DNA from: Balneolales bacterium ANBcel1
GTDB taxonomy: Bacteria; Bacteroidota; Rhodothermia; Balneolales; Natronogracilivirgulaceae
Length of the DNA: 64,000 nt
Assembly (NCBI GenBank): GCA_029688905.1
Contig: JARULB010000005.1
Span: forward strand, 1 to 64,000
Direction: 5' to 3'
Shown here: positions 1 to 64,000 of the stretch, in pieces
Position numbering within the stretch: the stretch's first letter is position 1
How the letters are laid out: every line of letters starts with the position of its first letter
Translations under genes and position numbers: made by a program
The notes under the pieces: model-generated
Databases searched by the model: none
Seen by the model: only the letters and a program-made list of their open reading frames with translations
What the model was told of the DNA's origin: nothing

Positions 1-542
1 TCTTTAAGTATGGTTTCAATACATTCTATTAATGAAGCCATGTCAGACCAGCAAACAGGAAAATCTTCATCCAATTGTTCAGGATTAAAGAAGTACTTTT
101 TATCAGCATGAAGACCCTTGTCTCTGAGCGCAGTCAAATTTTTAACAAGGTCTTTTTTTTCATTGATCAGATCGATGTGTCTGAGAGTGATTTCTCTGTA
201 CTGCTCTTTGGTTAGTTTTTTTCTTGCCTCATCTCCTTTTGCAAACGCATCATATTCTGCAGCTTCGATGTGTTCAGCATTTGTTATAGCGTGACAAAGC
301 CAATGGATAAGCGATCTATCTTCACGGTCTGAAAGCATTTTGTAGACTTCAATTTCCAGTTCTCTTCGAAAAACGTAATAGACCAGAGAATAAAAGTCTT
401 CAGCTTGTTTAAAAACCTGCTGCTCCCCTTTTTTTCTCCACTCCAAAAACGTTTCAATATGCGCGTGGACCGTTTTGACATAAAAGAAGTTTATTGTCAG
501 TTGATCCAGGTATTTTCGTAATTGTACAAATGGATCTTGCAT
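1..542 (-). CDS. HEPN-domain protein, AbiU2-like (partial, cut by window edge)
   Basis: A reading frame runs from an ATG at 542 to the left edge without a stop (180 codons), so the C-terminus is missing. The protein is charged and apparently all-helical. Near its visible end it has LRDKGLHADKKYF, an R-x4-H pattern followed by a charged tail, as in HEPN domains of the AbiU2 type. HEPN proteins are commonly metal-independent RNases in abortive-infection and toxin systems. It starts 30 bases after the pglX stop on the same strand, so it is probably co-transcribed with BREX. Assignment rests on motif recognition only; the fold is moderately likely and the activity is inferred. Confidence 0.55.
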   Translation of the reverse strand, partial: MQDPFVQLRKYLDQLTINFFYVKTVHAHIETFLEWRKKGEQQVFKQAEDFYSLVYYVFRRELEIEVYKMLSDREDRSLIHWLCHAITNAEHIEAAEYDAFAKGDEARKKLTKEQYREITLRHIDLINEKKDLVKNLTALRDKGLHADKKYFFNPEQLDEDFPVCWSDMASLIECIETILK

Positions 543-572
543 ACTAAGAGACTTGTAAAATATTTGTGGAAT

Positions 573-3500
573 TCATCGTATCGCAGTTGCATCAATCCAG
601 TCAAACCCCTTTACTTTCTTCTTGGCTTTGGAATCGTTGAGTCCGGCTACTTGTTCAATCGCCTCGCCGAACTTGTTGTAGTTCACCAATACCCCGTCAT
701 CCAGGTCAATCTCAATGCGCTCAGACGCCAGAGCATAAAGGATTTCCCGTTCGTAATGTTCGCAATCCTGGATCATTTCGTTCAATTTGTCGATCTCTTT
801 AAGCGCCTTGGTTTTCTCCCCGGGGGATCCGTTTGCTTCCAGGTGCTTCATGCTTTCCCGGCGGGTTTTTAGCTTTTCGATGAACTCGCGCAGGTAGTTG
901 TTCAGGATATTGTTCAGGGTATCGGGTGTATAGCGATGCATGTAAATCAGTACACTGAAATATTTCTTGGGTGATGAGAACTTCCAGTAGATCGGACGTT
1001 TTTTGTACCGCTTGATGTGATCGGGATAGAAGTCTCTGGCGAAGTATTTGCGCAGGTCTTTGCCGATCTGGTCTTCAAGGAAAGCAAGGTTGCGCCGGAA
1101 GTTTTCGGTACCGAATGAGGCCTTCAGGAATTCATGGAAACGGGCGACGATGTCGTCCTCGAACCATTCATCGTCAAGTACCGGGATGAGGTTATCCTTG
1201 TCAGGTATCAGACGAAGCTGCTCGCGGGAATGCGATACCTTGTTGAAATAATCTTCAAGCGTCTCGCCCTGGTTGGCAAGAATCAGGCCGGGTTGGTCCA
1301 AAGTGTAGCGTCCGAATAGGCATCCGACTCCATAACTGATGAACTGAGCAAAGACTTCCTTCGGCTTGAAGACAAGATCGTTGTTCCTGATCTTGGTTTC
1401 GTCCTGCAGGATGGTGATTTCATCTAAGGGGACATCGGGTGTTAATTCGTCCTGCAGGCCGTAGATCTCGATGAACTGTCGGTTCAGTTCTTCTTCATTT
1501 CGATGGAGCTGAAAGAACTTTTTTTTCCAGTATTCTTGATATAGGTCCCAGGCTTCTTCCAGATCGATTGGATCATTGCCACGAACACGGATCAGCTCAT
1601 TCTGTTGGAAGTCCCAGGAAGTTTCGCGGGAGTCCCATTCACTTTGTGATATTTTTACAGATTGGACTGATAATAAATCTATTAACTCGTTACTATCTTT
1701 TAGTAAAGGGAATCGGCTTACTATTCCCACTTCAAACTTATTTCCGGGAGCAAGAATGGAAAAAATAAACTGTGAAGTTTTAGAGTTTAATAGTGCAATC
1801 GCGTAATCAATATCATCAACGTTGAAAATTATTGGTCCGACTGCCAGCATTAGTGTTCCCTCAGGAACTAAACGGCATGAAAAATTACCCGCTGACACAT
1901 CGTTCCAAGTTATTCCTTTTTTAAAATTATAATATTGATTTCTCAGTACAGAACGTGATTTCCCATTGTCAAATTTAAAGTTTTTTAATTTATAGCCATT
2001 ATTTTCCCATAAAATAGTATTAATGATGTTACCAAACCATTTTCTGTGATTTCCTCCTTTTGTCACAGGAAACCATTTCCCATTATTATCATTTGCCTTT
2101 GCATTCAAATTTAAATCTTTAAGTGATGACTCGAACCAAATTCTAATAAATTGCTCATCATTGGACGTAGTAATACCTTTTTTGGGTTTATATATATTAC
2201 TAAGCGGGTCAGCAATTTTGAATACATTATAAACAGAGTCGGAAAGCCAGTATCCAACTATTGAATTAGGCAAATCAAAGAATTTATACTGAGATAACCA
2301 TTTGGATTTTTTATCAATTACTGGGAATCTTATTGGTCTTTCATTTTTCTTATTTATGTTTTCAGTACGTAAATACGAATAAAATCCTCGACTTTTCTCA
2401 TTAGGCAAACTATTGTTTGATATAAAAGCAACAGTTCCAAATGAAATTCTCATTATATGCCAACCAAAATGGCTCAAACTATCAATTCTATATTTTTGCA
2501 AAAAAGACGCTCGAAAATCAGAATAGCTTGTTTTAAACATCCAGCTTTCCATTGTTACTAAGCCCGTAAAACCATTACTTAAGGCAAATGCCATTGAACG
2601 CTCAATGAAACAGCAATATAAATCTGCTTTACTTTGGGGGTAGTTTTCTTCAATCCATACCGATAACTCTTCATTCATTTTACCACTGCCCATGTAAGGT
2701 GGATTCGCGACTACTGAAGTATATTTGTCGGCTAATGATTTTAAGGATTTCAATGCATTAATTAATGACGTTACTTTTTTATAAGCAAAAAGATCTGCAG
2801 ACTTGAGATATTTTGAGCAAACATCTAAAGTATTTATAAAAAAGACAGATTTTGTCTTTGGATTTATAAGTGAACCAAAATTGGTCGCCTGGGTCATGAG
2901 ATCCAGATCATGGAGTAGCTCATCTGTTGCGGAAACACCGGCCACCTTGAGTGTTTCTCGGATTTCGATCTCTGACAAAGGCAAGTCTTCAAAACAAGTG
3001 ATGTTTGGCACTGGTACTTCTGACCTACGGAATAATCGTCGCTGGTATTCCCTGGCTTTCATGAGCACGGTTAGGCCGGCCAGTTGCGCAGCACGTTCGT
3101 CGATTTCAAACCCATACAGGTTATGCCGTATGATCAGGGGCGGTATCTCTGCTGGACTGTACCCCTGCTCTTCATAAATCAGATATAGCAGTTCGAATCC
3201 GTAAACCAGTATATGGCCACTCCCACAGGCCTGATCAAGCAAGGTCAGCTCTTCCGGCCGATCAATTCGCAGGACATCCTCCGGTGACAATTCGGCATTT
3301 TCAATATAATACGGCATGTGGTCACGCAGTCTGGAGTCCGGATGGTTCATCACCCATAGTTTACCTACAGTGTTCTGTACCATGTATTCCACGATCCAGC
3401 GTGGCGTGAACAGCTGGGTGGCCGCAGGAATTTCCTCTTTGCTCACTTTCCCCTTGGAAGCAAACACCTCATCCTTTTTCTCGGAAATATAGAACTGATA

Positions 3501-4100
3501 CAGCCAGCCGAGGATTTCTACCTGGCCGCAATCCTCACCCGACATCCCCTTGACCATGTCATGAACGACGGAAAATTGGCTCGTAAGATCATCCGGGAGC
3601 AGGAGTTCGGAGTAATCGTCGATTTTTTCGAACAGGAAGGGCAAGATGCTGTGCAGATGATTGCAGGCGGCCACTAATAGAAGGCGGTACGCTTCGTTCT
3701 CCGGGTTTTTGCTGGAGACGCGGCCATCGAGCAGGTCCATCACCTTGCTCCGGTCCACCGGCAGATCCGATGGTATATGGCCCGCCATGGCTTCCTGCAG
3801 GATCTGTGCATTTACCTGTCCGGGCTGGGGCGTGAGCATCGCTATCTCCAGCGGCTGAAATCCGCGGACATCCATATAGCGCAATGCGGCAAAACGGTTG
3901 AACCAGGTATAGGCCACTTTGTCGATCAGGGTATCACGTCCCAACCGCTTGAGGTCTTTTTTCAACTCAGCCACCACATGGGCTTTGTCCCGCATGGCAC
4001 CGTTATCCGCGCTGAGGACATGTTCCATTTTGGCGCTTACCTGCTTGAGCAGCTTGCGGCGGGTTTCCTGGGCAAATCGTTTGAGTCGGGCTGTATTCAT
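573..4100 (-). CDS. pglX: BREX-1 adenine-specific DNA methyltransferase PglX
   Basis: PglX modifies host DNA at one adenine of a non-palindromic site so that BREX can tell self from phage. The 1175-residue length fits the family. The SAM-binding motif DQACGSGH lies near residue 290 and the catalytic NPPY motif near residue 465, the order of gamma-class N6-adenine methyltransferases. The ATG start at 4100 follows abiEii by 20 bases. The segment encoding residues about 405-820 is much more AT-rich than both ends of the gene and overlaps the expected target-recognition region, which suggests a swapped specificity domain. pglX normally follows brxC directly; here the AbiE pair intervenes. Confidence 0.93.
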   Translation of the reverse strand: MNTARLKRFAQETRRKLLKQVSAKMEHVLSADNGAMRDKAHVVAELKKDLKRLGRDTLIDKVAYTWFNRFAALRYMDVRGFQPLEIAMLTPQPGQVNAQILQEAMAGHIPSDLPVDRSKVMDLLDGRVSSKNPENEAYRLLLVAACNHLHSILPFLFEKIDDYSELLLPDDLTSQFSVVHDMVKGMSGEDCGQVEILGWLYQFYISEKKDEVFASKGKVSKEEIPAATQLFTPRWIVEYMVQNTVGKLWVMNHPDSRLRDHMPYYIENAELSPEDVLRIDRPEELTLLDQACGSGHILVYGFELLYLIYEEQGYSPAEIPPLIIRHNLYGFEIDERAAQLAGLTVLMKAREYQRRLFRRSEVPVPNITCFEDLPLSEIEIRETLKVAGVSATDELLHDLDLMTQATNFGSLINPKTKSVFFINTLDVCSKYLKSADLFAYKKVTSLINALKSLKSLADKYTSVVANPPYMGSGKMNEELSVWIEENYPQSKADLYCCFIERSMAFALSNGFTGLVTMESWMFKTSYSDFRASFLQKYRIDSLSHFGWHIMRISFGTVAFISNNSLPNEKSRGFYSYLRTENINKKNERPIRFPVIDKKSKWLSQYKFFDLPNSIVGYWLSDSVYNVFKIADPLSNIYKPKKGITTSNDEQFIRIWFESSLKDLNLNAKANDNNGKWFPVTKGGNHRKWFGNIINTILWENNGYKLKNFKFDNGKSRSVLRNQYYNFKKGITWNDVSAGNFSCRLVPEGTLMLAVGPIIFNVDDIDYAIALLNSKTSQFIFSILAPGNKFEVGIVSRFPLLKDSNELIDLLSVQSVKISQSEWDSRETSWDFQQNELIRVRGNDPIDLEEAWDLYQEYWKKKFFQLHRNEEELNRQFIEIYGLQDELTPDVPLDEITILQDETKIRNNDLVFKPKEVFAQFISYGVGCLFGRYTLDQPGLILANQGETLEDYFNKVSHSREQLRLIPDKDNLIPVLDDEWFEDDIVARFHEFLKASFGTENFRRNLAFLEDQIGKDLRKYFARDFYPDHIKRYKKRPIYWKFSSPKKYFSVLIYMHRYTPDTLNNILNNYLREFIEKLKTRRESMKHLEANGSPGEKTKALKEIDKLNEMIQDCEHYEREILYALASERIEIDLDDGVLVNYNKFGEAIEQVAGLNDSKAKKKVKGFDWIDATAIR

Positions 4101-4120
4101 ACCTGCGATACGCTATGCAT

Positions 4121-5191
4121 TCAATGTGAGGTGGTCAATGTGTATATCTGATACCAATAGTAAAAGGCTTCCGGGTTAGATTTCTTGAGTTTGTTCAGCT
4201 TCGTGTTCATCGGTTCGTTGATCTCCCAGTCTTTCATTTCCGACGGTTCGCCATACCTGCTGATGCCCTTGCCTTCCGAAGCAATCAAAGATGCCAGCCA
4301 GGCTGCCTTGGAAGCATGGGTAATGGCTTTTTCAAGATGATATCTCTCTGAGAATATGAAACCTGAAACACGCTTGATACCGGACTCCAATTCTTCATAG
4401 TTACCCGTCCCATCCTTACCCCGGGAAACCAGGCAAAGGGACGTCTGGATGATGTCGTCAAGCACGTCTTTTGGGGTCAGACCTTTCTGGCCCCGGTATG
4501 ACAATTCGACCACGGCGAACTTCTTGAAAGTGGTTCTGATCCTGTTGAGGTCTTCTGCCCGATCAAACAGGTTCCCAATATCAAATAACTGCTTGATGAT
4601 CTCCATGCTCATGCTGTTCTCATTCCTGAAGTACGGAATCCCGGTCGTATTCGGAGCGAAGGCCGTCAGTTTATCCGCCAGTAAATCATCCAACGTCGGC
4701 ACTTTGACTTTCTTCGGCGCATCCGTTTGTGGCACAAAAACGGATTGAACAGGAAGGGAAACGAGCTTTTCATAATGGACGTTTTCATGAAGTACATCCA
4801 GTAGCACATAATCCTCCTTTCCCGCCCCTTTACGCACCGGCGTGTAAAAAAATTTGTAGTGTGCTTTGGTTATGGAGGTATCCGTTTTTCTTTTCTGTAG
4901 TTCCCACCGAAGGAAGCCCTGCTGTTTGGCAACAAGGTCAAAAATGTGACCCTGTTCAGTTTCACGTTCGGGCAGAATGATATCGATATCGATCGAAAGC
5001 CGCTTCGCGGAATCCAGGTGCAGCATGAGTGCCGTTCCTCCCTTGAACACAAACGGGATGTTTTGTTTGACGAGCCCTTCTAACAGCCGTAATGCCCATA
5101 TCGCTTTCTCAACCAGTGACGGATCGGCACTTCTGAGTTTTTTTGCCGTCTTTTGTATCCATTCCGTTGTTATGGCTTCCTGATGTATCAT
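4121..5191 (-). CDS. abiEii: AbiEii/AbiGii-family nucleotidyltransferase toxin
   Basis: This 356-residue protein carries the AbiEii signature: FKGGTALMLHL near residues 48-58, followed by the DIDI acidic pair near residues 69-72, as in DNA polymerase beta-like nucleotidyltransferases. Family members are type IV toxins; the related MenT toxins transfer nucleotides to tRNA acceptor ends, but the substrate here is unknown. The ATG at 5191 lies 2 bases after the abiEi stop, the usual antitoxin-toxin order. A copy of the duplicated inverted-repeat site (5194-5235) sits immediately before this start. The pair interrupts the BREX operon between brxC and pglX. Confidence 0.88.
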   Translation of the reverse strand: MIHQEAITTEWIQKTAKKLRSADPSLVEKAIWALRLLEGLVKQNIPFVFKGGTALMLHLDSAKRLSIDIDIILPERETEQGHIFDLVAKQQGFLRWELQKRKTDTSITKAHYKFFYTPVRKGAGKEDYVLLDVLHENVHYEKLVSLPVQSVFVPQTDAPKKVKVPTLDDLLADKLTAFAPNTTGIPYFRNENSMSMEIIKQLFDIGNLFDRAEDLNRIRTTFKKFAVVELSYRGQKGLTPKDVLDDIIQTSLCLVSRGKDGTGNYEELESGIKRVSGFIFSERYHLEKAITHASKAAWLASLIASEGKGISRYGEPSEMKDWEINEPMNTKLNKLKKSNPEAFYYWYQIYTLTTSH

Positions 5192-5193
5192 TT

Positions 5194-5235
5194 CTATAAT
5201 TCGGCAATATTTCTAAGTTTTGCCGATAATTTGAA
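5194..5235 (-). promoter_or_regulatory. AbiE operator-like repeat, copy B (before abiEii)
   Basis: A 42-base site overlaps the last codons of abiEi and ends 2 bases before the abiEii start. It matches the site at 5995-6036 at about 35 of 42 positions. Both have a CGGCAATATT arm, an 8-base variable centre and a TTGCCGATAATT arm, so the conserved bases form an inverted repeat. AbiEi-type antitoxins are known to bind inverted repeats in their own promoter, so this is a candidate internal operator controlling the toxin separately. The function is inferred. Confidence 0.65.
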
Positions 5236-5934
5236 GTTTGAGTTTGAAGTAATAATGTTCAATAATTCTTTCTTTTTCCCTCTGCGGTTGGCGTATCGAA
5301 GCACTTTGTTTTCGTTGAGTGTGTACTTTTCAAGGGCGTTGGAAAAGATGGTTTTCAGTTCCGCACCCTTAAAAACATTAAAGACCGGGTTATTGGTTAA
5401 CAGGTCCACCAGTATTTTTTCCAGGGTAACCGTCGGGACCCCCTTTACTACTTGCAGTGGGGCTTCGCTTATCAGGGATTGCACGATGAATGCTTCCCTC
5501 TTCTCAACTACATAGTGTTCGAATTGGTGGTTTGAAGGTTGAAGAAAAACAGGGATCCCGGATTCTTGCAATTGATGGAATACCGATTCGGTGGCCTCTT
5601 TTTCCACTTCGATAAGGTTGAAAAAACGGCCAGGTTGATGTACTGTAAACTCATTAAGTACAGAGGTGTTCCAGATGCAGGCTTCCAGATACGGAAAGCT
5701 TCTGTGAAGCCGGTTGTATACCTTAGTCAACTCTTCAGGCAAACCAGGGACAAAGTGCTCTTCGCTTCCAAGTTGAAACTTCCCTCTGCCCACCCTTTTT
5801 ATAACACCTTTCTGGACGAGTTCGTAAATCCTCCAGTTTAAGGTCGACCGCTTGATATCGTCCTCAATCTGCCTGTAAAAGGCATGGACATCCCCTGTTT
5901 CAAAGAGTTCCTGCTCTTTGAAATGCTCTTTCAA
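5194..5934 (-). CDS. abiEi: AbiEi-like antitoxin and transcriptional regulator
   Basis: A 246-residue protein with an N-terminal winged-helix-like segment (residues about 1-60, including LNWRIYELVQKGVIKRVGRGKF), typical of AbiEi-family antitoxins that repress their own promoter. The C-terminal part resembles the antitoxin half of the family. It is encoded directly upstream of the abiEii toxin. The start is uncertain: the frame given begins with TTG at 5934, and the nearest in-frame stop upstream is at about 5997, leaving only non-ATG alternatives. Its last 14 codons overlap one copy of the duplicated inverted repeat, and the other copy lies 61 bases before its start. Confidence 0.8.
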   Translation of the reverse strand: MKEHFKEQELFETGDVHAFYRQIEDDIKRSTLNWRIYELVQKGVIKRVGRGKFQLGSEEHFVPGLPEELTKVYNRLHRSFPYLEACIWNTSVLNEFTVHQPGRFFNLIEVEKEATESVFHQLQESGIPVFLQPSNHQFEHYVVEKREAFIVQSLISEAPLQVVKGVPTVTLEKILVDLLTNNPVFNVFKGAELKTIFSNALEKYTLNENKVLRYANRRGKKKELLNIITSNSNFKLSAKLRNIAEL

Positions 5935-5994
5935 TGCCTGAATATGCAGTTTCCGGGTTGCGATAGCAATAGTGACTGTATGGTGGAAATAAAT

Positions 5995-6036
5995 CTATAA
6001 TACGGCAATATTATGAATTATTGCCGATAATTAGAA
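5995..6036 (-). promoter_or_regulatory. AbiE operator-like repeat, copy A (before abiEi)
   Basis: The first copy of the 42-base site, lying in the 106 bases between the brxC stop and the abiEi start. Its arms CGGCAATA and TATTGCCG are perfectly complementary, separated by TTATGAAT. AT-rich flanks (CTATAAT and GATAATTAGAA) are shared with copy B. The position fits autoregulation of the antitoxin promoter. Confidence 0.7.
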
Positions 6037-6040
6037 AACT

Positions 6041-9000
6041 TCAGTCCAGAATAATATTCCGGTTTTTACGGATGTGCTTGAGCATGGCTTCCCGGAGACT
6101 GGAGACGTAGGAATCCACATCCTCTTCGGTTTCCAGTTCGGGTTTTTCATAGGGAATAACGATCCGGGATTGCTTGATGAACTCGGCTTTGGGCCCTTCG
6201 GTTTCTTTAGGTGTGGCCATGTCCATCAGCTTGTTCAGTTGCCGCGTGTAGATGTCTCCAATTCGCCCCCGTTGCGCCTGTAGGTTACCGATAAACCGCT
6301 CCTTTCCTGCCGTTTCCAGCTCGTCATACAATGGACGAAGAATCTGGTCATGAAGGTCCGGAGACAGTGCTTTAAACTCACCGCGATCCTGCAGCTGATT
6401 CAGGCGTTTTTCGATGAATTTTTTTGTGGACTCACGCTCTTTCTGCAATTCCTGACGGACCTGATCCTCCAACGAGTCCATGGCCTGCTTGGCACGTTTC
6501 ATGGTATCACCACGGTACGGTTCCGGATCATCTTTTACCCTGGAAAGCCGTTCTTTGTCCTCGGAATCGATATGCGAAAAGTTGGCCTGGTTGTAGTTTC
6601 TGAACTCGGCTACGCGATCATAAATCTCTTTCTGCTGGCTGTTCATAAACTGTTTGATCGGATCCAGTTTGTCCTCTTTGAGGTTAAGCAGCGCATCCTC
6701 CATATCTCCGATAGTTGTGATCAGTGCGGCATAGTCCATCTGCTGCAGTTTCCGGAGTTTCTCGGAAAACTCCTCCAGCGGTGCCACAAACGGATAGTTA
6801 TTTTTCTGTGCAAGCAGCTGCAACACAGCTTCCTGCTCCAAGGCAGCTTTCTCCGTAAAACATTCCGCCACTTCCTTGGCTTCCTGATACGGGTTGGACT
6901 CATGGAAGAGTTCCTGGTGTACCGTTTTTAGCTTGCGGATCTGTGATTGATCGAACTCGATTTGTGGAGAGATCAGAGTATTGGGATGTGCCCAGTTGTT
7001 CATCAACGCTTCCAGAAACCCGTTGTCATCGAGCAGAGAGGAGTCCTGCCGGGCTTCGATCTTGCCACGCTTGAACAGCATGGCCGACATACACCAAATG
7101 GCCATGACCGGCCAGCCGTACGGCTTTTTGGTAAACACTTCCCGCAGGTTGTTCAGTGTGGTTCGATCATTCTGCTTTTTCCGGCGTCGGATGTAGTTAA
7201 GCACTTCCTTTTCCGGGACCGTGAGCACCTGGTCTTCGTCTGTCTTGAAAAGGTCATCCGTTCTGCCCCGCATGATGTTCTGCAGACGGGATTCGTCATA
7301 GGTGGCATTTCCAAGGAGTTGCAGTTTACTGTACGCCAGCACTACCAGGTCCTGAAAGGCCGTGATGACCTTGGTCTTGCCATCACTGGTTGAATTGACC
7401 CGATGCTCGGTTCCGTTCAGATAGACCGTTGCGCGGGCCAGCAACTCATTCAAGGTTGCAATAAGCTCACGTCGTCGTCCCTGATTCTGATGAGACTTGT
7501 CCATCAGGATACGCTTGACCGTATCGTTGTTCGAGGTGGACTGGGTCTGCTTGATGTACTTGTCGGTTTTAACAAACAGGCGCAGATCTTGCACCAACCG
7601 GCTGTGTGGTGCAAGGCGAAACAGGACATGGGTCGGGTTACCCATGGACTGCCCCTGAAAATAGCGTTCATCCTCAAATCGATCACTGTTGGGCGTGATA
7701 ATTTCAATGGTGAGTTCTTTCTCGCGTCCAAACAGTACCCCATCCACCTTCCGGGTGAACTCATAGAACTGTTTGTTGCCAATGTACTGGATCTTTGTTT
7801 CCCGGATGACACCATCGAAGAGCATGCTGTTCAGCAGTTCGGTAACCTGGGTGCTATCGATTTCTGTGTTTTTGATTTCCTGTTCGACATCCTTTTCCTT
7901 GTCGGTGAGAAATTCGTAAAACTCGCCATTGCGCTGAATGTAGCTCTGTTGCTCAAGCAGGTTAAGTGCCTCCCTGACATTCTCCTGGTGCCTGGTCGGG
8001 TTGGTATCCAGACTGTCCAGAAGAAGTACCGATACGTTTCGTAGGGTGGTCCTGAAACTGTCAAAGTATTTGACCATGAACAGGGTTTTCAAGACCCGTA
8101 GCGCCAGCGGGTTGCTTTCGAGCTGCCTCTCTGCCAGGATAATCGTGTTCTGTACTTCCGTTCGGAGCGTAGAGCGCAATCCTTCAAAGAGCAGGTCGTA
8201 TGGAATGATGTACCGCTCATCGTAGTTATTCAGTTTCTTGAGCACTTCCTGAAAGACCCCCAGCATAGAGCGTTCACCAACTGAGGCATGCTTTCCCTGA
8301 AAAGCGTTATGTCCGGAGAGCGCCTTGATACACTGCTGGAAGAGATCAAACTGATAGGGAATAAACGGGTACTTGGCAATGAAGTCATCCTCGTCCTGAT
8401 AGCTGCGGAACTGAATTCCGGCCTCGGAAAATGACAAGAGGGTTTTAAGGTTATCTTTTTCCTTTTTCCAAAGGGTCGTGAGCCATGTTTTACCATTCTC
8501 ATTCTTTTCAAGAAGGCGTCTTTCAATAACCTCATCCACGTTGGCTGATGTGAGCGGTAGACGGATCTTGAAGCGTCCCTGAATCTTGGAAAAATCATCG
8601 GATTGCAATGCGGTTTCATCGCCGACGATATTGTCCAAGTCTTCTTGAGAGGTGACGAAAATCCAGGATTGGCCCTTGCACCGAGTTGCCAGTGATTCTG
8701 CAATCGTCTGCAGATTGAGCATCAGCCTGGTGTTGTCGGCAACAAACTGTCCGACCTCATCCACATAGAAATTAAGCCGGAACCCTTTAGGTTTGCTTTC
8801 AATATACGTAGCGACATCCTCGGCAAAATCTTCTATTGAGGGAGAGGGAGCATCCTCAAAGCGCTCAAGTATATCCTCATACTTTTCCGAATCGGAATCA
8901 AACAGGCCAGCGCATACCGAGGCCACCGTATCCTCCAGCAGTGGATCGACATAATCCTTCCGGGCCTCTGTCCAGGGTTTGCCAAAGGCATCAGCGAACT

Positions 9001-9526
9001 GCTCTTTAAACTCCTTGTATTTATTTTCACGGGTAAGCCAGTGCTCGAATTTGGCTATATGCGGCTGGAACCCGTAAAACCCCTGATGTTCATGCAGGAC
9101 CTTGTAAAACACCTGTAGCAGGGCTCCAGGACCCGTGTTCTGTGCTTTCTGATCGATATTGAACAGGATGCTCTCGGAGGGAATCTGAGTCGCTTTTTTT
9201 ATGTCCGCTTTCAGCTTGGCATCACCGGTAACCTTATCAGCGAATATTTCACCGAGGTGCTGGTCGTGAAGCGTACGATTCTCCAGCACATAGCTGAGGA
9301 TCTTGAGGAGGTGAGATTTACCGGAGCCAAAAAAACCGGAAATCCATACGCCATTGACACCATCATAGCGATTGTAGAGATCGAACAAGTCATTCAGCTT
9401 GATTTCAATTTCCTGAGTAATGACGTACTCTTCAACCTCCTGGAAAACATGGGACTGGTCATCTGCCTTGATGACCGTTTCGATGGTGCGGCCGAAGTCT
9501 TTCTGGAATAGTGATTTCAGATCCAT
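6041..9526 (-). CDS. brxC: BREX P-loop ATPase BrxC
   Basis: A large (1161-residue) AAA-type ATPase of BREX type 1. Walker A GFFGSGKS is at residues 64-71, inside the family-typical stretch that follows YDGVNGVWIS. A Walker B-like NFYVDEVGQF lies near residue 255, and a long charged coiled-coil region covers about residues 950-1080. BrxC is essential for BREX defence and methylation in studied systems, though its molecular job is not settled. The ATG at 9526 is 2 bases after the brxB stop, showing tight coupling. After its stop the operon is interrupted by the AbiE pair. Confidence 0.95.
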   Translation of the reverse strand: MDLKSLFQKDFGRTIETVIKADDQSHVFQEVEEYVITQEIEIKLNDLFDLYNRYDGVNGVWISGFFGSGKSHLLKILSYVLENRTLHDQHLGEIFADKVTGDAKLKADIKKATQIPSESILFNIDQKAQNTGPGALLQVFYKVLHEHQGFYGFQPHIAKFEHWLTRENKYKEFKEQFADAFGKPWTEARKDYVDPLLEDTVASVCAGLFDSDSEKYEDILERFEDAPSPSIEDFAEDVATYIESKPKGFRLNFYVDEVGQFVADNTRLMLNLQTIAESLATRCKGQSWIFVTSQEDLDNIVGDETALQSDDFSKIQGRFKIRLPLTSANVDEVIERRLLEKNENGKTWLTTLWKKEKDNLKTLLSFSEAGIQFRSYQDEDDFIAKYPFIPYQFDLFQQCIKALSGHNAFQGKHASVGERSMLGVFQEVLKKLNNYDERYIIPYDLLFEGLRSTLRTEVQNTIILAERQLESNPLALRVLKTLFMVKYFDSFRTTLRNVSVLLLDSLDTNPTRHQENVREALNLLEQQSYIQRNGEFYEFLTDKEKDVEQEIKNTEIDSTQVTELLNSMLFDGVIRETKIQYIGNKQFYEFTRKVDGVLFGREKELTIEIITPNSDRFEDERYFQGQSMGNPTHVLFRLAPHSRLVQDLRLFVKTDKYIKQTQSTSNNDTVKRILMDKSHQNQGRRRELIATLNELLARATVYLNGTEHRVNSTSDGKTKVITAFQDLVVLAYSKLQLLGNATYDESRLQNIMRGRTDDLFKTDEDQVLTVPEKEVLNYIRRRKKQNDRTTLNNLREVFTKKPYGWPVMAIWCMSAMLFKRGKIEARQDSSLLDDNGFLEALMNNWAHPNTLISPQIEFDQSQIRKLKTVHQELFHESNPYQEAKEVAECFTEKAALEQEAVLQLLAQKNNYPFVAPLEEFSEKLRKLQQMDYAALITTIGDMEDALLNLKEDKLDPIKQFMNSQQKEIYDRVAEFRNYNQANFSHIDSEDKERLSRVKDDPEPYRGDTMKRAKQAMDSLEDQVRQELQKERESTKKFIEKRLNQLQDRGEFKALSPDLHDQILRPLYDELETAGKERFIGNLQAQRGRIGDIYTRQLNKLMDMATPKETEGPKAEFIKQSRIVIPYEKPELETEEDVDSYVSSLREAMLKHIRKNRNIILD

Positions 9527-9528
9527 GG

Positions 9529-10173
9529 TTATACTTTGTATTGATCGATATTAAATGCCCTGTAATAGTTGTCATCCTTCAAAAGTCCGAATAGTTCAAG
9601 GGAGCGCCCGGTATAGGTTCCGGGGAAAAACATGAGTGTCGGGATATCCGTAACAGCACTTTGAAGATTGTTCAGGATGGTGTGGGACCGGATGAATGGA
9701 TAAACCGCCCCAACTCCACTGATAATAAGCAGATTCGGTTTGTTTTCTTCAATCTGCTCCCGGATCAAAGGAATCAGTCGCTCATGGATGTTGATGACGG
9801 ACTGCAGTGCTTTCATGAACCGTTTCTTGTCGGGAAGGGCATCACCAGATCTTCGTTTTTTGCCGCTCTTCCTTTTTTCAATCTCAATAAGCTTGTCACG
9901 TCCGAGGTGTTGATCTGTGATGGATATGGACAACTCAAACAAATTGACCAAATGAGCAGAGACGCTGTCGTTTTTCTGAAGCCGCGCAATGAGATTGTGA
10001 ACCTCTTGGTTCACCATTACCTCATCATGCGGATCGTAAGCCGATATCCAAAAGGGAATCTCCCCTCCAAGTGCTTCAAGAGAAAGAAACCTTGGTGTCC
10101 GGATAACCCTATAGATATGCTCAAACTTGTGGTGCAGGAGCTGCTCTTTCATCTTGATATGATACTGGGACAC
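9529..10173 (-). CDS. brxB: BREX protein BrxB (DUF1788)
   Basis: A 214-residue protein recognisable as BrxB (DUF1788) from its length, position and sequence, for example ISGVGAVYPFIRSH and PTLMFFPGTYTG near the C-terminus. It is part of the core brxA-brxB-brxC-pglX order. The frame starts at a GTG (10173) that overlaps the brxA stop by one base (TAGTG), which suggests translational coupling; an ATG at 10152 is an alternative. Its role within BREX is essential but biochemically unclear. Confidence 0.9.
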   Translation of the reverse strand: MSQYHIKMKEQLLHHKFEHIYRVIRTPRFLSLEALGGEIPFWISAYDPHDEVMVNQEVHNLIARLQKNDSVSAHLVNLFELSISITDQHLGRDKLIEIEKRKSGKKRRSGDALPDKKRFMKALQSVINIHERLIPLIREQIEENKPNLLIISGVGAVYPFIRSHTILNNLQSAVTDIPTLMFFPGTYTGRSLELFGLLKDDNYYRAFNIDQYKV

Positions 10174-10886
10174 TATTCAATAAGAAAACCGGCTAATAAA
10201 GCCGAATTGTCCTTTAAAATAGCATGTTCTATTCGATGTTCAAGCGATTGAATAAGAATAACTGCTTTTAGCTCAGTGCCTTTGCTCTTTTTAATAATAC
10301 CAACCTGATCCAGCATTCGGAGCATATTTTGCTTTATCTTTCTCGCGGTAGACATGGCCATCAGTTCCAGTTCCGGATGACTATCGGATTTATGGTTAAT
10401 GAAAGTATGATAATCATAGTCTGTGACTTCGAAATCAAACAAACGGGCCTTTTCCAAAAGCACTTGCAACACAAAATCTCTGTACAAGCCGTAGGATTTG
10501 AGCAGGGCAAGGTGGGTTATTTGTTTCTGTTCTTCATGAGTGCCTTCAGCAAGTATCGCAATCTGAAGACCGGTCAATTTTCTAATTCGGTATCGCAGTT
10601 CTCGAATCTGTCGGATGCTTGTTGAACCTTTTTCCCTGCCGAGTATTTCACGACCAAACCGGGCATCATCAAGAATGTTAAGTGAATCCCTGACCACAGC
10701 TTGCACCTGATCATGACTCATCGTACCTGCGTCCTGCCCGTGATTGGAAGCCAGGGCTGCCTGATCAGTGACAAACCGGGCAAGGGAGGAGAACGCAGAA
10801 ATCATGGCATCCGCCCCAGTAAATGAAAGCCGATACCGATCCGGACTGCTTTTTAGGGTTCTATAATTCCCGGAATGTGATGCCAT
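10173..10886 (-). CDS. brxA: BREX protein BrxA (DUF1819)
   Basis: A 237-residue protein, the first gene of the operon. Length, sequence character and position before brxB identify BrxA (DUF1819), a small helical DNA-binding protein in characterised BREX loci. The ATG at 10886 is clear. No BrxR-type WYL regulator is seen next to it; the divergent neighbour at 11082 is of unknown function. Confidence 0.88.
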   Translation of the reverse strand: MASHSGNYRTLKSSPDRYRLSFTGADAMISAFSSLARFVTDQAALASNHGQDAGTMSHDQVQAVVRDSLNILDDARFGREILGREKGSTSIRQIRELRYRIRKLTGLQIAILAEGTHEEQKQITHLALLKSYGLYRDFVLQVLLEKARLFDFEVTDYDYHTFINHKSDSHPELELMAMSTARKIKQNMLRMLDQVGIIKKSKGTELKAVILIQSLEHRIEHAILKDNSALLAGFLIE

Positions 10887-11081
10887 GAGTTGAGATGAGT
10901 TTCTAAGTGATCAACGCTTGCTCAAAGATAATTTATCCAGATCAAGGATCATACCCCGATTGTCCTGAATAAGAGTCCCAAGGCAACCTGATTGCATAAT
11001 CACCTATTTTCCAGTGAACTTTAAATTTACTTAATTCTATACGGAAGAAAGCTTAACCAACATCACTAAACCGTCGCTATC
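10887..11081. promoter_or_regulatory. divergent intergenic region with probable BREX promoter
   Basis: This is the only noncoding stretch upstream of brxA, so the BREX promoter should be here. On the minus strand it contains TATCTTTG (10923-10930), which matches the Bacteroidota -7 consensus TAnnTTTG and lies about 37 bases before the brxA ATG. A TTG lies upstream, but the spacing is shorter than usual, so the call is tentative. The opposite strand must also drive the gene at 11082; no clear promoter was seen there. Confidence 0.4.
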
Positions 11082-12218
11082 ATGAATAAATCCATCACTT
11101 TTGAAAGAAAACCACTGTATGAAGAAGTGTGGTCTATACCATTGACAATTTTGGCTAAGAAATATGGCTTATCCCTGCATCATATGACGCAGGTTTGCAA
11201 GAAGATGAATATTCCAACTCCCAAAGCTGGTCACTGGTCAAAGGTTAGATATGGCAAGAGGACTCGTCTTAAACCTCTTCCTGATTCCGAAATAACAGCC
11301 TTTACGTATTACTTTGAACCCGACATCCAACTTTCTGACAATGATTATCCGGAAATAACCGTCAGTAGCAGGCTAACAAATCCTCACCATCTGGTAAAAA
11401 TAACATTTGATGCCCTGAAAGAGCAGCCAACCGACAACTTCAATCGTCTTATCCCACCACTAAATGCTCAGACATTAGATTTAGTGGTGTCAGCAACAAG
11501 CCTGAAAAGGTCCCTTCGCATTGTAGATTCACTCATTAAGAACGGCATCAGTATGGGATGGGAAATCGGGACAACAAAGGAATACTACAAAAGATCAAAT
11601 ACATCCTATTTCATTATTGGATTAGAAAAGATCTATTTCCGGATTATGGAGACCGTAAAACGTCGCAAGAAAAAACCAGAAGAAAAAAAATATTCATTCG
11701 AAAACGATTACTGGTACGAGCCAACAGGAAAATTAAAATTGATACTGAGCGGGTCTGTCTGGCAGCTTGACGCAAAAACCATTTCTGATAATAAAGGCAA
11801 GACAATTGAAGAGCGCCTTGATCGCTTCTTTCCAATAATGCTCACAATGGCCGAAAGAATTAAAGAAAATCGACTTCAAAGGGAAGAAAATGATCGAAAG
11901 CGTGAGGAAGAAGTAAAGGCCAGAAAAAAACGTGAAGAAGAGTGGCAGATAGAGCTAAACAAGCGTAGCAACCTTGAGAAGCAGGCCTCTCTTTTCACCA
12001 AGTCACATTACATTTATCAATTTATTGACGAGATCCGGTCCTGCAAAGAATCATTGAGTTTGAAACACAATGAATCACAGGCGTTGGATGCCTGGATAAT
12101 GTGGGCAACAGAACATGCTGACAGACTCAATCCTGTGAATCAGGTAATCAAAACCATAACATCACCGGGAGATGAGGATGAACAGACCGTTTCACGGTTT
12201 ATGAACCTCAATCCTTGA
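11082..12218 (+). CDS. protein of unknown function with N-terminal HTH-like segment
   Basis: A 378-residue protein, the only plus-strand gene in the mobile block. Its first 60 residues (RKPLYEEVWSIPLTILAKKY, then CKKMNIPTPKAGHWSKV) match a pattern I recognise from widespread uncharacterised proteins of integrated elements, and look like a helix-turn-helix. A charged, probably coiled-coil segment (residues about 265-305) follows, then a short helical tail. It is divergent from brxA across 195 bases, so it could regulate BREX or be a passenger. The function is unknown. Confidence 0.75.
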   Translation: MNKSITFERKPLYEEVWSIPLTILAKKYGLSLHHMTQVCKKMNIPTPKAGHWSKVRYGKRTRLKPLPDSEITAFTYYFEPDIQLSDNDYPEITVSSRLTNPHHLVKITFDALKEQPTDNFNRLIPPLNAQTLDLVVSATSLKRSLRIVDSLIKNGISMGWEIGTTKEYYKRSNTSYFIIGLEKIYFRIMETVKRRKKKPEEKKYSFENDYWYEPTGKLKLILSGSVWQLDAKTISDNKGKTIEERLDRFFPIMLTMAERIKENRLQREENDRKREEEVKARKKREEEWQIELNKRSNLEKQASLFTKSHYIYQFIDEIRSCKESLSLKHNESQALDAWIMWATEHADRLNPVNQVIKTITSPGDEDEQTVSRFMNLNP

Positions 12219-12236
12219 TCATCAGCATATGGATTG

Positions 12237-12662
12237 TTATCTATTAGTATAGATCATCCTATTTATCATGCCAAAGGTATCGGGATCTTTGGTTTTGGAT
12301 TCACTGCCACGCCGCTCAAAAATACCATCAATTTTGGGAATCAAATTTGCAAGTTCCCGCCACTGGCCTTCGTCCTCCATTTTTTGGGCAATTTCACAGA
12401 GTGTCTTGATCCGATACTCCCTGTGGGAATAGGGCATTTCCTTGTATTCATTCAGAAAAGCCTCTCGCTCTTCTTCGAATATCGTTCGCAGCTCGCCGGA
12501 AAGTCTGGAGCTTCGGTTATTCGGATTATAGTAAGAGAGGTGCCCATACTCGACCTCAATACCATATTTGCCCCATAAAGCTTTTTTTACTTCTTCCAGG
12601 CTTTCAAAGCGAGCCAATTGTTTGATAATATATAATTTATGTTCATTTTTTAACTTTGCCAT
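12237..12662 (-). CDS. DUF2280-like phage/element protein
   Basis: A 141-residue protein whose N-terminus (MAKLKNEHKLYIIKQLARFE) and following GIEVEYGHLSYYNPNNR resemble DUF2280 proteins, which occur in prophages and integrated elements, often near packaging or replication genes. It is tail-to-tail with the gene at 11082, with only 18 bases between the stops. Its function is not established; a small DNA-binding role is only inferred. Confidence 0.6.
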   Translation of the reverse strand: MAKLKNEHKLYIIKQLARFESLEEVKKALWGKYGIEVEYGHLSYYNPNNRSSRLSGELRTIFEEEREAFLNEYKEMPYSHREYRIKTLCEIAQKMEDEGQWRELANLIPKIDGIFERRGSESKTKDPDTFGMINRMIYTNR

Positions 12663-12730
12663 ATGTGCTCCTGCGTTAAATTTTTTAAAACTGTTTGCAG
12701 TTATTCATTCGTGATTCTACTGTTTTTAAC

Positions 12731-13192
12731 TTATTGGGAAGACACCCTCCTGTTTATCTCGACTTTGTTTAGCCTGATCACGTTATTGGGCAACTTTCCG
12801 AGGTTTGGATTCGCTGGGTACCGCTTCTCTCCTGCCTCCCGTTGCCAAAGTTCAAGGGCTTGCGGGGTAATTCCGGCATTATCCAAATCTATTTTGTTAT
12901 ACTCTTCAGAGAACAACTCATAGTGGATACACATGAGGTGGACAAAATGTCGGGCTACCCATGGTAACTTCTCCTCAAGCTCAGGGTTTATCTCCAGAAA
13001 GTTCTTATACGAATTTCTTGCCTTGTCAAGGCTATCATGAATGACAACGTCCTTCCACATTTGGGCCCAGAGCGAACTGATGTTATCATGCTCAAATTTT
13101 GTCAACCGAATACCCGGTACCAGACTTGGCATGACTTTATTAGTGAGTCTGAATATTGCAGTAAGGTCAGTTATTGATGGTTTTCCAGTCAT
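12731..13192 (-). CDS. hypothetical protein of the replication module
   Basis: A 153-residue protein with no family I recognise. It is helical and contains a Trp-rich part (SLWAQMWKDVV, ELWQREAG). It overlaps the end of the DnaB-like helicase gene by 26 bases, which suggests translational coupling and a role with the helicase, for instance as a loader or accessory factor. That role is an inference from position only. Confidence 0.6.
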   Translation of the reverse strand: MTGKPSITDLTAIFRLTNKVMPSLVPGIRLTKFEHDNISSLWAQMWKDVVIHDSLDKARNSYKNFLEINPELEEKLPWVARHFVHLMCIHYELFSEEYNKIDLDNAGITPQALELWQREAGEKRYPANPNLGKLPNNVIRLNKVEINRRVSSQ

Positions 13193-14444
13193 GACTATCG
13201 CTATAGGTTCCTGTTTTTTTTACTTTAAGCCCACTATCTGAATCGATCATTTGAAGAACAGACATATCCTTTTTTCCGACCCGGCGAACGAGTTGTCTGA
13301 GAAATAGACTTCCAGAATGTGTCATCCTGCCCATATGATTTTTGACTGCATATCTGCCAGATGAATCACGGTACAAGAGCCCTCTAACCTCACTTGGACG
13401 AAACAGACCTGTTACCAGGTAAGCATCTTTCTTGATTTGTCCCGAACCATAGATATCATCAACATTCGGTGCTGCACCCCATCCTTTTCTATCATCACTC
13501 AAATTCTTTGGCTGAGCCATCAGAAGGCCAAAAACTTTATGCCTCTTTATCGTATTGGTCAGCTGTTCTGAGGTTTCCTTAATGCGCAGTACATCATCGT
13601 TCTTTATTCCAGGAACCCGGATGCGCTGTATGTAGTCTACTACAACGAAGTCAATGTCTCGCCTAACTTTTTCTTGCCAGATCAAATTACATACATCCGG
13701 CAAATCAGTTGCCACTTCTGCCACGTAAAGATCCTTTCCCTTTTCATATGCCAACTGCTTCATGTTGTGCCAAATATCTGAATCCAGTCCTTCAGTGGTG
13801 ATGTAGAGGCCCTTGTAACCGGCATTCAGGTACAAGTTGGCACGCATGCATGCGTACCGAGTCTTGCCATGTTTTGGTTGTGCTATACAAACCTCTGTAG
13901 TGCCATAGTGAGATCCTATATCACTATAAAAATCATCAAGTTCAGGTTCTCCGATATTGAGTCGCTTGCCAAGATCACCCTGCAATATACCCTGTTCAAT
14001 TTCATCAAGATTACGGATCCGGAGTTCACTTTCCTGGCTGATTTCCTGGATGGTCCGGGTCAAGTCTGAGATGATTTGATCAGAACTCCTTTCAAGATTT
14101 TGGAGATCCTTGATTATTTTTTCCGCTTTTGTATGCATCTGGCTACGCTTGAAGTACTCCCGCAACTTTGACACAAGTACTTCCAGAGGTTCACTTTCCG
14201 CCCATTGTCGTGCCAGCTCAATATCGGAATCACTCATCCATTTTGATATTCTACCGTCATCACGTATCACGGAATAGCTTACGCGCCCATGCTCCAAAAA
14301 CAATTGCCTGATTAGCTGGAAGATCTTTCTGTGATTTTCATCCTGGAAATGATGTGGTTTAACCTGGCGGAGAACAGTCCCAACATCATCTGAAAAACAC
14401 TTGCCGATTAAGGCATATTCGGTATCCTTGCCAACAATTACCAT
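13167..14444 (-). CDS. DnaB-like replicative helicase of the element
   Basis: A 425-residue RecA-fold ATPase. Walker A AQPKHGKT is near residues 188-195 and a Walker B-like FVVVDYIQRIR near residue 265. An N-terminal DnaB-like helical domain precedes these (HFQDENHRKIFQLIRQLF). The layout fits a replicative helicase, though the sequence is divergent and the P-loop lacks the usual GxxGxGK spacing. Its end overlaps the 153-residue gene and its start overlaps the winged-helix protein's stop, so the three probably form one replication operon. It could alternatively be a RepA-like monomeric plasmid ATPase. Confidence 0.75.
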   Translation of the reverse strand: MVIVGKDTEYALIGKCFSDDVGTVLRQVKPHHFQDENHRKIFQLIRQLFLEHGRVSYSVIRDDGRISKWMSDSDIELARQWAESEPLEVLVSKLREYFKRSQMHTKAEKIIKDLQNLERSSDQIISDLTRTIQEISQESELRIRNLDEIEQGILQGDLGKRLNIGEPELDDFYSDIGSHYGTTEVCIAQPKHGKTRYACMRANLYLNAGYKGLYITTEGLDSDIWHNMKQLAYEKGKDLYVAEVATDLPDVCNLIWQEKVRRDIDFVVVDYIQRIRVPGIKNDDVLRIKETSEQLTNTIKRHKVFGLLMAQPKNLSDDRKGWGAAPNVDDIYGSGQIKKDAYLVTGLFRPSEVRGLLYRDSSGRYAVKNHMGRMTHSGSLFLRQLVRRVGKKDMSVLQMIDSDSGLKVKKTGTYSDSHDWKTINN

Positions 14445-15121
14445 CCAAATTCTCCTTGTGAGTTCGTGTTAGAATTTTCTACTTGCCATTCTGATGGGTC
14501 GTCCAAATATCTTCCCTGCCCAAACCATGTTGATGGGTGAGGAATGAACTTCTTATTCTTACCATCCACTGCAGAAGCAAATTGCCTGGTTTTCTCATAA
14601 AGCGTGTCTGCATCCAATTCTTTAAGTGCCGCCTCGATTTTTTTAAGTGCCGCCTTCTTGCCTACTTTTCTTGGGTAAGCCTCGTATATCCGATTATTTT
14701 GATCATGTTTTAATTTGCTCCTTGTTCCATTATTTCTGTTTTGTCCTTTCACTGTCTTTAACGTGTCCTTACCAGTGTCCTTTACATCCTGATACCTATT
14801 GTAATTACAAATAGTTACGCGTCCTATATGTGTCTTTTTTTCACGCATGATCATTTCCTCGTTTTCTAACAATTTCAAAAATCCTTCTACCTTTGAGATA
14901 GAACGCCATCCCCATCGTTTTCTCAAAAAGCGGACTGATGCTACAAGCTGTCCTCGCTTCCATTTTATAACACTACCTTTAATTATTTTGGAAGCCTCAT
15001 CATTCTTCCACCGAGCCATTTGGAGAAGATCCAGCCAGGCTTCCGCTCTGGAAAACTCCCGATTCTCCTCCCAGAGCATGTGCTCGAAGAATTTGCGGTG
15101 AAGTAAAATCCAGCCGTTCAT
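14438..15121 (-). CDS. replication initiation-like winged-helix protein
   Basis: A 227-residue protein. The N-terminal half (GWILLHRKFFEHMLW, then SVRFLRKRWGWRSISKVEGF) resembles the winged-helix start of phage and plasmid replication organisers. A polar linker at about residues 110-140 is followed by a C-terminal block with YPRKVGKKAALKKIEAAL and HPSTWFGQGRY, a common ending of phage DnaD/replisome-organiser proteins. It lies directly upstream of and overlaps the helicase gene, as such proteins do. Confidence 0.65.
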   Translation of the reverse strand: MNGWILLHRKFFEHMLWEENREFSRAEAWLDLLQMARWKNDEASKIIKGSVIKWKRGQLVASVRFLRKRWGWRSISKVEGFLKLLENEEMIMREKKTHIGRVTICNYNRYQDVKDTGKDTLKTVKGQNRNNGTRSKLKHDQNNRIYEAYPRKVGKKAALKKIEAALKELDADTLYEKTRQFASAVDGKNKKFIPHPSTWFGQGRYLDDPSEWQVENSNTNSQGEFGW

Positions 15122-15123
15122 AA

Positions 15124-15549
15124 TCAGCGTATCCCCCGGTAAAACTCAATTTCAAAATCAAAATACCCGAAGCTGCTATACCGTTTTGCCATTTCGGAAA
15201 ACCGAGCATGAAATTCATGCAGATTGTTTCGGGGTCCAGTTATTCTAAACAATTCCGCCATCATCCGGCCATCGCGCCGGGCACGAGCGGCAACTGCAAG
15301 CTCATTATCTTTGGTTGAGTCTACGTTGCCACCTTCCTTGTATACGTTCTTATTCAGCTCTTTGAAATTCTTGGCACGCACATCATAGCGGGCCCTTGAA
15401 TGTGCCCGAAAGTCGAGCTCCTGGATTTGATCAAGCCACTTTGAAAGTGCACTGGATCCCGCATCAAGCGACTTATTTTTAACCAGGTTATGGTTAATTT
15501 CCTCTTTAATATCCTCCAGGCAGATTGATTTATTTTCTTCACTAAGCAT
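15124..15549 (-). CDS. hypothetical protein
   Basis: A 141-residue charged protein with no recognised family. Its stop is 2 bases from the start of the replication-initiation-like gene, so it is probably in the same transcript. Low Cys content and no membrane segment suggest a soluble cytoplasmic protein. Confidence 0.55.
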   Translation of the reverse strand: MLSEENKSICLEDIKEEINHNLVKNKSLDAGSSALSKWLDQIQELDFRAHSRARYDVRAKNFKELNKNVYKEGGNVDSTKDNELAVAARARRDGRMMAELFRITGPRNNLHEFHARFSEMAKRYSSFGYFDFEIEFYRGIR

Positions 15550-15596
15550 AGTTTTATGTCATTTATGTTGAAAATGATGGGACAGAAAAACATTTT

Positions 15597-15884
15597 TCAA
15601 TGTTGCCTGCTTCTGACCTTATGGGTGTTCAGAAAATGTTCCACGTCATCTATGTCGTACCGGATGGTCCTACCATTCTGCACGAACGGCAATTGCTCCG
15701 AATCTCGAAGATACTGTACATGCCTGCGTGAGCATTGCAGCATTTTCATGACCTCATCGGTATTAAGCCATTTCTTGCGTGTGGCTTTGTGAATAGCGCT
15801 GGGCAGGGCTTCTTCTACCGTCCTTCGAACAGCTTTGGTTATCAGCTGTTCAAGGTCATCTTTTGAAGGGAAATATATATCCAT
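15597..15884 (-). CDS. excisionase-like helix-turn-helix protein (HTH_17)
   Basis: A 95-residue protein with a MerR/excisionase-type fold: WLNTDEVMKMLQCSRRHVQYLRDSEQLPF is a helix-turn-helix and recognition helix, and GRTIRYDIDDVEHFL is the following wing and helix. HTH_17 proteins of this kind are standard in Bacteroidota integrated elements, where they act as excisionases or regulators. The ATG is at 15884. Confidence 0.75.
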   Translation of the reverse strand: MDIYFPSKDDLEQLITKAVRRTVEEALPSAIHKATRKKWLNTDEVMKMLQCSRRHVQYLRDSEQLPFVQNGRTIRYDIDDVEHFLNTHKVRSRQH

Positions 15885-16103
15885 TTGTTTTGTGCTTTGG
15901 GTTTGGGGTTTTCATCAACCTTTAGCACAAAATTAATCTCCAAAAATCGCATTCAGAATAGCGTGCATAGCGTGCATTACGTGTCATTCTTGTTTGAATG
16001 CACTTTCAGGCAGCATTTCGGTGAAGACAAACTCCTCTACTTGAGGATTTATGTAACGATATGCTTCTCTTATAGGAAGCATCATCAGATAAATTGTAAC
16101 TGA

Positions 16104-17009
16104 TTAATCCTTCCTTGGAGGTAGTTTATTATTGTCAAGTAACTCTCTATAAAGTTTTACAACCCTCTCAATCCTGTTAATGGCAGCTTTTTTTCCATCG
16201 CCCTTAAGACTATTTACGCAATATGGATCGTCCTGAATTCTTTTCGCTGCAGTCCTCGGGGATACAAACTCAACTTCTCGATCTATTTCTTTATACTTAC
16301 CTGCAATGAAGAATTTTTCATCTTTATCATGTATCGAATTTCTCGACCTGTCAATAAACTTTTCGACAACCTTTCTTATTTCAGGATCTCTTTTATATTC
16401 GTCAATAAGCTGCTCGGGTAGAGTCTTTGTTCTTTTTAAATTGCCTAAAGAACCTTTTTCACGTCTCTCATTAAACTCAATTTCAAATAACCTCAGCTTA
16501 TGCTGTTGTATCTGCCACCATAAAATCCAGACCTGGGAACTAGGCCCCCAATTATCAAGTGGATATTTCGGATTGATTAAACTAATAAATTCTCTCGAAT
16601 CAGATTCATTTCTATTGGAAGAAAGATCTTTTAACAAGAACAAAATCTGATGCTTAACTGTCAGGTTCACCTCAGAAAGAAGGCTTGTTCCTGGTCTTAA
16701 TTCTCTGTCGTTTAGTTCCTGAATTATAATTGGTTCGGACTCTTGAGACTCTTCCTTGGGAGGAAAGAGTCTGCTTATAAGCATATCAACATTGTGTTCT
16801 GAAATTTCATCGATATCAGCACGAATATTTACCCCAGCTTCCATTTTAGCTTCGTTTAACACCTTAACCCTTCTCCTTGGGTTGAGCTTTTCAAGAGCAT
16901 CCAGCTCATCTCTCATCCTATCTATTAGTTCACCTTGGTGATCAAAAAGAGCTGTTCCAACTGTTAAACTTGAAACGATTTCTTCAAATTCATTAATCAG
17001 GTTTGACAT
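16104..17009 (-). CDS. hypothetical protein next to integrase
   Basis: A 301-residue charged, mostly helical protein, AT-rich in codon use, with no recognised family. Its start is 11 bases after the integrase stop on the same strand, so the two are likely co-expressed. The C-terminus includes PRTAAKRIQDDPYCVNSL, which may be a DNA-binding helix-turn-helix, but this is a guess. Confidence 0.55.
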   Translation of the reverse strand: MSNLINEFEEIVSSLTVGTALFDHQGELIDRMRDELDALEKLNPRRRVKVLNEAKMEAGVNIRADIDEISEHNVDMLISRLFPPKEESQESEPIIIQELNDRELRPGTSLLSEVNLTVKHQILFLLKDLSSNRNESDSREFISLINPKYPLDNWGPSSQVWILWWQIQQHKLRLFEIEFNERREKGSLGNLKRTKTLPEQLIDEYKRDPEIRKVVEKFIDRSRNSIHDKDEKFFIAGKYKEIDREVEFVSPRTAAKRIQDDPYCVNSLKGDGKKAAINRIERVVKLYRELLDNNKLPPRKD

Positions 17010-17020
17010 CTTTAAAAAAA

Positions 17021-18235
17021 TTATGATCCAAAAACTTTTGACATCGCCTTATCCGCAAGCCCTTCATCAAGTGACTTCAGATATTTTTGGGTAGTTTCTA
17101 TTTTCGTGTGCCGGAGTGTCTGCATCAACTCATATACGTCCAAACCGGTTTCCACGGCATGTTGCGCAAATGAGTGACGGGAGACATGGAATGAAAAAGT
17201 ATCATCAAGCTCTGCTTGCTTGGCTATCTTTGCTAAGTTTTTATTTACAATGTAGTTCTTGGAACTAATTTGTCGACGTAGCGCCATGTCATCTTCATAC
17301 TTCTTGTGGCTATTAAGAAACGGAAATATGTAATGTTCCGGATATTCCTCCTTACTGGAATAGCGTAAAAGAATTTCTTTCTGATAGTCATTCATCACGG
17401 TACTGAAATACTTACCGTTTTTATTCATTGCATATGATAGTCGCCCTTCACGAACATTTTTCCACTTAAGGCAACAGATATCGCCAAACCTGATACCACC
17501 GCTATAAAAACTAAAAAGGAAGGCATTTCGTGCATGCCAGAGGGCAGTTCCTTCAGACAGGCCAAGTTTGGCGATCTTTTGAATTTGCTCCATTGACAAT
17601 TTTAGCTTTTGACCGGATGCCTTACGTTTGGCACCATCAAAGGTCGTAAATGGGTCAACCGTGATGATCTTGTCCTTCAGGGCCTGTTTAATAACCTTTC
17701 GGATCAATTCGAAGTTTTTGCTAATGGTGTTACTACCGTTCTTATGCTCCAGTATCAAGTACTTTTCGAAGCGTTCCAGGTAATCCGCATCCATTTGCTT
17801 GACCGGTAGAAAACGATTCCCTTCAAACTCTTCCAGCTTATTTATTGTAACATTAGCATTCTTTGACGGATAGAATTTGCCAGCACTTTTCAACTCACTG
17901 ACAATGTCATCAGCAAGGTCGAAGAAATTGGTTTTATACACCCCGGTCAGCCTGTTCTTGAAAGCTTTTAGTGAGGTGGTGCCAGACTTTTCAAGATCCT
18001 CATAGATATTCTCAACCTCTTCTCTCTTGGAGGTCAATAAACCGTTCAACGCTTTATTATTGGAATGACTCTTTCTTATAGATTCGCTTCTATCGTTCCA
18101 ATATTTCGGTAGCACAGATATACCCGTACTTATATAGGCATGTTTTCGGTTGTGAGTGACCCTTAAATATATGTTGCACTCACCATTTTTCTTCTTCCGA
18201 TCAGTCCTTAGATAGAAATGAAACCGAGTTACCAT
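17021..18235 (-). CDS. int: tyrosine site-specific integrase
   Basis: A 404-residue tyrosine recombinase of the Bacteroidota type, with an N-terminal arm-binding region (residues about 1-90), a SAM-like core-binding domain (about 105-205) and a catalytic domain. The catalytic residues visible are the Arg of GGIRFGD (about residue 247), HVSRHSF (about 350) and the Tyr of TTQKYLKS (about 383). It moves the element in and out of the chromosome. Its place at the junction between the AT-rich block and the housekeeping genes marks it as the right-end gene of the element. Confidence 0.92.
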   Translation of the reverse strand: MVTRFHFYLRTDRKKKNGECNIYLRVTHNRKHAYISTGISVLPKYWNDRSESIRKSHSNNKALNGLLTSKREEVENIYEDLEKSGTTSLKAFKNRLTGVYKTNFFDLADDIVSELKSAGKFYPSKNANVTINKLEEFEGNRFLPVKQMDADYLERFEKYLILEHKNGSNTISKNFELIRKVIKQALKDKIITVDPFTTFDGAKRKASGQKLKLSMEQIQKIAKLGLSEGTALWHARNAFLFSFYSGGIRFGDICCLKWKNVREGRLSYAMNKNGKYFSTVMNDYQKEILLRYSSKEEYPEHYIFPFLNSHKKYEDDMALRRQISSKNYIVNKNLAKIAKQAELDDTFSFHVSRHSFAQHAVETGLDVYELMQTLRHTKIETTQKYLKSLDEGLADKAMSKVFGS

Positions 18236-18708
18236 AAGCTTTCCATTTATCAGTTCTCCACCACATCACCGAACAGAATATCAAATAAACGGTGTAACAA
18301 TGGTGTAACTTATTTTGTTATAACTGCTTTTCTAACTTACAACAAAATATTGCTTATAGCTAAATAAAGTGCATATTATGTGCCTATCACACAAATTGTA
18401 TGCAGGTAAGTGAGCGAGGTTGTACTCCGATCTTCGGCTCCCCTTATAAAACAACGACTTGCGAATTATTATTTTTGATCCACTTGCAGGTACAGGCGCC
18501 TATAAGTTTCAAAAAACCGTGATACCAAAGTGTAGAAATCAAAACCATTTCGGGGCCTTCTGTACAAGTCAGTGATACTGTAATCCGGGAAAGTGCAATA
18601 GTGCCTGAACAGGCTGAAAGCACCCCTGTTATTCTTGATAGATTCATATTCTCACCGGATCTTTTCAGTAAGCCAGCATAGAGAATATTCACGCCCCGCC
18701 GGGCCGGC
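18236..18708. other. noncoding junction region, probable right end of the element
   Basis: No convincing gene was found in these 473 bases. Just upstream of the integrase lie two direct copies of GGTGTAAC (18291-18298 and 18302-18309), 11 bases apart start to start, and the palindrome GTTATAAC nearby. Such short repeats next to an integrase are candidate arm-type binding sites. The attachment core itself was not recognised. Confidence 0.4.
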
Positions 18709-21099
18709 TTGAACGTAATAGTTGCAATTCATCGCAAGTATTCCAAAGTGCCGATGCAAAGACGTGTTCGCATAGCTATTGTGGTGATGGGCTTCAGTGG
18801 ATTGGTGGCCGAAGTCCTCCTTTTGCGCGAGCTGATGATCGCCTTCGCCGGAATCGAGCTCAGCATCGGCATCATCCTGGCCAACTGGCTGATTCTCGAA
18901 GCGGCTGGCTGCCTCACCCTGGGTAGAATCGCCGATAAAACCCGCTACAAACTGGAGGCCTATACTATCATCGCGGTACTGTTTTCTGCCGCATTCATTG
19001 CCGCGATATTCTTCACACGCATCCTCAAAAACCTTCTCGGCGTCTCCATTGGGGAAAATGTGGAACTGATCCCCATGTTCTATTCATCGTTCCTGATCCT
19101 GCTGCCCGTCTGCTTTCTTCACGGCGCCCTGTTTACCATCGGATGCCGGATCTATGCGATGTTCTCGGTCATGGACGCATCATCCACAGGAAAGGTGTAT
19201 GTCTACGAAACTATCGGAACCGTCCTGGGCGGGATCATCTGCACCTTTCTCCTCATCCCGCTGCTCCATACGTTTGAGGCAGCTTTCGGTATCGCGCTTC
19301 TTATCATCATCACGTGTCTCTTTCTGATGTCGCCTTTTGGAGCGCATCGCATCGAACAAACCGACAGTCCCCGGGCTCTGACTAGGGTGATGCCGGTCGG
19401 ACTCATCGTACTGCTGCTTTTAACCGGATATGCACTGATCGGCGGAACCACAGACAACATCCACAACCGTTCGATCGATATGCAGTGGAAAAACCACAAC
19501 GTGGTGCACTATGAAAATTCCCGGTACAACAACATCAGTGTGGTAGAGCGGGACGGGCAGTATCTGTTTTTTCTGGATGGCATTCGCGAACTGATCACAC
19601 CGGAGCCGGATATCCAGTTTGTCGAGGAGTTTGTCCATCTTCCCCTCCTGGCCCACCCCAACCCCCGGGATGTGCTGATTTTACGAGGCGGCGCCGGCGG
19701 CATCATCAACGAAGTGCTGCAGCATCCATCCATCCGATCCGTCGAATACGCCGAACATGATCCGCTGCTGATCGACATCATCCGAAAGCATCCGACCCCG
19801 CTGACAGAATCCGAACTCAATGACGAGAGAGTGCATCTGGAGCATACGGACGGACGCCTGTACCTATCAAAGACATCCGGCAGGTACGACGTGATTTTTA
19901 TTGGTGTGATGGTGCCCTCCAATCTGCAGGCAAACAGGTTTTACACACATGAGTTTTACCAACTGGCCAAAAAGCGGCTGAATGATGGCGGAATTCTTGT
20001 TATCGGCGCACCCGGTTCTCTGACCTACATGAGTGATGAAATCAAAAACCTCAACAGCAACATATTTCATACGCTCAAAAGCGTATTTTCCCACGTTCGG
20101 GTAAGCCCCGGTGACAGCAAGCACATCTACCTTTCCTCCGATTCGGAAGATATCATGCGGCTGGATCTTATGGAAATGATGGACCGGCTCGAAAGGCGGG
20201 GCATCCTCGCTGAATCGATGGTTCCCTGGGACATAGAAAAAAAATTGCACGCCGGCTGGCAACAATGGTTCCAGGACTACATTGACGGTATGACCACCGA
20301 TATCAATTACGATTTCAGGCCGGTGGGGATGTTCTATCATATCGCACACTGGAACTCTCTGCACGCTCCCGGCTTCGGGAAATATTTCAATCAGCTTGAT
20401 CGTGCAGGACTGAATGTCGTTATACCGGTGCTCCTGATCGTACTGATGTTGCATTTCCTGTACAGGTTAGCGACCGGAAGATACGCGCGCGCTGCCATTC
20501 CGATTGCCATTTTCACAAGCGGTTTTGCCGGCATGATTTTCAGTCTGGTGGTGATATTCATGTTTCAGATTACCTACGGGCATGTCTTCTCGTGGGTGGG
20601 CCTTCTGGTTGCTGCATTTATGGCGGGGGCAGGAATCGGAGCGATGTATATCACCCGTATCATGGGCGATCTGCCGTCCGGAAAGCGGCCGTTTCTCTAT
20701 TTTGAGGCGGCAATCATTGCCTTTGCCATCGCTCTTCCGCTGATCTTCTTGGCCGGCAGGGCACTCCCCGATACCCAGACCAGCCTCCTTTTTGTCCGCA
20801 TACTGTTTCTGGCCGTCGCCTTTGTGAGCGGATTGCTTGTCGGTGCACAATTTCCACTGGCCAACAAACTCTATCTGAATAATCCTGACGGATTGAGCAA
20901 AACGGCCGGATTGATCTATGGCTCCGACCTGCTGGGCGGATGGCTGGGCGGAATCGTGGGCGGTGTACTTTTGATTCCGGTCATGGGCCTGACCGGTACC
21001 TGCATCACCGTAGCCATGGTCAAATTGACAAGTTTTATCATGGTTGCAAGCGTTCCCGGTGCAGCTTGGGGTTCAATTGTGACTAACACGAAAACGTAA
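18709..21099 (+). CDS. membrane-embedded spermidine-synthase-like protein
   Basis: A 796-residue protein in three parts: about seven membrane segments (residues 20-240), a soluble Rossmann-like domain of the spermidine/spermine synthase family (about 260-480), and about seven more membrane segments (570-790). Fused MFS-like/spermidine-synthase proteins share this plan. Key residues are altered. The usual GGGDGG loop reads RGGAGG, and the catalytic Asp region expected as VDxxDP reads IGVMVP. Normal aminopropyl transfer is therefore doubtful. The radical SAM gene starts 14 bases downstream, so the two likely act together; the reaction is unknown. Confidence 0.8.
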   Translation: MNVIVAIHRKYSKVPMQRRVRIAIVVMGFSGLVAEVLLLRELMIAFAGIELSIGIILANWLILEAAGCLTLGRIADKTRYKLEAYTIIAVLFSAAFIAAIFFTRILKNLLGVSIGENVELIPMFYSSFLILLPVCFLHGALFTIGCRIYAMFSVMDASSTGKVYVYETIGTVLGGIICTFLLIPLLHTFEAAFGIALLIIITCLFLMSPFGAHRIEQTDSPRALTRVMPVGLIVLLLLTGYALIGGTTDNIHNRSIDMQWKNHNVVHYENSRYNNISVVERDGQYLFFLDGIRELITPEPDIQFVEEFVHLPLLAHPNPRDVLILRGGAGGIINEVLQHPSIRSVEYAEHDPLLIDIIRKHPTPLTESELNDERVHLEHTDGRLYLSKTSGRYDVIFIGVMVPSNLQANRFYTHEFYQLAKKRLNDGGILVIGAPGSLTYMSDEIKNLNSNIFHTLKSVFSHVRVSPGDSKHIYLSSDSEDIMRLDLMEMMDRLERRGILAESMVPWDIEKKLHAGWQQWFQDYIDGMTTDINYDFRPVGMFYHIAHWNSLHAPGFGKYFNQLDRAGLNVVIPVLLIVLMLHFLYRLATGRYARAAIPIAIFTSGFAGMIFSLVVIFMFQITYGHVFSWVGLLVAAFMAGAGIGAMYITRIMGDLPSGKRPFLYFEAAIIAFAIALPLIFLAGRALPDTQTSLLFVRILFLAVAFVSGLLVGAQFPLANKLYLNNPDGLSKTAGLIYGSDLLGGWLGGIVGGVLLIPVMGLTGTCITVAMVKLTSFIMVASVPGAAWGSIVTNTKT

Positions 21100-21113
21100 C
21101 CGATAAGAATATT

Positions 21114-22241
21114 ATGAATACCTCAGCTTATAAAAATCAGAGCAGACGAGCTTTTCTTCAAAATACTGCGAAAATGTGCTGCCAGGCCGGGGTGTGCGGC
21201 ATAGTGCTCGGAACATTTGCCAGTTCCCTTGCAGCCGCCGGCAATTCGAATACCCGTTCCATTGCATCCACCGGCAGCTCGAACGGCAGATCGGCCGCTC
21301 CTGGCGATTTTGAACCGGGATACCTGAAGCTTCATCGGACAGGCGAGCTCAAAGAGCGGGGAGATCAACTCTGGGATTTGATGGAAAACTGCCGAACGTG
21401 CCCAAGAGAGTGTGGGGTAAATCGCCATGGGGGGGAAACCGGTTACTGCCGGTCACCGGGAACAGAGCTGCATATCTCCTCTGCGATGCCCCACTTCGGA
21501 GAGGAGCGTCCGCTGGTCGGCAACGGTGGATCCGGCACCATATTCCTGACCCATTGCAGCCTGCGTTGCGTTTTTTGCCAAAACTGGGAGATCAGCCATC
21601 TTGGTCGCGGGTCACAGAGAACGATTCAAGAGATGGCCGGTTACATGCTGCAGCTTCAGCAGATTGGATGCCACAACATCAATATGGTAACGCCGACTCA
21701 CTATCCGGCTTTCATTGTAAAAGCAGTCGACATGGCGGCATCAAAGGGACTCCGCCTGCCGATCGTCTATAATACCTGCGGATGGGAACGCCTCGAGACC
21801 CTGTCGCTTCTTGACGGAGTGGTCGATATCTACCTGCCTGATTTCAAATTCTGGGACAGCGGCCTTTCGAAGGAACTCACTGGCAGAGCAAAAACCTACC
21901 CCGAGATCACAAAAAAGGCTATTCTCGAGATGCATCGCCAGGTTGGCGTGGCCAAACCGGATGAGAACGGAATCATGCATCGTGGCCTGATGATCCGGCA
22001 CCTGGTCATGCCCAACGAGACCAGCGGCTCGGTGGAAATCATGGAGTGGATTGCCGAAAACCTTCCAAAGAATACCTACGTCAACATCATGTCACAATAC
22101 AACCCGCAGCACAAGGCGTACGACTATCCGGAAATATCCCGGAGAATCACAACGGAAGAGTACGATGCCGTTGTGGATCGGGCAAAAGAGCTGGGACTTA
22201 CCAATCTCGATATCCAGCGGCGCGGATGGCTTTGGAGGTAG
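21114..22241 (+). CDS. PflX-like radical SAM protein with Tat signal
   Basis: A 375-residue member of the COG1313 (PflX, PflA-like) radical SAM group. It has an N-terminal CRTCPRECGVNR cysteine cluster near residue 94 and the CxxxCxxC cluster CSLRCVFC near residue 150 that binds the 4Fe-4S centre. The tail is typical of the family (NIMSQYNPQHKAYDYPEI). Unusually, the N-terminus SRRAFLQNTAKM followed by a hydrophobic stretch is a twin-arginine export signal, and residues 35-65 are a low-complexity linker. It is encoded 14 bases after the spermidine-synthase-like membrane protein. The substrate is unknown. Confidence 0.85.
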   Translation: MNTSAYKNQSRRAFLQNTAKMCCQAGVCGIVLGTFASSLAAAGNSNTRSIASTGSSNGRSAAPGDFEPGYLKLHRTGELKERGDQLWDLMENCRTCPRECGVNRHGGETGYCRSPGTELHISSAMPHFGEERPLVGNGGSGTIFLTHCSLRCVFCQNWEISHLGRGSQRTIQEMAGYMLQLQQIGCHNINMVTPTHYPAFIVKAVDMAASKGLRLPIVYNTCGWERLETLSLLDGVVDIYLPDFKFWDSGLSKELTGRAKTYPEITKKAILEMHRQVGVAKPDENGIMHRGLMIRHLVMPNETSGSVEIMEWIAENLPKNTYVNIMSQYNPQHKAYDYPEISRRITTEEYDAVVDRAKELGLTNLDIQRRGWLWR

Positions 22242-22381
22242 CGGTATATTAATTGTGAAGCCGGTTCACCCCATTGCGCGGATACAACAGCCCGGCGTCT
22301 CCGGTCGGCCATCCCAACCGGCTCTTGATGAAATCGAATCGATGGCGATACCCGAAATCGGATATCGCCTCGATCATTGTA

Positions 22382-23965
22382 CTATCTTCCTTCTTTATAC
22401 TCGAAATAATCGAAATCAGCCGGTTTGCGTCTGCCTGACAGGTCCTGGCAGCACAACCCGACAAACGCACCGGTGAAGTGCGCGTCTCCGCCGCCTTCGC
22501 CGAATTCATCGGACAGCGTACTGGCATCGAAATCAATATCGATCTCGTTCCAGTTCTTTCCGTCATCCGACCAGGAGAATCGAAGTTTGTCATATTCTAC
22601 CCGTGCGCGCAGGTACGTCTGACCTTTGCCGCTGAGTGGAATCTTCTCCTGTAGTGGAAACTCAAAAGCCCCTTCCTGACAGGTGATCAGATCCAGACAT
22701 TTGCCCAGTTCCTCATCCACCGTCACATGCAGGTAATAGAAGTTCTGGTTGTCATACATGCAAATGAGGCCGGCCATCTGCTGGAAGGTCTCCGGATCAA
22801 ACTCCAGGCCTGTTTCCGCCGTATAGAAAAACGACTGCTGCCGGCGCGCTACCAGTGTCTGCCGGTGGAACGAACTCAATGACTCCCCGCCATACAGCCT
22901 GAAAAAGCCCGGACGATCCGTGAGAGAAATCTGATCGCTGATATCCACTCTCAGAAACTGGAAATTGATATTCAGCTGATCGGAATCGAAATCATCCCTC
23001 GGGGGCTCCTTCTCCCATTTGTGCTCCGGCAGACCGGGGCCTTCCACTTCCACTTTGGGTTCGTTGGATCCGTCCACCAACCGGAGCCACCCTTCATCAT
23101 CCCACTCGACTTTCTGGAGTGCGGTCTCACGTCCCATCGGACAGCGGCCTCTGGTCGGCATGCGCCGGCCGCAGAGGTGCGCCAGATACCAGTCACCTTT
23201 TTGTGTTTGGACCAGCGAAGCATGACCGGCACGCTGAAGCTCCAGCTCAGGATTGTCGTAGGAGGTCAGCATCGGATTCTTCGGATCCAATTCGTACGGA
23301 CCATCAACATTTTTCGACCGGGCCATCGTAACCGCGTGTCTCAGGACGGTTCCACCTTCCGCGGTCATGAGATAATAATAGCCATTGAGCTTGTAGATAT
23401 GCGGTGCTTCCACTTTCCCGATTTTGCTGCCCAGGAAAATATTCTTTATGGGGCCGACCAGCTTCTTCTCCTCGGGAGAGTATTCCTGAAGCAGAATGCC
23501 GCCAAAGGGATGCTTGTCCTTTCTGTGATCCCAGACCATATTGACAAACCACTTCCTGCCGTCATCATCATGGAACAGAGAGGGGTCAAATCCGGAGCTG
23601 TTCATGTAAATGGGTTCCGACCAGTCACCGGTGATGTCATCGGTGGTTACCATATAGTTGTGCGCATCCTTGAACTCACCCTTGAAGGTTTTAACATCCG
23701 TATAGATCAGGTAAAACGTTCCGTTGTCATACGAAAGGCAAGGGGCCCAGACGCCGCAGGAGTTGGGATTGCCGGCCATATTAAGCTGGGAAGTCCTGTT
23801 CAGCGGCCGGCCAACAAGCCGCCAGTTAACCAGATCTTTTGAGTGATGTATTTGCACTCCGGGAAACCATTCGAACGTCGAAACGGCGATATAATAGTCA
23901 TCACCGACGCGAATAATGGAAGGGTCGGGATTAAAACCGGGAAGGATGGGGTTGATTATCTTCAT
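22382..23965 (-). CDS. glycoside hydrolase family 43 (beta-xylosidase-like)
   Basis: A GH43 enzyme of 527 residues, likely a beta-xylosidase or alpha-arabinofuranosidase acting on xylan fragments. The catalytic base is in FNPDPSI near the N-terminus, the pKa-modulating Asp in SGFDPSLF, and the acid Glu in VEAPHIY. Residues after about 310 form a beta-sandwich domain as in XynB-type enzymes. The ATG at 23965 was chosen because the family begins almost directly with NPILPGFNPDP; the frame extends 28 codons further, but those residues look unrelated. No signal peptide is seen, so a cytoplasmic enzyme is expected. No sugar transporter gene is nearby. Confidence 0.88.
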   Translation of the reverse strand: MKIINPILPGFNPDPSIIRVGDDYYIAVSTFEWFPGVQIHHSKDLVNWRLVGRPLNRTSQLNMAGNPNSCGVWAPCLSYDNGTFYLIYTDVKTFKGEFKDAHNYMVTTDDITGDWSEPIYMNSSGFDPSLFHDDDGRKWFVNMVWDHRKDKHPFGGILLQEYSPEEKKLVGPIKNIFLGSKIGKVEAPHIYKLNGYYYLMTAEGGTVLRHAVTMARSKNVDGPYELDPKNPMLTSYDNPELELQRAGHASLVQTQKGDWYLAHLCGRRMPTRGRCPMGRETALQKVEWDDEGWLRLVDGSNEPKVEVEGPGLPEHKWEKEPPRDDFDSDQLNINFQFLRVDISDQISLTDRPGFFRLYGGESLSSFHRQTLVARRQQSFFYTAETGLEFDPETFQQMAGLICMYDNQNFYYLHVTVDEELGKCLDLITCQEGAFEFPLQEKIPLSGKGQTYLRARVEYDKLRFSWSDDGKNWNEIDIDFDASTLSDEFGEGGGDAHFTGAFVGLCCQDLSGRRKPADFDYFEYKEGR

Positions 23966-24403
23966 AATATGATTAAGTCTGGTCGTGTTTGAGTAATTCA
24001 GCGGAACAATATTATCGGAGATGCGAATTTTGCGCAACCACTCTGCCAAATTCTCCTGATTTGCCGAACAAAATACAGATTATTCCTGTGACCTGAAAAA
24101 GGTTTACATACAAAAGCAAAAAATGAGAATGGGAAATATTGCGGATCCATGTCTTGTGACCGGTCAAAATAAAATAAATCGTGACAGATAATTTTCATCC
24201 ATCCTGAAAGTCCTATCCTGCCCAACAGGCAGCAGTGGTTTACCTGTTACCCGGATATCAGATACTACAACGCCTCCTCTATCGTTGGCAGGATAGCCGG
24301 GATAACTGGAATTGCTCGTAAGGGCACGTGTCAAAAGGATTATCCGACCCGGCGTACTCGCGATGCATCAGGTGCCTGAATCGAGCAAAGCGGTCTAAAA
24401 TCA
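23966..24403. other. noncoding region between GH43 and lipoprotein genes
   Basis: These 438 bases hold no convincing gene. They must contain promoters for the two divergent genes, though none stands out. There is an inverted repeat of CTATCCTGCCCAAC (24213-24226) with GTTGGCAGGATAG (24284-24296), separated by 57 bases. Confidence 0.4.
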
Positions 24404-25327
24404 TTGATTATGCTACACCAAAACAGCTATTTGGCACCTCTGTCGACAGTCTTGTGCTGCGTCCTGCTATTTTCCATTTCCTCCTGCAGTGACTCCACCT
24501 CCTCCGATGATCCTTCTGCCGATCAGGACATCCCCGACCTGCCGCAATTCGAGCAGATCCAGATGCAGACCGGAGCTTTTGAGGAAGGCTCTTTTTCGGT
24601 GAAAGATACCGATGCCGCCCCCGGCTTACTTTCCGGCGCGAACCCGATCTCACCCTTGAGGCCTCTTGAAGGTGAAACGCAACAGTTCGGCGGCTCCATT
24701 GCACGGATGGTTGCTTCCAACCTGGTCGCCACATTTGAAGAGTTTCATCAAACAAATGTCAATCTCTTGAGTGGTCTGTTTGCAGACTGGAACCGGGATG
24801 ATGCGGAGCTTTCCGGTGGTGAGTATATCTGGGAATATGAAATTGATGACTGGGAGACGGGGCAAACTTTTTACCTTCAGGTAATCTCTTCGGTATCCGG
24901 TGATGAAGCCCACTGGACGGCCATCGCTTCCCTGGAAGGCCAATTCGAAGAACAGCAGGTGGTCGAAGGTACAACGGCTCTTGACGGGAGCTCCGGTGTC
25001 TGGTCGTTTCATGTCGATTTTATCGAACAGGCGAATGAAGTGGAAAGCACCATAGCCTGGTCGATAGAAGATGACCGTCTGGCAGACTATGAGATGGAAA
25101 TCGCCATCAGCACCGAAGATTATTACAACACTGCGACAGGCAATTACGGGGTGGATGGAAATATTGCCACAATATCAGATGCGCAAATCGATGTCCCCGG
25201 ACTCGATGATGCCGCCGATAACCTGCCTGTAGATGTAGACCTGAGGGATGTCTTCCACATTGAGTGGAATCTGGAGACCGAAGCAGGCTCTCTTGCCATA
25301 GGTGATCAGCAGTTCAGCTGGGAATAA
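24404..25327 (+). CDS. predicted lipoprotein of unknown function
   Basis: A 307-residue protein with a signal peptide ending in a lipobox (ISSC, Cys at residue 28), followed by an acidic Ser/Asp-rich linker. The mature part is acidic and beta-rich, with repeated Trp and Gly, and probably sits on the outer membrane or in the periplasm. An ATG two codons further in is an equally possible start. No family is recognised. It is a lone gene, facing ftsZ across a terminator. Confidence 0.7.
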   Translation: MIMLHQNSYLAPLSTVLCCVLLFSISSCSDSTSSDDPSADQDIPDLPQFEQIQMQTGAFEEGSFSVKDTDAAPGLLSGANPISPLRPLEGETQQFGGSIARMVASNLVATFEEFHQTNVNLLSGLFADWNRDDAELSGGEYIWEYEIDDWETGQTFYLQVISSVSGDEAHWTAIASLEGQFEEQQVVEGTTALDGSSGVWSFHVDFIEQANEVESTIAWSIEDDRLADYEMEIAISTEDYYNTATGNYGVDGNIATISDAQIDVPGLDDAADNLPVDVDLRDVFHIEWNLETEAGSLAIGDQQFSWE

Positions 25328-25387
25328 TTCGCTTTCTTGAGAATAATTCGCATTCCTCAGCACAGATTGCCATCAAACCATTTAAAA

Positions 25388-25417
25388 AAGGGTTGCCCCG
25401 TTCAAAGGGCAACCCTT
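25388..25417 (-). terminator. terminator at the end of the dcw operon
   Basis: An 11-bp perfect stem (AAGGGTTGCCC with GGGCAACCCTT) with an 8-base loop. Read on the minus strand it is followed by a run of six T bases, so it terminates ftsZ transcription. It may also stop plus-strand reading from the lipoprotein gene. Confidence 0.85.
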
Positions 25418-25437
25418 GTTAGCAATCAAAAAAACGG

Positions 25438-26787
25438 TTAATCCATAATCTTCCGGAGAAAAGCGGGTTGTTCCGTATTGTTTTTATCGATTTTCTCCTC
25501 ACGGTTATTCAGCAGCTTGCTGCCTGATTCCGGTGTGCTGCGCTTCTGAACCTGCTGCTCTTCCGGCTCGGTGAAGCCCTTCTCTTCCTCGGTAACCGGA
25601 CGCATATCGCCGCGCCTGCTGACAGCAGGGGTATCAAGGTGCTTCAAATTTTTCTCGCCCTTGTAATACTCCGACGGCTCATGCCGGAATTTTTTGGGGA
25701 TCTCATCCGCAGCCGGCAAATTTATTGGTGCCCTTCTAGCCGGTTCGGGCCGCCGGACCTCCGCCTTCGGAGCTTCCTGCTGTGCCTCTTCGGCCTCCCT
25801 GGCCTCATCGACAGAATCAAACCCGGTGGCAATAACCGTGATCCTGAGATCATCACCGAAGTCTTCGTCAAGTACGGTACCCCAGATGATTTCGGCATCT
25901 TCTCCGGCCTCCTGCTGGATAATACTGGTGGCGGTCGTAGCCTCGCGCATGCCGAGCGTGGAGCCCGCCGAGATATTTACCAGTACATTGCGTGCTCCGC
26001 GAATACTGACTCCATCCAGTAGCGGCGAGCTGATGGCTTCCCTGGCAGCAATTTCCGCACGGTCTGAACCGGTGGCCGAAGCCGAACCCATAATGGCCGC
26101 ACCGCCGTCGAGCATGGTCGTTCGCACATCGGCAAAATCGAGGTTGATCAGTCCGGGCATCAGAATCAGATCCGATATACCGCGAGTGGCATTGTAAAGC
26201 ACCTCGTTGGCCATGTTGAAGGCATCCACCAGAGTCGTGTTGTCGTCACACAGGTCAAGCAGCCGCTCGTTCGGGATTACGATCACGGTGTCACAGTTTT
26301 TCTTGAGCTCGTTGATCCCTTCCACAGCGTATTTCATCCGGATGCGCCCTTCGCTCACAAACGGAAGGGTTACAATCCCGACGGTTAGAATACCCTTGCG
26401 CTTTGCAATGGCCGAGATGACGGGCGCCCCTCCGGTTCCGGTGCCTCCGCCCATACCGGCGGTGACAAACACCATGTCGGCACCCTCTATCGACTCCTCG
26501 ATATCATGGCGGTTCTCCTCGACGGCTTCACGGCCGATTTCCGGCCGGGCCCCGGCTCCGAGGCCGTTGGTAAGGTTCTTGCCGACCTGGATGGTCATGT
26601 CGGCATGGTTTTGACGCAACGCCTGGGAATCGGTGTTCAACGCAATGTACTCCACGTTGTTCAAACCCTTGGCGATCATGTTGTTGATGGCGTTTCCTCC
26701 GCCACCTCCAATGCCGACCACCTTGATCCTGGCATTATCCTGGCTTTGCTCATCAAAGCTGAATCGTGTGTTATTGACGTTAGGCAT
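25438..26787 (-). CDS. ftsZ: cell division protein FtsZ
   Basis: The tubulin-like GTPase that forms the division ring. Of its 449 residues, the N-terminal two thirds hold the GTP-binding core with the signature GMGGGTGTGG near residue 115 and the T7 loop NLDFADV near residue 220. A variable acidic linker (about 335-430) leads to the conserved C-terminal peptide QPAFLRK, which binds FtsA. It is the last gene of the dcw cluster, 33 bases after ftsA. Confidence 0.98.
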   Translation of the reverse strand: MPNVNNTRFSFDEQSQDNARIKVVGIGGGGGNAINNMIAKGLNNVEYIALNTDSQALRQNHADMTIQVGKNLTNGLGAGARPEIGREAVEENRHDIEESIEGADMVFVTAGMGGGTGTGGAPVISAIAKRKGILTVGIVTLPFVSEGRIRMKYAVEGINELKKNCDTVIVIPNERLLDLCDDNTTLVDAFNMANEVLYNATRGISDLILMPGLINLDFADVRTTMLDGGAAIMGSASATGSDRAEIAAREAISSPLLDGVSIRGARNVLVNISAGSTLGMREATTATSIIQQEAGEDAEIIWGTVLDEDFGDDLRITVIATGFDSVDEAREAEEAQQEAPKAEVRRPEPARRAPINLPAADEIPKKFRHEPSEYYKGEKNLKHLDTPAVSRRGDMRPVTEEEKGFTEPEEQQVQKRSTPESGSKLLNNREEKIDKNNTEQPAFLRKIMD

Positions 26788-26820
26788 AATCGTCTCCTGT
26801 TTTGATTGCTATGTTTATCA

Positions 26821-28077
26821 CTAAAGTTCTTTGAACCAGCTCTTCATTCTGGTTGCGATCCTGTTCATCACTTTTTCGACGCTGGACCCCTGGGTGGATG
26901 TGGGAATCATCACCTGGCCGCCCGACTCCTTCTTTTTCTGGAGCGCATGCAGCACGAGGCCCACACCGGTCGCGTAAATCGGATTTTTCACTTCGTTGAC
27001 CAGTCCGCCGGTAAGGCCGCGCGGCATTCCCACCTTGGCGTCCATGCCGAGCACATCGTTCGCCAACGGACAGATGCCGTCCAGCAGCGATCCTCCGCCG
27101 GTCAATACCACTCCGGCGCTCATCTCGCTGGCATACCCGCTTCGCTTTACTTCGATAGCGACGATTTCAAGGATCTCCTCCACACGGGCCTGGATGATCT
27201 TGGACAGAGTACTTTTCCTGATCTCTTTGGGCGGTCGCCCCGCGATTCCGGGTACGGTTATGATTTCGTCCTCCTGAATAAGATCGACATACGCCAGACC
27301 GTGCTCGCGCTTGAGTTTTTCGGCCTGGTCCTCCAACACGCTGAGTCCGATGCGGATGTCGTCGGTAACTTTTTGTCCGGCAATGGCCACCACGGCGGTA
27401 TGCCGGATGGTGTTATCCTGGAAAACCGCGACGTCGGTCGTGCCCCCTCCGACATCCACCAGTACCACTCCGGCCTCCTTCTCTTCGTGATCAAGCACGG
27501 CGTAGGACGAGGCCAGCGGTTCGAGAATCAGGTCGGCCACCTGGAACCCGGCCCGCTCCACACACCGGAACATGTTTTTGGCGGCGGATACCAGTCCGGT
27601 TATGATGTGCACTTCGGCCTCCATCCGCATGCCGCTCATGCCCACAGGATCGCCGATACCATCCTGGCCGTCCACAATAAACTCCTGCGGGATGACATGG
27701 ATGATCTGCTGATCGGTCGGAAGCATGATGCGCTGGCAATCCTCCAGCAGGCGCTCCACATCCTTCACCGTGATTTCATTATCGCGGTTGTTGATGGTGA
27801 TGACCCCCTTGCTCCGCATGCTGCGGATGTGATCGCCGGCAATGCCGACATTCACCGACTTCACCTCAATCCCGGAGGCCAGCTGTGCCTGTTCGATGGC
27901 TGTGCGTATGGCGTTCACCGTTTTCTCGATATTGACGACCACCCCGCGGTTCAGGCCGTCGCTGGGGGCTTTCCCCACCCCCAGAATGTTGATTTTCTGC
28001 ATTTCATCAACGGATGCCACCACCGCGCACACTTTGGTGGTTCCGATATCCAGGCCTACTACGATCCGATCTTCCAT
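26821..28077 (-). CDS. ftsA: cell division protein FtsA
   Basis: An actin-fold ATPase that anchors FtsZ to the membrane. The 418 residues include phosphate-binding motifs GLDIGTTKV (residues 8-16) and VDVGGGTTDVAVF (about 205), and a C-terminal amphipathic membrane-targeting helix (RMKSWFKEL). It lies between ftsQ and ftsZ as is usual. Confidence 0.97.
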   Translation of the reverse strand: MEDRIVVGLDIGTTKVCAVVASVDEMQKINILGVGKAPSDGLNRGVVVNIEKTVNAIRTAIEQAQLASGIEVKSVNVGIAGDHIRSMRSKGVITINNRDNEITVKDVERLLEDCQRIMLPTDQQIIHVIPQEFIVDGQDGIGDPVGMSGMRMEAEVHIITGLVSAAKNMFRCVERAGFQVADLILEPLASSYAVLDHEEKEAGVVLVDVGGGTTDVAVFQDNTIRHTAVVAIAGQKVTDDIRIGLSVLEDQAEKLKREHGLAYVDLIQEDEIITVPGIAGRPPKEIRKSTLSKIIQARVEEILEIVAIEVKRSGYASEMSAGVVLTGGGSLLDGICPLANDVLGMDAKVGMPRGLTGGLVNEVKNPIYATGVGLVLHALQKKKESGGQVMIPTSTQGSSVEKVMNRIATRMKSWFKEL

Positions 28078-28203
28078 AGCGTTATTATCTGATTAATAAG
28101 GTAAACTGTTCGTCCGGAGACGCCCCCGGCTTGTGCAGAAGGCGTTCGGCCCCGTCACCATTCAAATTTCTGTTCGTTGTTTCATATGTGGTATTCCGTT
28201 TTG

Positions 28204-28956
28204 TCATCGCTCCCTGGCCACAATTTGTCCGCTGTAGCGAAAATCCAGCGTTCGTACATGGTCGATTCCCTTTTGGGAGATAACCTGCGACTGGAACGCC
28301 TGCCATTTTCGCAGCCGCCTGTCGAAGTCTTCGTGCCCGAAGGTCAGGCGCACGGTATTCTCGTCGGTCAGTGCCACAACGCCATCCTGCCCGGTGACCA
28401 TCACTTCACTGATCATCGCGTAGAGTCCCGGATAGGAGGCCGCCCGGGCCAGGAACGACCGCGCCATTTCAAACGATTCCGATGCAAGCGTGTCGGGCCG
28501 GGTAGCGTCCGCAAGCATCCCGTCCAGTGAAAATCCATGCAGGATGGGCACATCCACCTGCCGCCCCAGCACTACCGGTAGTACAATGCCCGATTCAGCG
28601 ACCAGCGCGCTGCGCCCGTTATCCACCAGAAGCGCTATTGGCCGCTCTTCCTCCACCCGGATACGCATTCTGCCCGTCTGCGAGAGATTGACATGCGCCG
28701 TCCGGATCCAGGGCAGGGTTTCGATCCGCTCAATCACATCCAGAAAGACAATGCTGTCGCCGTGCATGCCTTCATCGATACCACTTTTGTACAGGACGCC
28801 ATCGGCATCGGCAAGCAGGTGTCCGTGCACCGTTATTTCCGAGACCATCACCGATCGGTTGAGCTGCCAGCCTATTACCACCGCGGCAATGATCAGAGCC
28901 GCCGCCGCGAACAGATACTCGATACCGAATGATTGTTTTTCGATGCTGCGGGTCAT
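28204..28956 (-). CDS. ftsQ: cell division protein FtsQ/DivIB
   Basis: A 250-residue bitopic membrane protein with a short cytoplasmic start, one membrane helix (residues about 13-31) and a periplasmic POTRA-like domain beginning VSEITVHGH, followed by the FtsQ beta domain. It links early and late divisome proteins. Its start overlaps the murC stop by 4 bases (ATGA). A 126-base gap separates it from ftsA. Confidence 0.9.
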   Translation of the reverse strand: MTRSIEKQSFGIEYLFAAAALIIAAVVIGWQLNRSVMVSEITVHGHLLADADGVLYKSGIDEGMHGDSIVFLDVIERIETLPWIRTAHVNLSQTGRMRIRVEEERPIALLVDNGRSALVAESGIVLPVVLGRQVDVPILHGFSLDGMLADATRPDTLASESFEMARSFLARAASYPGLYAMISEVMVTGQDGVVALTDENTVRLTFGHEDFDRRLRKWQAFQSQVISQKGIDHVRTLDFRYSGQIVARER

Positions 28957-30407
28957 AGGCCACCTCCGCGGTTTTGTGAACTGTCACCGGTTGCGGCACC
29001 GGACTGTTTCAGTGACCGGACAAACGCTTCACCCGACTTGTAAATGTCACCTGCGCCCATGGTGATAACCATGTCGCCGGGTCGGATCACCTCTGCCAGC
29101 TTCTCCGGCAGCTGATTCTTGTCGGCGACGTAGGTCACATCCCGGTGACCGAACGCACGGGCGGTATCGGCGACCAACTGTCCGTCGACCCCATCCACAG
29201 GCGCTTCCCGTGCAGCATAGACATCGGTGAGGATAAGCTTCTCAGCGTCAAAGAATGAAAGGCCGAACTCCTTGTACAGCTCGCTGGTCCTGGAGTAGAG
29301 GTGCGGCTGGAATACGGCGACAATACGGTGTTCGGGCCACCCGTCACGGGCGGCGCTGAGGGTCGCTTTCACCTCGGTGGGATGATGGGCATAATCATCC
29401 ACAACCATCACATCGTCATCTTCATATTTGATCTGGAACCGCCGGAACACTCCGCTGTAGGCGGCCAGGCCCTTCCTGATCTTTTCAAACGGAATCCCCA
29501 GCTCGAGGCCGATGCCTATGGCGGAGAGTGTATTCAGGATATTATGATCACCCGGGGCGTCGACCGAAACCCGCCCCAGCTCACTGCCTTCAAACAGAAC
29601 GGTAAAACTGCTGCGAAGCCGTTCCGACGTCACGTCTGCCGGTCGAAGCTGGGCCTGTGGCGTAAATCCGTACGTAATGATTCTCCGCTCGATCTCCGGG
29701 ATAATACTGCGGAGTTTCGGGTCATCCAGACAGAGTATCACCGCGCCGTAAAACGGCACCTTGTTCGCAAATTCGATGAACGCGTTCTTGATATCCTGCT
29801 CATCGTCATAGATATCCATGTGCTCGATATCGATGTTGGTGATGACGGCGAGCGATGGACTCAGACGCAGGAAAGTGCGGTCGAACTCATCCGCCTCAAC
29901 GATAACAATATCACCTTTGCCGACGACCGCGTTGGTTTTGTCGAAACTGTGCACGCGACCGCCCACAATAATGGTCGGATCGAATTCTCCGGCCTGCACC
30001 ACGAGGCCGGTCATGGTGGTGGCTGTTGTCTTGCCATGGGTTCCGGCAATGCCGATGCCGTACTTCATGCGCATCAGCTCCGCCAGCATTTCGGCGCGCT
30101 TGATCACCGGAATCCCGCGATCCAGTGCCGCAGATGTTTCAACATTTTCTTTCGCCGTCACGGCGCTGGTGTACACAACCACATCGGCCCCTCCGATATT
30201 CGACGGATCGTGGCCCACAAATACGGTTGCTCCCAGTTTCTCCAGCCGGTCGGTGTTCTCGCTTTTGCTGCCGTCAGATCCTGTTACGGTGAAACCGCGA
30301 TGCAGCAGGATTTCGGCCATGCCGCTCATGCCGATCCCTCCGATACCCACCATGTGTATATGGCGCGTATTGCCGAAAACCGGTTGTGTCTGAATCGAAT
30401 GTGTCAT
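28953..30407 (-). CDS. murC: UDP-N-acetylmuramate--L-alanine ligase MurC
   Basis: This enzyme adds the first amino acid (L-Ala) to UDP-MurNAc in the cytoplasm. The 484 residues include the nucleotide loop GIGGIGMSGMAEIL near residue 22, the ATP-binding GTHGKTTATT near residue 120, and DDYAHHPTE near residue 350, all typical of MurC. The start overlaps the murG stop by 4 bases. Confidence 0.97.
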   Translation of the reverse strand: MTHSIQTQPVFGNTRHIHMVGIGGIGMSGMAEILLHRGFTVTGSDGSKSENTDRLEKLGATVFVGHDPSNIGGADVVVYTSAVTAKENVETSAALDRGIPVIKRAEMLAELMRMKYGIGIAGTHGKTTATTMTGLVVQAGEFDPTIIVGGRVHSFDKTNAVVGKGDIVIVEADEFDRTFLRLSPSLAVITNIDIEHMDIYDDEQDIKNAFIEFANKVPFYGAVILCLDDPKLRSIIPEIERRIITYGFTPQAQLRPADVTSERLRSSFTVLFEGSELGRVSVDAPGDHNILNTLSAIGIGLELGIPFEKIRKGLAAYSGVFRRFQIKYEDDDVMVVDDYAHHPTEVKATLSAARDGWPEHRIVAVFQPHLYSRTSELYKEFGLSFFDAEKLILTDVYAAREAPVDGVDGQLVADTARAFGHRDVTYVADKNQLPEKLAEVIRPGDMVITMGAGDIYKSGEAFVRSLKQSGAATGDSSQNRGGGL

Positions 30408-31582
30408 GCGGTTGCCCTGGTTTTCGTTATGGGTGTTTCGGCGGGTCGGATGCGGTTGAGAATTAGGCTTGCGATCTCACGGGCGGCATTCGGCCTGGCC
30501 AGCCCGGCGATTTTTTTCTCCATTTCAAGCCTCTTTCCGGGATTCATGATCAGAGAGCGGACAGCCACCGGAAGTTCATCGGCCAGGCGATCGTCTTTCA
30601 GCAGCATTGCCGCGCCTTTGCCGGCCAGCGCTTCCGCGTTTTTGGTTTGATGGTCGCCGGCAACCCAGGGGCTCGGCACCAGTATCCCCGCCTTTCCGGT
30701 GACCATAAGCTCCGAGCAGGTGATGGCGCCCGCCCGTGCCACCACTGTGTCGGCGGCGGCCCATGCCTCGGCAACATCATCCATGAATCCGAAAAGCCGC
30801 AAACCGGCCTGTTGCCCTTGCCGCTCACCGATGCCGTATTCCCGTTCCAGCCGAAGCCGTATCTCCTGCAGGTAGTGCTCACCGCACTGCCAAATGATTT
30901 GCAGTCCGTCCATATCCAGAAGCGCGTCCAGGTTTTTAAACACCGCTTCATTGATGCTCTTTGCACCACCGCTGCCGCCCATCAGCAGCAACACCGGTTT
31001 GCCGGGGTCAAAATCGAAATGCGCTTTCGCGTTGCGGACAAATGACGAATCTCGCAGCCGCTCCATCAGGCTTTGCCTGACCGGATTGCCGGCACAAACC
31101 GTTCTGTCTGCGGGGAACCAGCGGCCGGCTTCCTCAAATGCGGTAAAAATCAGCTCGGCGTGCGGCGCCAGTTTGCGGTTGGTTACACCGGGATAGCTGT
31201 TCTGCTCCTGCAGGAAGACCGGTACACGCTGCCGGGCAGCCATCCATCCCGCCGGACCCGCAGCAAAACCGCCGCAACTGACCAGGGCATGCGGACGAAA
31301 ACGTCGGATCAGTGACCGGCTTTGCCATAAACTGACCAGCAGTTTCAGAGGGAAGAGCAGATTCTTGAGCGTCAGGCGCCGGTGGAAGCCGCTGATCCAT
31401 ACCGGTGTGATATCGTATCCTGCGGCAGGCACCGCCTTCCACTCCATCCGGTCGCGGGTTCCGACAAACAGGAACCGCGCGGAGGGATACTGCTCCCGAA
31501 TCGCATCGGCAATGGCGATGGCAGGAAATACGTGTCCACCGGTTCCGCCGGCAGCCATTATTATGCGTAGTTCATCCGCCAT
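30404..31582 (-). CDS. murG: UDP-GlcNAc transferase MurG
   Basis: A 392-residue GT28 enzyme that adds GlcNAc to lipid I on the inner membrane face, forming lipid II. The N-terminal glycine-rich loop AAGGTGGHVFPA (residues 10-21) and the C-terminal donor-site region VVARAGAITCSELM are diagnostic. Its start overlaps the end of ftsW by 11 bases. Confidence 0.96.
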   Translation of the reverse strand: MADELRIIMAAGGTGGHVFPAIAIADAIREQYPSARFLFVGTRDRMEWKAVPAAGYDITPVWISGFHRRLTLKNLLFPLKLLVSLWQSRSLIRRFRPHALVSCGGFAAGPAGWMAARQRVPVFLQEQNSYPGVTNRKLAPHAELIFTAFEEAGRWFPADRTVCAGNPVRQSLMERLRDSSFVRNAKAHFDFDPGKPVLLLMGGSGGAKSINEAVFKNLDALLDMDGLQIIWQCGEHYLQEIRLRLEREYGIGERQGQQAGLRLFGFMDDVAEAWAAADTVVARAGAITCSELMVTGKAGILVPSPWVAGDHQTKNAEALAGKGAAMLLKDDRLADELPVAVRSLIMNPGKRLEMEKKIAGLARPNAAREIASLILNRIRPAETPITKTRATA

Positions 31583-32756
31583 GAGACACCTCCCTGGTTT
31601 TGGAAATGCTCAGCAAAATACCGATCAGCACACCAGAAAAGAGCATGCTTGTACCTCCGTAGCTGATGAACGGCATGGGGAGACCGGTTACCGGCAGCAA
31701 GCCGGTCGCCACCCCGGCATTCACAAACGCGAACATGGTCACGCCAAGCGTACAACCGACGGCCATCAGCATTCCCAGTGTATCGCGGGCGCGTTTGGCA
31801 ATAACGGCAATGCCCCGGAACAGGATGACCACATAGAGCAGCATCACCACCCCCGCGCCCAGAAGACCGTATTCCTCGGTGATGATGGCATAAATAAAAT
31901 CGTTGTACGGAGCCGGCAGAAAATCGCGCTGGGTGCTTTTCCCGATACCCACCCCGAGCAGACCGCCCTGTGCAACGGCGATATGCGCCTGCTGTGCCTG
32001 GTAGCCGCTCGTCAGCTGAAACTCGGTGCTTTCGATATGGAGCACCTGATCGACATAGTTCGTCACCCGGCTCTGGCGCTCGGCCGACATGGAGAGCAGC
32101 GCCCCGGCTCCGATGACACCTGCAACCAGCAGTGTACCAATATGCAACACGCTTACACGTCCCACGAACATGATCATCAGACACATGACCAGCAGCAGCG
32201 CGGCACTGCTGAAGTCCTCGAGACCGATCAGGGCGCAGGTAACCAGCACCCAGACCATGGTCGGCAGAAACGCCCGGCTGAAACTGCGGATGTACTCCTG
32301 CTTCTGGCTCACCAGCCAGGAGACGTACACCAGCAGCGAGACGGTGGCCAGCGACGAGGGCTGGAACGAAAACCCGCCCAGGCTGAGCGAGCGACGGGCA
32401 CCGAAGACCTCCGTTCCGTAGATACTTACAATGATCAAAAAGAGCCAGCTCAACAGCAGAGCGTACCGGCTCAACTTGGCGATCAGGCGATAGTCGAATT
32501 TGGAGACGATCACCATCACCAGAAGGGATATCACCAGCTTGATGGCGTGATTGCCTACCAGGGTGCCGGCCGTGGTGTTGTGGGTCTCGGCGAAATAGGC
32601 AATCGAAGAATAGACGGCAAGAAGTCCGGCCATCATCAGTCCAACCACGCTGACCAGCAGCCACCGGTCGCTGGGCACACCGGTTGCGGCGGCCGATCCG
32701 TTGGTCGGCTGCTCGAACAGGTACTGCTTTTTGAACGTGGTCGAAAACATACTCAT
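31572..32756 (-). CDS. ftsW: SEDS-family glycosyltransferase FtsW
   Basis: A 394-residue polytopic membrane protein with about ten membrane segments, the peptidoglycan polymerase of the divisome that works with FtsI. Family motifs visible include the C-terminal TGLPMPFISYGGTSML. The ATG at 32756 is one base after the murD stop. Confidence 0.95.
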   Translation of the reverse strand: MSMFSTTFKKQYLFEQPTNGSAAATGVPSDRWLLVSVVGLMMAGLLAVYSSIAYFAETHNTTAGTLVGNHAIKLVISLLVMVIVSKFDYRLIAKLSRYALLLSWLFLIIVSIYGTEVFGARRSLSLGGFSFQPSSLATVSLLVYVSWLVSQKQEYIRSFSRAFLPTMVWVLVTCALIGLEDFSSAALLLVMCLMIMFVGRVSVLHIGTLLVAGVIGAGALLSMSAERQSRVTNYVDQVLHIESTEFQLTSGYQAQQAHIAVAQGGLLGVGIGKSTQRDFLPAPYNDFIYAIITEEYGLLGAGVVMLLYVVILFRGIAVIAKRARDTLGMLMAVGCTLGVTMFAFVNAGVATGLLPVTGLPMPFISYGGTSMLFSGVLIGILLSISKTREVSHGG

Positions 32757-32757
32757 A

Positions 32758-34116
32758 TCACAGGGTCATTACGGCCTGAATAAACTTCTGGCCGCGGTCT
32801 TCGTAACTATCAAACATGTCGAACGAGGCACATGCCGGGCTGAGCAGAACCACATCGCCCTGCGTGGCATCCATCCAGCCCATCCGGACGGCTTCCTGCA
32901 TCGTATCGGCAAAGCGGATCACGGGCGCTACTCCGTCCAGCTGCTCGCGGATCGCCTCACGGCCCTCTCCGATGGCAATTACCGATTTTACTTTTTTTCT
33001 GATTTCCTGATGGAGCTCGCTGTAGTCGTTGCCCTTGTCGCGGCCGCCCATGATCAGCACCACCGGCCTTTGAAAGCTGGACAACGCGTACCATACGGCA
33101 TTCACATTGGTGGCCTTGCTGTCGTTGTACCAGGCAACCCCATCCATTTCACGCACTTTCTGCAACCGGTGCGGAACGCCCTCAAAACCGGACAGACTAT
33201 CTCGGATGGGAGCTTTATCGATTTCACATATTCGTGCGGCCAGCGCTACGGCCAGTCCGTTTCTCAGGTTGTGCCTTCCCGGCAGTGCAATTTCTTTCAT
33301 GGAAAGTACCTCCTCGTTGTGAGACTCCGACTGAATGCGAATAATACCGTCGCGAATGCAGGCGCCGGGCACCTCCACTTCGCTGGAAAAGGGGATGAGA
33401 TCCGGATGCGACGGCTGCCGTTCCAGCTTCTCAACCTGCTGCCGGACCACGGGATCATCGAAGCCGTAAATCAGGATGTCGTCGGGCATCTGGTGGCCGG
33501 GCAGTTGCATTTTGGAAGCGATATAGTTTTCAAACCGATTTTGGTACCGGTTGAGATGGTCCGGAGTAATGTTGAGCAGAATCGCCACCCGGGCGCGAAA
33601 TCGATCGATATGGTCGAGCTGGAAGCTGCTGACTTCAAGGATGACATCCACACCGGGACCCGTTTGCCCGACCACTTCCGAAAAAGCCGTACCGACATTG
33701 CCTGCAAGCAGAAAATCACGCCCCGACCGCTTCCACACATCGGCCAGCCAATTCACCACCGTCGTCTTTCCGTTGGATCCGGTGACCGCGATGATCCTGC
33801 TCCGGCAGAACCAGGAGGCCACTTCTATTTCGGAGTAAACCGGTTTGCCGCCATCCAGATAGGCGCGTACCAACGGGGCGTCGGAGGGCACGCCGGGGCT
33901 CACCACCAGAAAATCGCCTCTTTCAGCAGCATCGCTGTGACCCTGCTCTTCAAAGGGTATCCCAATGCCCTCCAGTCGTTTCCGGAAACCGGGGACAATA
34001 CTTCCGGCATCCGTTACCAGCACACCGGCCCCGTTGCGCAGCAACAGCTCCGCCACGGCCACCCCGCTTCGGGCGGCACCGGCGATCACGATATGGCTGT
34101 CACGAACTCGGGTCAT
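32758..34116 (-). CDS. murD: UDP-MurNAc-L-Ala--D-Glu ligase MurD
   Basis: It adds D-glutamate to UDP-MurNAc-L-Ala. The 452 residues contain the ATP-binding TGSNGKTTVVNWL near residue 115 and the family motif YNDSKATNVNAV near residue 330. A 128-base gap separates it from mraY, which is one of the places where a missing murF or other gene might have been lost. Confidence 0.96.
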   Translation of the reverse strand: MTRVRDSHIVIAGAARSGVAVAELLLRNGAGVLVTDAGSIVPGFRKRLEGIGIPFEEQGHSDAAERGDFLVVSPGVPSDAPLVRAYLDGGKPVYSEIEVASWFCRSRIIAVTGSNGKTTVVNWLADVWKRSGRDFLLAGNVGTAFSEVVGQTGPGVDVILEVSSFQLDHIDRFRARVAILLNITPDHLNRYQNRFENYIASKMQLPGHQMPDDILIYGFDDPVVRQQVEKLERQPSHPDLIPFSSEVEVPGACIRDGIIRIQSESHNEEVLSMKEIALPGRHNLRNGLAVALAARICEIDKAPIRDSLSGFEGVPHRLQKVREMDGVAWYNDSKATNVNAVWYALSSFQRPVVLIMGGRDKGNDYSELHQEIRKKVKSVIAIGEGREAIREQLDGVAPVIRFADTMQEAVRMGWMDATQGDVVLLSPACASFDMFDSYEDRGQKFIQAVMTL

Positions 34117-34244
34117 AGTGCAAGCAAAGAGATATTTCGGAGGTTCTGGTTCATGGTTCTGGTAGCTGAATGATTGTTTGTCACATCACGGGGTTAGTAA
34201 GCACGTTTGGAATTTCGGAACCGGTGCAGGGTCCCGCGGGCAGG

Positions 34245-35381
34245 TCATCTCAGTTTGAGGGTTATGATGGTGAAAATGGCCAGCAGGATGGCGACGATCC
34301 AGAAACGGACGACAATCTTGGGTTCGGACCATCCCTTCATTTCGAAGTGGTGGTGCAGCGGAGCGATTTTGAAGAATCTCCGCCCTTCGCCGTAACGCCG
34401 TTTGGTGTATTTGAAATAACTGGTCTGGATAATGACCGACAGGGCTTCCACGAAGAAGATCCCGCACAAAATGGGCAGCAACAGCTCTTTATGGATCATC
34501 AGCGCCACGGCTCCGATACCACCGCCGAGCGCAAGTGAGCCGGTATCCCCCATAAATATTTCGGCCGGATAGGCATTGTACCACAGGAATCCGAAGCAGG
34601 CCCCCACCAGTCCGGCGCAGTAGATGGTAAGCTCTCCGGTACCGGGCAGATAGAGAATATCCAGGAAGCCCGAGTAGTCGACACGGCCGGAGACGTATGC
34701 GAGAATCCCGAGAGCGAGGCCGGCAATGGCGGTAGTTCCGCTGGCCAGGCCGTCCAGGCCGTCGGTCAGGTTCACCGAATTGCTCACGGCAGTGAGGATA
34801 AAAATGCAGACCGGGATATAGACGGCCCATCCCAGTGCTTCGCCGAAAAGGGCGTAGTCGATATTGGTATCCTTGACAAAGGGTATGGTACTCAACGTGT
34901 TGTAGTCCTGGAAATCGGGATGGAAATAGAGAACCGAACCCAGCACGGCACCGACGAGCACCTGGCCGATAATTTTGAATTTGCCAAGCAGTCCTTCCTT
35001 GTTCTTTCGGATGATTTTGATGTAGTCGTCCACAAAGCCGACACCGCCGAGCGTTATGGTCACCATCAGAATCAGCCAGATGTAGATGTTGCCCGGATCG
35101 GCCCACATAACGGTGGAAACGATGATTGCCGTGAGAATCAGCAGTCCGCCCATACTGGGGGTTCCCTGTTTTTCCTGATGGGCATCGAGTCCGATATCGT
35201 CCCGGATGTTTTCCCGGAGCTGAAGCCGGGAGAGCAGCCGGATCATTTTGCGGCCCAGAAATACGGAGATGAAGAAGGCGGTCAGTGCCGCAAGCGCGCT
35301 CCGCACCGTAATAAACGTAAATACACCAAAACCCGGCGGGTTGATGATCTGCTGTATCCAGTCGAGTAGCATAAAGAGCAT
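34245..35381 (-). CDS. mraY: phospho-MurNAc-pentapeptide transferase MraY
   Basis: An integral membrane enzyme that makes lipid I from UDP-MurNAc-pentapeptide and undecaprenyl phosphate. It has about ten membrane segments and the motifs GTPSMGGL, FVDDYIKI, NLTDGLDGLASG and the HHHFEMKGW metal/phosphate motif. The ATG at 35381 overlaps the murE stop by one base (TGATG), giving 378 residues. The open frame extends 22 codons further upstream inside murE, but those residues do not resemble the family. Confidence 0.95.
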   Translation of the reverse strand: MLFMLLDWIQQIINPPGFGVFTFITVRSALAALTAFFISVFLGRKMIRLLSRLQLRENIRDDIGLDAHQEKQGTPSMGGLLILTAIIVSTVMWADPGNIYIWLILMVTITLGGVGFVDDYIKIIRKNKEGLLGKFKIIGQVLVGAVLGSVLYFHPDFQDYNTLSTIPFVKDTNIDYALFGEALGWAVYIPVCIFILTAVSNSVNLTDGLDGLASGTTAIAGLALGILAYVSGRVDYSGFLDILYLPGTGELTIYCAGLVGACFGFLWYNAYPAEIFMGDTGSLALGGGIGAVALMIHKELLLPILCGIFFVEALSVIIQTSYFKYTKRRYGEGRRFFKIAPLHHHFEMKGWSEPKIVVRFWIVAILLAIFTIITLKLR

Positions 35382-37033
35382 CAGGATACCTCCCCACCGG
35401 TTTTGCGTGCACGTTTTCGCTTGCCGGACAGGCGACGGTCGATCCATTCGGCAAGGGCTTTGGCGGCGATCTCCCGGTCGTCGAATTTATGGCGGCGGCC
35501 GTGCACCTCCTGATAGGTTTCGTGGCCTTTCCCCGCAATCAGCACAATCGTCCGGGTATCGGCATCCAATATGGCCGAGCGAATGGCTTTTCGGCGCCGG
35601 GGCTCGATATAGAGGTGTTCGCTGCGTACAATGCCGCCGCGTATGTCGCGAATGATCGCGTCGGGCTCTTCGGTGCGCGGATTGTCGGAGGTGAGGGTCA
35701 CCACATCGGCATACCGGTCGGCGATACGTCCCATCTCCGCCCGTTTTGTGCGGTCCCGGTCACCGCCGCAGCCAAATACCACATGCAGCGTCTCCTTTCG
35801 GCTCCGAACGTTGTCGAGCGTTCGCAGTACATTTTCGAGGGCGTCGGGGGTATGCGCGTAATCGACGAAGACGACAGGCTGCGGCGTGGTTTCCACCGAC
35901 GCGCCCGGCTCCATTTCCGCCTCACCGGCACTGTCGCCACCAGCTTCCGCCGGCTTCTGACCGTTTGCCTCTTTAGGAGTCTCCGCCTCACGCAACCCGC
36001 CGGCCGTTACCCTTTCCAGCCTGCCCGGCGCTCCTGTTGCATCGCCGAGTGCCCCGGCAACACTGTACTGCGGACACCCCAGCGCCAGGCAGATCAGATA
36101 GGCCTGGGCGACATTATAGGCATTGTAGCGGCCGGTCAGCGGAGTACTGACGATCGTCCCGTCGAGGTCCAGTACCATGCCATCGGACCGTTCATCCAGA
36201 ATCCGGAAATCCCGGTCGCTTTCAAAGCCGAACGACCAAGTATCGGCCCGGCACCCGTCCGTGACCTTCCAGGATGCCGGATCATCGCGATTGACAACCG
36301 AAACGGCATTCTCATCCAGCGTAACAAAAAGCCGTTTTTTCGCCTCGATGTAGGAGGCCATGTCGCGGTGGTAGTCGAGGTGATCCTGACTGATATTGGT
36401 AAATCCGGCGACATCAAACCGAATCCCCCCTGTTCGCTGCTGCTCAAGCGCGTGCGACGAAACCTCCATTATGGCAAACGCCGTATCCACTTCTACCATT
36501 TGCCGAAGAATATCCGCAATGGTGACGGAATCGGGCGTAGTGAGACGGCTGGGCAGCACCTTGTCCCCGATGCGGGTCTCCACCGTCCCGAGTAGCCCGG
36601 CGTGGTACCCGAGCTTCACCAGCACCTGATATACTAGGGTGGATACCGTCGTCTTCCCGTTTGTTCCCGTAATACCGACCATTTTCATCGATTTCGCAGG
36701 ATAATCGGCGAACGCCTGAGCCAGCTCGCCGGCAATGCTGCGGGTATCGGCAACCTGGAGGTACCACACGTTTTCTTCCGGGTGGATGGTTTTCGAACTA
36801 CGTGTCCCGCTGCTGTGCGCATCGGGAATATGTTCGGCGATGATCACACCGGCTCCCTTGCGAACCGCCTCGCGGATGTAGGCGTGTCCGTCGGACCTGG
36901 TGCCTCTGAGCGCCAGAAATACATCGTTTTTGCGCACTTCGCGTGAGTCGATAACCAGGCGGCCCGGGGTGCCGTCAAAACGGCCGGCCTGTTGCAACGG
37001 ATGGATGATATGGAGCAGCTCTTCCGGCTTCAT
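35381..37033 (-). CDS. murE: UDP-MurNAc-tripeptide synthetase MurE (meso-DAP type)
   Basis: It adds the third amino acid of the peptide stem. The ATP loop GTNGKTTVSTL is near residue 125, and the DNPR motif near residue 455 marks a meso-diaminopimelate enzyme. At 550 residues it is longer than usual because of a low-complexity Ala/Glu/Gly insert at about residues 348-385, just before the conserved VFVDYAHTPDAL. The start overlaps the ftsI stop by one base. Confidence 0.95.
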   Translation of the reverse strand: MKPEELLHIIHPLQQAGRFDGTPGRLVIDSREVRKNDVFLALRGTRSDGHAYIREAVRKGAGVIIAEHIPDAHSSGTRSSKTIHPEENVWYLQVADTRSIAGELAQAFADYPAKSMKMVGITGTNGKTTVSTLVYQVLVKLGYHAGLLGTVETRIGDKVLPSRLTTPDSVTIADILRQMVEVDTAFAIMEVSSHALEQQRTGGIRFDVAGFTNISQDHLDYHRDMASYIEAKKRLFVTLDENAVSVVNRDDPASWKVTDGCRADTWSFGFESDRDFRILDERSDGMVLDLDGTIVSTPLTGRYNAYNVAQAYLICLALGCPQYSVAGALGDATGAPGRLERVTAGGLREAETPKEANGQKPAEAGGDSAGEAEMEPGASVETTPQPVVFVDYAHTPDALENVLRTLDNVRSRKETLHVVFGCGGDRDRTKRAEMGRIADRYADVVTLTSDNPRTEEPDAIIRDIRGGIVRSEHLYIEPRRRKAIRSAILDADTRTIVLIAGKGHETYQEVHGRRHKFDDREIAAKALAEWIDRRLSGKRKRARKTGGEVS

Positions 37034-39174
37034 CAGCGCCCCCGGTGTGATAGGATGGTTGGAAGGTCACGCGCCCGGCCGCGAACGGTAACCGGCTGGC
37101 CTTTGCGGTATTGCTGTCCCGCCAGTGGGAACTGGGCATAGACGGTGCCGGACCCGACCATCTGCACCTCAAACCCCGCCTCGCGGAGCCAGGCCGACGC
37201 TTTTCGCATGCTCATACCGCGCACATCCGGTACCAGCGCATGCGCATCACTGATGGCGGTACTGTCACGGCCGGCAAGTGTCAGATGCACCGGATCGGAT
37301 CGCATGATGCGTTCGCCCGGAGCCGGGTTTTGTGACGCGACATGATCTCCATCGCCCCGGAACCGGTAGCGCAGGTTGTAATCCTGCAGGATGGCACGGG
37401 CCTCATCGATGCCACGCCCCTGCAAATTGGGTGCCACAGCCCACATTCGTTGCTCGTCCTCTTCCACGGGGGCAAGATGCAGTTCGTCATCCAGGCCGAT
37501 CAGCCGCAGCGCGACATTGCGGAAAACGGGTCCGGAGATGAATCCTCCGTAATAGCTAATGCGCGGCTCGTCCAGCATCACCAGGCAGACATACCGGGGA
37601 GCATCGGCCGGAAAAAAGCCGGCAAACGACGCCAGATAACGAGCCTGGTATCTGCCGTCAATAAACTTTTGCGCGGTTCCGGTTTTGCCTGCGATGCGAA
37701 ACCCGTCGATTCTGGCGAACTGCGCCGTGCCCGAATCGGTAACCACGCTTTCCAGAACAGGCGTCAGCTTTTCAATGGTTTCGGGTTTGATCACTCTGCG
37801 CACTTCCTGAGGCCGGTTTCGTTTGACCTCGCGGCCCCGCTCATCAAGCACTTTCTCAACGATGTAGGGGCGCATCATCACTCCGTTATTGGCAAAAGCG
37901 GCATAGGCCTGGGCCATCTGCAGCGGCGTCACCTGCACCTCATATCCGATGGAGAGCCAGGGCTTGGTAACGGCCGACCACTGCCAGGGCTTGCGAAGGC
38001 TGCCCGACTCTTCACCCGGAAGGTCGATGTAGGTCTGGCTGCCGAAGCCGAAATTCCGGACGTACTGATAGAAGGTTTCGGAGGAAACACGCCCGGCAAC
38101 CTCCGAGGTGGCAATATTGGATGATTTCTGAATGGCTTCATGAAAACTGATGGTACCCAGCGGGTCATGGTCACGCATCATCTGGCCGCTGATAAGCCTT
38201 CGGCCGTTGCCGGTATCGAACTGCTCATCGAGCTGAACGAGATTGTTCTCCAGGGCGGCAACCGCCGTCACCAGTTTGAAGGTGGAACCGGGCTCGATCA
38301 TGTCGGCGACGATCGTATTGCGCCGGTGCTCGGACGGGGCGTCGGCCGGATGGTTCGGATCGAACGACGGGTAATTGGCCATTGCCTTGATGGCACCGGT
38401 GCGGGGGTCCATGATAACGATAGAGCCACGGGCCGCTCTCGCCCGCTCAACCCCCAGCCGAAGCTCTTCTTCGGCGATGGCCTGAACATGCGCGTCGATT
38501 GTGGAGACCAGGGTATAGCCCTGCTCCGGTTGCTTTCGGGGAGCGCCCACATAAGCCCGGATACGCCCGCTGCGGTCACGGCGCACCTGCCGCTCTCCGT
38601 CCCTTCCGCGCAGGTAGTCATTGTAGGAGGCCTCCATGCCGCCCATACCGTTCAGCTCCCTGTTTACATAGCCTATCACATGTGACGCCAGTGATTCGTA
38701 ATTGTACCGGCGGCGGTATTGTTCCTCGAGGATAACCGCTCTGTGATCAAAATTTCGCACATAATCGGCCGCTTCGGAACTCAGGTTTCGCTCCAGAACC
38801 ACATAGCGTGATGCCGGCGGTGCAGAGCGAATCCTCTGCTGATACCAGGAAGCCTGCCGGGTGCCTACTTTGGCCAGCTCTTCTGCAAAACGGTTGAGGT
38901 CGTCACGGGTAGTTCCGGGCAGAAGCGGGTCAACGGCCACGGTGTAGGTTACGGTATTGCCGACCAGCTCCCGGCCCTCGCTGTCAAGAATGAGTCCGCG
39001 CTGGGCTGGAATGGAAATGACATCGATCGCCTGTTCGCTCCACAGTGCCCTGAGCTGCGCGCCTTCCAGCCACTGCACCCGGATAATCTGCAGACCGATG
39101 GCAAACGGCATCAGGAGCAGGAGTCCGAATACCACAAACATGCGGTTTAATATGTGTGTCTGGAAATCTGACAT
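37033..39174 (-). CDS. ftsI: division transpeptidase FtsI (PBP3-like) with PASTA domain
   Basis: A class B penicillin-binding protein that crosslinks septal peptidoglycan. The 713 residues comprise an N-terminal membrane helix (about 12-32), a dimerisation domain, a transpeptidase domain with the active-site SxxK in PGSTFKL (about residue 300), SxN in KSSN and KTG in AGKTGTAQK, and a C-terminal PASTA domain (about 645-700, beginning VPDVRGMS). It is encoded directly after the FtsL-like gene. Confidence 0.95.
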   Translation of the reverse strand: MSDFQTHILNRMFVVFGLLLLMPFAIGLQIIRVQWLEGAQLRALWSEQAIDVISIPAQRGLILDSEGRELVGNTVTYTVAVDPLLPGTTRDDLNRFAEELAKVGTRQASWYQQRIRSAPPASRYVVLERNLSSEAADYVRNFDHRAVILEEQYRRRYNYESLASHVIGYVNRELNGMGGMEASYNDYLRGRDGERQVRRDRSGRIRAYVGAPRKQPEQGYTLVSTIDAHVQAIAEEELRLGVERARAARGSIVIMDPRTGAIKAMANYPSFDPNHPADAPSEHRRNTIVADMIEPGSTFKLVTAVAALENNLVQLDEQFDTGNGRRLISGQMMRDHDPLGTISFHEAIQKSSNIATSEVAGRVSSETFYQYVRNFGFGSQTYIDLPGEESGSLRKPWQWSAVTKPWLSIGYEVQVTPLQMAQAYAAFANNGVMMRPYIVEKVLDERGREVKRNRPQEVRRVIKPETIEKLTPVLESVVTDSGTAQFARIDGFRIAGKTGTAQKFIDGRYQARYLASFAGFFPADAPRYVCLVMLDEPRISYYGGFISGPVFRNVALRLIGLDDELHLAPVEEDEQRMWAVAPNLQGRGIDEARAILQDYNLRYRFRGDGDHVASQNPAPGERIMRSDPVHLTLAGRDSTAISDAHALVPDVRGMSMRKASAWLREAGFEVQMVGSGTVYAQFPLAGQQYRKGQPVTVRGRARDLPTILSHRGR

Positions 39175-39175
39175 A

Positions 39176-39736
39176 CTATTTTGGCAGAACTATGACCGGG
39201 TCCATGGCACCTCCGGTAACCATGCCCATTGATTCGGCGCGGCGATAGACTTCCGAGGGGCCGGTCGCCCGATCGAAGTTTCTTCGCGTGTCGGTGTATA
39301 TGCGGTGGGCGCGCTCGTGGTCACGGCGCAGCTCCTGCACTTCACGCAAGGTGTTTTGAGTCTGGAAAACATGGGTGAGATACATGGAGCCTGCAATTCC
39401 CATGGCAATGGAAAACAGGATCAGTTTCCAGGGCGACCACAGTTTCACTTTACCGGTTGCCGTTTTTTTCCTGCCGTTGCTTGGGCTGCCGTTTCGGCCG
39501 TTTCCACCGGCATGGCCCTGCCGGGTAACGCCCATGGAACCGGAAGAGCTGCCCTTAACGCCGGTCCGGCTGATCACCGTGCCGCTTCCCGCCGGCCGGG
39601 TTCGCAGAGAATCCGCAACCGGACCTGATCCGCTCATCTTTGAATATTTTACAGTGCCTGATGTTGATGAGGTGGCCTCTGATATTCTTCGGTGCATGCT
39701 GCCGGTGCCATGTGATGCCGGAGTGTGAATCATCAT
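39176..39736 (-). CDS. ftsL: FtsL-like division protein
   Basis: A 186-residue bitopic protein: about 95 residues of basic Ser/Gly/Thr-rich cytoplasmic tail, one membrane helix (WKLILFSIAMGIAGSMYLTH), then a short coiled coil (REVQELRRDHERAHRIYTDT). Size, topology and position between rsmH and ftsI fit FtsL, although the sequence is poorly conserved, as usual in this family. The long cytoplasmic tail is longer than in most FtsL proteins. The start overlaps the rsmH stop by 4 bases. Confidence 0.75.
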   Translation of the reverse strand: MMIHTPASHGTGSMHRRISEATSSTSGTVKYSKMSGSGPVADSLRTRPAGSGTVISRTGVKGSSSGSMGVTRQGHAGGNGRNGSPSNGRKKTATGKVKLWSPWKLILFSIAMGIAGSMYLTHVFQTQNTLREVQELRRDHERAHRIYTDTRRNFDRATGPSEVYRRAESMGMVTGGAMDPVIVLPK

Positions 39737-40713
39737 GAGACACCTCCCCGGCGGCCGGCCGGCTTGTTGTGCGCGGAATCCGGAGATTGCCGCTCCTGCC
39801 CGGGGCGCTTGAACGCCACCCGCAGCTTCGCGCTGCGTGCCCGGGGGTTCTCCGCTATTTCACTGTCGGACGGCACGATCACTTTTTTGCGAAGCACCTC
39901 CATGGGATTAATTTCATTTCCGTAAAAATCCTTGACCGGCTTGCCCTCAAAGTTGCCGTACCTGAAGTAGTTTTTGCACAGCCGATCCTCCAGCGAGTGG
40001 TAGGTGATTACCACGAACCGGCCCTCGTCACGCAGCAGCTGCAGACCTTTTTCCAGAATCCGCCTGAGCATCTGAAGTTCGCCGTTCACCTCAATGCGCA
40101 ATGCCTGAAAGATCCGAGCCAACGACTTGTTCCGGAACCGCTCCGGAATTACACGTGAAACGGCCTCGCGCAGCTGACCCGTTGTCTCCAGCGGCCTTGC
40201 GTCGATGACAGAGCGGGCAATCCGCTTGCTTTCACGCTCTTCCCCATATTGAAAAAACAGGTCGCGCAGCACTTCGTAGTCACTGTTATTTACGATATCG
40301 GCGGCCGTCCGCGTCTGCAGAGAACCCATGCGCATGTCCAGCGGACCATCCTGCTGAAAACTGAATCCGCGCCTCGCCTCATCTATTTGATGCGAAGATA
40401 CACCCAGGTCCAGCAGAATCCCATCCATTGTACCCTGACACTCCTTTGGCAGCAGGACATCCAGGTAACCGAAATTGCCCCGAACCAGCGTCACCCTTTC
40501 GTCTTCCGCAAACCGTTGCTTTGCAAGCGCTATCGCCTCCTCATCCTGATCAACTCCGAACAGCCGCGCATCACGGTCCAGCTGATCGAGTATCTGCGCA
40601 GCATGCCCCCCGCCACCAAGAGTGCCGTCTACATAGGTACCATGAGGATCGGTAACCAGCAATCGCACTGCTTCATCGCGCAGTACGGGTTTGTGATACA
40701 AAGCAGGAGTCAT
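39733..40713 (-). CDS. rsmH: 16S rRNA C1402 N4-methyltransferase RsmH (MraW)
   Basis: A 326-residue methyltransferase that modifies cytosine 1402 of 16S rRNA. The N-terminal HKPVLRDEAVRLL and SAM loop YVDGTLGGGGHA (residues about 27-38) are diagnostic, as is LLDLGVSSHQIDE near residue 105. It overlaps mraZ by 4 bases, the standard first pair of dcw clusters. Confidence 0.97.
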   Translation of the reverse strand: MTPALYHKPVLRDEAVRLLVTDPHGTYVDGTLGGGGHAAQILDQLDRDARLFGVDQDEEAIALAKQRFAEDERVTLVRGNFGYLDVLLPKECQGTMDGILLDLGVSSHQIDEARRGFSFQQDGPLDMRMGSLQTRTAADIVNNSDYEVLRDLFFQYGEERESKRIARSVIDARPLETTGQLREAVSRVIPERFRNKSLARIFQALRIEVNGELQMLRRILEKGLQLLRDEGRFVVITYHSLEDRLCKNYFRYGNFEGKPVKDFYGNEINPMEVLRKKVIVPSDSEIAENPRARSAKLRVAFKRPGQERQSPDSAHNKPAGRRGGVS

Positions 40714-41168
40714 TGCGTGAGGCCATCTCCCATTACATTTTCGAACATGTTGCGGTAAGTTTCCGGATCGAGCTCTTCATCGGCCTTGGCCAGTACATCC
40801 GGAGCCCAGAGCTCAATGCTGTCGCCCATGCCGATAAAAATCACCCTGCTGTTGATGCCGGCCCACTCCATCAGTTTTGACGGCAGGGCAAGCCGGTTGT
40901 TTTTATCGAGCGACAGATCTTCAGCAGATCTCAGAAAATTTCTTAAAACAGTCCGGTTCATGAACCGAAATTCATTGACACCGGACAAGCGATTCTCCAC
41001 TTTTTGCCAGTACTCTTCCGGATAGAGAAGCAGGCATCGCTCAAGCCCCCTCAGTATTGTAAAATTATCCTGCCCCTGAGGCGGCAAATATTTACGCAAC
41101 CGTGCCGGGAAGCTGACGCGACCTTTACTGTCGATAGAGTGATCGTATTCTCCTTTGAAGCTTGCCAC
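40710..41168 (-). CDS. mraZ: transcriptional regulator MraZ
   Basis: A DNA-binding AbrB-fold protein that controls the dcw operon by binding repeats at its own promoter. It contains two SpoVT/AbrB-like repeats, recognised by EYDHSIDSKGRVSFPA and DKNNRLALPSKLM. The start was set at a GTG at 41168 (152 residues), because MraZ proteins begin a few residues before this motif. The longer ATG frame from 41243 would begin inside the operator at 41237-41261. It is the first gene of the cluster. Confidence 0.95.
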   Translation of the reverse strand: MASFKGEYDHSIDSKGRVSFPARLRKYLPPQGQDNFTILRGLERCLLLYPEEYWQKVENRLSGVNEFRFMNRTVLRNFLRSAEDLSLDKNNRLALPSKLMEWAGINSRVIFIGMGDSIELWAPDVLAKADEELDPETYRNMFENVMGDGLTQ

Positions 41169-41236
41169 GGTTCCGTCCGTTCTGAAGAAATCTGCCGGTT
41201 TTTTGATTGCTATCAGGCAGAAAAGTTGCACAATCT

Positions 41237-41261
41237 CCCACAACTTCCCACCTTATCCCAC
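41237..41261 (-). promoter_or_regulatory. MraZ operator, three GTGGG repeats
   Basis: On the minus strand, three exact GTGGG boxes lie at 41257-41261, 41247-41251 and 41237-41241, each separated by five bases (10-base period). A degraded fourth (GTGCA) follows. This is the arrangement known for MraZ binding boxes. The site lies 69 bases before the proposed mraZ start and directly after the -10 element. Confidence 0.93.
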
Positions 41262-41291
41262 AAAGTAGGCTATTTTGGAAATAGAAGTCAA
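41262..41291 (-). promoter_or_regulatory. dcw operon promoter
   Basis: On the minus strand, TTGACT (41286-41291) and TACTTT (41262-41267) are separated by 18 bases, a good sigma-70-type promoter. The MraZ boxes start immediately downstream, so bound MraZ would cover the start of transcription. Confidence 0.8.
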
Positions 41292-41687
41292 GCAAAAACC
41301 TGTTTTTCCGGTAACAATTTTATAATGATCTGATGGACATTGGGTGACAAGCCTCTGAAATCGAATCAAAATCACGAATGTACATTATTAGCACACATAT
41401 CCTGTACATAGCAGATGTTCTGGTGGGAGATTTTCCCATGAAAATGCAGTATGCTGCAATATCAGACTGTCCATGTATTCCGCCGGGCCGTATTCGGGAT
41501 GGAATAACCGGGGCCAGCGGGAATCCACCTGGAAGAAAAGGCAAACCGTGCGGAGGCGACAGACCTGTTCCAGGTTTGCGGGTCCATCATTCAGGGTGTA
41601 TACCGCCGGCACGGAAACGTACCCTTCGGACAGACCTGTTTCAGGCTGGCGGACCATTCCGGCAGCATGGGTCGGTTGGAGGCGAAT
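41292..41687. repeat. intergenic region with 17-base direct repeat
   Basis: Between thrA and the dcw promoter. It holds two copies of GACAGACCTGTTyCAGG (41558-41574 and 41629-41645, one mismatch), 71 bases apart. Each copy contains the small palindrome CCTGTTyCAGG. A minus-strand frame of 89 codons (41388-41657) crosses both copies but resembles no known protein. No clear terminator for the thrA transcript was seen. Confidence 0.35.
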
Positions 41688-44123
41688 CTATTTCAGCAGG
41701 CGGCGGCTGATTTTCTGGATATCTCCAAGCACACCGGCGGCGGTTACTTCCTTGCCGGCTCCGGGACCCTGAATGATGAGCGGATTATCGTAATATCTCC
41801 TGGTTCGGATGGAAATCAGGTTGTTGGTATCCGAAAGGGTGCCCAACGCTGACGATTTGGGCACCGAGGCGATCCCCACTTTTACAACTCCCTCCTCAAG
41901 ATGTCCGGTATAGCGCAGCACTTCCCCACGCTCGCGGGCCTGATCCACCCGTACTTTCCAGGCCTCGTTTTGCTCCTCCAGCCGTTCGAAAAACTGATCC
42001 TGGGGGATGGATTTCAGCGCGTCCGGAATCAGGTTTTCGACTTCGATGTCCTCTCGTTCAAACCTCAGGCCGATGGTTCGGGCAAGGATCAGGAATTTGC
42101 GGGCCACATCCTCACCAGAGAGGTCGTCCCTGGGGTCGGGCTCCGAAATTCCGGTTTTCCTGGCCGTGCGCACCACTTCGTCAAACGGAATCCCTTCCTC
42201 CAGCTTGCTGAAAAGGAAGGTCATGGTTCCGGAGACAACTCCGGATATGCTGATGATTTCATCCCCGCTGCGCATCAGGTCCTTGAGAGTCTGTATGACC
42301 GGCAGTCCGGCTCCCACGGTTGTTTCGTAGAGATAGTGGGTGCGTTTGTTCACCGTGTAGCTGAGCAGCTCGTCAAAAAACTCCTGCTCGAAACTGTTGG
42401 CCCGCTTACTCGGGGTCACCACATGGATGCCGTTCCTCAGCAGCCGGGGATACATCCGGGCGACCTCAGCATTTCCGGTGGCATCCACAAAAACCGACCG
42501 GTAGGGATACTCCTTGATGAGGTGATCCACGATAAACTCCCAGTCGGTGGGCTGCCCCTCCTCCACCCGGTCAGGCACCCTGGCCGCAGGGATGCCCAGC
42601 GGGTTCCAGGCCATCTTCCGAGAATTGCAGGCGCCGATGATGCTCAGATCGACTTTGGGGTCTTCCAGCCCGTGCAGAATATCGAGTACCTTGCCGCCGA
42701 TGGCTCCCATGCCGGCGATAAACAGGCGGACCCGGTGTGTATGGATGCAGAAATGGTCATTGAGCAGGCGAACCGCCATTTCCGCTTCCCCGTTTTTCAG
42801 CAGCAGGCTCAGGTGGCGGTTGGCCAGGCCTTTCGCCATACCAAGCGGGGCGATACCATTCTCGCCCAGCACCGACAAAACCGCACCGCTGATACCCAGG
42901 TCACGCTCCAGTTTTTCACCGATTACCGTGACCATGGAAACGTTGTCCAAAATGTGTGGCGTGTCGATGAGGCCGGTGCCATACTCGGTTTCAAACTCGT
43001 CGAGAAGGGCCGAGCGCGCATCCTCGGCCTGATGGACATGCACCACCACCGTGATGCCGTAATCGGAGGATGCGGCGGCATGAAACAGGATCGAAATATC
43101 GTGGTGATCCAGCGCCTTGAGAGCCCGGTAGCTCATCTCATGGATGCGATCGAGTCCGCGGCTGCGCAGCGCAATGGCAACAATGTTCTTCTTCAGCGAT
43201 ACGGAGCGAAGGCGGCCCGGCGTTTCCCGGTAGTCCCTGGTTATGACCGTCCCGTTATTCTCCGGGTTCATCGTATTCTTGATCAGGATCGGAATGTTGC
43301 GCGCCTGAAGCGGTAGCACGGTGCGCGGGTGGAGCACCTTGGCTCCGAAATGGGACATTTCCGCGATTTCCGAGTAGTGGAGCTGTGGGATAGTGACGGC
43401 GGTCGGCACGATATCGGGATCGGCGGTAAGCACGCCGTTCACATCGGTCCAGATCTGGACCTCCTGCGCGTCAAGCGCTTCGCCGAACAGGCTGGCGGTA
43501 TAGTCGGAACCGGAGCGGCCCAGTGTGGTGATCTCCTTGTCTGTGGTTGATCCGATAAATCCGGTAATCACCGGGACCTGCCCCTCAATCGGGTGCATCG
43601 CCTCGCGGATCAGGTGCAAGGTGGTGATGGTATCCACGTCGGCATCCCCGAAGCGGTTGTTGGTACGCACCAGCTTGTGCGTATCGAACGCCTGCGACGA
43701 CTGGCCGGCAGCGATCAGTGCCGCGGAAAAAATCCGGGAAGAGAGGCGTTCGCCGTAGGAGACAATGCTGTCGCTGATTCGGCCGGTTACCGCCGGCTGC
43801 TGTTCCAGATCGATCAACTCCCCCTCCAGCTCATCCAGCAAAGCACGGATGGCCTCGTACAGACCCGATGCGCGTTCCGGATCCAGTGCCTCATAGGTTT
43901 CCAGATGGCGTTTTCGAAGTGACCCAAACCGTTCCCGCCAGGCACCCCCGGAATTGACGGCCAGCTGCATCAGGGACAAAAGCTCGTCGGTGACGCCGCC
44001 GAGAGCAGAGACCACAACTGCTATTTCCGCCGTTTTCTTCTGCTCGTTTACAATAGTTACAGCATTCCGGATGCGATGGACATCATACAGGGACGTCCCT
44101 CCGAACTTAACAATACGCAGCAT
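41688..44123 (-). CDS. thrA: bifunctional aspartokinase/homoserine dehydrogenase
   Basis: It catalyses the first and third steps from aspartate to homoserine, which feeds methionine and threonine. The 811 residues comprise an aspartokinase domain (1 to about 290, with KFGGTSLYD at the start), tandem ACT domains (about 310-455) for allosteric control, and a homoserine dehydrogenase domain (about 465-811, Rossmann loop GMGAIGGKVLD). It is the third gene of the met operon, 3 bases after metX, so it lies under the SAM riboswitch. The threonine branch gene thrB is not nearby, so the metL name would be equally fair. Confidence 0.95.
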   Translation of the reverse strand: MLRIVKFGGTSLYDVHRIRNAVTIVNEQKKTAEIAVVVSALGGVTDELLSLMQLAVNSGGAWRERFGSLRKRHLETYEALDPERASGLYEAIRALLDELEGELIDLEQQPAVTGRISDSIVSYGERLSSRIFSAALIAAGQSSQAFDTHKLVRTNNRFGDADVDTITTLHLIREAMHPIEGQVPVITGFIGSTTDKEITTLGRSGSDYTASLFGEALDAQEVQIWTDVNGVLTADPDIVPTAVTIPQLHYSEIAEMSHFGAKVLHPRTVLPLQARNIPILIKNTMNPENNGTVITRDYRETPGRLRSVSLKKNIVAIALRSRGLDRIHEMSYRALKALDHHDISILFHAAASSDYGITVVVHVHQAEDARSALLDEFETEYGTGLIDTPHILDNVSMVTVIGEKLERDLGISGAVLSVLGENGIAPLGMAKGLANRHLSLLLKNGEAEMAVRLLNDHFCIHTHRVRLFIAGMGAIGGKVLDILHGLEDPKVDLSIIGACNSRKMAWNPLGIPAARVPDRVEEGQPTDWEFIVDHLIKEYPYRSVFVDATGNAEVARMYPRLLRNGIHVVTPSKRANSFEQEFFDELLSYTVNKRTHYLYETTVGAGLPVIQTLKDLMRSGDEIISISGVVSGTMTFLFSKLEEGIPFDEVVRTARKTGISEPDPRDDLSGEDVARKFLILARTIGLRFEREDIEVENLIPDALKSIPQDQFFERLEEQNEAWKVRVDQARERGEVLRYTGHLEEGVVKVGIASVPKSSALGTLSDTNNLISIRTRRYYDNPLIIQGPGAGKEVTAAGVLGDIQKISRRLLK

Positions 44124-44126
44124 ATT

Positions 44127-45191
44127 TCAGGTCAGGGATAAATGATATTTGCGAGACAATTCCGGGAAATGAGATTTAACAAGATTTTGAATTTCTTCAA
44201 ACTCAATAAGAAAAGCGTCGTGGCCGTTTTCGGACTCCAGTTCGGCATAGCGACCGTTTGCCAGGAGTGCGGCAAGTTCTTTCTGTTCGTCTACCGGGTA
44301 CAGCACATCCGAGCTGATTCCGATAACCAGTACGGGAATTTCAACATTTCCGAGCACCTCTTCAAACGAACCGCGGCTACGGGACACATCGTGGCTGTCC
44401 ATGGCCACTGTAAGCCGATGGTAGGTAACCGCATCGAACCGCTCGACCAGTTTGTAGCCCTGGTAGTTCAGGTAGGATTCCACCTGGAAGCACGGTTTGT
44501 CCTGCTGCTGGTTTCTGCCGAATCGTTTTCCGAACGATTTGGCGCTGCGGTAGGTAATCATGCCCATCATGCGGGCGGCCGCGAGTCCGTCGGCCGGAGG
44601 ATCCTCCGGCGGATAGTGCCCGTCTCTCCATTTCGGGTCGCTGGTGAGCGCTTTGCGCTGTGCTTCGCCGACCCCGATGGCCCAGGCCGAATGATCCTTT
44701 CCCATGGCGATGAGCACAAGCTGCTCCGGCCGGCTGTCCATGATCCCGAATTCCAGGGCCTGCATTCCCCCCATGGACGCTCCGATTGCGAACCGGATTC
44801 TGCTCACACCGAGATGATCCAGAAGCCGCTGCTGCACCCGAACCATGTCGCGGATGGTTACGACGGGGAAATCCCCGCCATAACGCTTTCCGGTCTTCGG
44901 GTTTATGGTCAACGGACCGGTAGTTCCGTAGCAGCTGCCCAGCACGTTGCTGCAGATGATATAATGCTCGTCGGGGTCCAGCAGCCGGCCCTTGCCGAAA
45001 AATCCGGTCAGCCATTTATCGGCCGAAGCATGGCCGGTAAGGGCGTGGAAGACCACCACGACATTACTCATATCCGCATTCGGAGTACCCCAGGTGTTGT
45101 ATGCGATTTCGAGTTCCGGAAAAGTGAAACCGGCTTCGGTTACAAACGGTTCAGGGTCCTTGCAGATGATGGAATCGGGATGATGGGACAT
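44127..45191 (-). CDS. metX: homoserine O-acetyltransferase MetX
   Basis: An alpha/beta-hydrolase-fold enzyme that acetylates homoserine. The 354 residues include the nucleophile elbow GASMGGMQALE near residue 147, the Asp near SSDVLYP and the His in ENGHDAFL, completing the catalytic triad. The partner MetY upstream uses its product with sulfide. The ATG at 45191 is 14 bases after the metY stop. Confidence 0.95.
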   Translation of the reverse strand: MSHHPDSIICKDPEPFVTEAGFTFPELEIAYNTWGTPNADMSNVVVVFHALTGHASADKWLTGFFGKGRLLDPDEHYIICSNVLGSCYGTTGPLTINPKTGKRYGGDFPVVTIRDMVRVQQRLLDHLGVSRIRFAIGASMGGMQALEFGIMDSRPEQLVLIAMGKDHSAWAIGVGEAQRKALTSDPKWRDGHYPPEDPPADGLAAARMMGMITYRSAKSFGKRFGRNQQQDKPCFQVESYLNYQGYKLVERFDAVTYHRLTVAMDSHDVSRSRGSFEEVLGNVEIPVLVIGISSDVLYPVDEQKELAALLANGRYAELESENGHDAFLIEFEEIQNLVKSHFPELSRKYHLSLT

Positions 45192-45205
45192 AATTGCCTA
45201 CGGTT

Positions 45206-46567
<1,362 letters not shown>

Positions 46568-46569
46568 TC

Positions 46570-46610
46570 AAAAAAAAAGCCTCAACCGGTGCCGATTCCG
46601 GAAGAGGCTT
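46570..46610 (-). terminator. SAM riboswitch terminator
   Basis: On the minus strand, stem AAGCCTC/GAGGCTT with an inner CCGG/CCGG part is followed by a run of nine T bases. It lies between the aptamer and metY, so it is the expression platform. The terminator is expected to form when SAM is bound. Confidence 0.9.
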
Positions 46611-46629
46611 TCATTAAAAACCATCTTCC

Positions 46630-46748
46630 CTCATCTTTCCCTCGGAACAAACGATCGTTCCGGAGCAGGATTTAGCACCTGACCCCCGTTTCCGGGGCGG
46701 TTGCTAAGGCTTCGCAGGGCCTGATCCCTCCACCTTTCTCAATAAGAG
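46630..46748 (-). ncRNA. SAM-I riboswitch (S-box leader)
   Basis: On the minus strand, the aptamer begins with CTCTTATTGAGAAAGG, has the conserved GGAGGGATCAGGCCCTGCGA and CCTTAGCAACC blocks, then GGTGCTAAATCCTGC, and closes with GATGAG pairing back to the start. This is the standard four-way junction of the S-box class, which binds S-adenosylmethionine. It is followed by a rho-independent terminator and the metY-metX-thrA genes. Confidence 0.96.
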
Positions 46749-46769
46749 ACTTTCTAACAATGTAAAAGA

Positions 46770-46812
46770 ACAGATAAAAGAAAGGCCCTTCTCGAGATGT
46801 CGGGAAGGGCCT
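46770..46812 (-). terminator. upstream terminator, between leader frame and SAM riboswitch
   Basis: On the minus strand, a 9-bp perfect stem (AGGCCCTTC with GAAGGGCCT, 12-base loop) is followed by TTTCTTTT. It lies before the riboswitch on the same strand, so it could stop transcription before the aptamer is even made. Confidence 0.85.
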
Positions 46813-46842
46813 GCAAAATCACTTAAAACGCACCAGTGCCCC

Positions 46843-46878
46843 TCACCTGCCGTGGCAGGACATACAACACATGGACAT
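46843..46878 (-). CDS. Met/Cys-rich leader peptide MSMCCMSCHGR
   Basis: An 11-codon frame between the met promoter and the upstream terminator, with ATG at 46878 and TGA at 46843. Three of its 11 residues are Met and three Cys, the two sulfur amino acids. The frame is bracketed by complementary bases: GCCCTT abuts the ATG, and AGGGGC begins with the last base of the stop codon. The same GCCCTT also matches the AAGGGC arm of the downstream terminator. This is the layout of an attenuator leader peptide. No Shine-Dalgarno sequence is visible. Translation is inferred. Confidence 0.55.
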   Translation of the reverse strand: MSMCCMSCHGR

Positions 46879-46923
46879 AAGGGCGTTTCGAGATATCATA
46901 TCATTTAAATTTAATACAAGGCA

Positions 46924-46952
46924 AGTTTACTGCATAATGATGCCTATGTCAA
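46924..46952 (-). promoter_or_regulatory. met operon promoter
   Basis: On the minus strand, a perfect TTGACA (46947-46952), a 17-base spacer and TAAACT (46924-46929). Transcription would start near 46917, about 38 bases before the leader frame. Confidence 0.85.
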
Positions 46953-47047
46953 CATTAAATTGAATATTTTCTGACTCTTGCCCAAAAAAGCGCTTTCGCG
47001 AACGGCTTGCAACGGTCGCATCTTCGAAAAACAAATTCCCGGCATGA

Positions 47048-47063
47048 TGCCGATTTATCGGCA
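47048..47063 (-). terminator. possible era terminator
   Basis: A hairpin TGCCGA-TAAA-TCGGCA lies about 24 bases after the era stop on the minus strand, with a T-rich tract (TTTGTTTTT) some distance on. The gap before the T tract makes this a weak call. Confidence 0.35.
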
Positions 47064-47086
47064 GTCCTCCCTCCGGCCTTAATTCC

Positions 47087-47980
47087 CTACCGGTATCCGT
47101 AACTGCTCAGGAAGTTTTCATTATCACGCCATTTTTCCCTGACCTTCACAAACAGCTGAAGGTGCACCTTTCTCCCTGTGAAGGCTTCGATCTCTTTTCG
47201 TGACCGGATTCCCAGCTCTTTCAGGCGTTCGGCTTTTCTGCCGATGACGATCCCTTTTTGGGATGACCGGTTAACCACAATTTCTGCATGGATTCGGTTC
47301 ATCCGGTCCTCTTCCCTGTATTCTATGACATTAACCGCGCAGGAATAGGGAATTTCCTGCTGGTACAGCATGAAGAGTTGTTCCCTGATCAGCTCCGACA
47401 CAAAAAAGCGCAGCGGCAGATCACTGGCTTCATCCTTGGGATAGAAAGGCGGCCCCTCCGGCATGCGCGTCTTGACCCGCTCCACAAGCCGCTGCACATC
47501 GGTTCCCTCCAGGGCCGAAATCGTTATCTCATCGACGTAATCATACCCTTGTGCCCATGCCCTGGTTGTTTCGGCCAGACGTTCACCGGAAACCAGGTCG
47601 GACTTGTTCACCACCAGCATTACCGGCAGTTTCAACTGGCCCAGCGTTTCGTAGACGACATCGGCGGGATCCGGCTGGTCGCGACCATCCACGATATGCA
47701 GTAGCAGGTCGGCGTCGGTCCGGAGCCGTAACACCTGATCCATCATCCGCTCCTGAAGCATGTATGCGGGCTGAATGATGCCCGGGGTATCTAGAAAAAC
47801 GATCTGGGAGTCGTCATCAGAGTAGAATCCCTGAATGCGGTGCCGGGTGGTCTGGGCTTTTGGGGTGATGATGGAGAGTTTCTGTCCGAGCAGCTGGTTG
47901 AACAGGGTAGATTTGCCGGCATTGGGGCGTCCGATGATTCCGACAAAACCCGAGCGGTGGCCGGGGGTGGTGGATTCCAT
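47087..47980 (-). CDS. era: GTPase Era
   Basis: A ribosome-assembly GTPase that binds the 3' end of 16S rRNA. The 297 residues include G1 GRPNAGKST near residue 17, G3 DTPG, G4 NKSD and a C-terminal KH domain (GIVIGRKAERLKELGIRSRKEIE). The ATG at 47980 was chosen because the frame's earlier residues are encoded inside pdxJ and look unrelated; this leaves a 22-base gap from pdxJ. Confidence 0.96.
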   Translation of the reverse strand: MESTTPGHRSGFVGIIGRPNAGKSTLFNQLLGQKLSIITPKAQTTRHRIQGFYSDDDSQIVFLDTPGIIQPAYMLQERMMDQVLRLRTDADLLLHIVDGRDQPDPADVVYETLGQLKLPVMLVVNKSDLVSGERLAETTRAWAQGYDYVDEITISALEGTDVQRLVERVKTRMPEGPPFYPKDEASDLPLRFFVSELIREQLFMLYQQEIPYSCAVNVIEYREEDRMNRIHAEIVVNRSSQKGIVIGRKAERLKELGIRSRKEIEAFTGRKVHLQLFVKVREKWRDNENFLSSYGYR

Positions 47981-48002
47981 AAAAAAGTCCGGGTGTGAGC
48001 GG

Positions 48003-48725
48003 TTATCCTGCGATGATATCTGCCATGCGCCGCACGGTATTTTCAAGTCCGTTGAACAGCGCGTCTGCGATGAGGGCATGCCCGATACTGAGGTCCTGCA
48101 GATGCGGCACCTCCGCAAGCAGCAGGTCGATATTATCAAAATCGAGTCCGTGTCCGGCGTTTACACGCAGGCCGAGTTCATGCGCCTTAATCGCGGCCAG
48201 ACGAAGCCTTTCAAGCTCGTGCTTCTGTTTCCGGGGATCCCGGGCGTTGGCATAGTTGCCGGTGTGCAGTTCCACGGCTTCAACCCCGAGCCGGGCGGAT
48301 AGTTCAATATCGGCGGGATTCGGATCGATAAACAGGCTGATAGCCACGCCGGCGTCCTTCAGCGGCGGAATGACACGATCCCGGAAATCGGGCTCCAGTT
48401 TTTTCATGTTCAGCCCCCCCTCGGTGGTCAGCTCTTCCCGGCTTTCGGGCACCAGGGTGGCAAGGTCTGCCTTCAATTTACAGCAGAAAGCGATCATTTC
48501 ATCCGTGGGAGCCATCTCAAAATCATAGAGCCCGCGTACCGCTTCACGGAGGCGGTACACGTCATCGTCCCGAATGTGCCGCCGGTCTTCCCGAAGGTGG
48601 AACACAATCCCTGCCGCCCCTGCTTCCTCGGCCACCATGGCAGCCCTGACCGGGTCCGGCACCTTTTCGCCTCTCGCGTTCCTTAATGTTGCAACATGAT
48701 CGATATTTACCAGAAGCTGTTTCAT
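48003..48725 (-). CDS. pdxJ: pyridoxine 5'-phosphate synthase PdxJ
   Basis: It condenses 1-deoxyxylulose 5-phosphate with aminoacetone phosphate in vitamin B6 synthesis. The 240-residue TIM barrel shows family motifs: VNIDHVATLRNARG at the start, HLREDRRHI near residue 44, ELHTGNYA and NAGHGLDFDN towards the end. It lies upstream of era and is divergent from metF. Confidence 0.96.
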   Translation of the reverse strand: MKQLLVNIDHVATLRNARGEKVPDPVRAAMVAEEAGAAGIVFHLREDRRHIRDDDVYRLREAVRGLYDFEMAPTDEMIAFCCKLKADLATLVPESREELTTEGGLNMKKLEPDFRDRVIPPLKDAGVAISLFIDPNPADIELSARLGVEAVELHTGNYANARDPRKQKHELERLRLAAIKAHELGLRVNAGHGLDFDNIDLLLAEVPHLQDLSIGHALIADALFNGLENTVRRMADIIAG

Positions 48726-48838
48726 TTCGATAATTTGCTACTCATGCCATTCCGGCGACAAAGTTTCCGGAAATCATGGGAATATGACTATTTTGGGTTT
48801 TCATCGTAATTTACGAATCTGTACCGTTAAGTGAAGCC

Positions 48839-49807
48839 ATGAAAGTTATTGAGCATTACAGCAGGGCGAGCGATCCGCTTATCTCATTTGAAATCATCCC
48901 GCCAAAGCGGGGCGGGTCGGTGTCCAGCGTTTTTGAAACTCTCGATGCGCTCCAAAAGTACCATCCCCCTTTCATCGATGTGACCTCCCATGCCGCCGAG
49001 GTGTATTACGAAGAGTTTCCCGACGGATCGGTCAAGCGCCATACCCGGCGCAAGCGTCCCGGCACCATTGGATTGTGTGCTGCCATCAAACACCGGTACA
49101 ACGTTGACCCGGTTCCGCACCTGATCTGCAGAGGGTTTACCCGCGAAGAGACCGAAGACGCGCTGATTGAGCTGAATTATCTTGGCATTGAGAACGTGCT
49201 GGCGGTCCGTGGCGACGATATCGGGTACCGAAAGCCGAATCCCGAGGCGCGCGGGATTAATGAATATGCAATCGATCTGATTCGCCAGATCAAGAGGATG
49301 AACAGCGGCTATTACCTTGAAAAGCTGGCCAATGCCGAAGCCTCGGATTTTTGCATCGGCGCCGGCGGTTACCCGGAAAAGCATGTCGAAGCGCCCAACC
49401 TGAGCTATGATATAGAGCGACTGAAGGAAAAGGTGGATGCCGGAGCTGATTATATCGTCACCCAAATGTTTTTTGACAACAGCGCTTTTTTCCGGTTTGT
49501 CGATCTGTGCCGGGATGCGGGAATCCGCGTGCCGATTATACCCGGACTCAAAATTCTTGCCACTCACCGGCACCTGACCTCACTCCCGAAGTTTTTCCAT
49601 TTGTCGATACCCGAAACGCTGTCCCGCGAAGTGAATGCCAATCCGCAGCATGCCCTCGACACGGGTGTAGAATGGGCCATCAGCCAGTGCCGCGAGCTGC
49701 TTGACTCCGGGGTTCCGGGCCTGCATTTTTATGTTATGGGCAATCCGGATCCGGCTATACGAGTAATTGACCGGCTGGATGTAGTGCCTTCCGCCGTCAA
49801 AACGTGA
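48839..49807 (+). CDS. metF: methylenetetrahydrofolate reductase MetF
   Basis: An FAD enzyme that makes 5-methyltetrahydrofolate, the methyl donor for methionine synthesis. The 322 residues contain SFEIIPPKRGG near the start, VDVTSHAAEVYYEE-type folate-site residues, the FAD-contact region VLAVRGDD and IVTQMFFDN near residue 205. It is transcribed away from pdxJ and is not linked to the SAM riboswitch operon some 2 kb away. Confidence 0.95.
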   Translation: MKVIEHYSRASDPLISFEIIPPKRGGSVSSVFETLDALQKYHPPFIDVTSHAAEVYYEEFPDGSVKRHTRRKRPGTIGLCAAIKHRYNVDPVPHLICRGFTREETEDALIELNYLGIENVLAVRGDDIGYRKPNPEARGINEYAIDLIRQIKRMNSGYYLEKLANAEASDFCIGAGGYPEKHVEAPNLSYDIERLKEKVDAGADYIVTQMFFDNSAFFRFVDLCRDAGIRVPIIPGLKILATHRHLTSLPKFFHLSIPETLSREVNANPQHALDTGVEWAISQCRELLDSGVPGLHFYVMGNPDPAIRVIDRLDVVPSAVKT

Positions 49808-50304
49808 TCGCTCCGCATCCATCAACAAAAAGAACGACATTGAAGATCCGGAACCACCGACATCTATCTGTGTTGAGCCTGATTATTGGCTGCTGGCTGG
49901 TTGTCTCCTGTGGCTCCCCCCGTGGTGCGGTTGATCCCGAAACCCGCCTCATCCAACATTTCCAGCGGTGGGAGGGTACGCCTTACCGTCTGGGAGGCAG
50001 CACGCGACAGGGCATCGACTGCTCGGCTTTTGTTCAGATAGTCATGAGTGACGCCTTCGGTATCAGCCTCCCCAGAACCACCCGAGAACAGCTGGAGTTC
50101 GGCAGCAGAGTCAATCCCCGCTCCGCGCGACTGGGCGACCTGGTTTTTTTCCAGACCGGCCGCACCACCTTTCATGTCGGGATCATGATGAGGGGGGATT
50201 TTTTTATGCACGCATCTACCAGCCGCGGCGTGACCATCGACCGGCTTTCGGAGCCATACTGGCAACAGCGAATGATCCAGGTCAGACGTGTGGCCGGAAG
50301 GTAA
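49804..50304 (+). CDS. NlpC/P60-family lipoprotein (cell wall endopeptidase)
   Basis: A small peptidase that cleaves peptide stems of peptidoglycan. It has a lipoprotein signal ending VVSC, followed by an NlpC/P60 domain with catalytic Cys in GIDCSAFV, and two His in FHVGIMM and FMHAST. The frame starts with GTG at 49804, overlapping the metF stop. A TTG at 49840 would give a neater signal peptide (MKIRNHRHLS) and is an equal alternative. Outer-membrane or periplasmic location is expected. Confidence 0.85.
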   Translation: MIAPHPSTKRTTLKIRNHRHLSVLSLIIGCWLVVSCGSPRGAVDPETRLIQHFQRWEGTPYRLGGSTRQGIDCSAFVQIVMSDAFGISLPRTTREQLEFGSRVNPRSARLGDLVFFQTGRTTFHVGIMMRGDFFMHASTSRGVTIDRLSEPYWQQRMIQVRRVAGR

Positions 50305-50312
50305 CCGAAACG

Positions 50313-50369
50313 TTTTCCAGGCCTGGAAAAGGGTAACGCCTTACGCATGCCGTCCCGGCAAAACCGGGA
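50313..50369. repeat. palindrome and hairpin between convergent genes
   Basis: An 18-base perfect palindrome TTTTCCAGGCCTGGAAAA (50313-50330) is followed by a hairpin TCCCGG-CAAAA-CCGGGA (50353-50369). Both lie between the NlpC/P60 gene and the convergent DCC gene, where terminators are expected. There is no T tract, so termination is uncertain. Confidence 0.45.
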
Positions 50370-50387
50370 TGTGCTACGCCAACAGCC

Positions 50388-50819
50388 TTATGTGTCCTCA
50401 TCGCTCATCGCCAGAAACCGCTGTTTGTCACCGGGCCCCGGCATCCGGCACTCATTCCTGCGACCAAACCAGGCGTACCTGTTACGCGCAATCAGGCGAT
50501 AGAGGGCGTCCCGCATAATCCGGGGGACAGGCCTGAAAAACCGCAGCAGGCTCACGGGCCCGGACAGGTAACCGCTCAACCGCAATATTGCATCCGACCG
50601 CATATATATCCGGCCGTCATCAATAAACACGACGGTATCTGCTGTTTCCGGGTCGCCTCCGGCCGATTCAAGCAGTTTTCCCGCTTGCGCCGACTGTAAG
50701 GGAGCCAGCAGAATACGCGCTTCAGGGTCACGGTCGATGACGAAGTTAACCCAGCGATTGCAAAGGTTGCAGTACCCGTCGAAGAGCAGTACCGGCCTGT
50801 CGACAGCAGGGATATCCAT
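50388..50819 (-). CDS. DCC-family (DUF393) thiol-disulfide oxidoreductase-like protein
   Basis: A 143-residue protein with the DxxCxxC motif DGYCNLCNRWV at residues 14-24 that names the DCC family, related in fold to thioredoxins. The middle (TVVFIDDGRIYMRSDAILRLS) and the C-terminal basic end match the family. The substrate is unknown. It is monocistronic and divergent from the first receiver gene. Confidence 0.85.
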   Translation of the reverse strand: MDIPAVDRPVLLFDGYCNLCNRWVNFVIDRDPEARILLAPLQSAQAGKLLESAGGDPETADTVVFIDDGRIYMRSDAILRLSGYLSGPVSLLRFFRPVPRIMRDALYRLIARNRYAWFGRRNECRMPGPGDKQRFLAMSDEDT

Positions 50820-50980
50820 GGGCCCGAATTAATGTTAATGTTAACAATAAATAATAAAACAGCGCCATATGGGCTCAATATTGCGTTTTTCTAACTTGGA
50901 GCACAATTGTAATCACGTTAATTTTCTTTTCAAATAAACAGGTTCATGATTACAGACTCCCGGCCTTCAGGCCACTTGTC

Positions 50981-51349
50981 ATGAGAAACATTATCTGCGT
51001 CGAAAACGATCACATCACATCCTATCTTCTGCAAAAGCAGATAGAGCGAATGGGTTACAACCTGATCGCCATGGTCGAAACAGGTGAGGAAGCTATTGAA
51101 AAAGTAAATGCTCTCAAACCGGATCTCGTCCTCATGGACATCAGGCTATCAGGTACCATCGACGGCATTCAGGCGGCGGAAAAAATCAAAGCCGAATCCG
51201 GTGTTCCCCTGATCTTTATAACGGGCAGCGGTGATTTGCAGACCCGAAAAAGAGCGGAAAAGGCCGAGCCCGATGAGTATCTCGTAAAGCCGGTCGAAAT
51301 GAATGTACTTAAAAAAGTCATTCAGAGATCATTGATGGAGGTTGCCTGA
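50981..51349 (+). CDS. stand-alone response regulator receiver protein 1
   Basis: A 122-residue receiver domain without an output domain. The phosphorylation site is Asp53 (LMDIRL), with Thr (FITG) and the Lys of LVKPVE in the expected places. One acidic pocket residue is changed: the usual acidic pair reads Glu8-Asn9, while the neighbouring paralogue has Glu8-Asp9. No histidine kinase is in the window. The protein resembles the one at 51682 along its whole length, so the pair arose by duplication. Confidence 0.9.
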   Translation: MRNIICVENDHITSYLLQKQIERMGYNLIAMVETGEEAIEKVNALKPDLVLMDIRLSGTIDGIQAAEKIKAESGVPLIFITGSGDLQTRKRAEKAEPDEYLVKPVEMNVLKKVIQRSLMEVA

Positions 51350-51681
51350 AGTACAAATTATTCGGTAGCTGGCAAATTGACCGCTGGTTCTGTTTAATGC
51401 GATACGGCTCTTTGTAAACCGGGAATTGCTTGCAACTGAAGCACAAATAAGCGTCCTGCCATCTCTGCGAGCCACACAGTTGCCCTCGTAACAATTACTT
51501 TTCTTTAATATTTTGACCCTTTATATTGAACGGGTCAAGACCGATAACAGCATTGTCTCATTTGCCTAATTCCGTTGAGCCGTCTAGCCACTATAATACA
51601 GAGTACTATTATTCCATACGTGCCCTGCTGTCAGGAGCCTTACTGCAACATATGCATCGTTATAATACCCTGAGAAATCAC
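51350..51681. repeat. intergenic region with inverted repeat
   Basis: These 332 bases separate the two receiver genes. The only structure seen is TTGACCC (51513-51519) with its complement GGGTCAA (51532-51538), 12 bases apart. It may be a hairpin in RNA or a binding site for the second gene's promoter. No open frame is convincing. Confidence 0.4.
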
Positions 51682-52047
51682 ATGAAACGCATTATCCTCG
51701 TTGAAGACGATTTTATTATTGCCTTGCTGCTAGAAAAGCAGATTCAACGAATGGGGTACGAAGTAGCCGACAAAATTGACAATGCCGAGATTGCGGTGGA
51801 GAGAATCCGGACAGAGAATCCCGACCTGATCCTGATGGACATCAAACTGGTGGGAGAAATGGACGGTGTTGATGCCATGATGAAAGTCCGGGAATTCTCC
51901 AACATTCCGGTGATATACCTGACCGGAAACGCTGATGAAAACACGAGGCGGCGTGCTCTGGAAACCGATCCGGAAGGATATCTGATCAAACCGGTCGACA
52001 TGGAGGTCCTCAAGCAGACCATCCGGGAAATAATGAGCGAAAAATAA
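51682..52047 (+). CDS. stand-alone response regulator receiver protein 2
   Basis: A 121-residue receiver-only protein: acidic pocket Glu8-Asp9-Asp10, phospho-Asp53 (LMDIKL), Thr of YLTGN and Lys of LIKPVD. The ATG at 51682 was chosen because the frame's 52 earlier residues precede the domain and look unrelated. It is paralogous to the gene at 50981. Confidence 0.9.
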   Translation: MKRIILVEDDFIIALLLEKQIQRMGYEVADKIDNAEIAVERIRTENPDLILMDIKLVGEMDGVDAMMKVREFSNIPVIYLTGNADENTRRRALETDPEGYLIKPVDMEVLKQTIREIMSEK

Positions 52048-52181
52048 CTTCCGGGGATTGTTCTCCCAAACAGTCTCAAAAATTTAGCCTGGAAATTCGT
52101 TTAACACGGCGCCCTGGTTGTCCGTGAATACTGCCTCTCAATCCACCTGTTTCTGTATTCCGGAGCAGTTCCGTTGCGCTT

Positions 52182-53000
52182 TCAGAACAATCCGTAAAGC
52201 AGTCTGGAGATAACCAGTATCACCAGGAAACCGAACGCAATTTCGAGGGTGCGCATGCGAATAACCCCGAGAAGTTTCACACCGAACCTGGCTCCGACGA
52301 TACTGCCCGCCACCAACGGCAGCGCCAATCCGAAATCAACATATCCGAGCTCATAGCCGGTTAGTCCACCCGCTCCCGGTGTAAGCAATGCAAACTGGAT
52401 CCAACCGGCCAGGGTGATCAGTACGATGGCCAGAGAGGAGATACTGACTACTTTCCGATACCCGAACGAAAGAAAGATGCTCATGGCAGGCACCATGATG
52501 AGACCGCCGCCTACTCCCGCAAGGGATGCCAGAAGTCCCGATGCCAGGCCAAGAACCATGGCAAGGTACCATCGCAGCGGCCTCACCACCTGTCCGGCAG
52601 CCACTTCGGGCTTTTTCTTTTTGAAGAAGTGATACACCGAATAGAGCAGGATGAGGCTGAAAAAGACGGTAAACTCCACTTCGCTGTAATACGGGGATTG
52701 GGCGATGAGCCGGCCCAGGTAGGTTCCGGCAATACCGAATAGCCCGATCTGCATCCCTTCCCGCAGAAACAGATTATCTGACTGATAGTGCTTGAATGTA
52801 CTGCTCAGTGCAGCGACAAAATTGCAGACAAGGCTTGTGCCTACGGTCCACAGCACCGCATTTTCCACTCCGGCATGCTGAAACACGAACAGCAGTACCG
52901 GTACAAACAGGATGCCTCCGCCAAGCCCGAACAAACCCGCGATGATGCCCGCAAGGATGCCGGCCAGCGCTAAAAGTATTATGACAACAGATATCAGCAT
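52182..53000 (-). CDS. TSUP (TauE/SafE) family membrane permease
   Basis: A 272-residue protein with about eight membrane segments and the two repeated glycine-rich motifs of the TSUP family: GLFGLGGGILFVPVL near residue 22 and LAGVGGGLIMVPAM near residue 163. Family members export sulfite, sulfonates or sulfur compounds, but the substrate cannot be read from sequence. It faces away from mutS2. Confidence 0.9.
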   Translation of the reverse strand: MLISVVIILLALAGILAGIIAGLFGLGGGILFVPVLLFVFQHAGVENAVLWTVGTSLVCNFVAALSSTFKHYQSDNLFLREGMQIGLFGIAGTYLGRLIAQSPYYSEVEFTVFFSLILLYSVYHFFKKKKPEVAAGQVVRPLRWYLAMVLGLASGLLASLAGVGGGLIMVPAMSIFLSFGYRKVVSISSLAIVLITLAGWIQFALLTPGAGGLTGYELGYVDFGLALPLVAGSIVGARFGVKLLGVIRMRTLEIAFGFLVILVISRLLYGLF

Positions 53001-53159
53001 AAAATTCGCCCGAAATATACCGGCATCTAACCGGCATAAAAACCTTTTTTTGAATCTGTTTTTTTGCGGAACTTACGGCCGTGACTTGCCGGACGGTTCT
53101 GCTTCTCGCAGGTCACGGAAATCCCCGTGCAGGCATCTCTGATACCATTCCATCAGCGG

Positions 53160-55574
53160 ATGACAAACCAAAACCAGATTGTAATGCATACATTGCCGGC
53201 ATTTGCCGAGAGTAAACTGGAATTTGATAAAATACGCGACGTCCTGGCGGGGTACCTATCCACACCCACCGGCGCCCTGGAAGTCGAGCGTCTGGAACCT
53301 GCCGCTGAATTGGAAACTGTCACCATCCGCCTGGAGTGTTCGGCAGAGATGATGCATTTGCTTGACGCATCCACCGCCCCGCCACTTGAAACACTATATG
53401 ACATCACCGAGGCACTGTCCCGGTCGAAGGTCGAACGCTTCGTCCTTGACGGCGTAACCCTGGTTCAGATTCTGCGCTGGGCCGAATCGGCGAGGAAGCT
53501 GCGCGCTTTTTTCTCGCAACACAAGGAGCCCGCCGAACGATTGTGGGAGATCGCGGGAAAGCTGGTGACGCTAAAAGAACTCGAGAGCCACATCCGCGGG
53601 ATAGTGGATGAAAACGGCGAAGCAAAACCTGATGCCAGTCCGGAACTGGCCCGCATCACAAAAAAGATCCAGACCAGAAAGCAGAACGCCCGCTCCGTAT
53701 TGCAGCGGATCCTGAAACAGGGACGGGAAAGCGGCATGACCAGCGACGAGGAGGCTACCCTGCGCGCCGGCCGCCTTGTAATCCCCGTAAAAGCCGAGTA
53801 CAAAAGAAAAATCAAAGGGTTCATCCACGACACCTCCGCAACCGGCCAGACCGTCTATATCGAACCCCTTGAAGTATTTGAAAACAACAACGAAATCCGC
53901 GAGCTGGAATCGGAGCGTAATCGCGAGATTGAGCGGCTTTTGCGGGAACTCACCGCGCATGTCGGCGCCGTTGCCGACACCATCACCGCCAACAGCCTGC
54001 TCATCGGCAAACTCGATGCCGTCTATGCCTGCGCCAGGCTCGGCATTCGGTGGGAAGGTACCATTCCGGATGTTTCCGCCGACGGCAGACTCTCACTTGG
54101 GTCCTGCCGTAATCCATTATTGCTGATGAAATTCAAGCGGTTTGACGATGGGCGGCGCCAGGTAGTTCCCCTCCATCTTGAAATGGCCCCGGACGATAAA
54201 GGTATCATCATTACCGGTCCGAATGCAGGCGGCAAATCGGTGACCCTGAAGACATTCGGACTCTCAATCATGCTTGCCCATTGCGGAATCCCCGTCCCCG
54301 CACAGGAAGGCGCCATCATTCCGTTTACTTCCGGTATTTATATCGATATGGGGGATGAGCAGTCCATCGACAACGATCTCAGTACGTTTTCATCGCGCCT
54401 GAACTGGATGAAAAAGGTCCTGGATGATGCCGGACCGGCAAGCTGGGTGTTGATGGACGAAGCGGGCAGCGGCACCGACCCTGATGAAGGCACCGCACTG
54501 GTTCAGGGCTTCCTCGAAATACTTTCAGAGAAACGCGTTCGCAGCCTTGTTACCACCCACCATGGCGCTTTGAAGGTTTTTGCCCATGAGACACCGGGCT
54601 GGAGCAACGCCTCCATGGAGTTTGACCAGAAAACCCTCTCGCCTACCTATATGTTCCGCAAGGGCATTCCGGGCAGCAGTTATGCCTTTGAAATCGCCGA
54701 CCGGCTGAACGTACCGGGAGAGCTGACCCGTCGGGCGCGTGAGTGGGTCGGTGAAAGTAAAAACAGGATGGAGTCTCTGATCATCAGCCTGGAACAGGAG
54801 GCCCAGGAGCTCCAGAGCCGCCGCGATGACGTTGCCAGGCAACAGCGTTCCATTGCCGATTCCCGGCAGAAGCTGGAAAGCCGGCTCAGCCGTATTGAGG
54901 ATGAACGTGATGCCATCCGGCGAAAAGCTCTCGACAAGGCCGACACGCTGCTGAAGGATGCCAACCGGAAAATTGAGGAGGCCATACGCGCCGCCGCCGA
55001 AAAAGACAAGGAATCACTCAAAAAGAAACGGGAGGAAGTCAAGCAGCTTGACACTTCGGTCCGGAAGCAGAGAAAACAACGCACGAAAGTACGAAGCAGA
55101 CATAGTGGCACCGGACAGCCGCCGTCAACAGGCGATTTTGTCCGGCTGATCGACAGCAATGCCGTTGGAGAGCTGGTGGAGATCAGCGGGAAAAAGGCAA
55201 CGGTGGATGTCAACGGGCTGCGCCTGAAGACTCGCTACGACAACCTGGAGCGGACGGAGCGGGCCGTAACCGGCAAAAAACCGGAAGGATACCGGATACG
55301 GATAAACCGGGCCGAGAGCCGTGACGCCCGGCCTTTCAGTCCGCGGCTCGACATCCGCGGAAAGCGGGGAGATGAAGCGGTGCGGGAAGTGACCCGCTTT
55401 GTTGATGAGGGGTTGTCCAGGGGAATCCAGCAGCTCTCCATCATCCACGGAAGAGGTGACGGCATCCTCAGAAAACTTGTGCATGAACATCTGCAGGCGC
55501 GGGCGGATGTCACCAGGTTCGAAGCGGCGCCCATTGAGGAAGGGGGCGACGGATGCACTTATGTCTATCTTTGA
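53160..55574 (+). CDS. mutS2: MutS2 family DNA/ribosome ATPase
   Basis: A MutS-related ATPase that suppresses recombination or rescues collided ribosomes. It has a helical core, Walker A GPNAGGKSVTLKT near residue 355, a Walker B-like VLMDEAGSGTDPDEG, then a coiled coil (about 520-640), a KOW-like segment and a C-terminal Smr domain (LDIRGKRGDEAV and SIIHGRGDGILR). The ATG at 53160 was used as the first ATG of a frame that opens at a GTG at 53127; an ATG at 53184 is equally possible. Confidence 0.94.
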   Translation: MTNQNQIVMHTLPAFAESKLEFDKIRDVLAGYLSTPTGALEVERLEPAAELETVTIRLECSAEMMHLLDASTAPPLETLYDITEALSRSKVERFVLDGVTLVQILRWAESARKLRAFFSQHKEPAERLWEIAGKLVTLKELESHIRGIVDENGEAKPDASPELARITKKIQTRKQNARSVLQRILKQGRESGMTSDEEATLRAGRLVIPVKAEYKRKIKGFIHDTSATGQTVYIEPLEVFENNNEIRELESERNREIERLLRELTAHVGAVADTITANSLLIGKLDAVYACARLGIRWEGTIPDVSADGRLSLGSCRNPLLLMKFKRFDDGRRQVVPLHLEMAPDDKGIIITGPNAGGKSVTLKTFGLSIMLAHCGIPVPAQEGAIIPFTSGIYIDMGDEQSIDNDLSTFSSRLNWMKKVLDDAGPASWVLMDEAGSGTDPDEGTALVQGFLEILSEKRVRSLVTTHHGALKVFAHETPGWSNASMEFDQKTLSPTYMFRKGIPGSSYAFEIADRLNVPGELTRRAREWVGESKNRMESLIISLEQEAQELQSRRDDVARQQRSIADSRQKLESRLSRIEDERDAIRRKALDKADTLLKDANRKIEEAIRAAAEKDKESLKKKREEVKQLDTSVRKQRKQRTKVRSRHSGTGQPPSTGDFVRLIDSNAVGELVEISGKKATVDVNGLRLKTRYDNLERTERAVTGKKPEGYRIRINRAESRDARPFSPRLDIRGKRGDEAVREVTRFVDEGLSRGIQQLSIIHGRGDGILRKLVHEHLQARADVTRFEAAPIEEGGDGCTYVYL

Positions 55575-55741
55575 GAGAGTAGAATTTGACCCAAACGATC
55601 CCGATGATGTTGAGACGGATACACTTTGAGCAGAGGCTCGCTCTACCAAATTTAGCTGCCTTTCGTTGCGCAGCCGCCGCACCGGTGGAAATCCTGATTT
55701 TCCGGTGGAAAACTCTTTTGACACAGTTGCGTGCCAGGCTG

Positions 55742-55978
55742 TCAGAGTTTCAGCGGATTGACGCCGATCAGCCAGAGAAGCACAATCAGGACAATGGCCC
55801 AGATGGTCATTAACAGGATCTTCATTGCGACAAGTATTGCCGCCTCCCGTCCGGTAAGCCTGGCCGGAAGACCGTAGCCCATGCGATACATCATCCACCG
55901 TGACCCTAACGATGATGCCACAAATATCAGCAGTAATATCAGTAAATCGACAGCGGTGTGGTCCATAGCCGTTTGCAA
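55742..55978 (-). CDS. small membrane protein of unknown function
   Basis: A 78-residue protein with two predicted membrane helices (residues about 9-27 and 47-70) joined by a basic loop containing SRWMMYRMGYGLPARL. An ATG at 55966 is an alternative start. It is convergent to mutS2 and 67 bases from the barrel-protein gene on the same strand. No family is recognised. Confidence 0.55.
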   Translation of the reverse strand: MQTAMDHTAVDLLILLLIFVASSLGSRWMMYRMGYGLPARLTGREAAILVAMKILLMTIWAIVLIVLLWLIGVNPLKL

Positions 55979-56045
55979 TCAGGTTGGATGGGGTTCATTG
56001 CTATTTTCCGGGACAACGCCGGGGAGCGGATTCCTTCCGGTGCGT

Positions 56046-57227
56046 TCAGAACATGTATCCGACATTGCCATAAAAGCGGAACATTTCGTCCGAAAACGCG
56101 GCATCAAGCCTCAGAATCAGATCGGGAGAAAATATGGAGATGGCAATGCCGCCGCCAAACGTCCGGTGATAGTCGCGGAACAGATCGCCCAATCCGTCAT
56201 CGCCGGCAAATACCCGGCCGCCGTCGTGAAATGTGTGTACACCCAGGCGAAAGCTGTACTCCGGGTATTCATACACCCAGGTGCGGAGCTCCAGATTGTA
56301 GAGTACAGAAGCATTGCCCCGGAACCGATGGAACGGATATCCGCGAACTGTGTAGTGATCACCCAGGTACGGCTGCTCCCAGTAAGGAACAGAGCCATGG
56401 GCAATGACCCCGACGGTGCGCGCCGCCAGCACCGGCCGAAAATAGGGCACCGGCAAGGTCACATACTGCCGAATATCGGCAGAAAGCTTCGCCATCGGAA
56501 ACTCACCGGTAATCCCACCGGGCGCCCATGTTCCACTGATTCTGAGCCGGTTTCCCCTTGTAGCGGCAAATTCGTTGTCGCGATTCTCCCAAAGCAGGCC
56601 GGCCCCGACTTTTGACAGAAAGCCGCCTTCTATTCCCCTGGGTCGCCACTCTCCCATTAGCTCATCCTGCCGGTCGGTGGCTTTTTCGTAATGGACGCCC
56701 AGGGTGGCGGTGACATCCAGCTGCCCGCCCGACCCTCGTCCACGGTTATTCCTGTAAACCGCATGCCGCCCCATCCACTCAAACCCGGCGCGGTACACCT
56801 CAAAATAGTAGTAACCGTCATCCCAAAGCTCCTTGTCAAACCCGGTATCGTTGCCAATGCCGAAAAACGTTTCCACCGGATTCTTTTCACCATCCAGCCT
56901 CCAGCGTGACCGTACCGGCCTGCCAAACGTTTCCGTCTGTTCGTATTTCAACTTGAGACTAAACAGGCCTCTTGTGGATGCTTCCAGTCCCAGCTCCGTT
57001 CGGGATACATAGGGCTGAATACGAGGATGGTACCGGTACCGGCTTACCAGCACGGCGCCCAGCAGACCGACATCCGACGTGTATATGGCAGCTGGGAAAA
57101 TACCGGTGATCGTCGTATCCCCCGGAACCCTCTCCGGCAATATCATGGTCTGGGCAGAAACGCTCCGGACGGCCGGCAGGATTAGTATCACCAGTATAAG
57201 TATGGCGCGGCAGTAGTTTGAATACAC
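56046..57227 (-). CDS. Omp85-like outer membrane barrel protein
   Basis: A 393-residue protein with a signal peptide (cleavage after VSAQ) and an outer-membrane beta-barrel resembling the barrel part of BamA/TamA proteins. It has the loop-6 motif VRGYPFHRF near residue 300 and ends in the aromatic FYGNVGYMF that barrel assembly recognises. No POTRA domains are present, so it is a short, patatin- or surface-antigen-type member rather than BamA. The function is unknown. Confidence 0.8.
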   Translation of the reverse strand: MYSNYCRAILILVILILPAVRSVSAQTMILPERVPGDTTITGIFPAAIYTSDVGLLGAVLVSRYRYHPRIQPYVSRTELGLEASTRGLFSLKLKYEQTETFGRPVRSRWRLDGEKNPVETFFGIGNDTGFDKELWDDGYYYFEVYRAGFEWMGRHAVYRNNRGRGSGGQLDVTATLGVHYEKATDRQDELMGEWRPRGIEGGFLSKVGAGLLWENRDNEFAATRGNRLRISGTWAPGGITGEFPMAKLSADIRQYVTLPVPYFRPVLAARTVGVIAHGSVPYWEQPYLGDHYTVRGYPFHRFRGNASVLYNLELRTWVYEYPEYSFRLGVHTFHDGGRVFAGDDGLGDLFRDYHRTFGGGIAISIFSPDLILRLDAAFSDEMFRFYGNVGYMF

Positions 57228-57597
57228 TTAAAAATGCTCTGAGTTGCTTTTGCATCCATTGGTGGAAGACCTGCTTGCCGCCAATGGCGATGATTCCATG
57301 GAAGTTACACCGCAGCTCGGTAACACACAAAGACGATACCTGAGTATCCCCTCCACCCTGGCACCCCCGACTCTTCTGCCGACTCCATAGTGACTCGCAT
57401 TGCGCTGCGAAAGGCCATCAGTGATAACGTGTTCTCAAGTAATGATTTACCTGGTTATTTAGACTTAGTTTAAATAATAATTGCGCATTCCATTCCCATC
57501 CCGTATTTTTAGGACGCACTTCAAAAAAAGTATTAACAATCACCTATGAGCCTGGTGCATATTCTGACCCGCTCTTCGAAAACAATCAAATGACTGT
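57228..57597. promoter_or_regulatory. TonB receptor promoter region with DtxR-type palindrome
   Basis: The main feature is the near-perfect inverted repeat at 57455-57477: TTATTTAGACT, one central base, AGTTTAAATAA, with a single mismatch between the arms. It resembles DtxR/MntR/IdeR-type metal repressor boxes. Just downstream, TTGCGC (57481-57486) and TATTTT (57504-57509) are separated by 17 bases and could be the promoter. The rest of the 370 bases shows nothing clear. Confidence 0.6.
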
Positions 57598-59997
57598 ATG
57601 AAAACTATTTTACTTGCCCTGCTGCTACTGGTTTTCAGTCCGGTGCCTGAAGCAGGCCCCGCAGGTTCCCTGGAGGGAACAATTCAAAACGAAGAAAACC
57701 TGACCCTTTCCCACGCTCACATCGCCCTTCCCCATATCAACAAGGGAACCATTACCCGCCGAGACGGGTCGTTCCGGCTTGCAAATATTCCTGTAGGCGA
57801 GCATCTGGTTCGCATAAGTCACATCGGCTACGAACCCGTCGAACGTACCGTTAGTATTGCAGAGAATGAAGTTGCACGCATCACCATCACCCTCGAGGCC
57901 TCCTATGAAATGCCTCAGATCGAGATCGTCGGTCGTACGCCGGACCGTCTTGCCCGCATTCCGGGTTCGGCTTCGGTGGTATCGGCACAGCGACTGGAGC
58001 AGACCAGTCCACTGAACGCCACCGAAATTTTCAGGCAGATCCCGGGGGTTCATTCGGTGGATCAGGATGGACTCGGGCTGCGTGCCAATATCGGAATCCG
58101 TGGGCTGGACCCCAGCATGAGCCGTAATGTACTGATGCTTGAAGACGGCATGCCCGTCGCGCTTGCTCCGTACGGAGAGCCCGAAATGTACTACACACCT
58201 TCCATCACACGCATGGATGGCGTTGAGGTCATCAAGGGAAGCGGCTCCATTCTCTTTGGGCCGCAGACGGTGGGCGGAGTCATCAACTACCTCACACCCG
58301 ATCCTCCCCCCGAAGCCCGGCTGGATGCCTACATATCCGGTGGTGAAGGCGGGCTGTTTACCTCACGGCTGGGGTATGGCAACACCTTCGGCAACTCGGG
58401 CTTTCAACTCACCTACCTGCGGCGCCAGGGTGACGAAGTTGGTCCACTGGAATTTCGCATCAACGACATCATCGCAAAATGGAAACTCACAATGGGCCGG
58501 CGTTCGGTGCTTGGTGTCAAGCTCAGCCTGTACGACGAAACCTCCAACTCCACCTATGTCGGACTGAGTCAGCCCATGTTCGAAAACGGCAATTTTGATT
58601 TCACCGACCTCGCCCCCGACGATGAGCTTAACATCCGGCGCTATTCGGCCAGCCTTACCCACGACTATTTCTTCAGCGATCATATCCAGCTCCGCACCGC
58701 CGCTTACGCGTACACTACAACACGAAACTGGTCGCGGCAGGATTTTGACAACCAGCCTGTAGCCGGTCGGGAGTACAGCCGTATTATCGGTAACACGGAC
58801 CGGGATTTCGGTGCCATCTGGTTCCGCCCGACAACGGGAAATCGTAATCGTGAATTTGAGGTGGTCGGTTTTGAACCGCGCCTGAGCGCCCGTTTCCATG
58901 TCGGTGAGTTCCGCAATGAACTGGATGCCGGATTCCGGTTCCTGTATGAACGCGCGTTTGAAAAACGCATCAACGGCTCCATTGCAAGTCCGGCTACCGG
59001 TGATCTTCGCGACGACGAAATACGCACCGGCCATGCCGTGAGCGGATATGTGCAAAACCGGTTTTATGTGACGCCGAAACTCACCGCTACTCCCGGCCTG
59101 CGTGTCGAATATTTTAATTACGAACGGGAGATAATGCGCGTCAATTTCGAAGATGTCAATCGCAGCACCACCGACGACGTCGTTGCATTCATACCGGGGA
59201 TGGGAATCAACTACCAACTCGGTCCGCACTCCTCGTTGTTCACCGGAGTTCACCGCGGCTTTAGTCCGCCCCGCGTCAAAGACGCGCTTACCGCTACCGG
59301 CGACAGCGAAGAGCTTGACGCCGAATGGAGCTGGAATTACGAAGCCGGATTCCGGCTCAGGCCGCTGCCCTACCTCAATGCGGAAGTCACCGGCTACTAT
59401 ATGACGTTTGAGAATCAGATTATTCCGGTTGCAGAGTCGGCGGGCGGACAGGGCATGCCCAACGCGACCGGCCTCACCAACGGCGGGGCAACTGAACACT
59501 ATGGCCTCGAATTCCTGCTGAGATTTATGCCCATTCCGCTTGGCGGACTTCCCCTGACTGCCGAATGGGAAGCCGGCGGCACCTGGAACCAGGCGACCTT
59601 CAACGAAGACCGCTTTGTATCCGCCGGTGGAGGCGAGGTAGTCAACGTTAAGGGAAATCATCTGCCCTACGCTCCGGAATGGTCGGGCTTCAGTCAACTC
59701 TCACTCTACCATGAAACCGGTATTTCGGGGTATCTGAAAGGAATTTTTACGGGTGAACAGTACGGCGATGCGCGCAACCTCTCCGAACCCGGCGGAGATG
59801 GACGCAGCGGCAAGATCGAGAGCTACACCGTTCTGGATGCCGGACTGCGCTACCGGCTGCCGACGACATTTGACGCTACCCTGTCAGCCACCGTCAAAAA
59901 CCTCACCGATGAACGCTATATCTCATCGCGGCGCCCGCAGGGAATCCGGCTGGGCTTGCCGCGGATGATCATGTTCGGAATTGACCTGAAAATCTGA
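57598..59997 (+). CDS. TonB-dependent receptor, FecA-like
   Basis: A 799-residue outer-membrane receptor for active uptake. It has a signal peptide (about 1-18), a carboxypeptidase-regulatory-like domain typical of Bacteroidota (about 23-105), a plug (about 110-235, with IPGVHSVDQDG and NIGIRGLDP) and a 22-strand barrel ending MFGIDLKI. The plug and barrel resemble FecA-type iron(III) dicitrate receptors. The DtxR-type palindrome upstream supports iron or manganese control. No sigma/anti-sigma pair is adjacent. Confidence 0.92.
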   Translation: MKTILLALLLLVFSPVPEAGPAGSLEGTIQNEENLTLSHAHIALPHINKGTITRRDGSFRLANIPVGEHLVRISHIGYEPVERTVSIAENEVARITITLEASYEMPQIEIVGRTPDRLARIPGSASVVSAQRLEQTSPLNATEIFRQIPGVHSVDQDGLGLRANIGIRGLDPSMSRNVLMLEDGMPVALAPYGEPEMYYTPSITRMDGVEVIKGSGSILFGPQTVGGVINYLTPDPPPEARLDAYISGGEGGLFTSRLGYGNTFGNSGFQLTYLRRQGDEVGPLEFRINDIIAKWKLTMGRRSVLGVKLSLYDETSNSTYVGLSQPMFENGNFDFTDLAPDDELNIRRYSASLTHDYFFSDHIQLRTAAYAYTTTRNWSRQDFDNQPVAGREYSRIIGNTDRDFGAIWFRPTTGNRNREFEVVGFEPRLSARFHVGEFRNELDAGFRFLYERAFEKRINGSIASPATGDLRDDEIRTGHAVSGYVQNRFYVTPKLTATPGLRVEYFNYEREIMRVNFEDVNRSTTDDVVAFIPGMGINYQLGPHSSLFTGVHRGFSPPRVKDALTATGDSEELDAEWSWNYEAGFRLRPLPYLNAEVTGYYMTFENQIIPVAESAGGQGMPNATGLTNGGATEHYGLEFLLRFMPIPLGGLPLTAEWEAGGTWNQATFNEDRFVSAGGGEVVNVKGNHLPYAPEWSGFSQLSLYHETGISGYLKGIFTGEQYGDARNLSEPGGDGRSGKIESYTVLDAGLRYRLPTTFDATLSATVKNLTDERYISSRRPQGIRLGLPRMIMFGIDLKI

Positions 59998-60095
59998 ACG
60001 TCTTGCAGGCAGGCGGGACAACTCCCTTGCACCGGTTTCGGTGAGGAAACCGAAAGTGATTCGGTCTTTCAACTATGTGCGTGAATTGATAGATT

Positions 60096-60131
60096 GCCGG
60101 ATGCGGACAAAACCGTATCCGGCTTTTTTTT
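60096..60131 (+). terminator. rho-independent terminator after TonB receptor gene
   Basis: An 11-bp stem (GCCGGATGCGG with CCGTATCCGGC, one G-T pair), a 6-base loop and a run of eight T bases. It ends the receptor transcript about 100 bases after the stop. Confidence 0.9.
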
Positions 60132-60179
60132 GGCTTTCTCCGCTTCACATTATTTCCTCCACGTCAAGCGCCTCCATTT

Positions 60180-61919
60180 ATGAATACGCAAGCCCCGTTA
60201 TTCGAGACCCCCGAAGTTTCTTCGGTGCAGGACATGCTGATTCAGTCAGCTCGCCATTTTGAAAAGCGCCGCGCACTCACCGACTTTTCCCCCACACCCA
60301 TCAACGAAGCGACCTATGGACAGCTTCTCCACCATGTGAGGGTCTTCGGCACCGCGCTCAAAAAACTCGGACTCAAGGAGCGCGCTCACATCGCCCTGAT
60401 CGGTGAAAACAGGGTGCAGTGGGGGGTCGCCTATCTTACGGCAGCCTGCTATAACTACGTCATCGTTCCGGTCGATAAAAACCTCGGGAAAACAGAAATT
60501 CTGAACATCATCCACGAATCAGATGCGCAAGCCGTCATTTTTTCCGGCGGATCCTCCTCACATTTTGAGAGCACACATACATCGCTCAAAAAAATTCGGC
60601 ACTACATCCATATGGACCTGCCGGAATCGGAAGGTGAATTTCTCTCCATGAAATCGCTCATGGATGACATCCCTGCCGGAAAAACAGTGGCTATGCCGAA
60701 AATCGACCCGGATGAGATGAGCATTATCGTGTTCACTTCCGGATCGCTTGGCCGGGCCAAGGGGGTGATGCTTTCGCAGAAGAATATTGTTACGGATCTG
60801 ATGGGGATGGTACGGATGGTGCGCCTCTACCCGGAAGACCGGTTCCTCTCCGTGCTCCCCATCCACCACACCTATGAATGTACCTGCGGTTTTCTATGTC
60901 CGCTGTACAAAGGATGCTCCGTCTGGTTTGCCCGGTCACTAAAAACCATCCTGGATGACCTCAAGGTGAGCAAAGCGACCATCATGCTGGGAGTGCCGCT
61001 TCTGTACGAAAAAATGTACAAAAACATCAGAAAGGGAATAAACGAGAAGGCAGCTACACGCGTGCTGGTCCCGCCCATGCTGAATGCCGCTGGACTGCTG
61101 AAGTCTCTGGGATGGTCGGATGCCCCCCGCAAGCTGTTCAAGTCGCTCCACGAAAAATTCGGTGGAAACATCCGGCTGTTTATTGCCGGGGGTGCCGCTC
61201 CCGACCCGGAAGTTGCAGCCGGGCTTCGCCGCATGGGCTTCATGTTTCTGCAGGGATACGGGCTGACCGAAACCGCACCCATTCTCACACTGAACCGGCT
61301 GGAAGCGTTCAAGGATGAAGCCGCCGGACTGCCGCTGCCCGGTGTCGCTCTGAAAATTCACGAACCCGACGAGAACGGGGTTGGCGAAGTCTGGGCCAAA
61401 GGCGATAACGTCATGCTGGGCTATTACAAAAACGAGCAGGCAACCCGCGAATCCATTTCAGAAGACGGATGGTTCCGCACCGGGGATCTGGGTCACATCG
61501 ACAAGGACGGGTTCCTCCACATCAGCGGAAGAAAGAAAAATGTCATTATCGCGGCCAACGGCAAAAACGTCTTTCCCGAAGAGCTGGAAGATCTGCTGAA
61601 CCGGAGCCCGTATATTCAGGAAGTGATGGTGTACGGCCAGTCTGATAGCGCATACAACGAAAAGATTGTCGCTCAGATCGTTGTCGATGGAGAAGCGCTC
61701 ATCTCACGTGCCGAAGCGAAGAAAAAGGAGATCACCTCGGAGTGGATTCACGAAACCATCCGCAATGAAATCAACAAGGTGAACAAGCAGCTCGCCTCGT
61801 TCAAGCGGATACAGGACTTCATCATCCGGGAAGAGGAGTTTGCAAAAACAACCACGCAGAAGATCAAACGCTACATGGTGGGCAAGGATCCGCGACCGAT
61901 CAGTACCGAAGAGCACTGA
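60180..61919 (+). CDS. AMP-forming acyl-CoA ligase (long-chain fatty acid type) 1
   Basis: A 579-residue adenylate-forming enzyme that activates fatty acids as CoA thioesters. Signature regions are the P-loop FTSGSLGRAKGVMLSQ near residue 183 (the usual TSGTTGxPKG is altered to TSGSLGRAKG), YGLTETAP near residue 360, TGDLGHIDKDGF and KNVIIAANGKNVFPEELE, with the catalytic Lys in TTQKIKRYM near the end. It begins soon after the receptor's terminator and is convergent with a second ligase. Confidence 0.9.
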   Translation: MNTQAPLFETPEVSSVQDMLIQSARHFEKRRALTDFSPTPINEATYGQLLHHVRVFGTALKKLGLKERAHIALIGENRVQWGVAYLTAACYNYVIVPVDKNLGKTEILNIIHESDAQAVIFSGGSSSHFESTHTSLKKIRHYIHMDLPESEGEFLSMKSLMDDIPAGKTVAMPKIDPDEMSIIVFTSGSLGRAKGVMLSQKNIVTDLMGMVRMVRLYPEDRFLSVLPIHHTYECTCGFLCPLYKGCSVWFARSLKTILDDLKVSKATIMLGVPLLYEKMYKNIRKGINEKAATRVLVPPMLNAAGLLKSLGWSDAPRKLFKSLHEKFGGNIRLFIAGGAAPDPEVAAGLRRMGFMFLQGYGLTETAPILTLNRLEAFKDEAAGLPLPGVALKIHEPDENGVGEVWAKGDNVMLGYYKNEQATRESISEDGWFRTGDLGHIDKDGFLHISGRKKNVIIAANGKNVFPEELEDLLNRSPYIQEVMVYGQSDSAYNEKIVAQIVVDGEALISRAEAKKKEITSEWIHETIRNEINKVNKQLASFKRIQDFIIREEEFAKTTTQKIKRYMVGKDPRPISTEEH

Positions 61920-62145
61920 TCGTACCTAATTACGCCTGAAATCGGGTGAAAATTAACGCGATGAGTGCGCGTCATGGAATAACGCCGGCCATTACTGCAT
62001 GCGCGGAGGGTGTTTAATACTAACGATAAGCCGGCTTGATTATCGAAGGGGCGGATCGTCTGCGGTCCGGTAAACCGGAGCATCGCATTGTCGGAGGATA
62101 GTATTCACCGGACACCAGGCAGCCGGTACGCGTAAGCAGCGGGAG

Positions 62146-63948
62146 TTACCCTTTGTTTACATACAGGTACCGTTTGATTTTTTGGGTAGGAGTCTTTTCG
62201 AACGGCTCCGACTGCTCGATTACCTCGGCCAGCCGGGCAAACGAAGCTACACTGGCGTTAACTTCATCCCGGAGGGTGACCAGCAGCTTCCGTATCTCGT
62301 CTCTGACTTCAGCTTCGCTGCATCCCATTGCGGCAAACTCTTCATCAAGCTTCTCGTAGTTCAGGTAAACCCGTGCCACAAGACGGCCATCCTGTTTGAA
62401 AACCAGCGATTCCATGACATAGTCGGATCGGTGCAGCACCGATTCAATACTTTCCGGGTAGATGTTTTCGCCGCTCGGCCCCAGTATCATATTCTTGAGC
62501 CGGCCGCGGATGTAGAGATATCCGTCCTTGTCAAATGCCCCCAGATCGCCTGTGCGAAGCCAGCCGTCCTTGTCCACGGTTTCCGCAGTGAGTTCGGGAT
62601 CGTTGAAGTAGCCCAGCATCACACCATGCCCCCTGATCAATATTTCGCCATCGTCCAGCGGACCTTTTTTCGTCTTTCCGGACTTTTTCTCACTTTTTCG
62701 TTTCTTTCCGCCGGCTGCACGTTCCTGCCGTTCAGATTCTTCTTCATCCGCATCCGCCTTTCCTTCATGGTCGATGCGGATTTCCACACCCGGCAGCGGC
62801 TTTCCTGTGGCATGGAGCCTGACGGTTGAGGCGCCGGTACCGGCAGCCAGCGGTGATGTCTCTGTCAGCCCATAGCCGATCGCATAGGGAAATCCCGCTT
62901 CCTTCAGGAATACTTCAACGTCCGGTGCCAGGGACGCTCCCCCGATGCAGAAGGTCGTCAGGCATCCGCCAAACGTTTCCATCAGCTTCTTCCCGGCCTT
63001 GCGGTGAATCAGCTTTCGTACGGCAGGGACTTTGTAGGCGGCCCGAAGCACTTTCTTCCGCCGGATTTCCGGCAGTATCCTTGCCTTGAACATTTTTTCA
63101 ATGATCAGCGGAACCGACAACATAATGGTCGGGCGCACCTGTTTGAGGGCCGGAAGCAGCACAGCGGCGGTCGGCGGCTTGCTCACATACGATACGGATG
63201 CCCCGATCATCATGGGGAGTACCAGGCCAAGCGTGCATTCGTACACGTGGGGAAGCGGCAGAATGGACAACAGCCGGTCATTTTTGCCAATGGGTACAAT
63301 CTTCTCTGTGGCAATGGCATTGCTCACAATATTGCCATGGCTCAGCATCACTCCCTTGGAGTGGCCGGTGGTTCCGGATGTGTATATGATGGATGCGGGA
63401 TCATCTTCAGCGATATCCATGGACGACAATCCGGCCATCTGAAGAGCCATATGCTTGATCCGCTTCATTTCCCGGCTTCCTTCGGCATACAGGCGCCGAA
63501 GGCGGTCCTTGCTCCAGTCGGGTGATATCACCGACAGATTGTCTGCCAGAATCACCGCATTGAGACTTTCAAGGTTAAACTCTTCTACCTTGTGATACAG
63601 CCGCTCGGAGACAAAAAGGGCGCTGGCACCCGAGTGGCGGAGAATGTGATGGATTTCGGATGGATGAAAATCATTCAGGATCGGAACGGCGATCGCCTTC
63701 AGTGAAGTGATCCCGAAGTAGGCCACGCCCCAGTTCGGACTGTTTTCGCTTAAAATCGCCACACGGTCACCCGGACCCACGCCGTTGTCCCGAAGGTACG
63801 AGGCGACCAGCCTCACCTTCTCTCCCAGCCTGGCGTAACTTGTGGCTTCCTCACCGGCATACCCCAATGCCGGGTGTTCCGGGTAGGCGGTTATACAGCG
63901 CTCCAGTAGCGCTGTTAATGTTTTTGTTTTCAGAGGCTGTAAACTCAT
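62146..63948 (-). CDS. AMP-forming acyl-CoA ligase (long-chain fatty acid type) 2
   Basis: A 600-residue paralogue of the preceding ligase, with standard motifs: YTSGTTGHSKGVMLSH near residue 190, YGLTETSPLA near residue 360, RTGDLGAFDKDGY and NMILGPSGENIYPESIE, with the catalytic Lys in PTQKIKRYL. An unusual hydrophilic Glu- then Lys-rich insert occupies about residues 388-430, before the core DGEILIRGHGVMLGY. The gene is monocistronic and convergent with ligase 1. Confidence 0.92.
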   Translation of the reverse strand: MSLQPLKTKTLTALLERCITAYPEHPALGYAGEEATSYARLGEKVRLVASYLRDNGVGPGDRVAILSENSPNWGVAYFGITSLKAIAVPILNDFHPSEIHHILRHSGASALFVSERLYHKVEEFNLESLNAVILADNLSVISPDWSKDRLRRLYAEGSREMKRIKHMALQMAGLSSMDIAEDDPASIIYTSGTTGHSKGVMLSHGNIVSNAIATEKIVPIGKNDRLLSILPLPHVYECTLGLVLPMMIGASVSYVSKPPTAAVLLPALKQVRPTIMLSVPLIIEKMFKARILPEIRRKKVLRAAYKVPAVRKLIHRKAGKKLMETFGGCLTTFCIGGASLAPDVEVFLKEAGFPYAIGYGLTETSPLAAGTGASTVRLHATGKPLPGVEIRIDHEGKADADEEESERQERAAGGKKRKSEKKSGKTKKGPLDDGEILIRGHGVMLGYFNDPELTAETVDKDGWLRTGDLGAFDKDGYLYIRGRLKNMILGPSGENIYPESIESVLHRSDYVMESLVFKQDGRLVARVYLNYEKLDEEFAAMGCSEAEVRDEIRKLLVTLRDEVNASVASFARLAEVIEQSEPFEKTPTQKIKRYLYVNKG

Positions 63949-64000
63949 AATCTCCGAGGCGTTTTTTGATATGTAAAATATTCAGTATCAGTTACTTGCA

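Follow-up and report, generated by a model that had tools for sequence, protein, structure and literature searches.

In the genome of Balneolales bacterium ANBcel1, a sulfur amino acid operon is preceded by a leader region with several elements. The window analyzed here is a 64,000-nucleotide stretch (contig JARULB010000005.1, positions 1 to 64,000; assembly GCA_029688905.1), and on its minus strand a promoter, a short open reading frame (ORF) rich in Cys and Met codons, an intrinsic terminator, a boxA-like site, and a SAM-I riboswitch with its own terminator are followed by metY, metX, and thrA. The elements, with the segments of the proposed attenuator numbered 1 to 4, are as follows.

46924 to 46952, minus strand: promoter, TTGACA (46952-46947), a 17-nt spacer, and TAAACT (46929-46924); predicted start of transcription near 46917
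46843 to 46899, minus strand: leader peptide ORF, 18 codons plus TGA (stop codon 46845-46843), encoding MISRNALMSMCCMSCHGR, with 3 Cys and 3 Met after the start
46873 to 46889, minus strand: segment 1 (GAAACGCCCTTATGTCC), inside the ORF, which pairs with the region after the stop codon when no ribosome is there (protector)
46834 to 46848, minus strand: segment 2 (AGGTGAGGGGCACTG), over and after the leader stop codon, the antiterminator strand
46783 to 46812, minus strand: hairpin of terminator 1 (segments 3 and 4), AGGCCCTTCCCGACATCTCGAGAAGGGCCT, -19.4 kcal/mol, followed by TTCTTTT (hairpin with T tract, 46812-46776)
46761 to 46772, minus strand: boxA-like site TGTTCTTTTACA, close behind terminator 1
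46628 to 46748, minus strand: SAM-I (S-box) riboswitch aptamer (Rfam RF00162, 73.3 bits against a gathering score of 44.4, E 3e-15)
46571 to 46611, minus strand: expression platform of SAM-I with terminator 2, AAAGCCTCTTCCGG...CCGGTTGAGGC plus T tract (about 46611-46577 with its T tract)
45206 to 46519, minus strand: metY, O-acetylhomoserine (and O-acetylserine) sulfhydrylase (TIGR01326, 693 bits against a cut-off of 495)
44127 to 45191, minus strand: metX, homoserine O-acetyltransferase (NF001209, 377 bits against a cut-off of 331)
41688 to 44123, minus strand: thrA, bifunctional aspartate kinase/homoserine dehydrogenase I (NF006959, 781 bits against a cut-off of 726)

An earlier note, made from the sequence alone, had given the coordinates of the region correctly but had described the leader frame as having 11 codons. 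The same frame is open back to an ATG at 46899, giving 18 codons. The nearest genome, from the same genus, has the same 18-codon frame (MISLYGSMSMCCMSCSCR), and most of the family has 18 codons. The motif GCCCTT, which the note had placed directly before the start codon, is therefore codons 6-7 (Ala-Leu) and lies inside the ORF, as is usual for segment 1 of an attenuator; Cys and Met together account for 6 of the 17 codons after the start. The leader region plus terminator folds at z = -2.4. No Rfam family other than SAM-I reached its gathering score in the window, and no T-box match was found in the leader up to E = 10. With a lax threshold, no second known RNA family was found in the leader either, a match to PyrG_leader at 22 bits against 65 being attributable to chance on the terminator. 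The locus carries only one detected aptamer, and the first element appears to be an ORF-based attenuator rather than a T box or one half of a tandem riboswitch.

To examine the conservation of this arrangement, SAM-I was searched in 129 genomes of the order Balneolales, of which 115 have it, and 131 SAM-I loci from 109 genomes were inspected. In 95 of these 109 genomes, a short upstream ORF contains at least 5 Cys plus Met in 12 codons, compared with 19 of 2620 dinucleotide shuffles (0.7%). All 17 genomes of the window's own family with SAM-I have the leader. With a threshold of at least 4 Cys plus Met in 12 codons, the leader is present at 99 of 109 metY SAM-I loci. Conversely, at 21 loci in the same order SAM-I precedes a homocysteine S-methyltransferase gene (PF02574), and none of these has the leader. 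All 99 leader loci precede metY, 90 directly and 9 with metY about 1 kb downstream; in the one inspected, the gene in between encodes a CoA-binding-domain protein (PF13380), inside the presumed sulfur operon. The leader is therefore tied to the metY operon and not to SAM-I in general. Ten metY SAM-I loci score below the leader threshold, and some are clearly without a leader, namely those of three reduced genomes and of one species within a leader-bearing genus, which represent natural losses.

The leader frame is under selection at the protein level. In the last 17 codons, Cys makes up 22.9% and Met 17.5%, against 0.88% and 2.2% in the long ORFs of the window, and 90 of 99 leaders have at least two Cys and two Met, whereas the rest of the peptide is variable. 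Within genera, single-base codon changes are 216 synonymous and 295 nonsynonymous, a corrected nonsynonymous/synonymous ratio of 0.35; the same bases read in the other two frames give 0.92 and 1.23. Cys codons vary between TGT (259) and TGC (127), but TGG occurs only twice (TGY:TGG = 386:2).

The hairpins are conserved along with the frame. A terminator lies between the leader stop codon and SAM-I in 95 of 99 loci, and a terminator follows SAM-I in 98 of 99. The exceptions to the former are four loci of one genus, in which the leader ORF extends to about 22 nt before SAM-I and holds long inverted repeats instead; a different mechanism is likely there. The strongest partner of the 5′ arm of terminator 1 in the preceding 75+ nt is centered on the leader stop codon (median +0.3 nt) and falls in the footprint of a terminating ribosome in 99% of loci, against 29% expected for a uniform position. 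In the window, segments 2 and 3 pair at -17.0 kcal/mol (RNAduplex). The sequence of segment 2 changes from genus to genus (AGGGGC, GCAGAGGG, GGGTTC, GGAGAGCC, CGGAGG) together with the terminator arm. With one representative for each of 29 genera, own pairs of segments 2 and 3 average -15.2 kcal/mol and permuted pairs -11.6 kcal/mol (sd 0.4), with 0 of 20000 permutations as good. The pairing of segments 1 and 2 behaves likewise, at -17.9 against -15.4 kcal/mol and 0 of 20000 permutations, although these comparative tests do not correct fully for shared ancestry. The switching geometry proposed in the earlier note (GCCCTT, AGGGGC, and the terminator arm) is what the comparative analysis finds across the 29 genera.

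The effect of a ribosome on these alternative pairings was assessed with partition functions, in which the RNA ended just before segment 4 and the ribosome footprint was kept unpaired. On average, segment 3 has 8.6 bases paired with segment 2 when the ribosome stands on a Cys/Met codon, 5.8 without a ribosome, and 1.5 when it stands on the stop codon, and the stalled value exceeds the stop-codon value in 94 of 95 loci. The footprint is an assumption, and the stop-codon result follows from the non-random position of segment 2 described above. Moreover, given the intermediate pairing without any ribosome, the basal state is not cleanly "off" in many loci.

Transcription is predicted to start upstream of or at the frame. 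In the window's family, TTGAC-N17/18-TA(A/G)A(C/T)T lies upstream of the ORF in 13 of 17 genomes, with variable spacer sequence. In the other families, a promoter-like pair has its -10 box 4-9 nt, mostly 7 nt, before the leader start codon in 71 of 82 loci (null 3.4%); the leader is thus probably translated from a leaderless RNA in most Balneolales. Both observations argue against a start of transcription behind the frame. Between the two switches, a GTTCTTT-type motif stands within 45 nt 5′ of the aptamer in 96 of 99 leader loci, typically 15-23 nt away (shuffle null 2.4%), but is rare at the SAM-I loci that precede methyltransferase genes. In the window, this boxA-like TGTTCTTT (46772-46761, minus strand) matches the boxA-like site of the genome's own rRNA leader, which carries TGTTCTTTGA 140 nt before 16S. 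It would be transcribed only after read-through of terminator 1 and could shield the untranslated riboswitch from Rho.

Taken together, these findings are best explained by two transcription switches in series controlling metY-metX-thrA (probability roughly 0.84), which supports the interpretation in the earlier note of a Met/Cys-rich leader peptide attenuator in front of SAM-I. The first switch would be a classical, trp-type ribosome-mediated attenuator, in which a ribosome follows RNA polymerase on the leader ORF. If Cys-tRNA or Met-tRNA is short, the ribosome would stall on those codons, leaving segment 2 free to pair with segment 3, so that terminator 1 cannot form and transcription goes on. 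If charged tRNA is plentiful, the ribosome would reach the stop codon and cover segment 2, and segment 3 would pair with segment 4 to form terminator 1. Transcripts that pass would then meet the SAM-I riboswitch, where SAM would cause termination at terminator 2. Under this NOR-like control, the operon would be fully on only when charged Cys- or Met-tRNA and SAM are both low. MetY belongs to the "aminocarboxypropyltransferase/cysteine synthase" subfamily, which fits the occurrence of Cys and Met codons together. That the attenuator and SAM-I stand in series is well supported by sequence evolution; that the first switch responds to Cys- and Met-tRNA charging is the best explanation but remains, in the absence of expression, ribosome-profiling, or mutational data, an inference from sequence, as do ribosome stalling and the in vivo activity of both terminators.

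Other explanations appear unlikely. The leader could encode a functional Cys/Met-rich micropeptide, for example a metal- or thiol-binding peptide, that happens to share the transcript, with the hairpin being only its 3′ terminator. The protein-level selection and the richness in metal-binding residues would fit this idea. However, only the Cys/Met content is kept, whereas order and flanks differ strongly between genera (MKKVMSMSMSMMSCLGG, MKNKPLYMMCCCMHPNPGS, MKQIATLISCCMCCMRESHTA). In addition, the antiterminator strand is locked to the stop codon and covaries with the terminator, which a plain 3′ terminator does not need, and the leader is always upstream of metY SAM-I and never of the other SAM-I operon. 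Selection of the UG-rich stretch (UGUAUGUGU...) as RNA, for a protein or small RNA to bind, with the Cys/Met frame as a by-product, is also unlikely. Alternating Met-Cys codons do make UG-rich RNA, and many leaders contain AUGUGUAUGUG, but third positions vary as TGT/TGC and almost never to TGG (2 of 388), the substitution ratio is low only in frame, and some leaders are Met-rich without Cys runs (MKKVMSMSMSMMSCLGG, MIQHNRNIALMIMHMIMRMHIS).

It is also improbable that only SAM-I regulates the operon, with the upstream hairpin serving as the 3′ terminator of era or of an unlinked small RNA and the operon being transcribed from a promoter downstream of it. In favor of this view, era lies upstream on the same strand, and the T tract of terminator 1 is close to the aptamer. 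In most loci, however, the boxA-like site and the aptamer follow the T tract almost directly, leaving little room for a promoter, and recognizable promoters lie upstream of or at the leader ORF. The selected Cys/Met coding frame would be unexplained.

In 34 SAM-I loci of Rhodothermia outside Balneolales, no convincing leader was found: two pass the density cut, both without a terminator, and one of these lies in what looks like another gene's region. None was found in 26 loci sampled from elsewhere in the phylum. In one further family, whose MetY is mostly closest to an Ignavibacteriales record, about 7 of 30 loci have leader, terminator, and SAM-I in the same order, for example MKIQIKNTSGKLNMAMCMCCMCNIGPR and the Met-only MIQHNRNIALMIMHMIMRMHIS; a named Ignavibacteriales record has it too. 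In Pontibacter and Rufibacter the order is reversed: SAM-I comes first, and a long leader ending in Cys/Met (e.g., RMCMCCCCC), such as MEKGTTSTPLFLRSTPAAQSLVLSHASTFATTCCSRMCMCCCCC, starts 9 nt behind the aptamer in 8 of 9 loci, mostly with no terminator. Other Bacteroidia have Cys-, Met-, or Thr+Met-rich leaders before metY without a SAM-I found by a simple motif scan; most of these Bacteroidia loci lack an intrinsic terminator, so they are not assigned to the same architecture. In Thermophagus, Marinilabilia, and Anaerophaga, a leader with Thr and Met runs (...TSFTTTTGMMMGRMFMA) lies about 130-140 nt before metY and is followed by a conserved inverted repeat (GTTGACGCATCATATCTG / CAGATACCGGTGCGTCAAC), with no Rfam hit in one of the three loci (L264); it may read threonine and methionine together. 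A tentative extension is that Cys/Met leader peptides are a general, undescribed sulfur sensor of metY operons in Bacteroidota, repeatedly combined with SAM-I in both orders. In Balneolales and probably Ignavibacteria, the leader attenuator precedes SAM-I and both would act on transcription, with a boxA site between the two switches keeping Rho away from the untranslated riboswitch, whereas in Hymenobacteraceae (Pontibacter, Rufibacter) SAM could control translation of the leader itself, a hierarchical instead of serial logic.

The individual parts of this system have known counterparts. Like trp-type attenuators, it has a short ORF with regulatory codons, four mutually exclusive segments, an intrinsic terminator, and a stop codon next to segment 2; it differs in mixing two sulfur amino acids in one leader, in its placement in series with a riboswitch, in the probably leaderless mRNA in most of the order, and in its occurrence in Bacteroidota. 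The uORFC-8-2 cysteine attenuator before cysS of Rhodobacterales also places Cys codons in a short upstream ORF followed by an intrinsic terminator, but it has two conserved Cys codons only, controls cysS, lacks a riboswitch, and belongs to another phylum (PMC8632094). Cysteine leader peptides before cys operons of Actinobacteria have Cys codons near the stop of a short ORF, with no conserved terminator found there, no Met codons, and no SAM-I (PMC1262725). The metL leader of Streptomyces lividans metNIQ, MSTTSDRTPATEATTTPGARCMCRRMCAF, is leaderless, mixes Met and Cys codons, and precedes a methionine-related operon; this is a transport operon, however, with no clear terminator and no SAM-I in the same leader (PMC8079986). 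SAM-I has been described in series with a second sensor in tandem SAM-I/T box(Met) leaders (9 examples), in which the T box also reads tRNA charging, and in SAM-I/AdoCbl NOR gates (PMC9481103). Here, the tRNA sensor would be a translating ribosome on a leader ORF that reads Cys and Met, and the arrangement is order-wide rather than limited to a few examples. In Xanthomonas, a SAM-I that also senses uncharged initiator tRNA integrates SAM and Met-tRNA status at a met operon, but there one RNA binds tRNA directly and acts on translation, without a leader peptide (PMC7270179). No report of a leader-peptide attenuator in series with SAM-I was found in the open-access literature searched, which did not include preprints; as far as this literature shows, the combination, its Cys+Met reading, and its order-wide conservation are new.

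The arrangement would add a natural two-input transcription logic in which a translating ribosome and a metabolite aptamer would check, one after the other, the charging of two amino-acid tRNAs and the end product SAM. The first sensor mixes codons for two amino acids, matching an enzyme subfamily described as making homocysteine and cysteine. On this reading, ribosome-mediated attenuation would be extended to sulfur metabolism in Bacteroidota, with more than 90 natural variants with and without each part, and it becomes testable why SAM-I alone suffices at the methyltransferase operon but not at metY.
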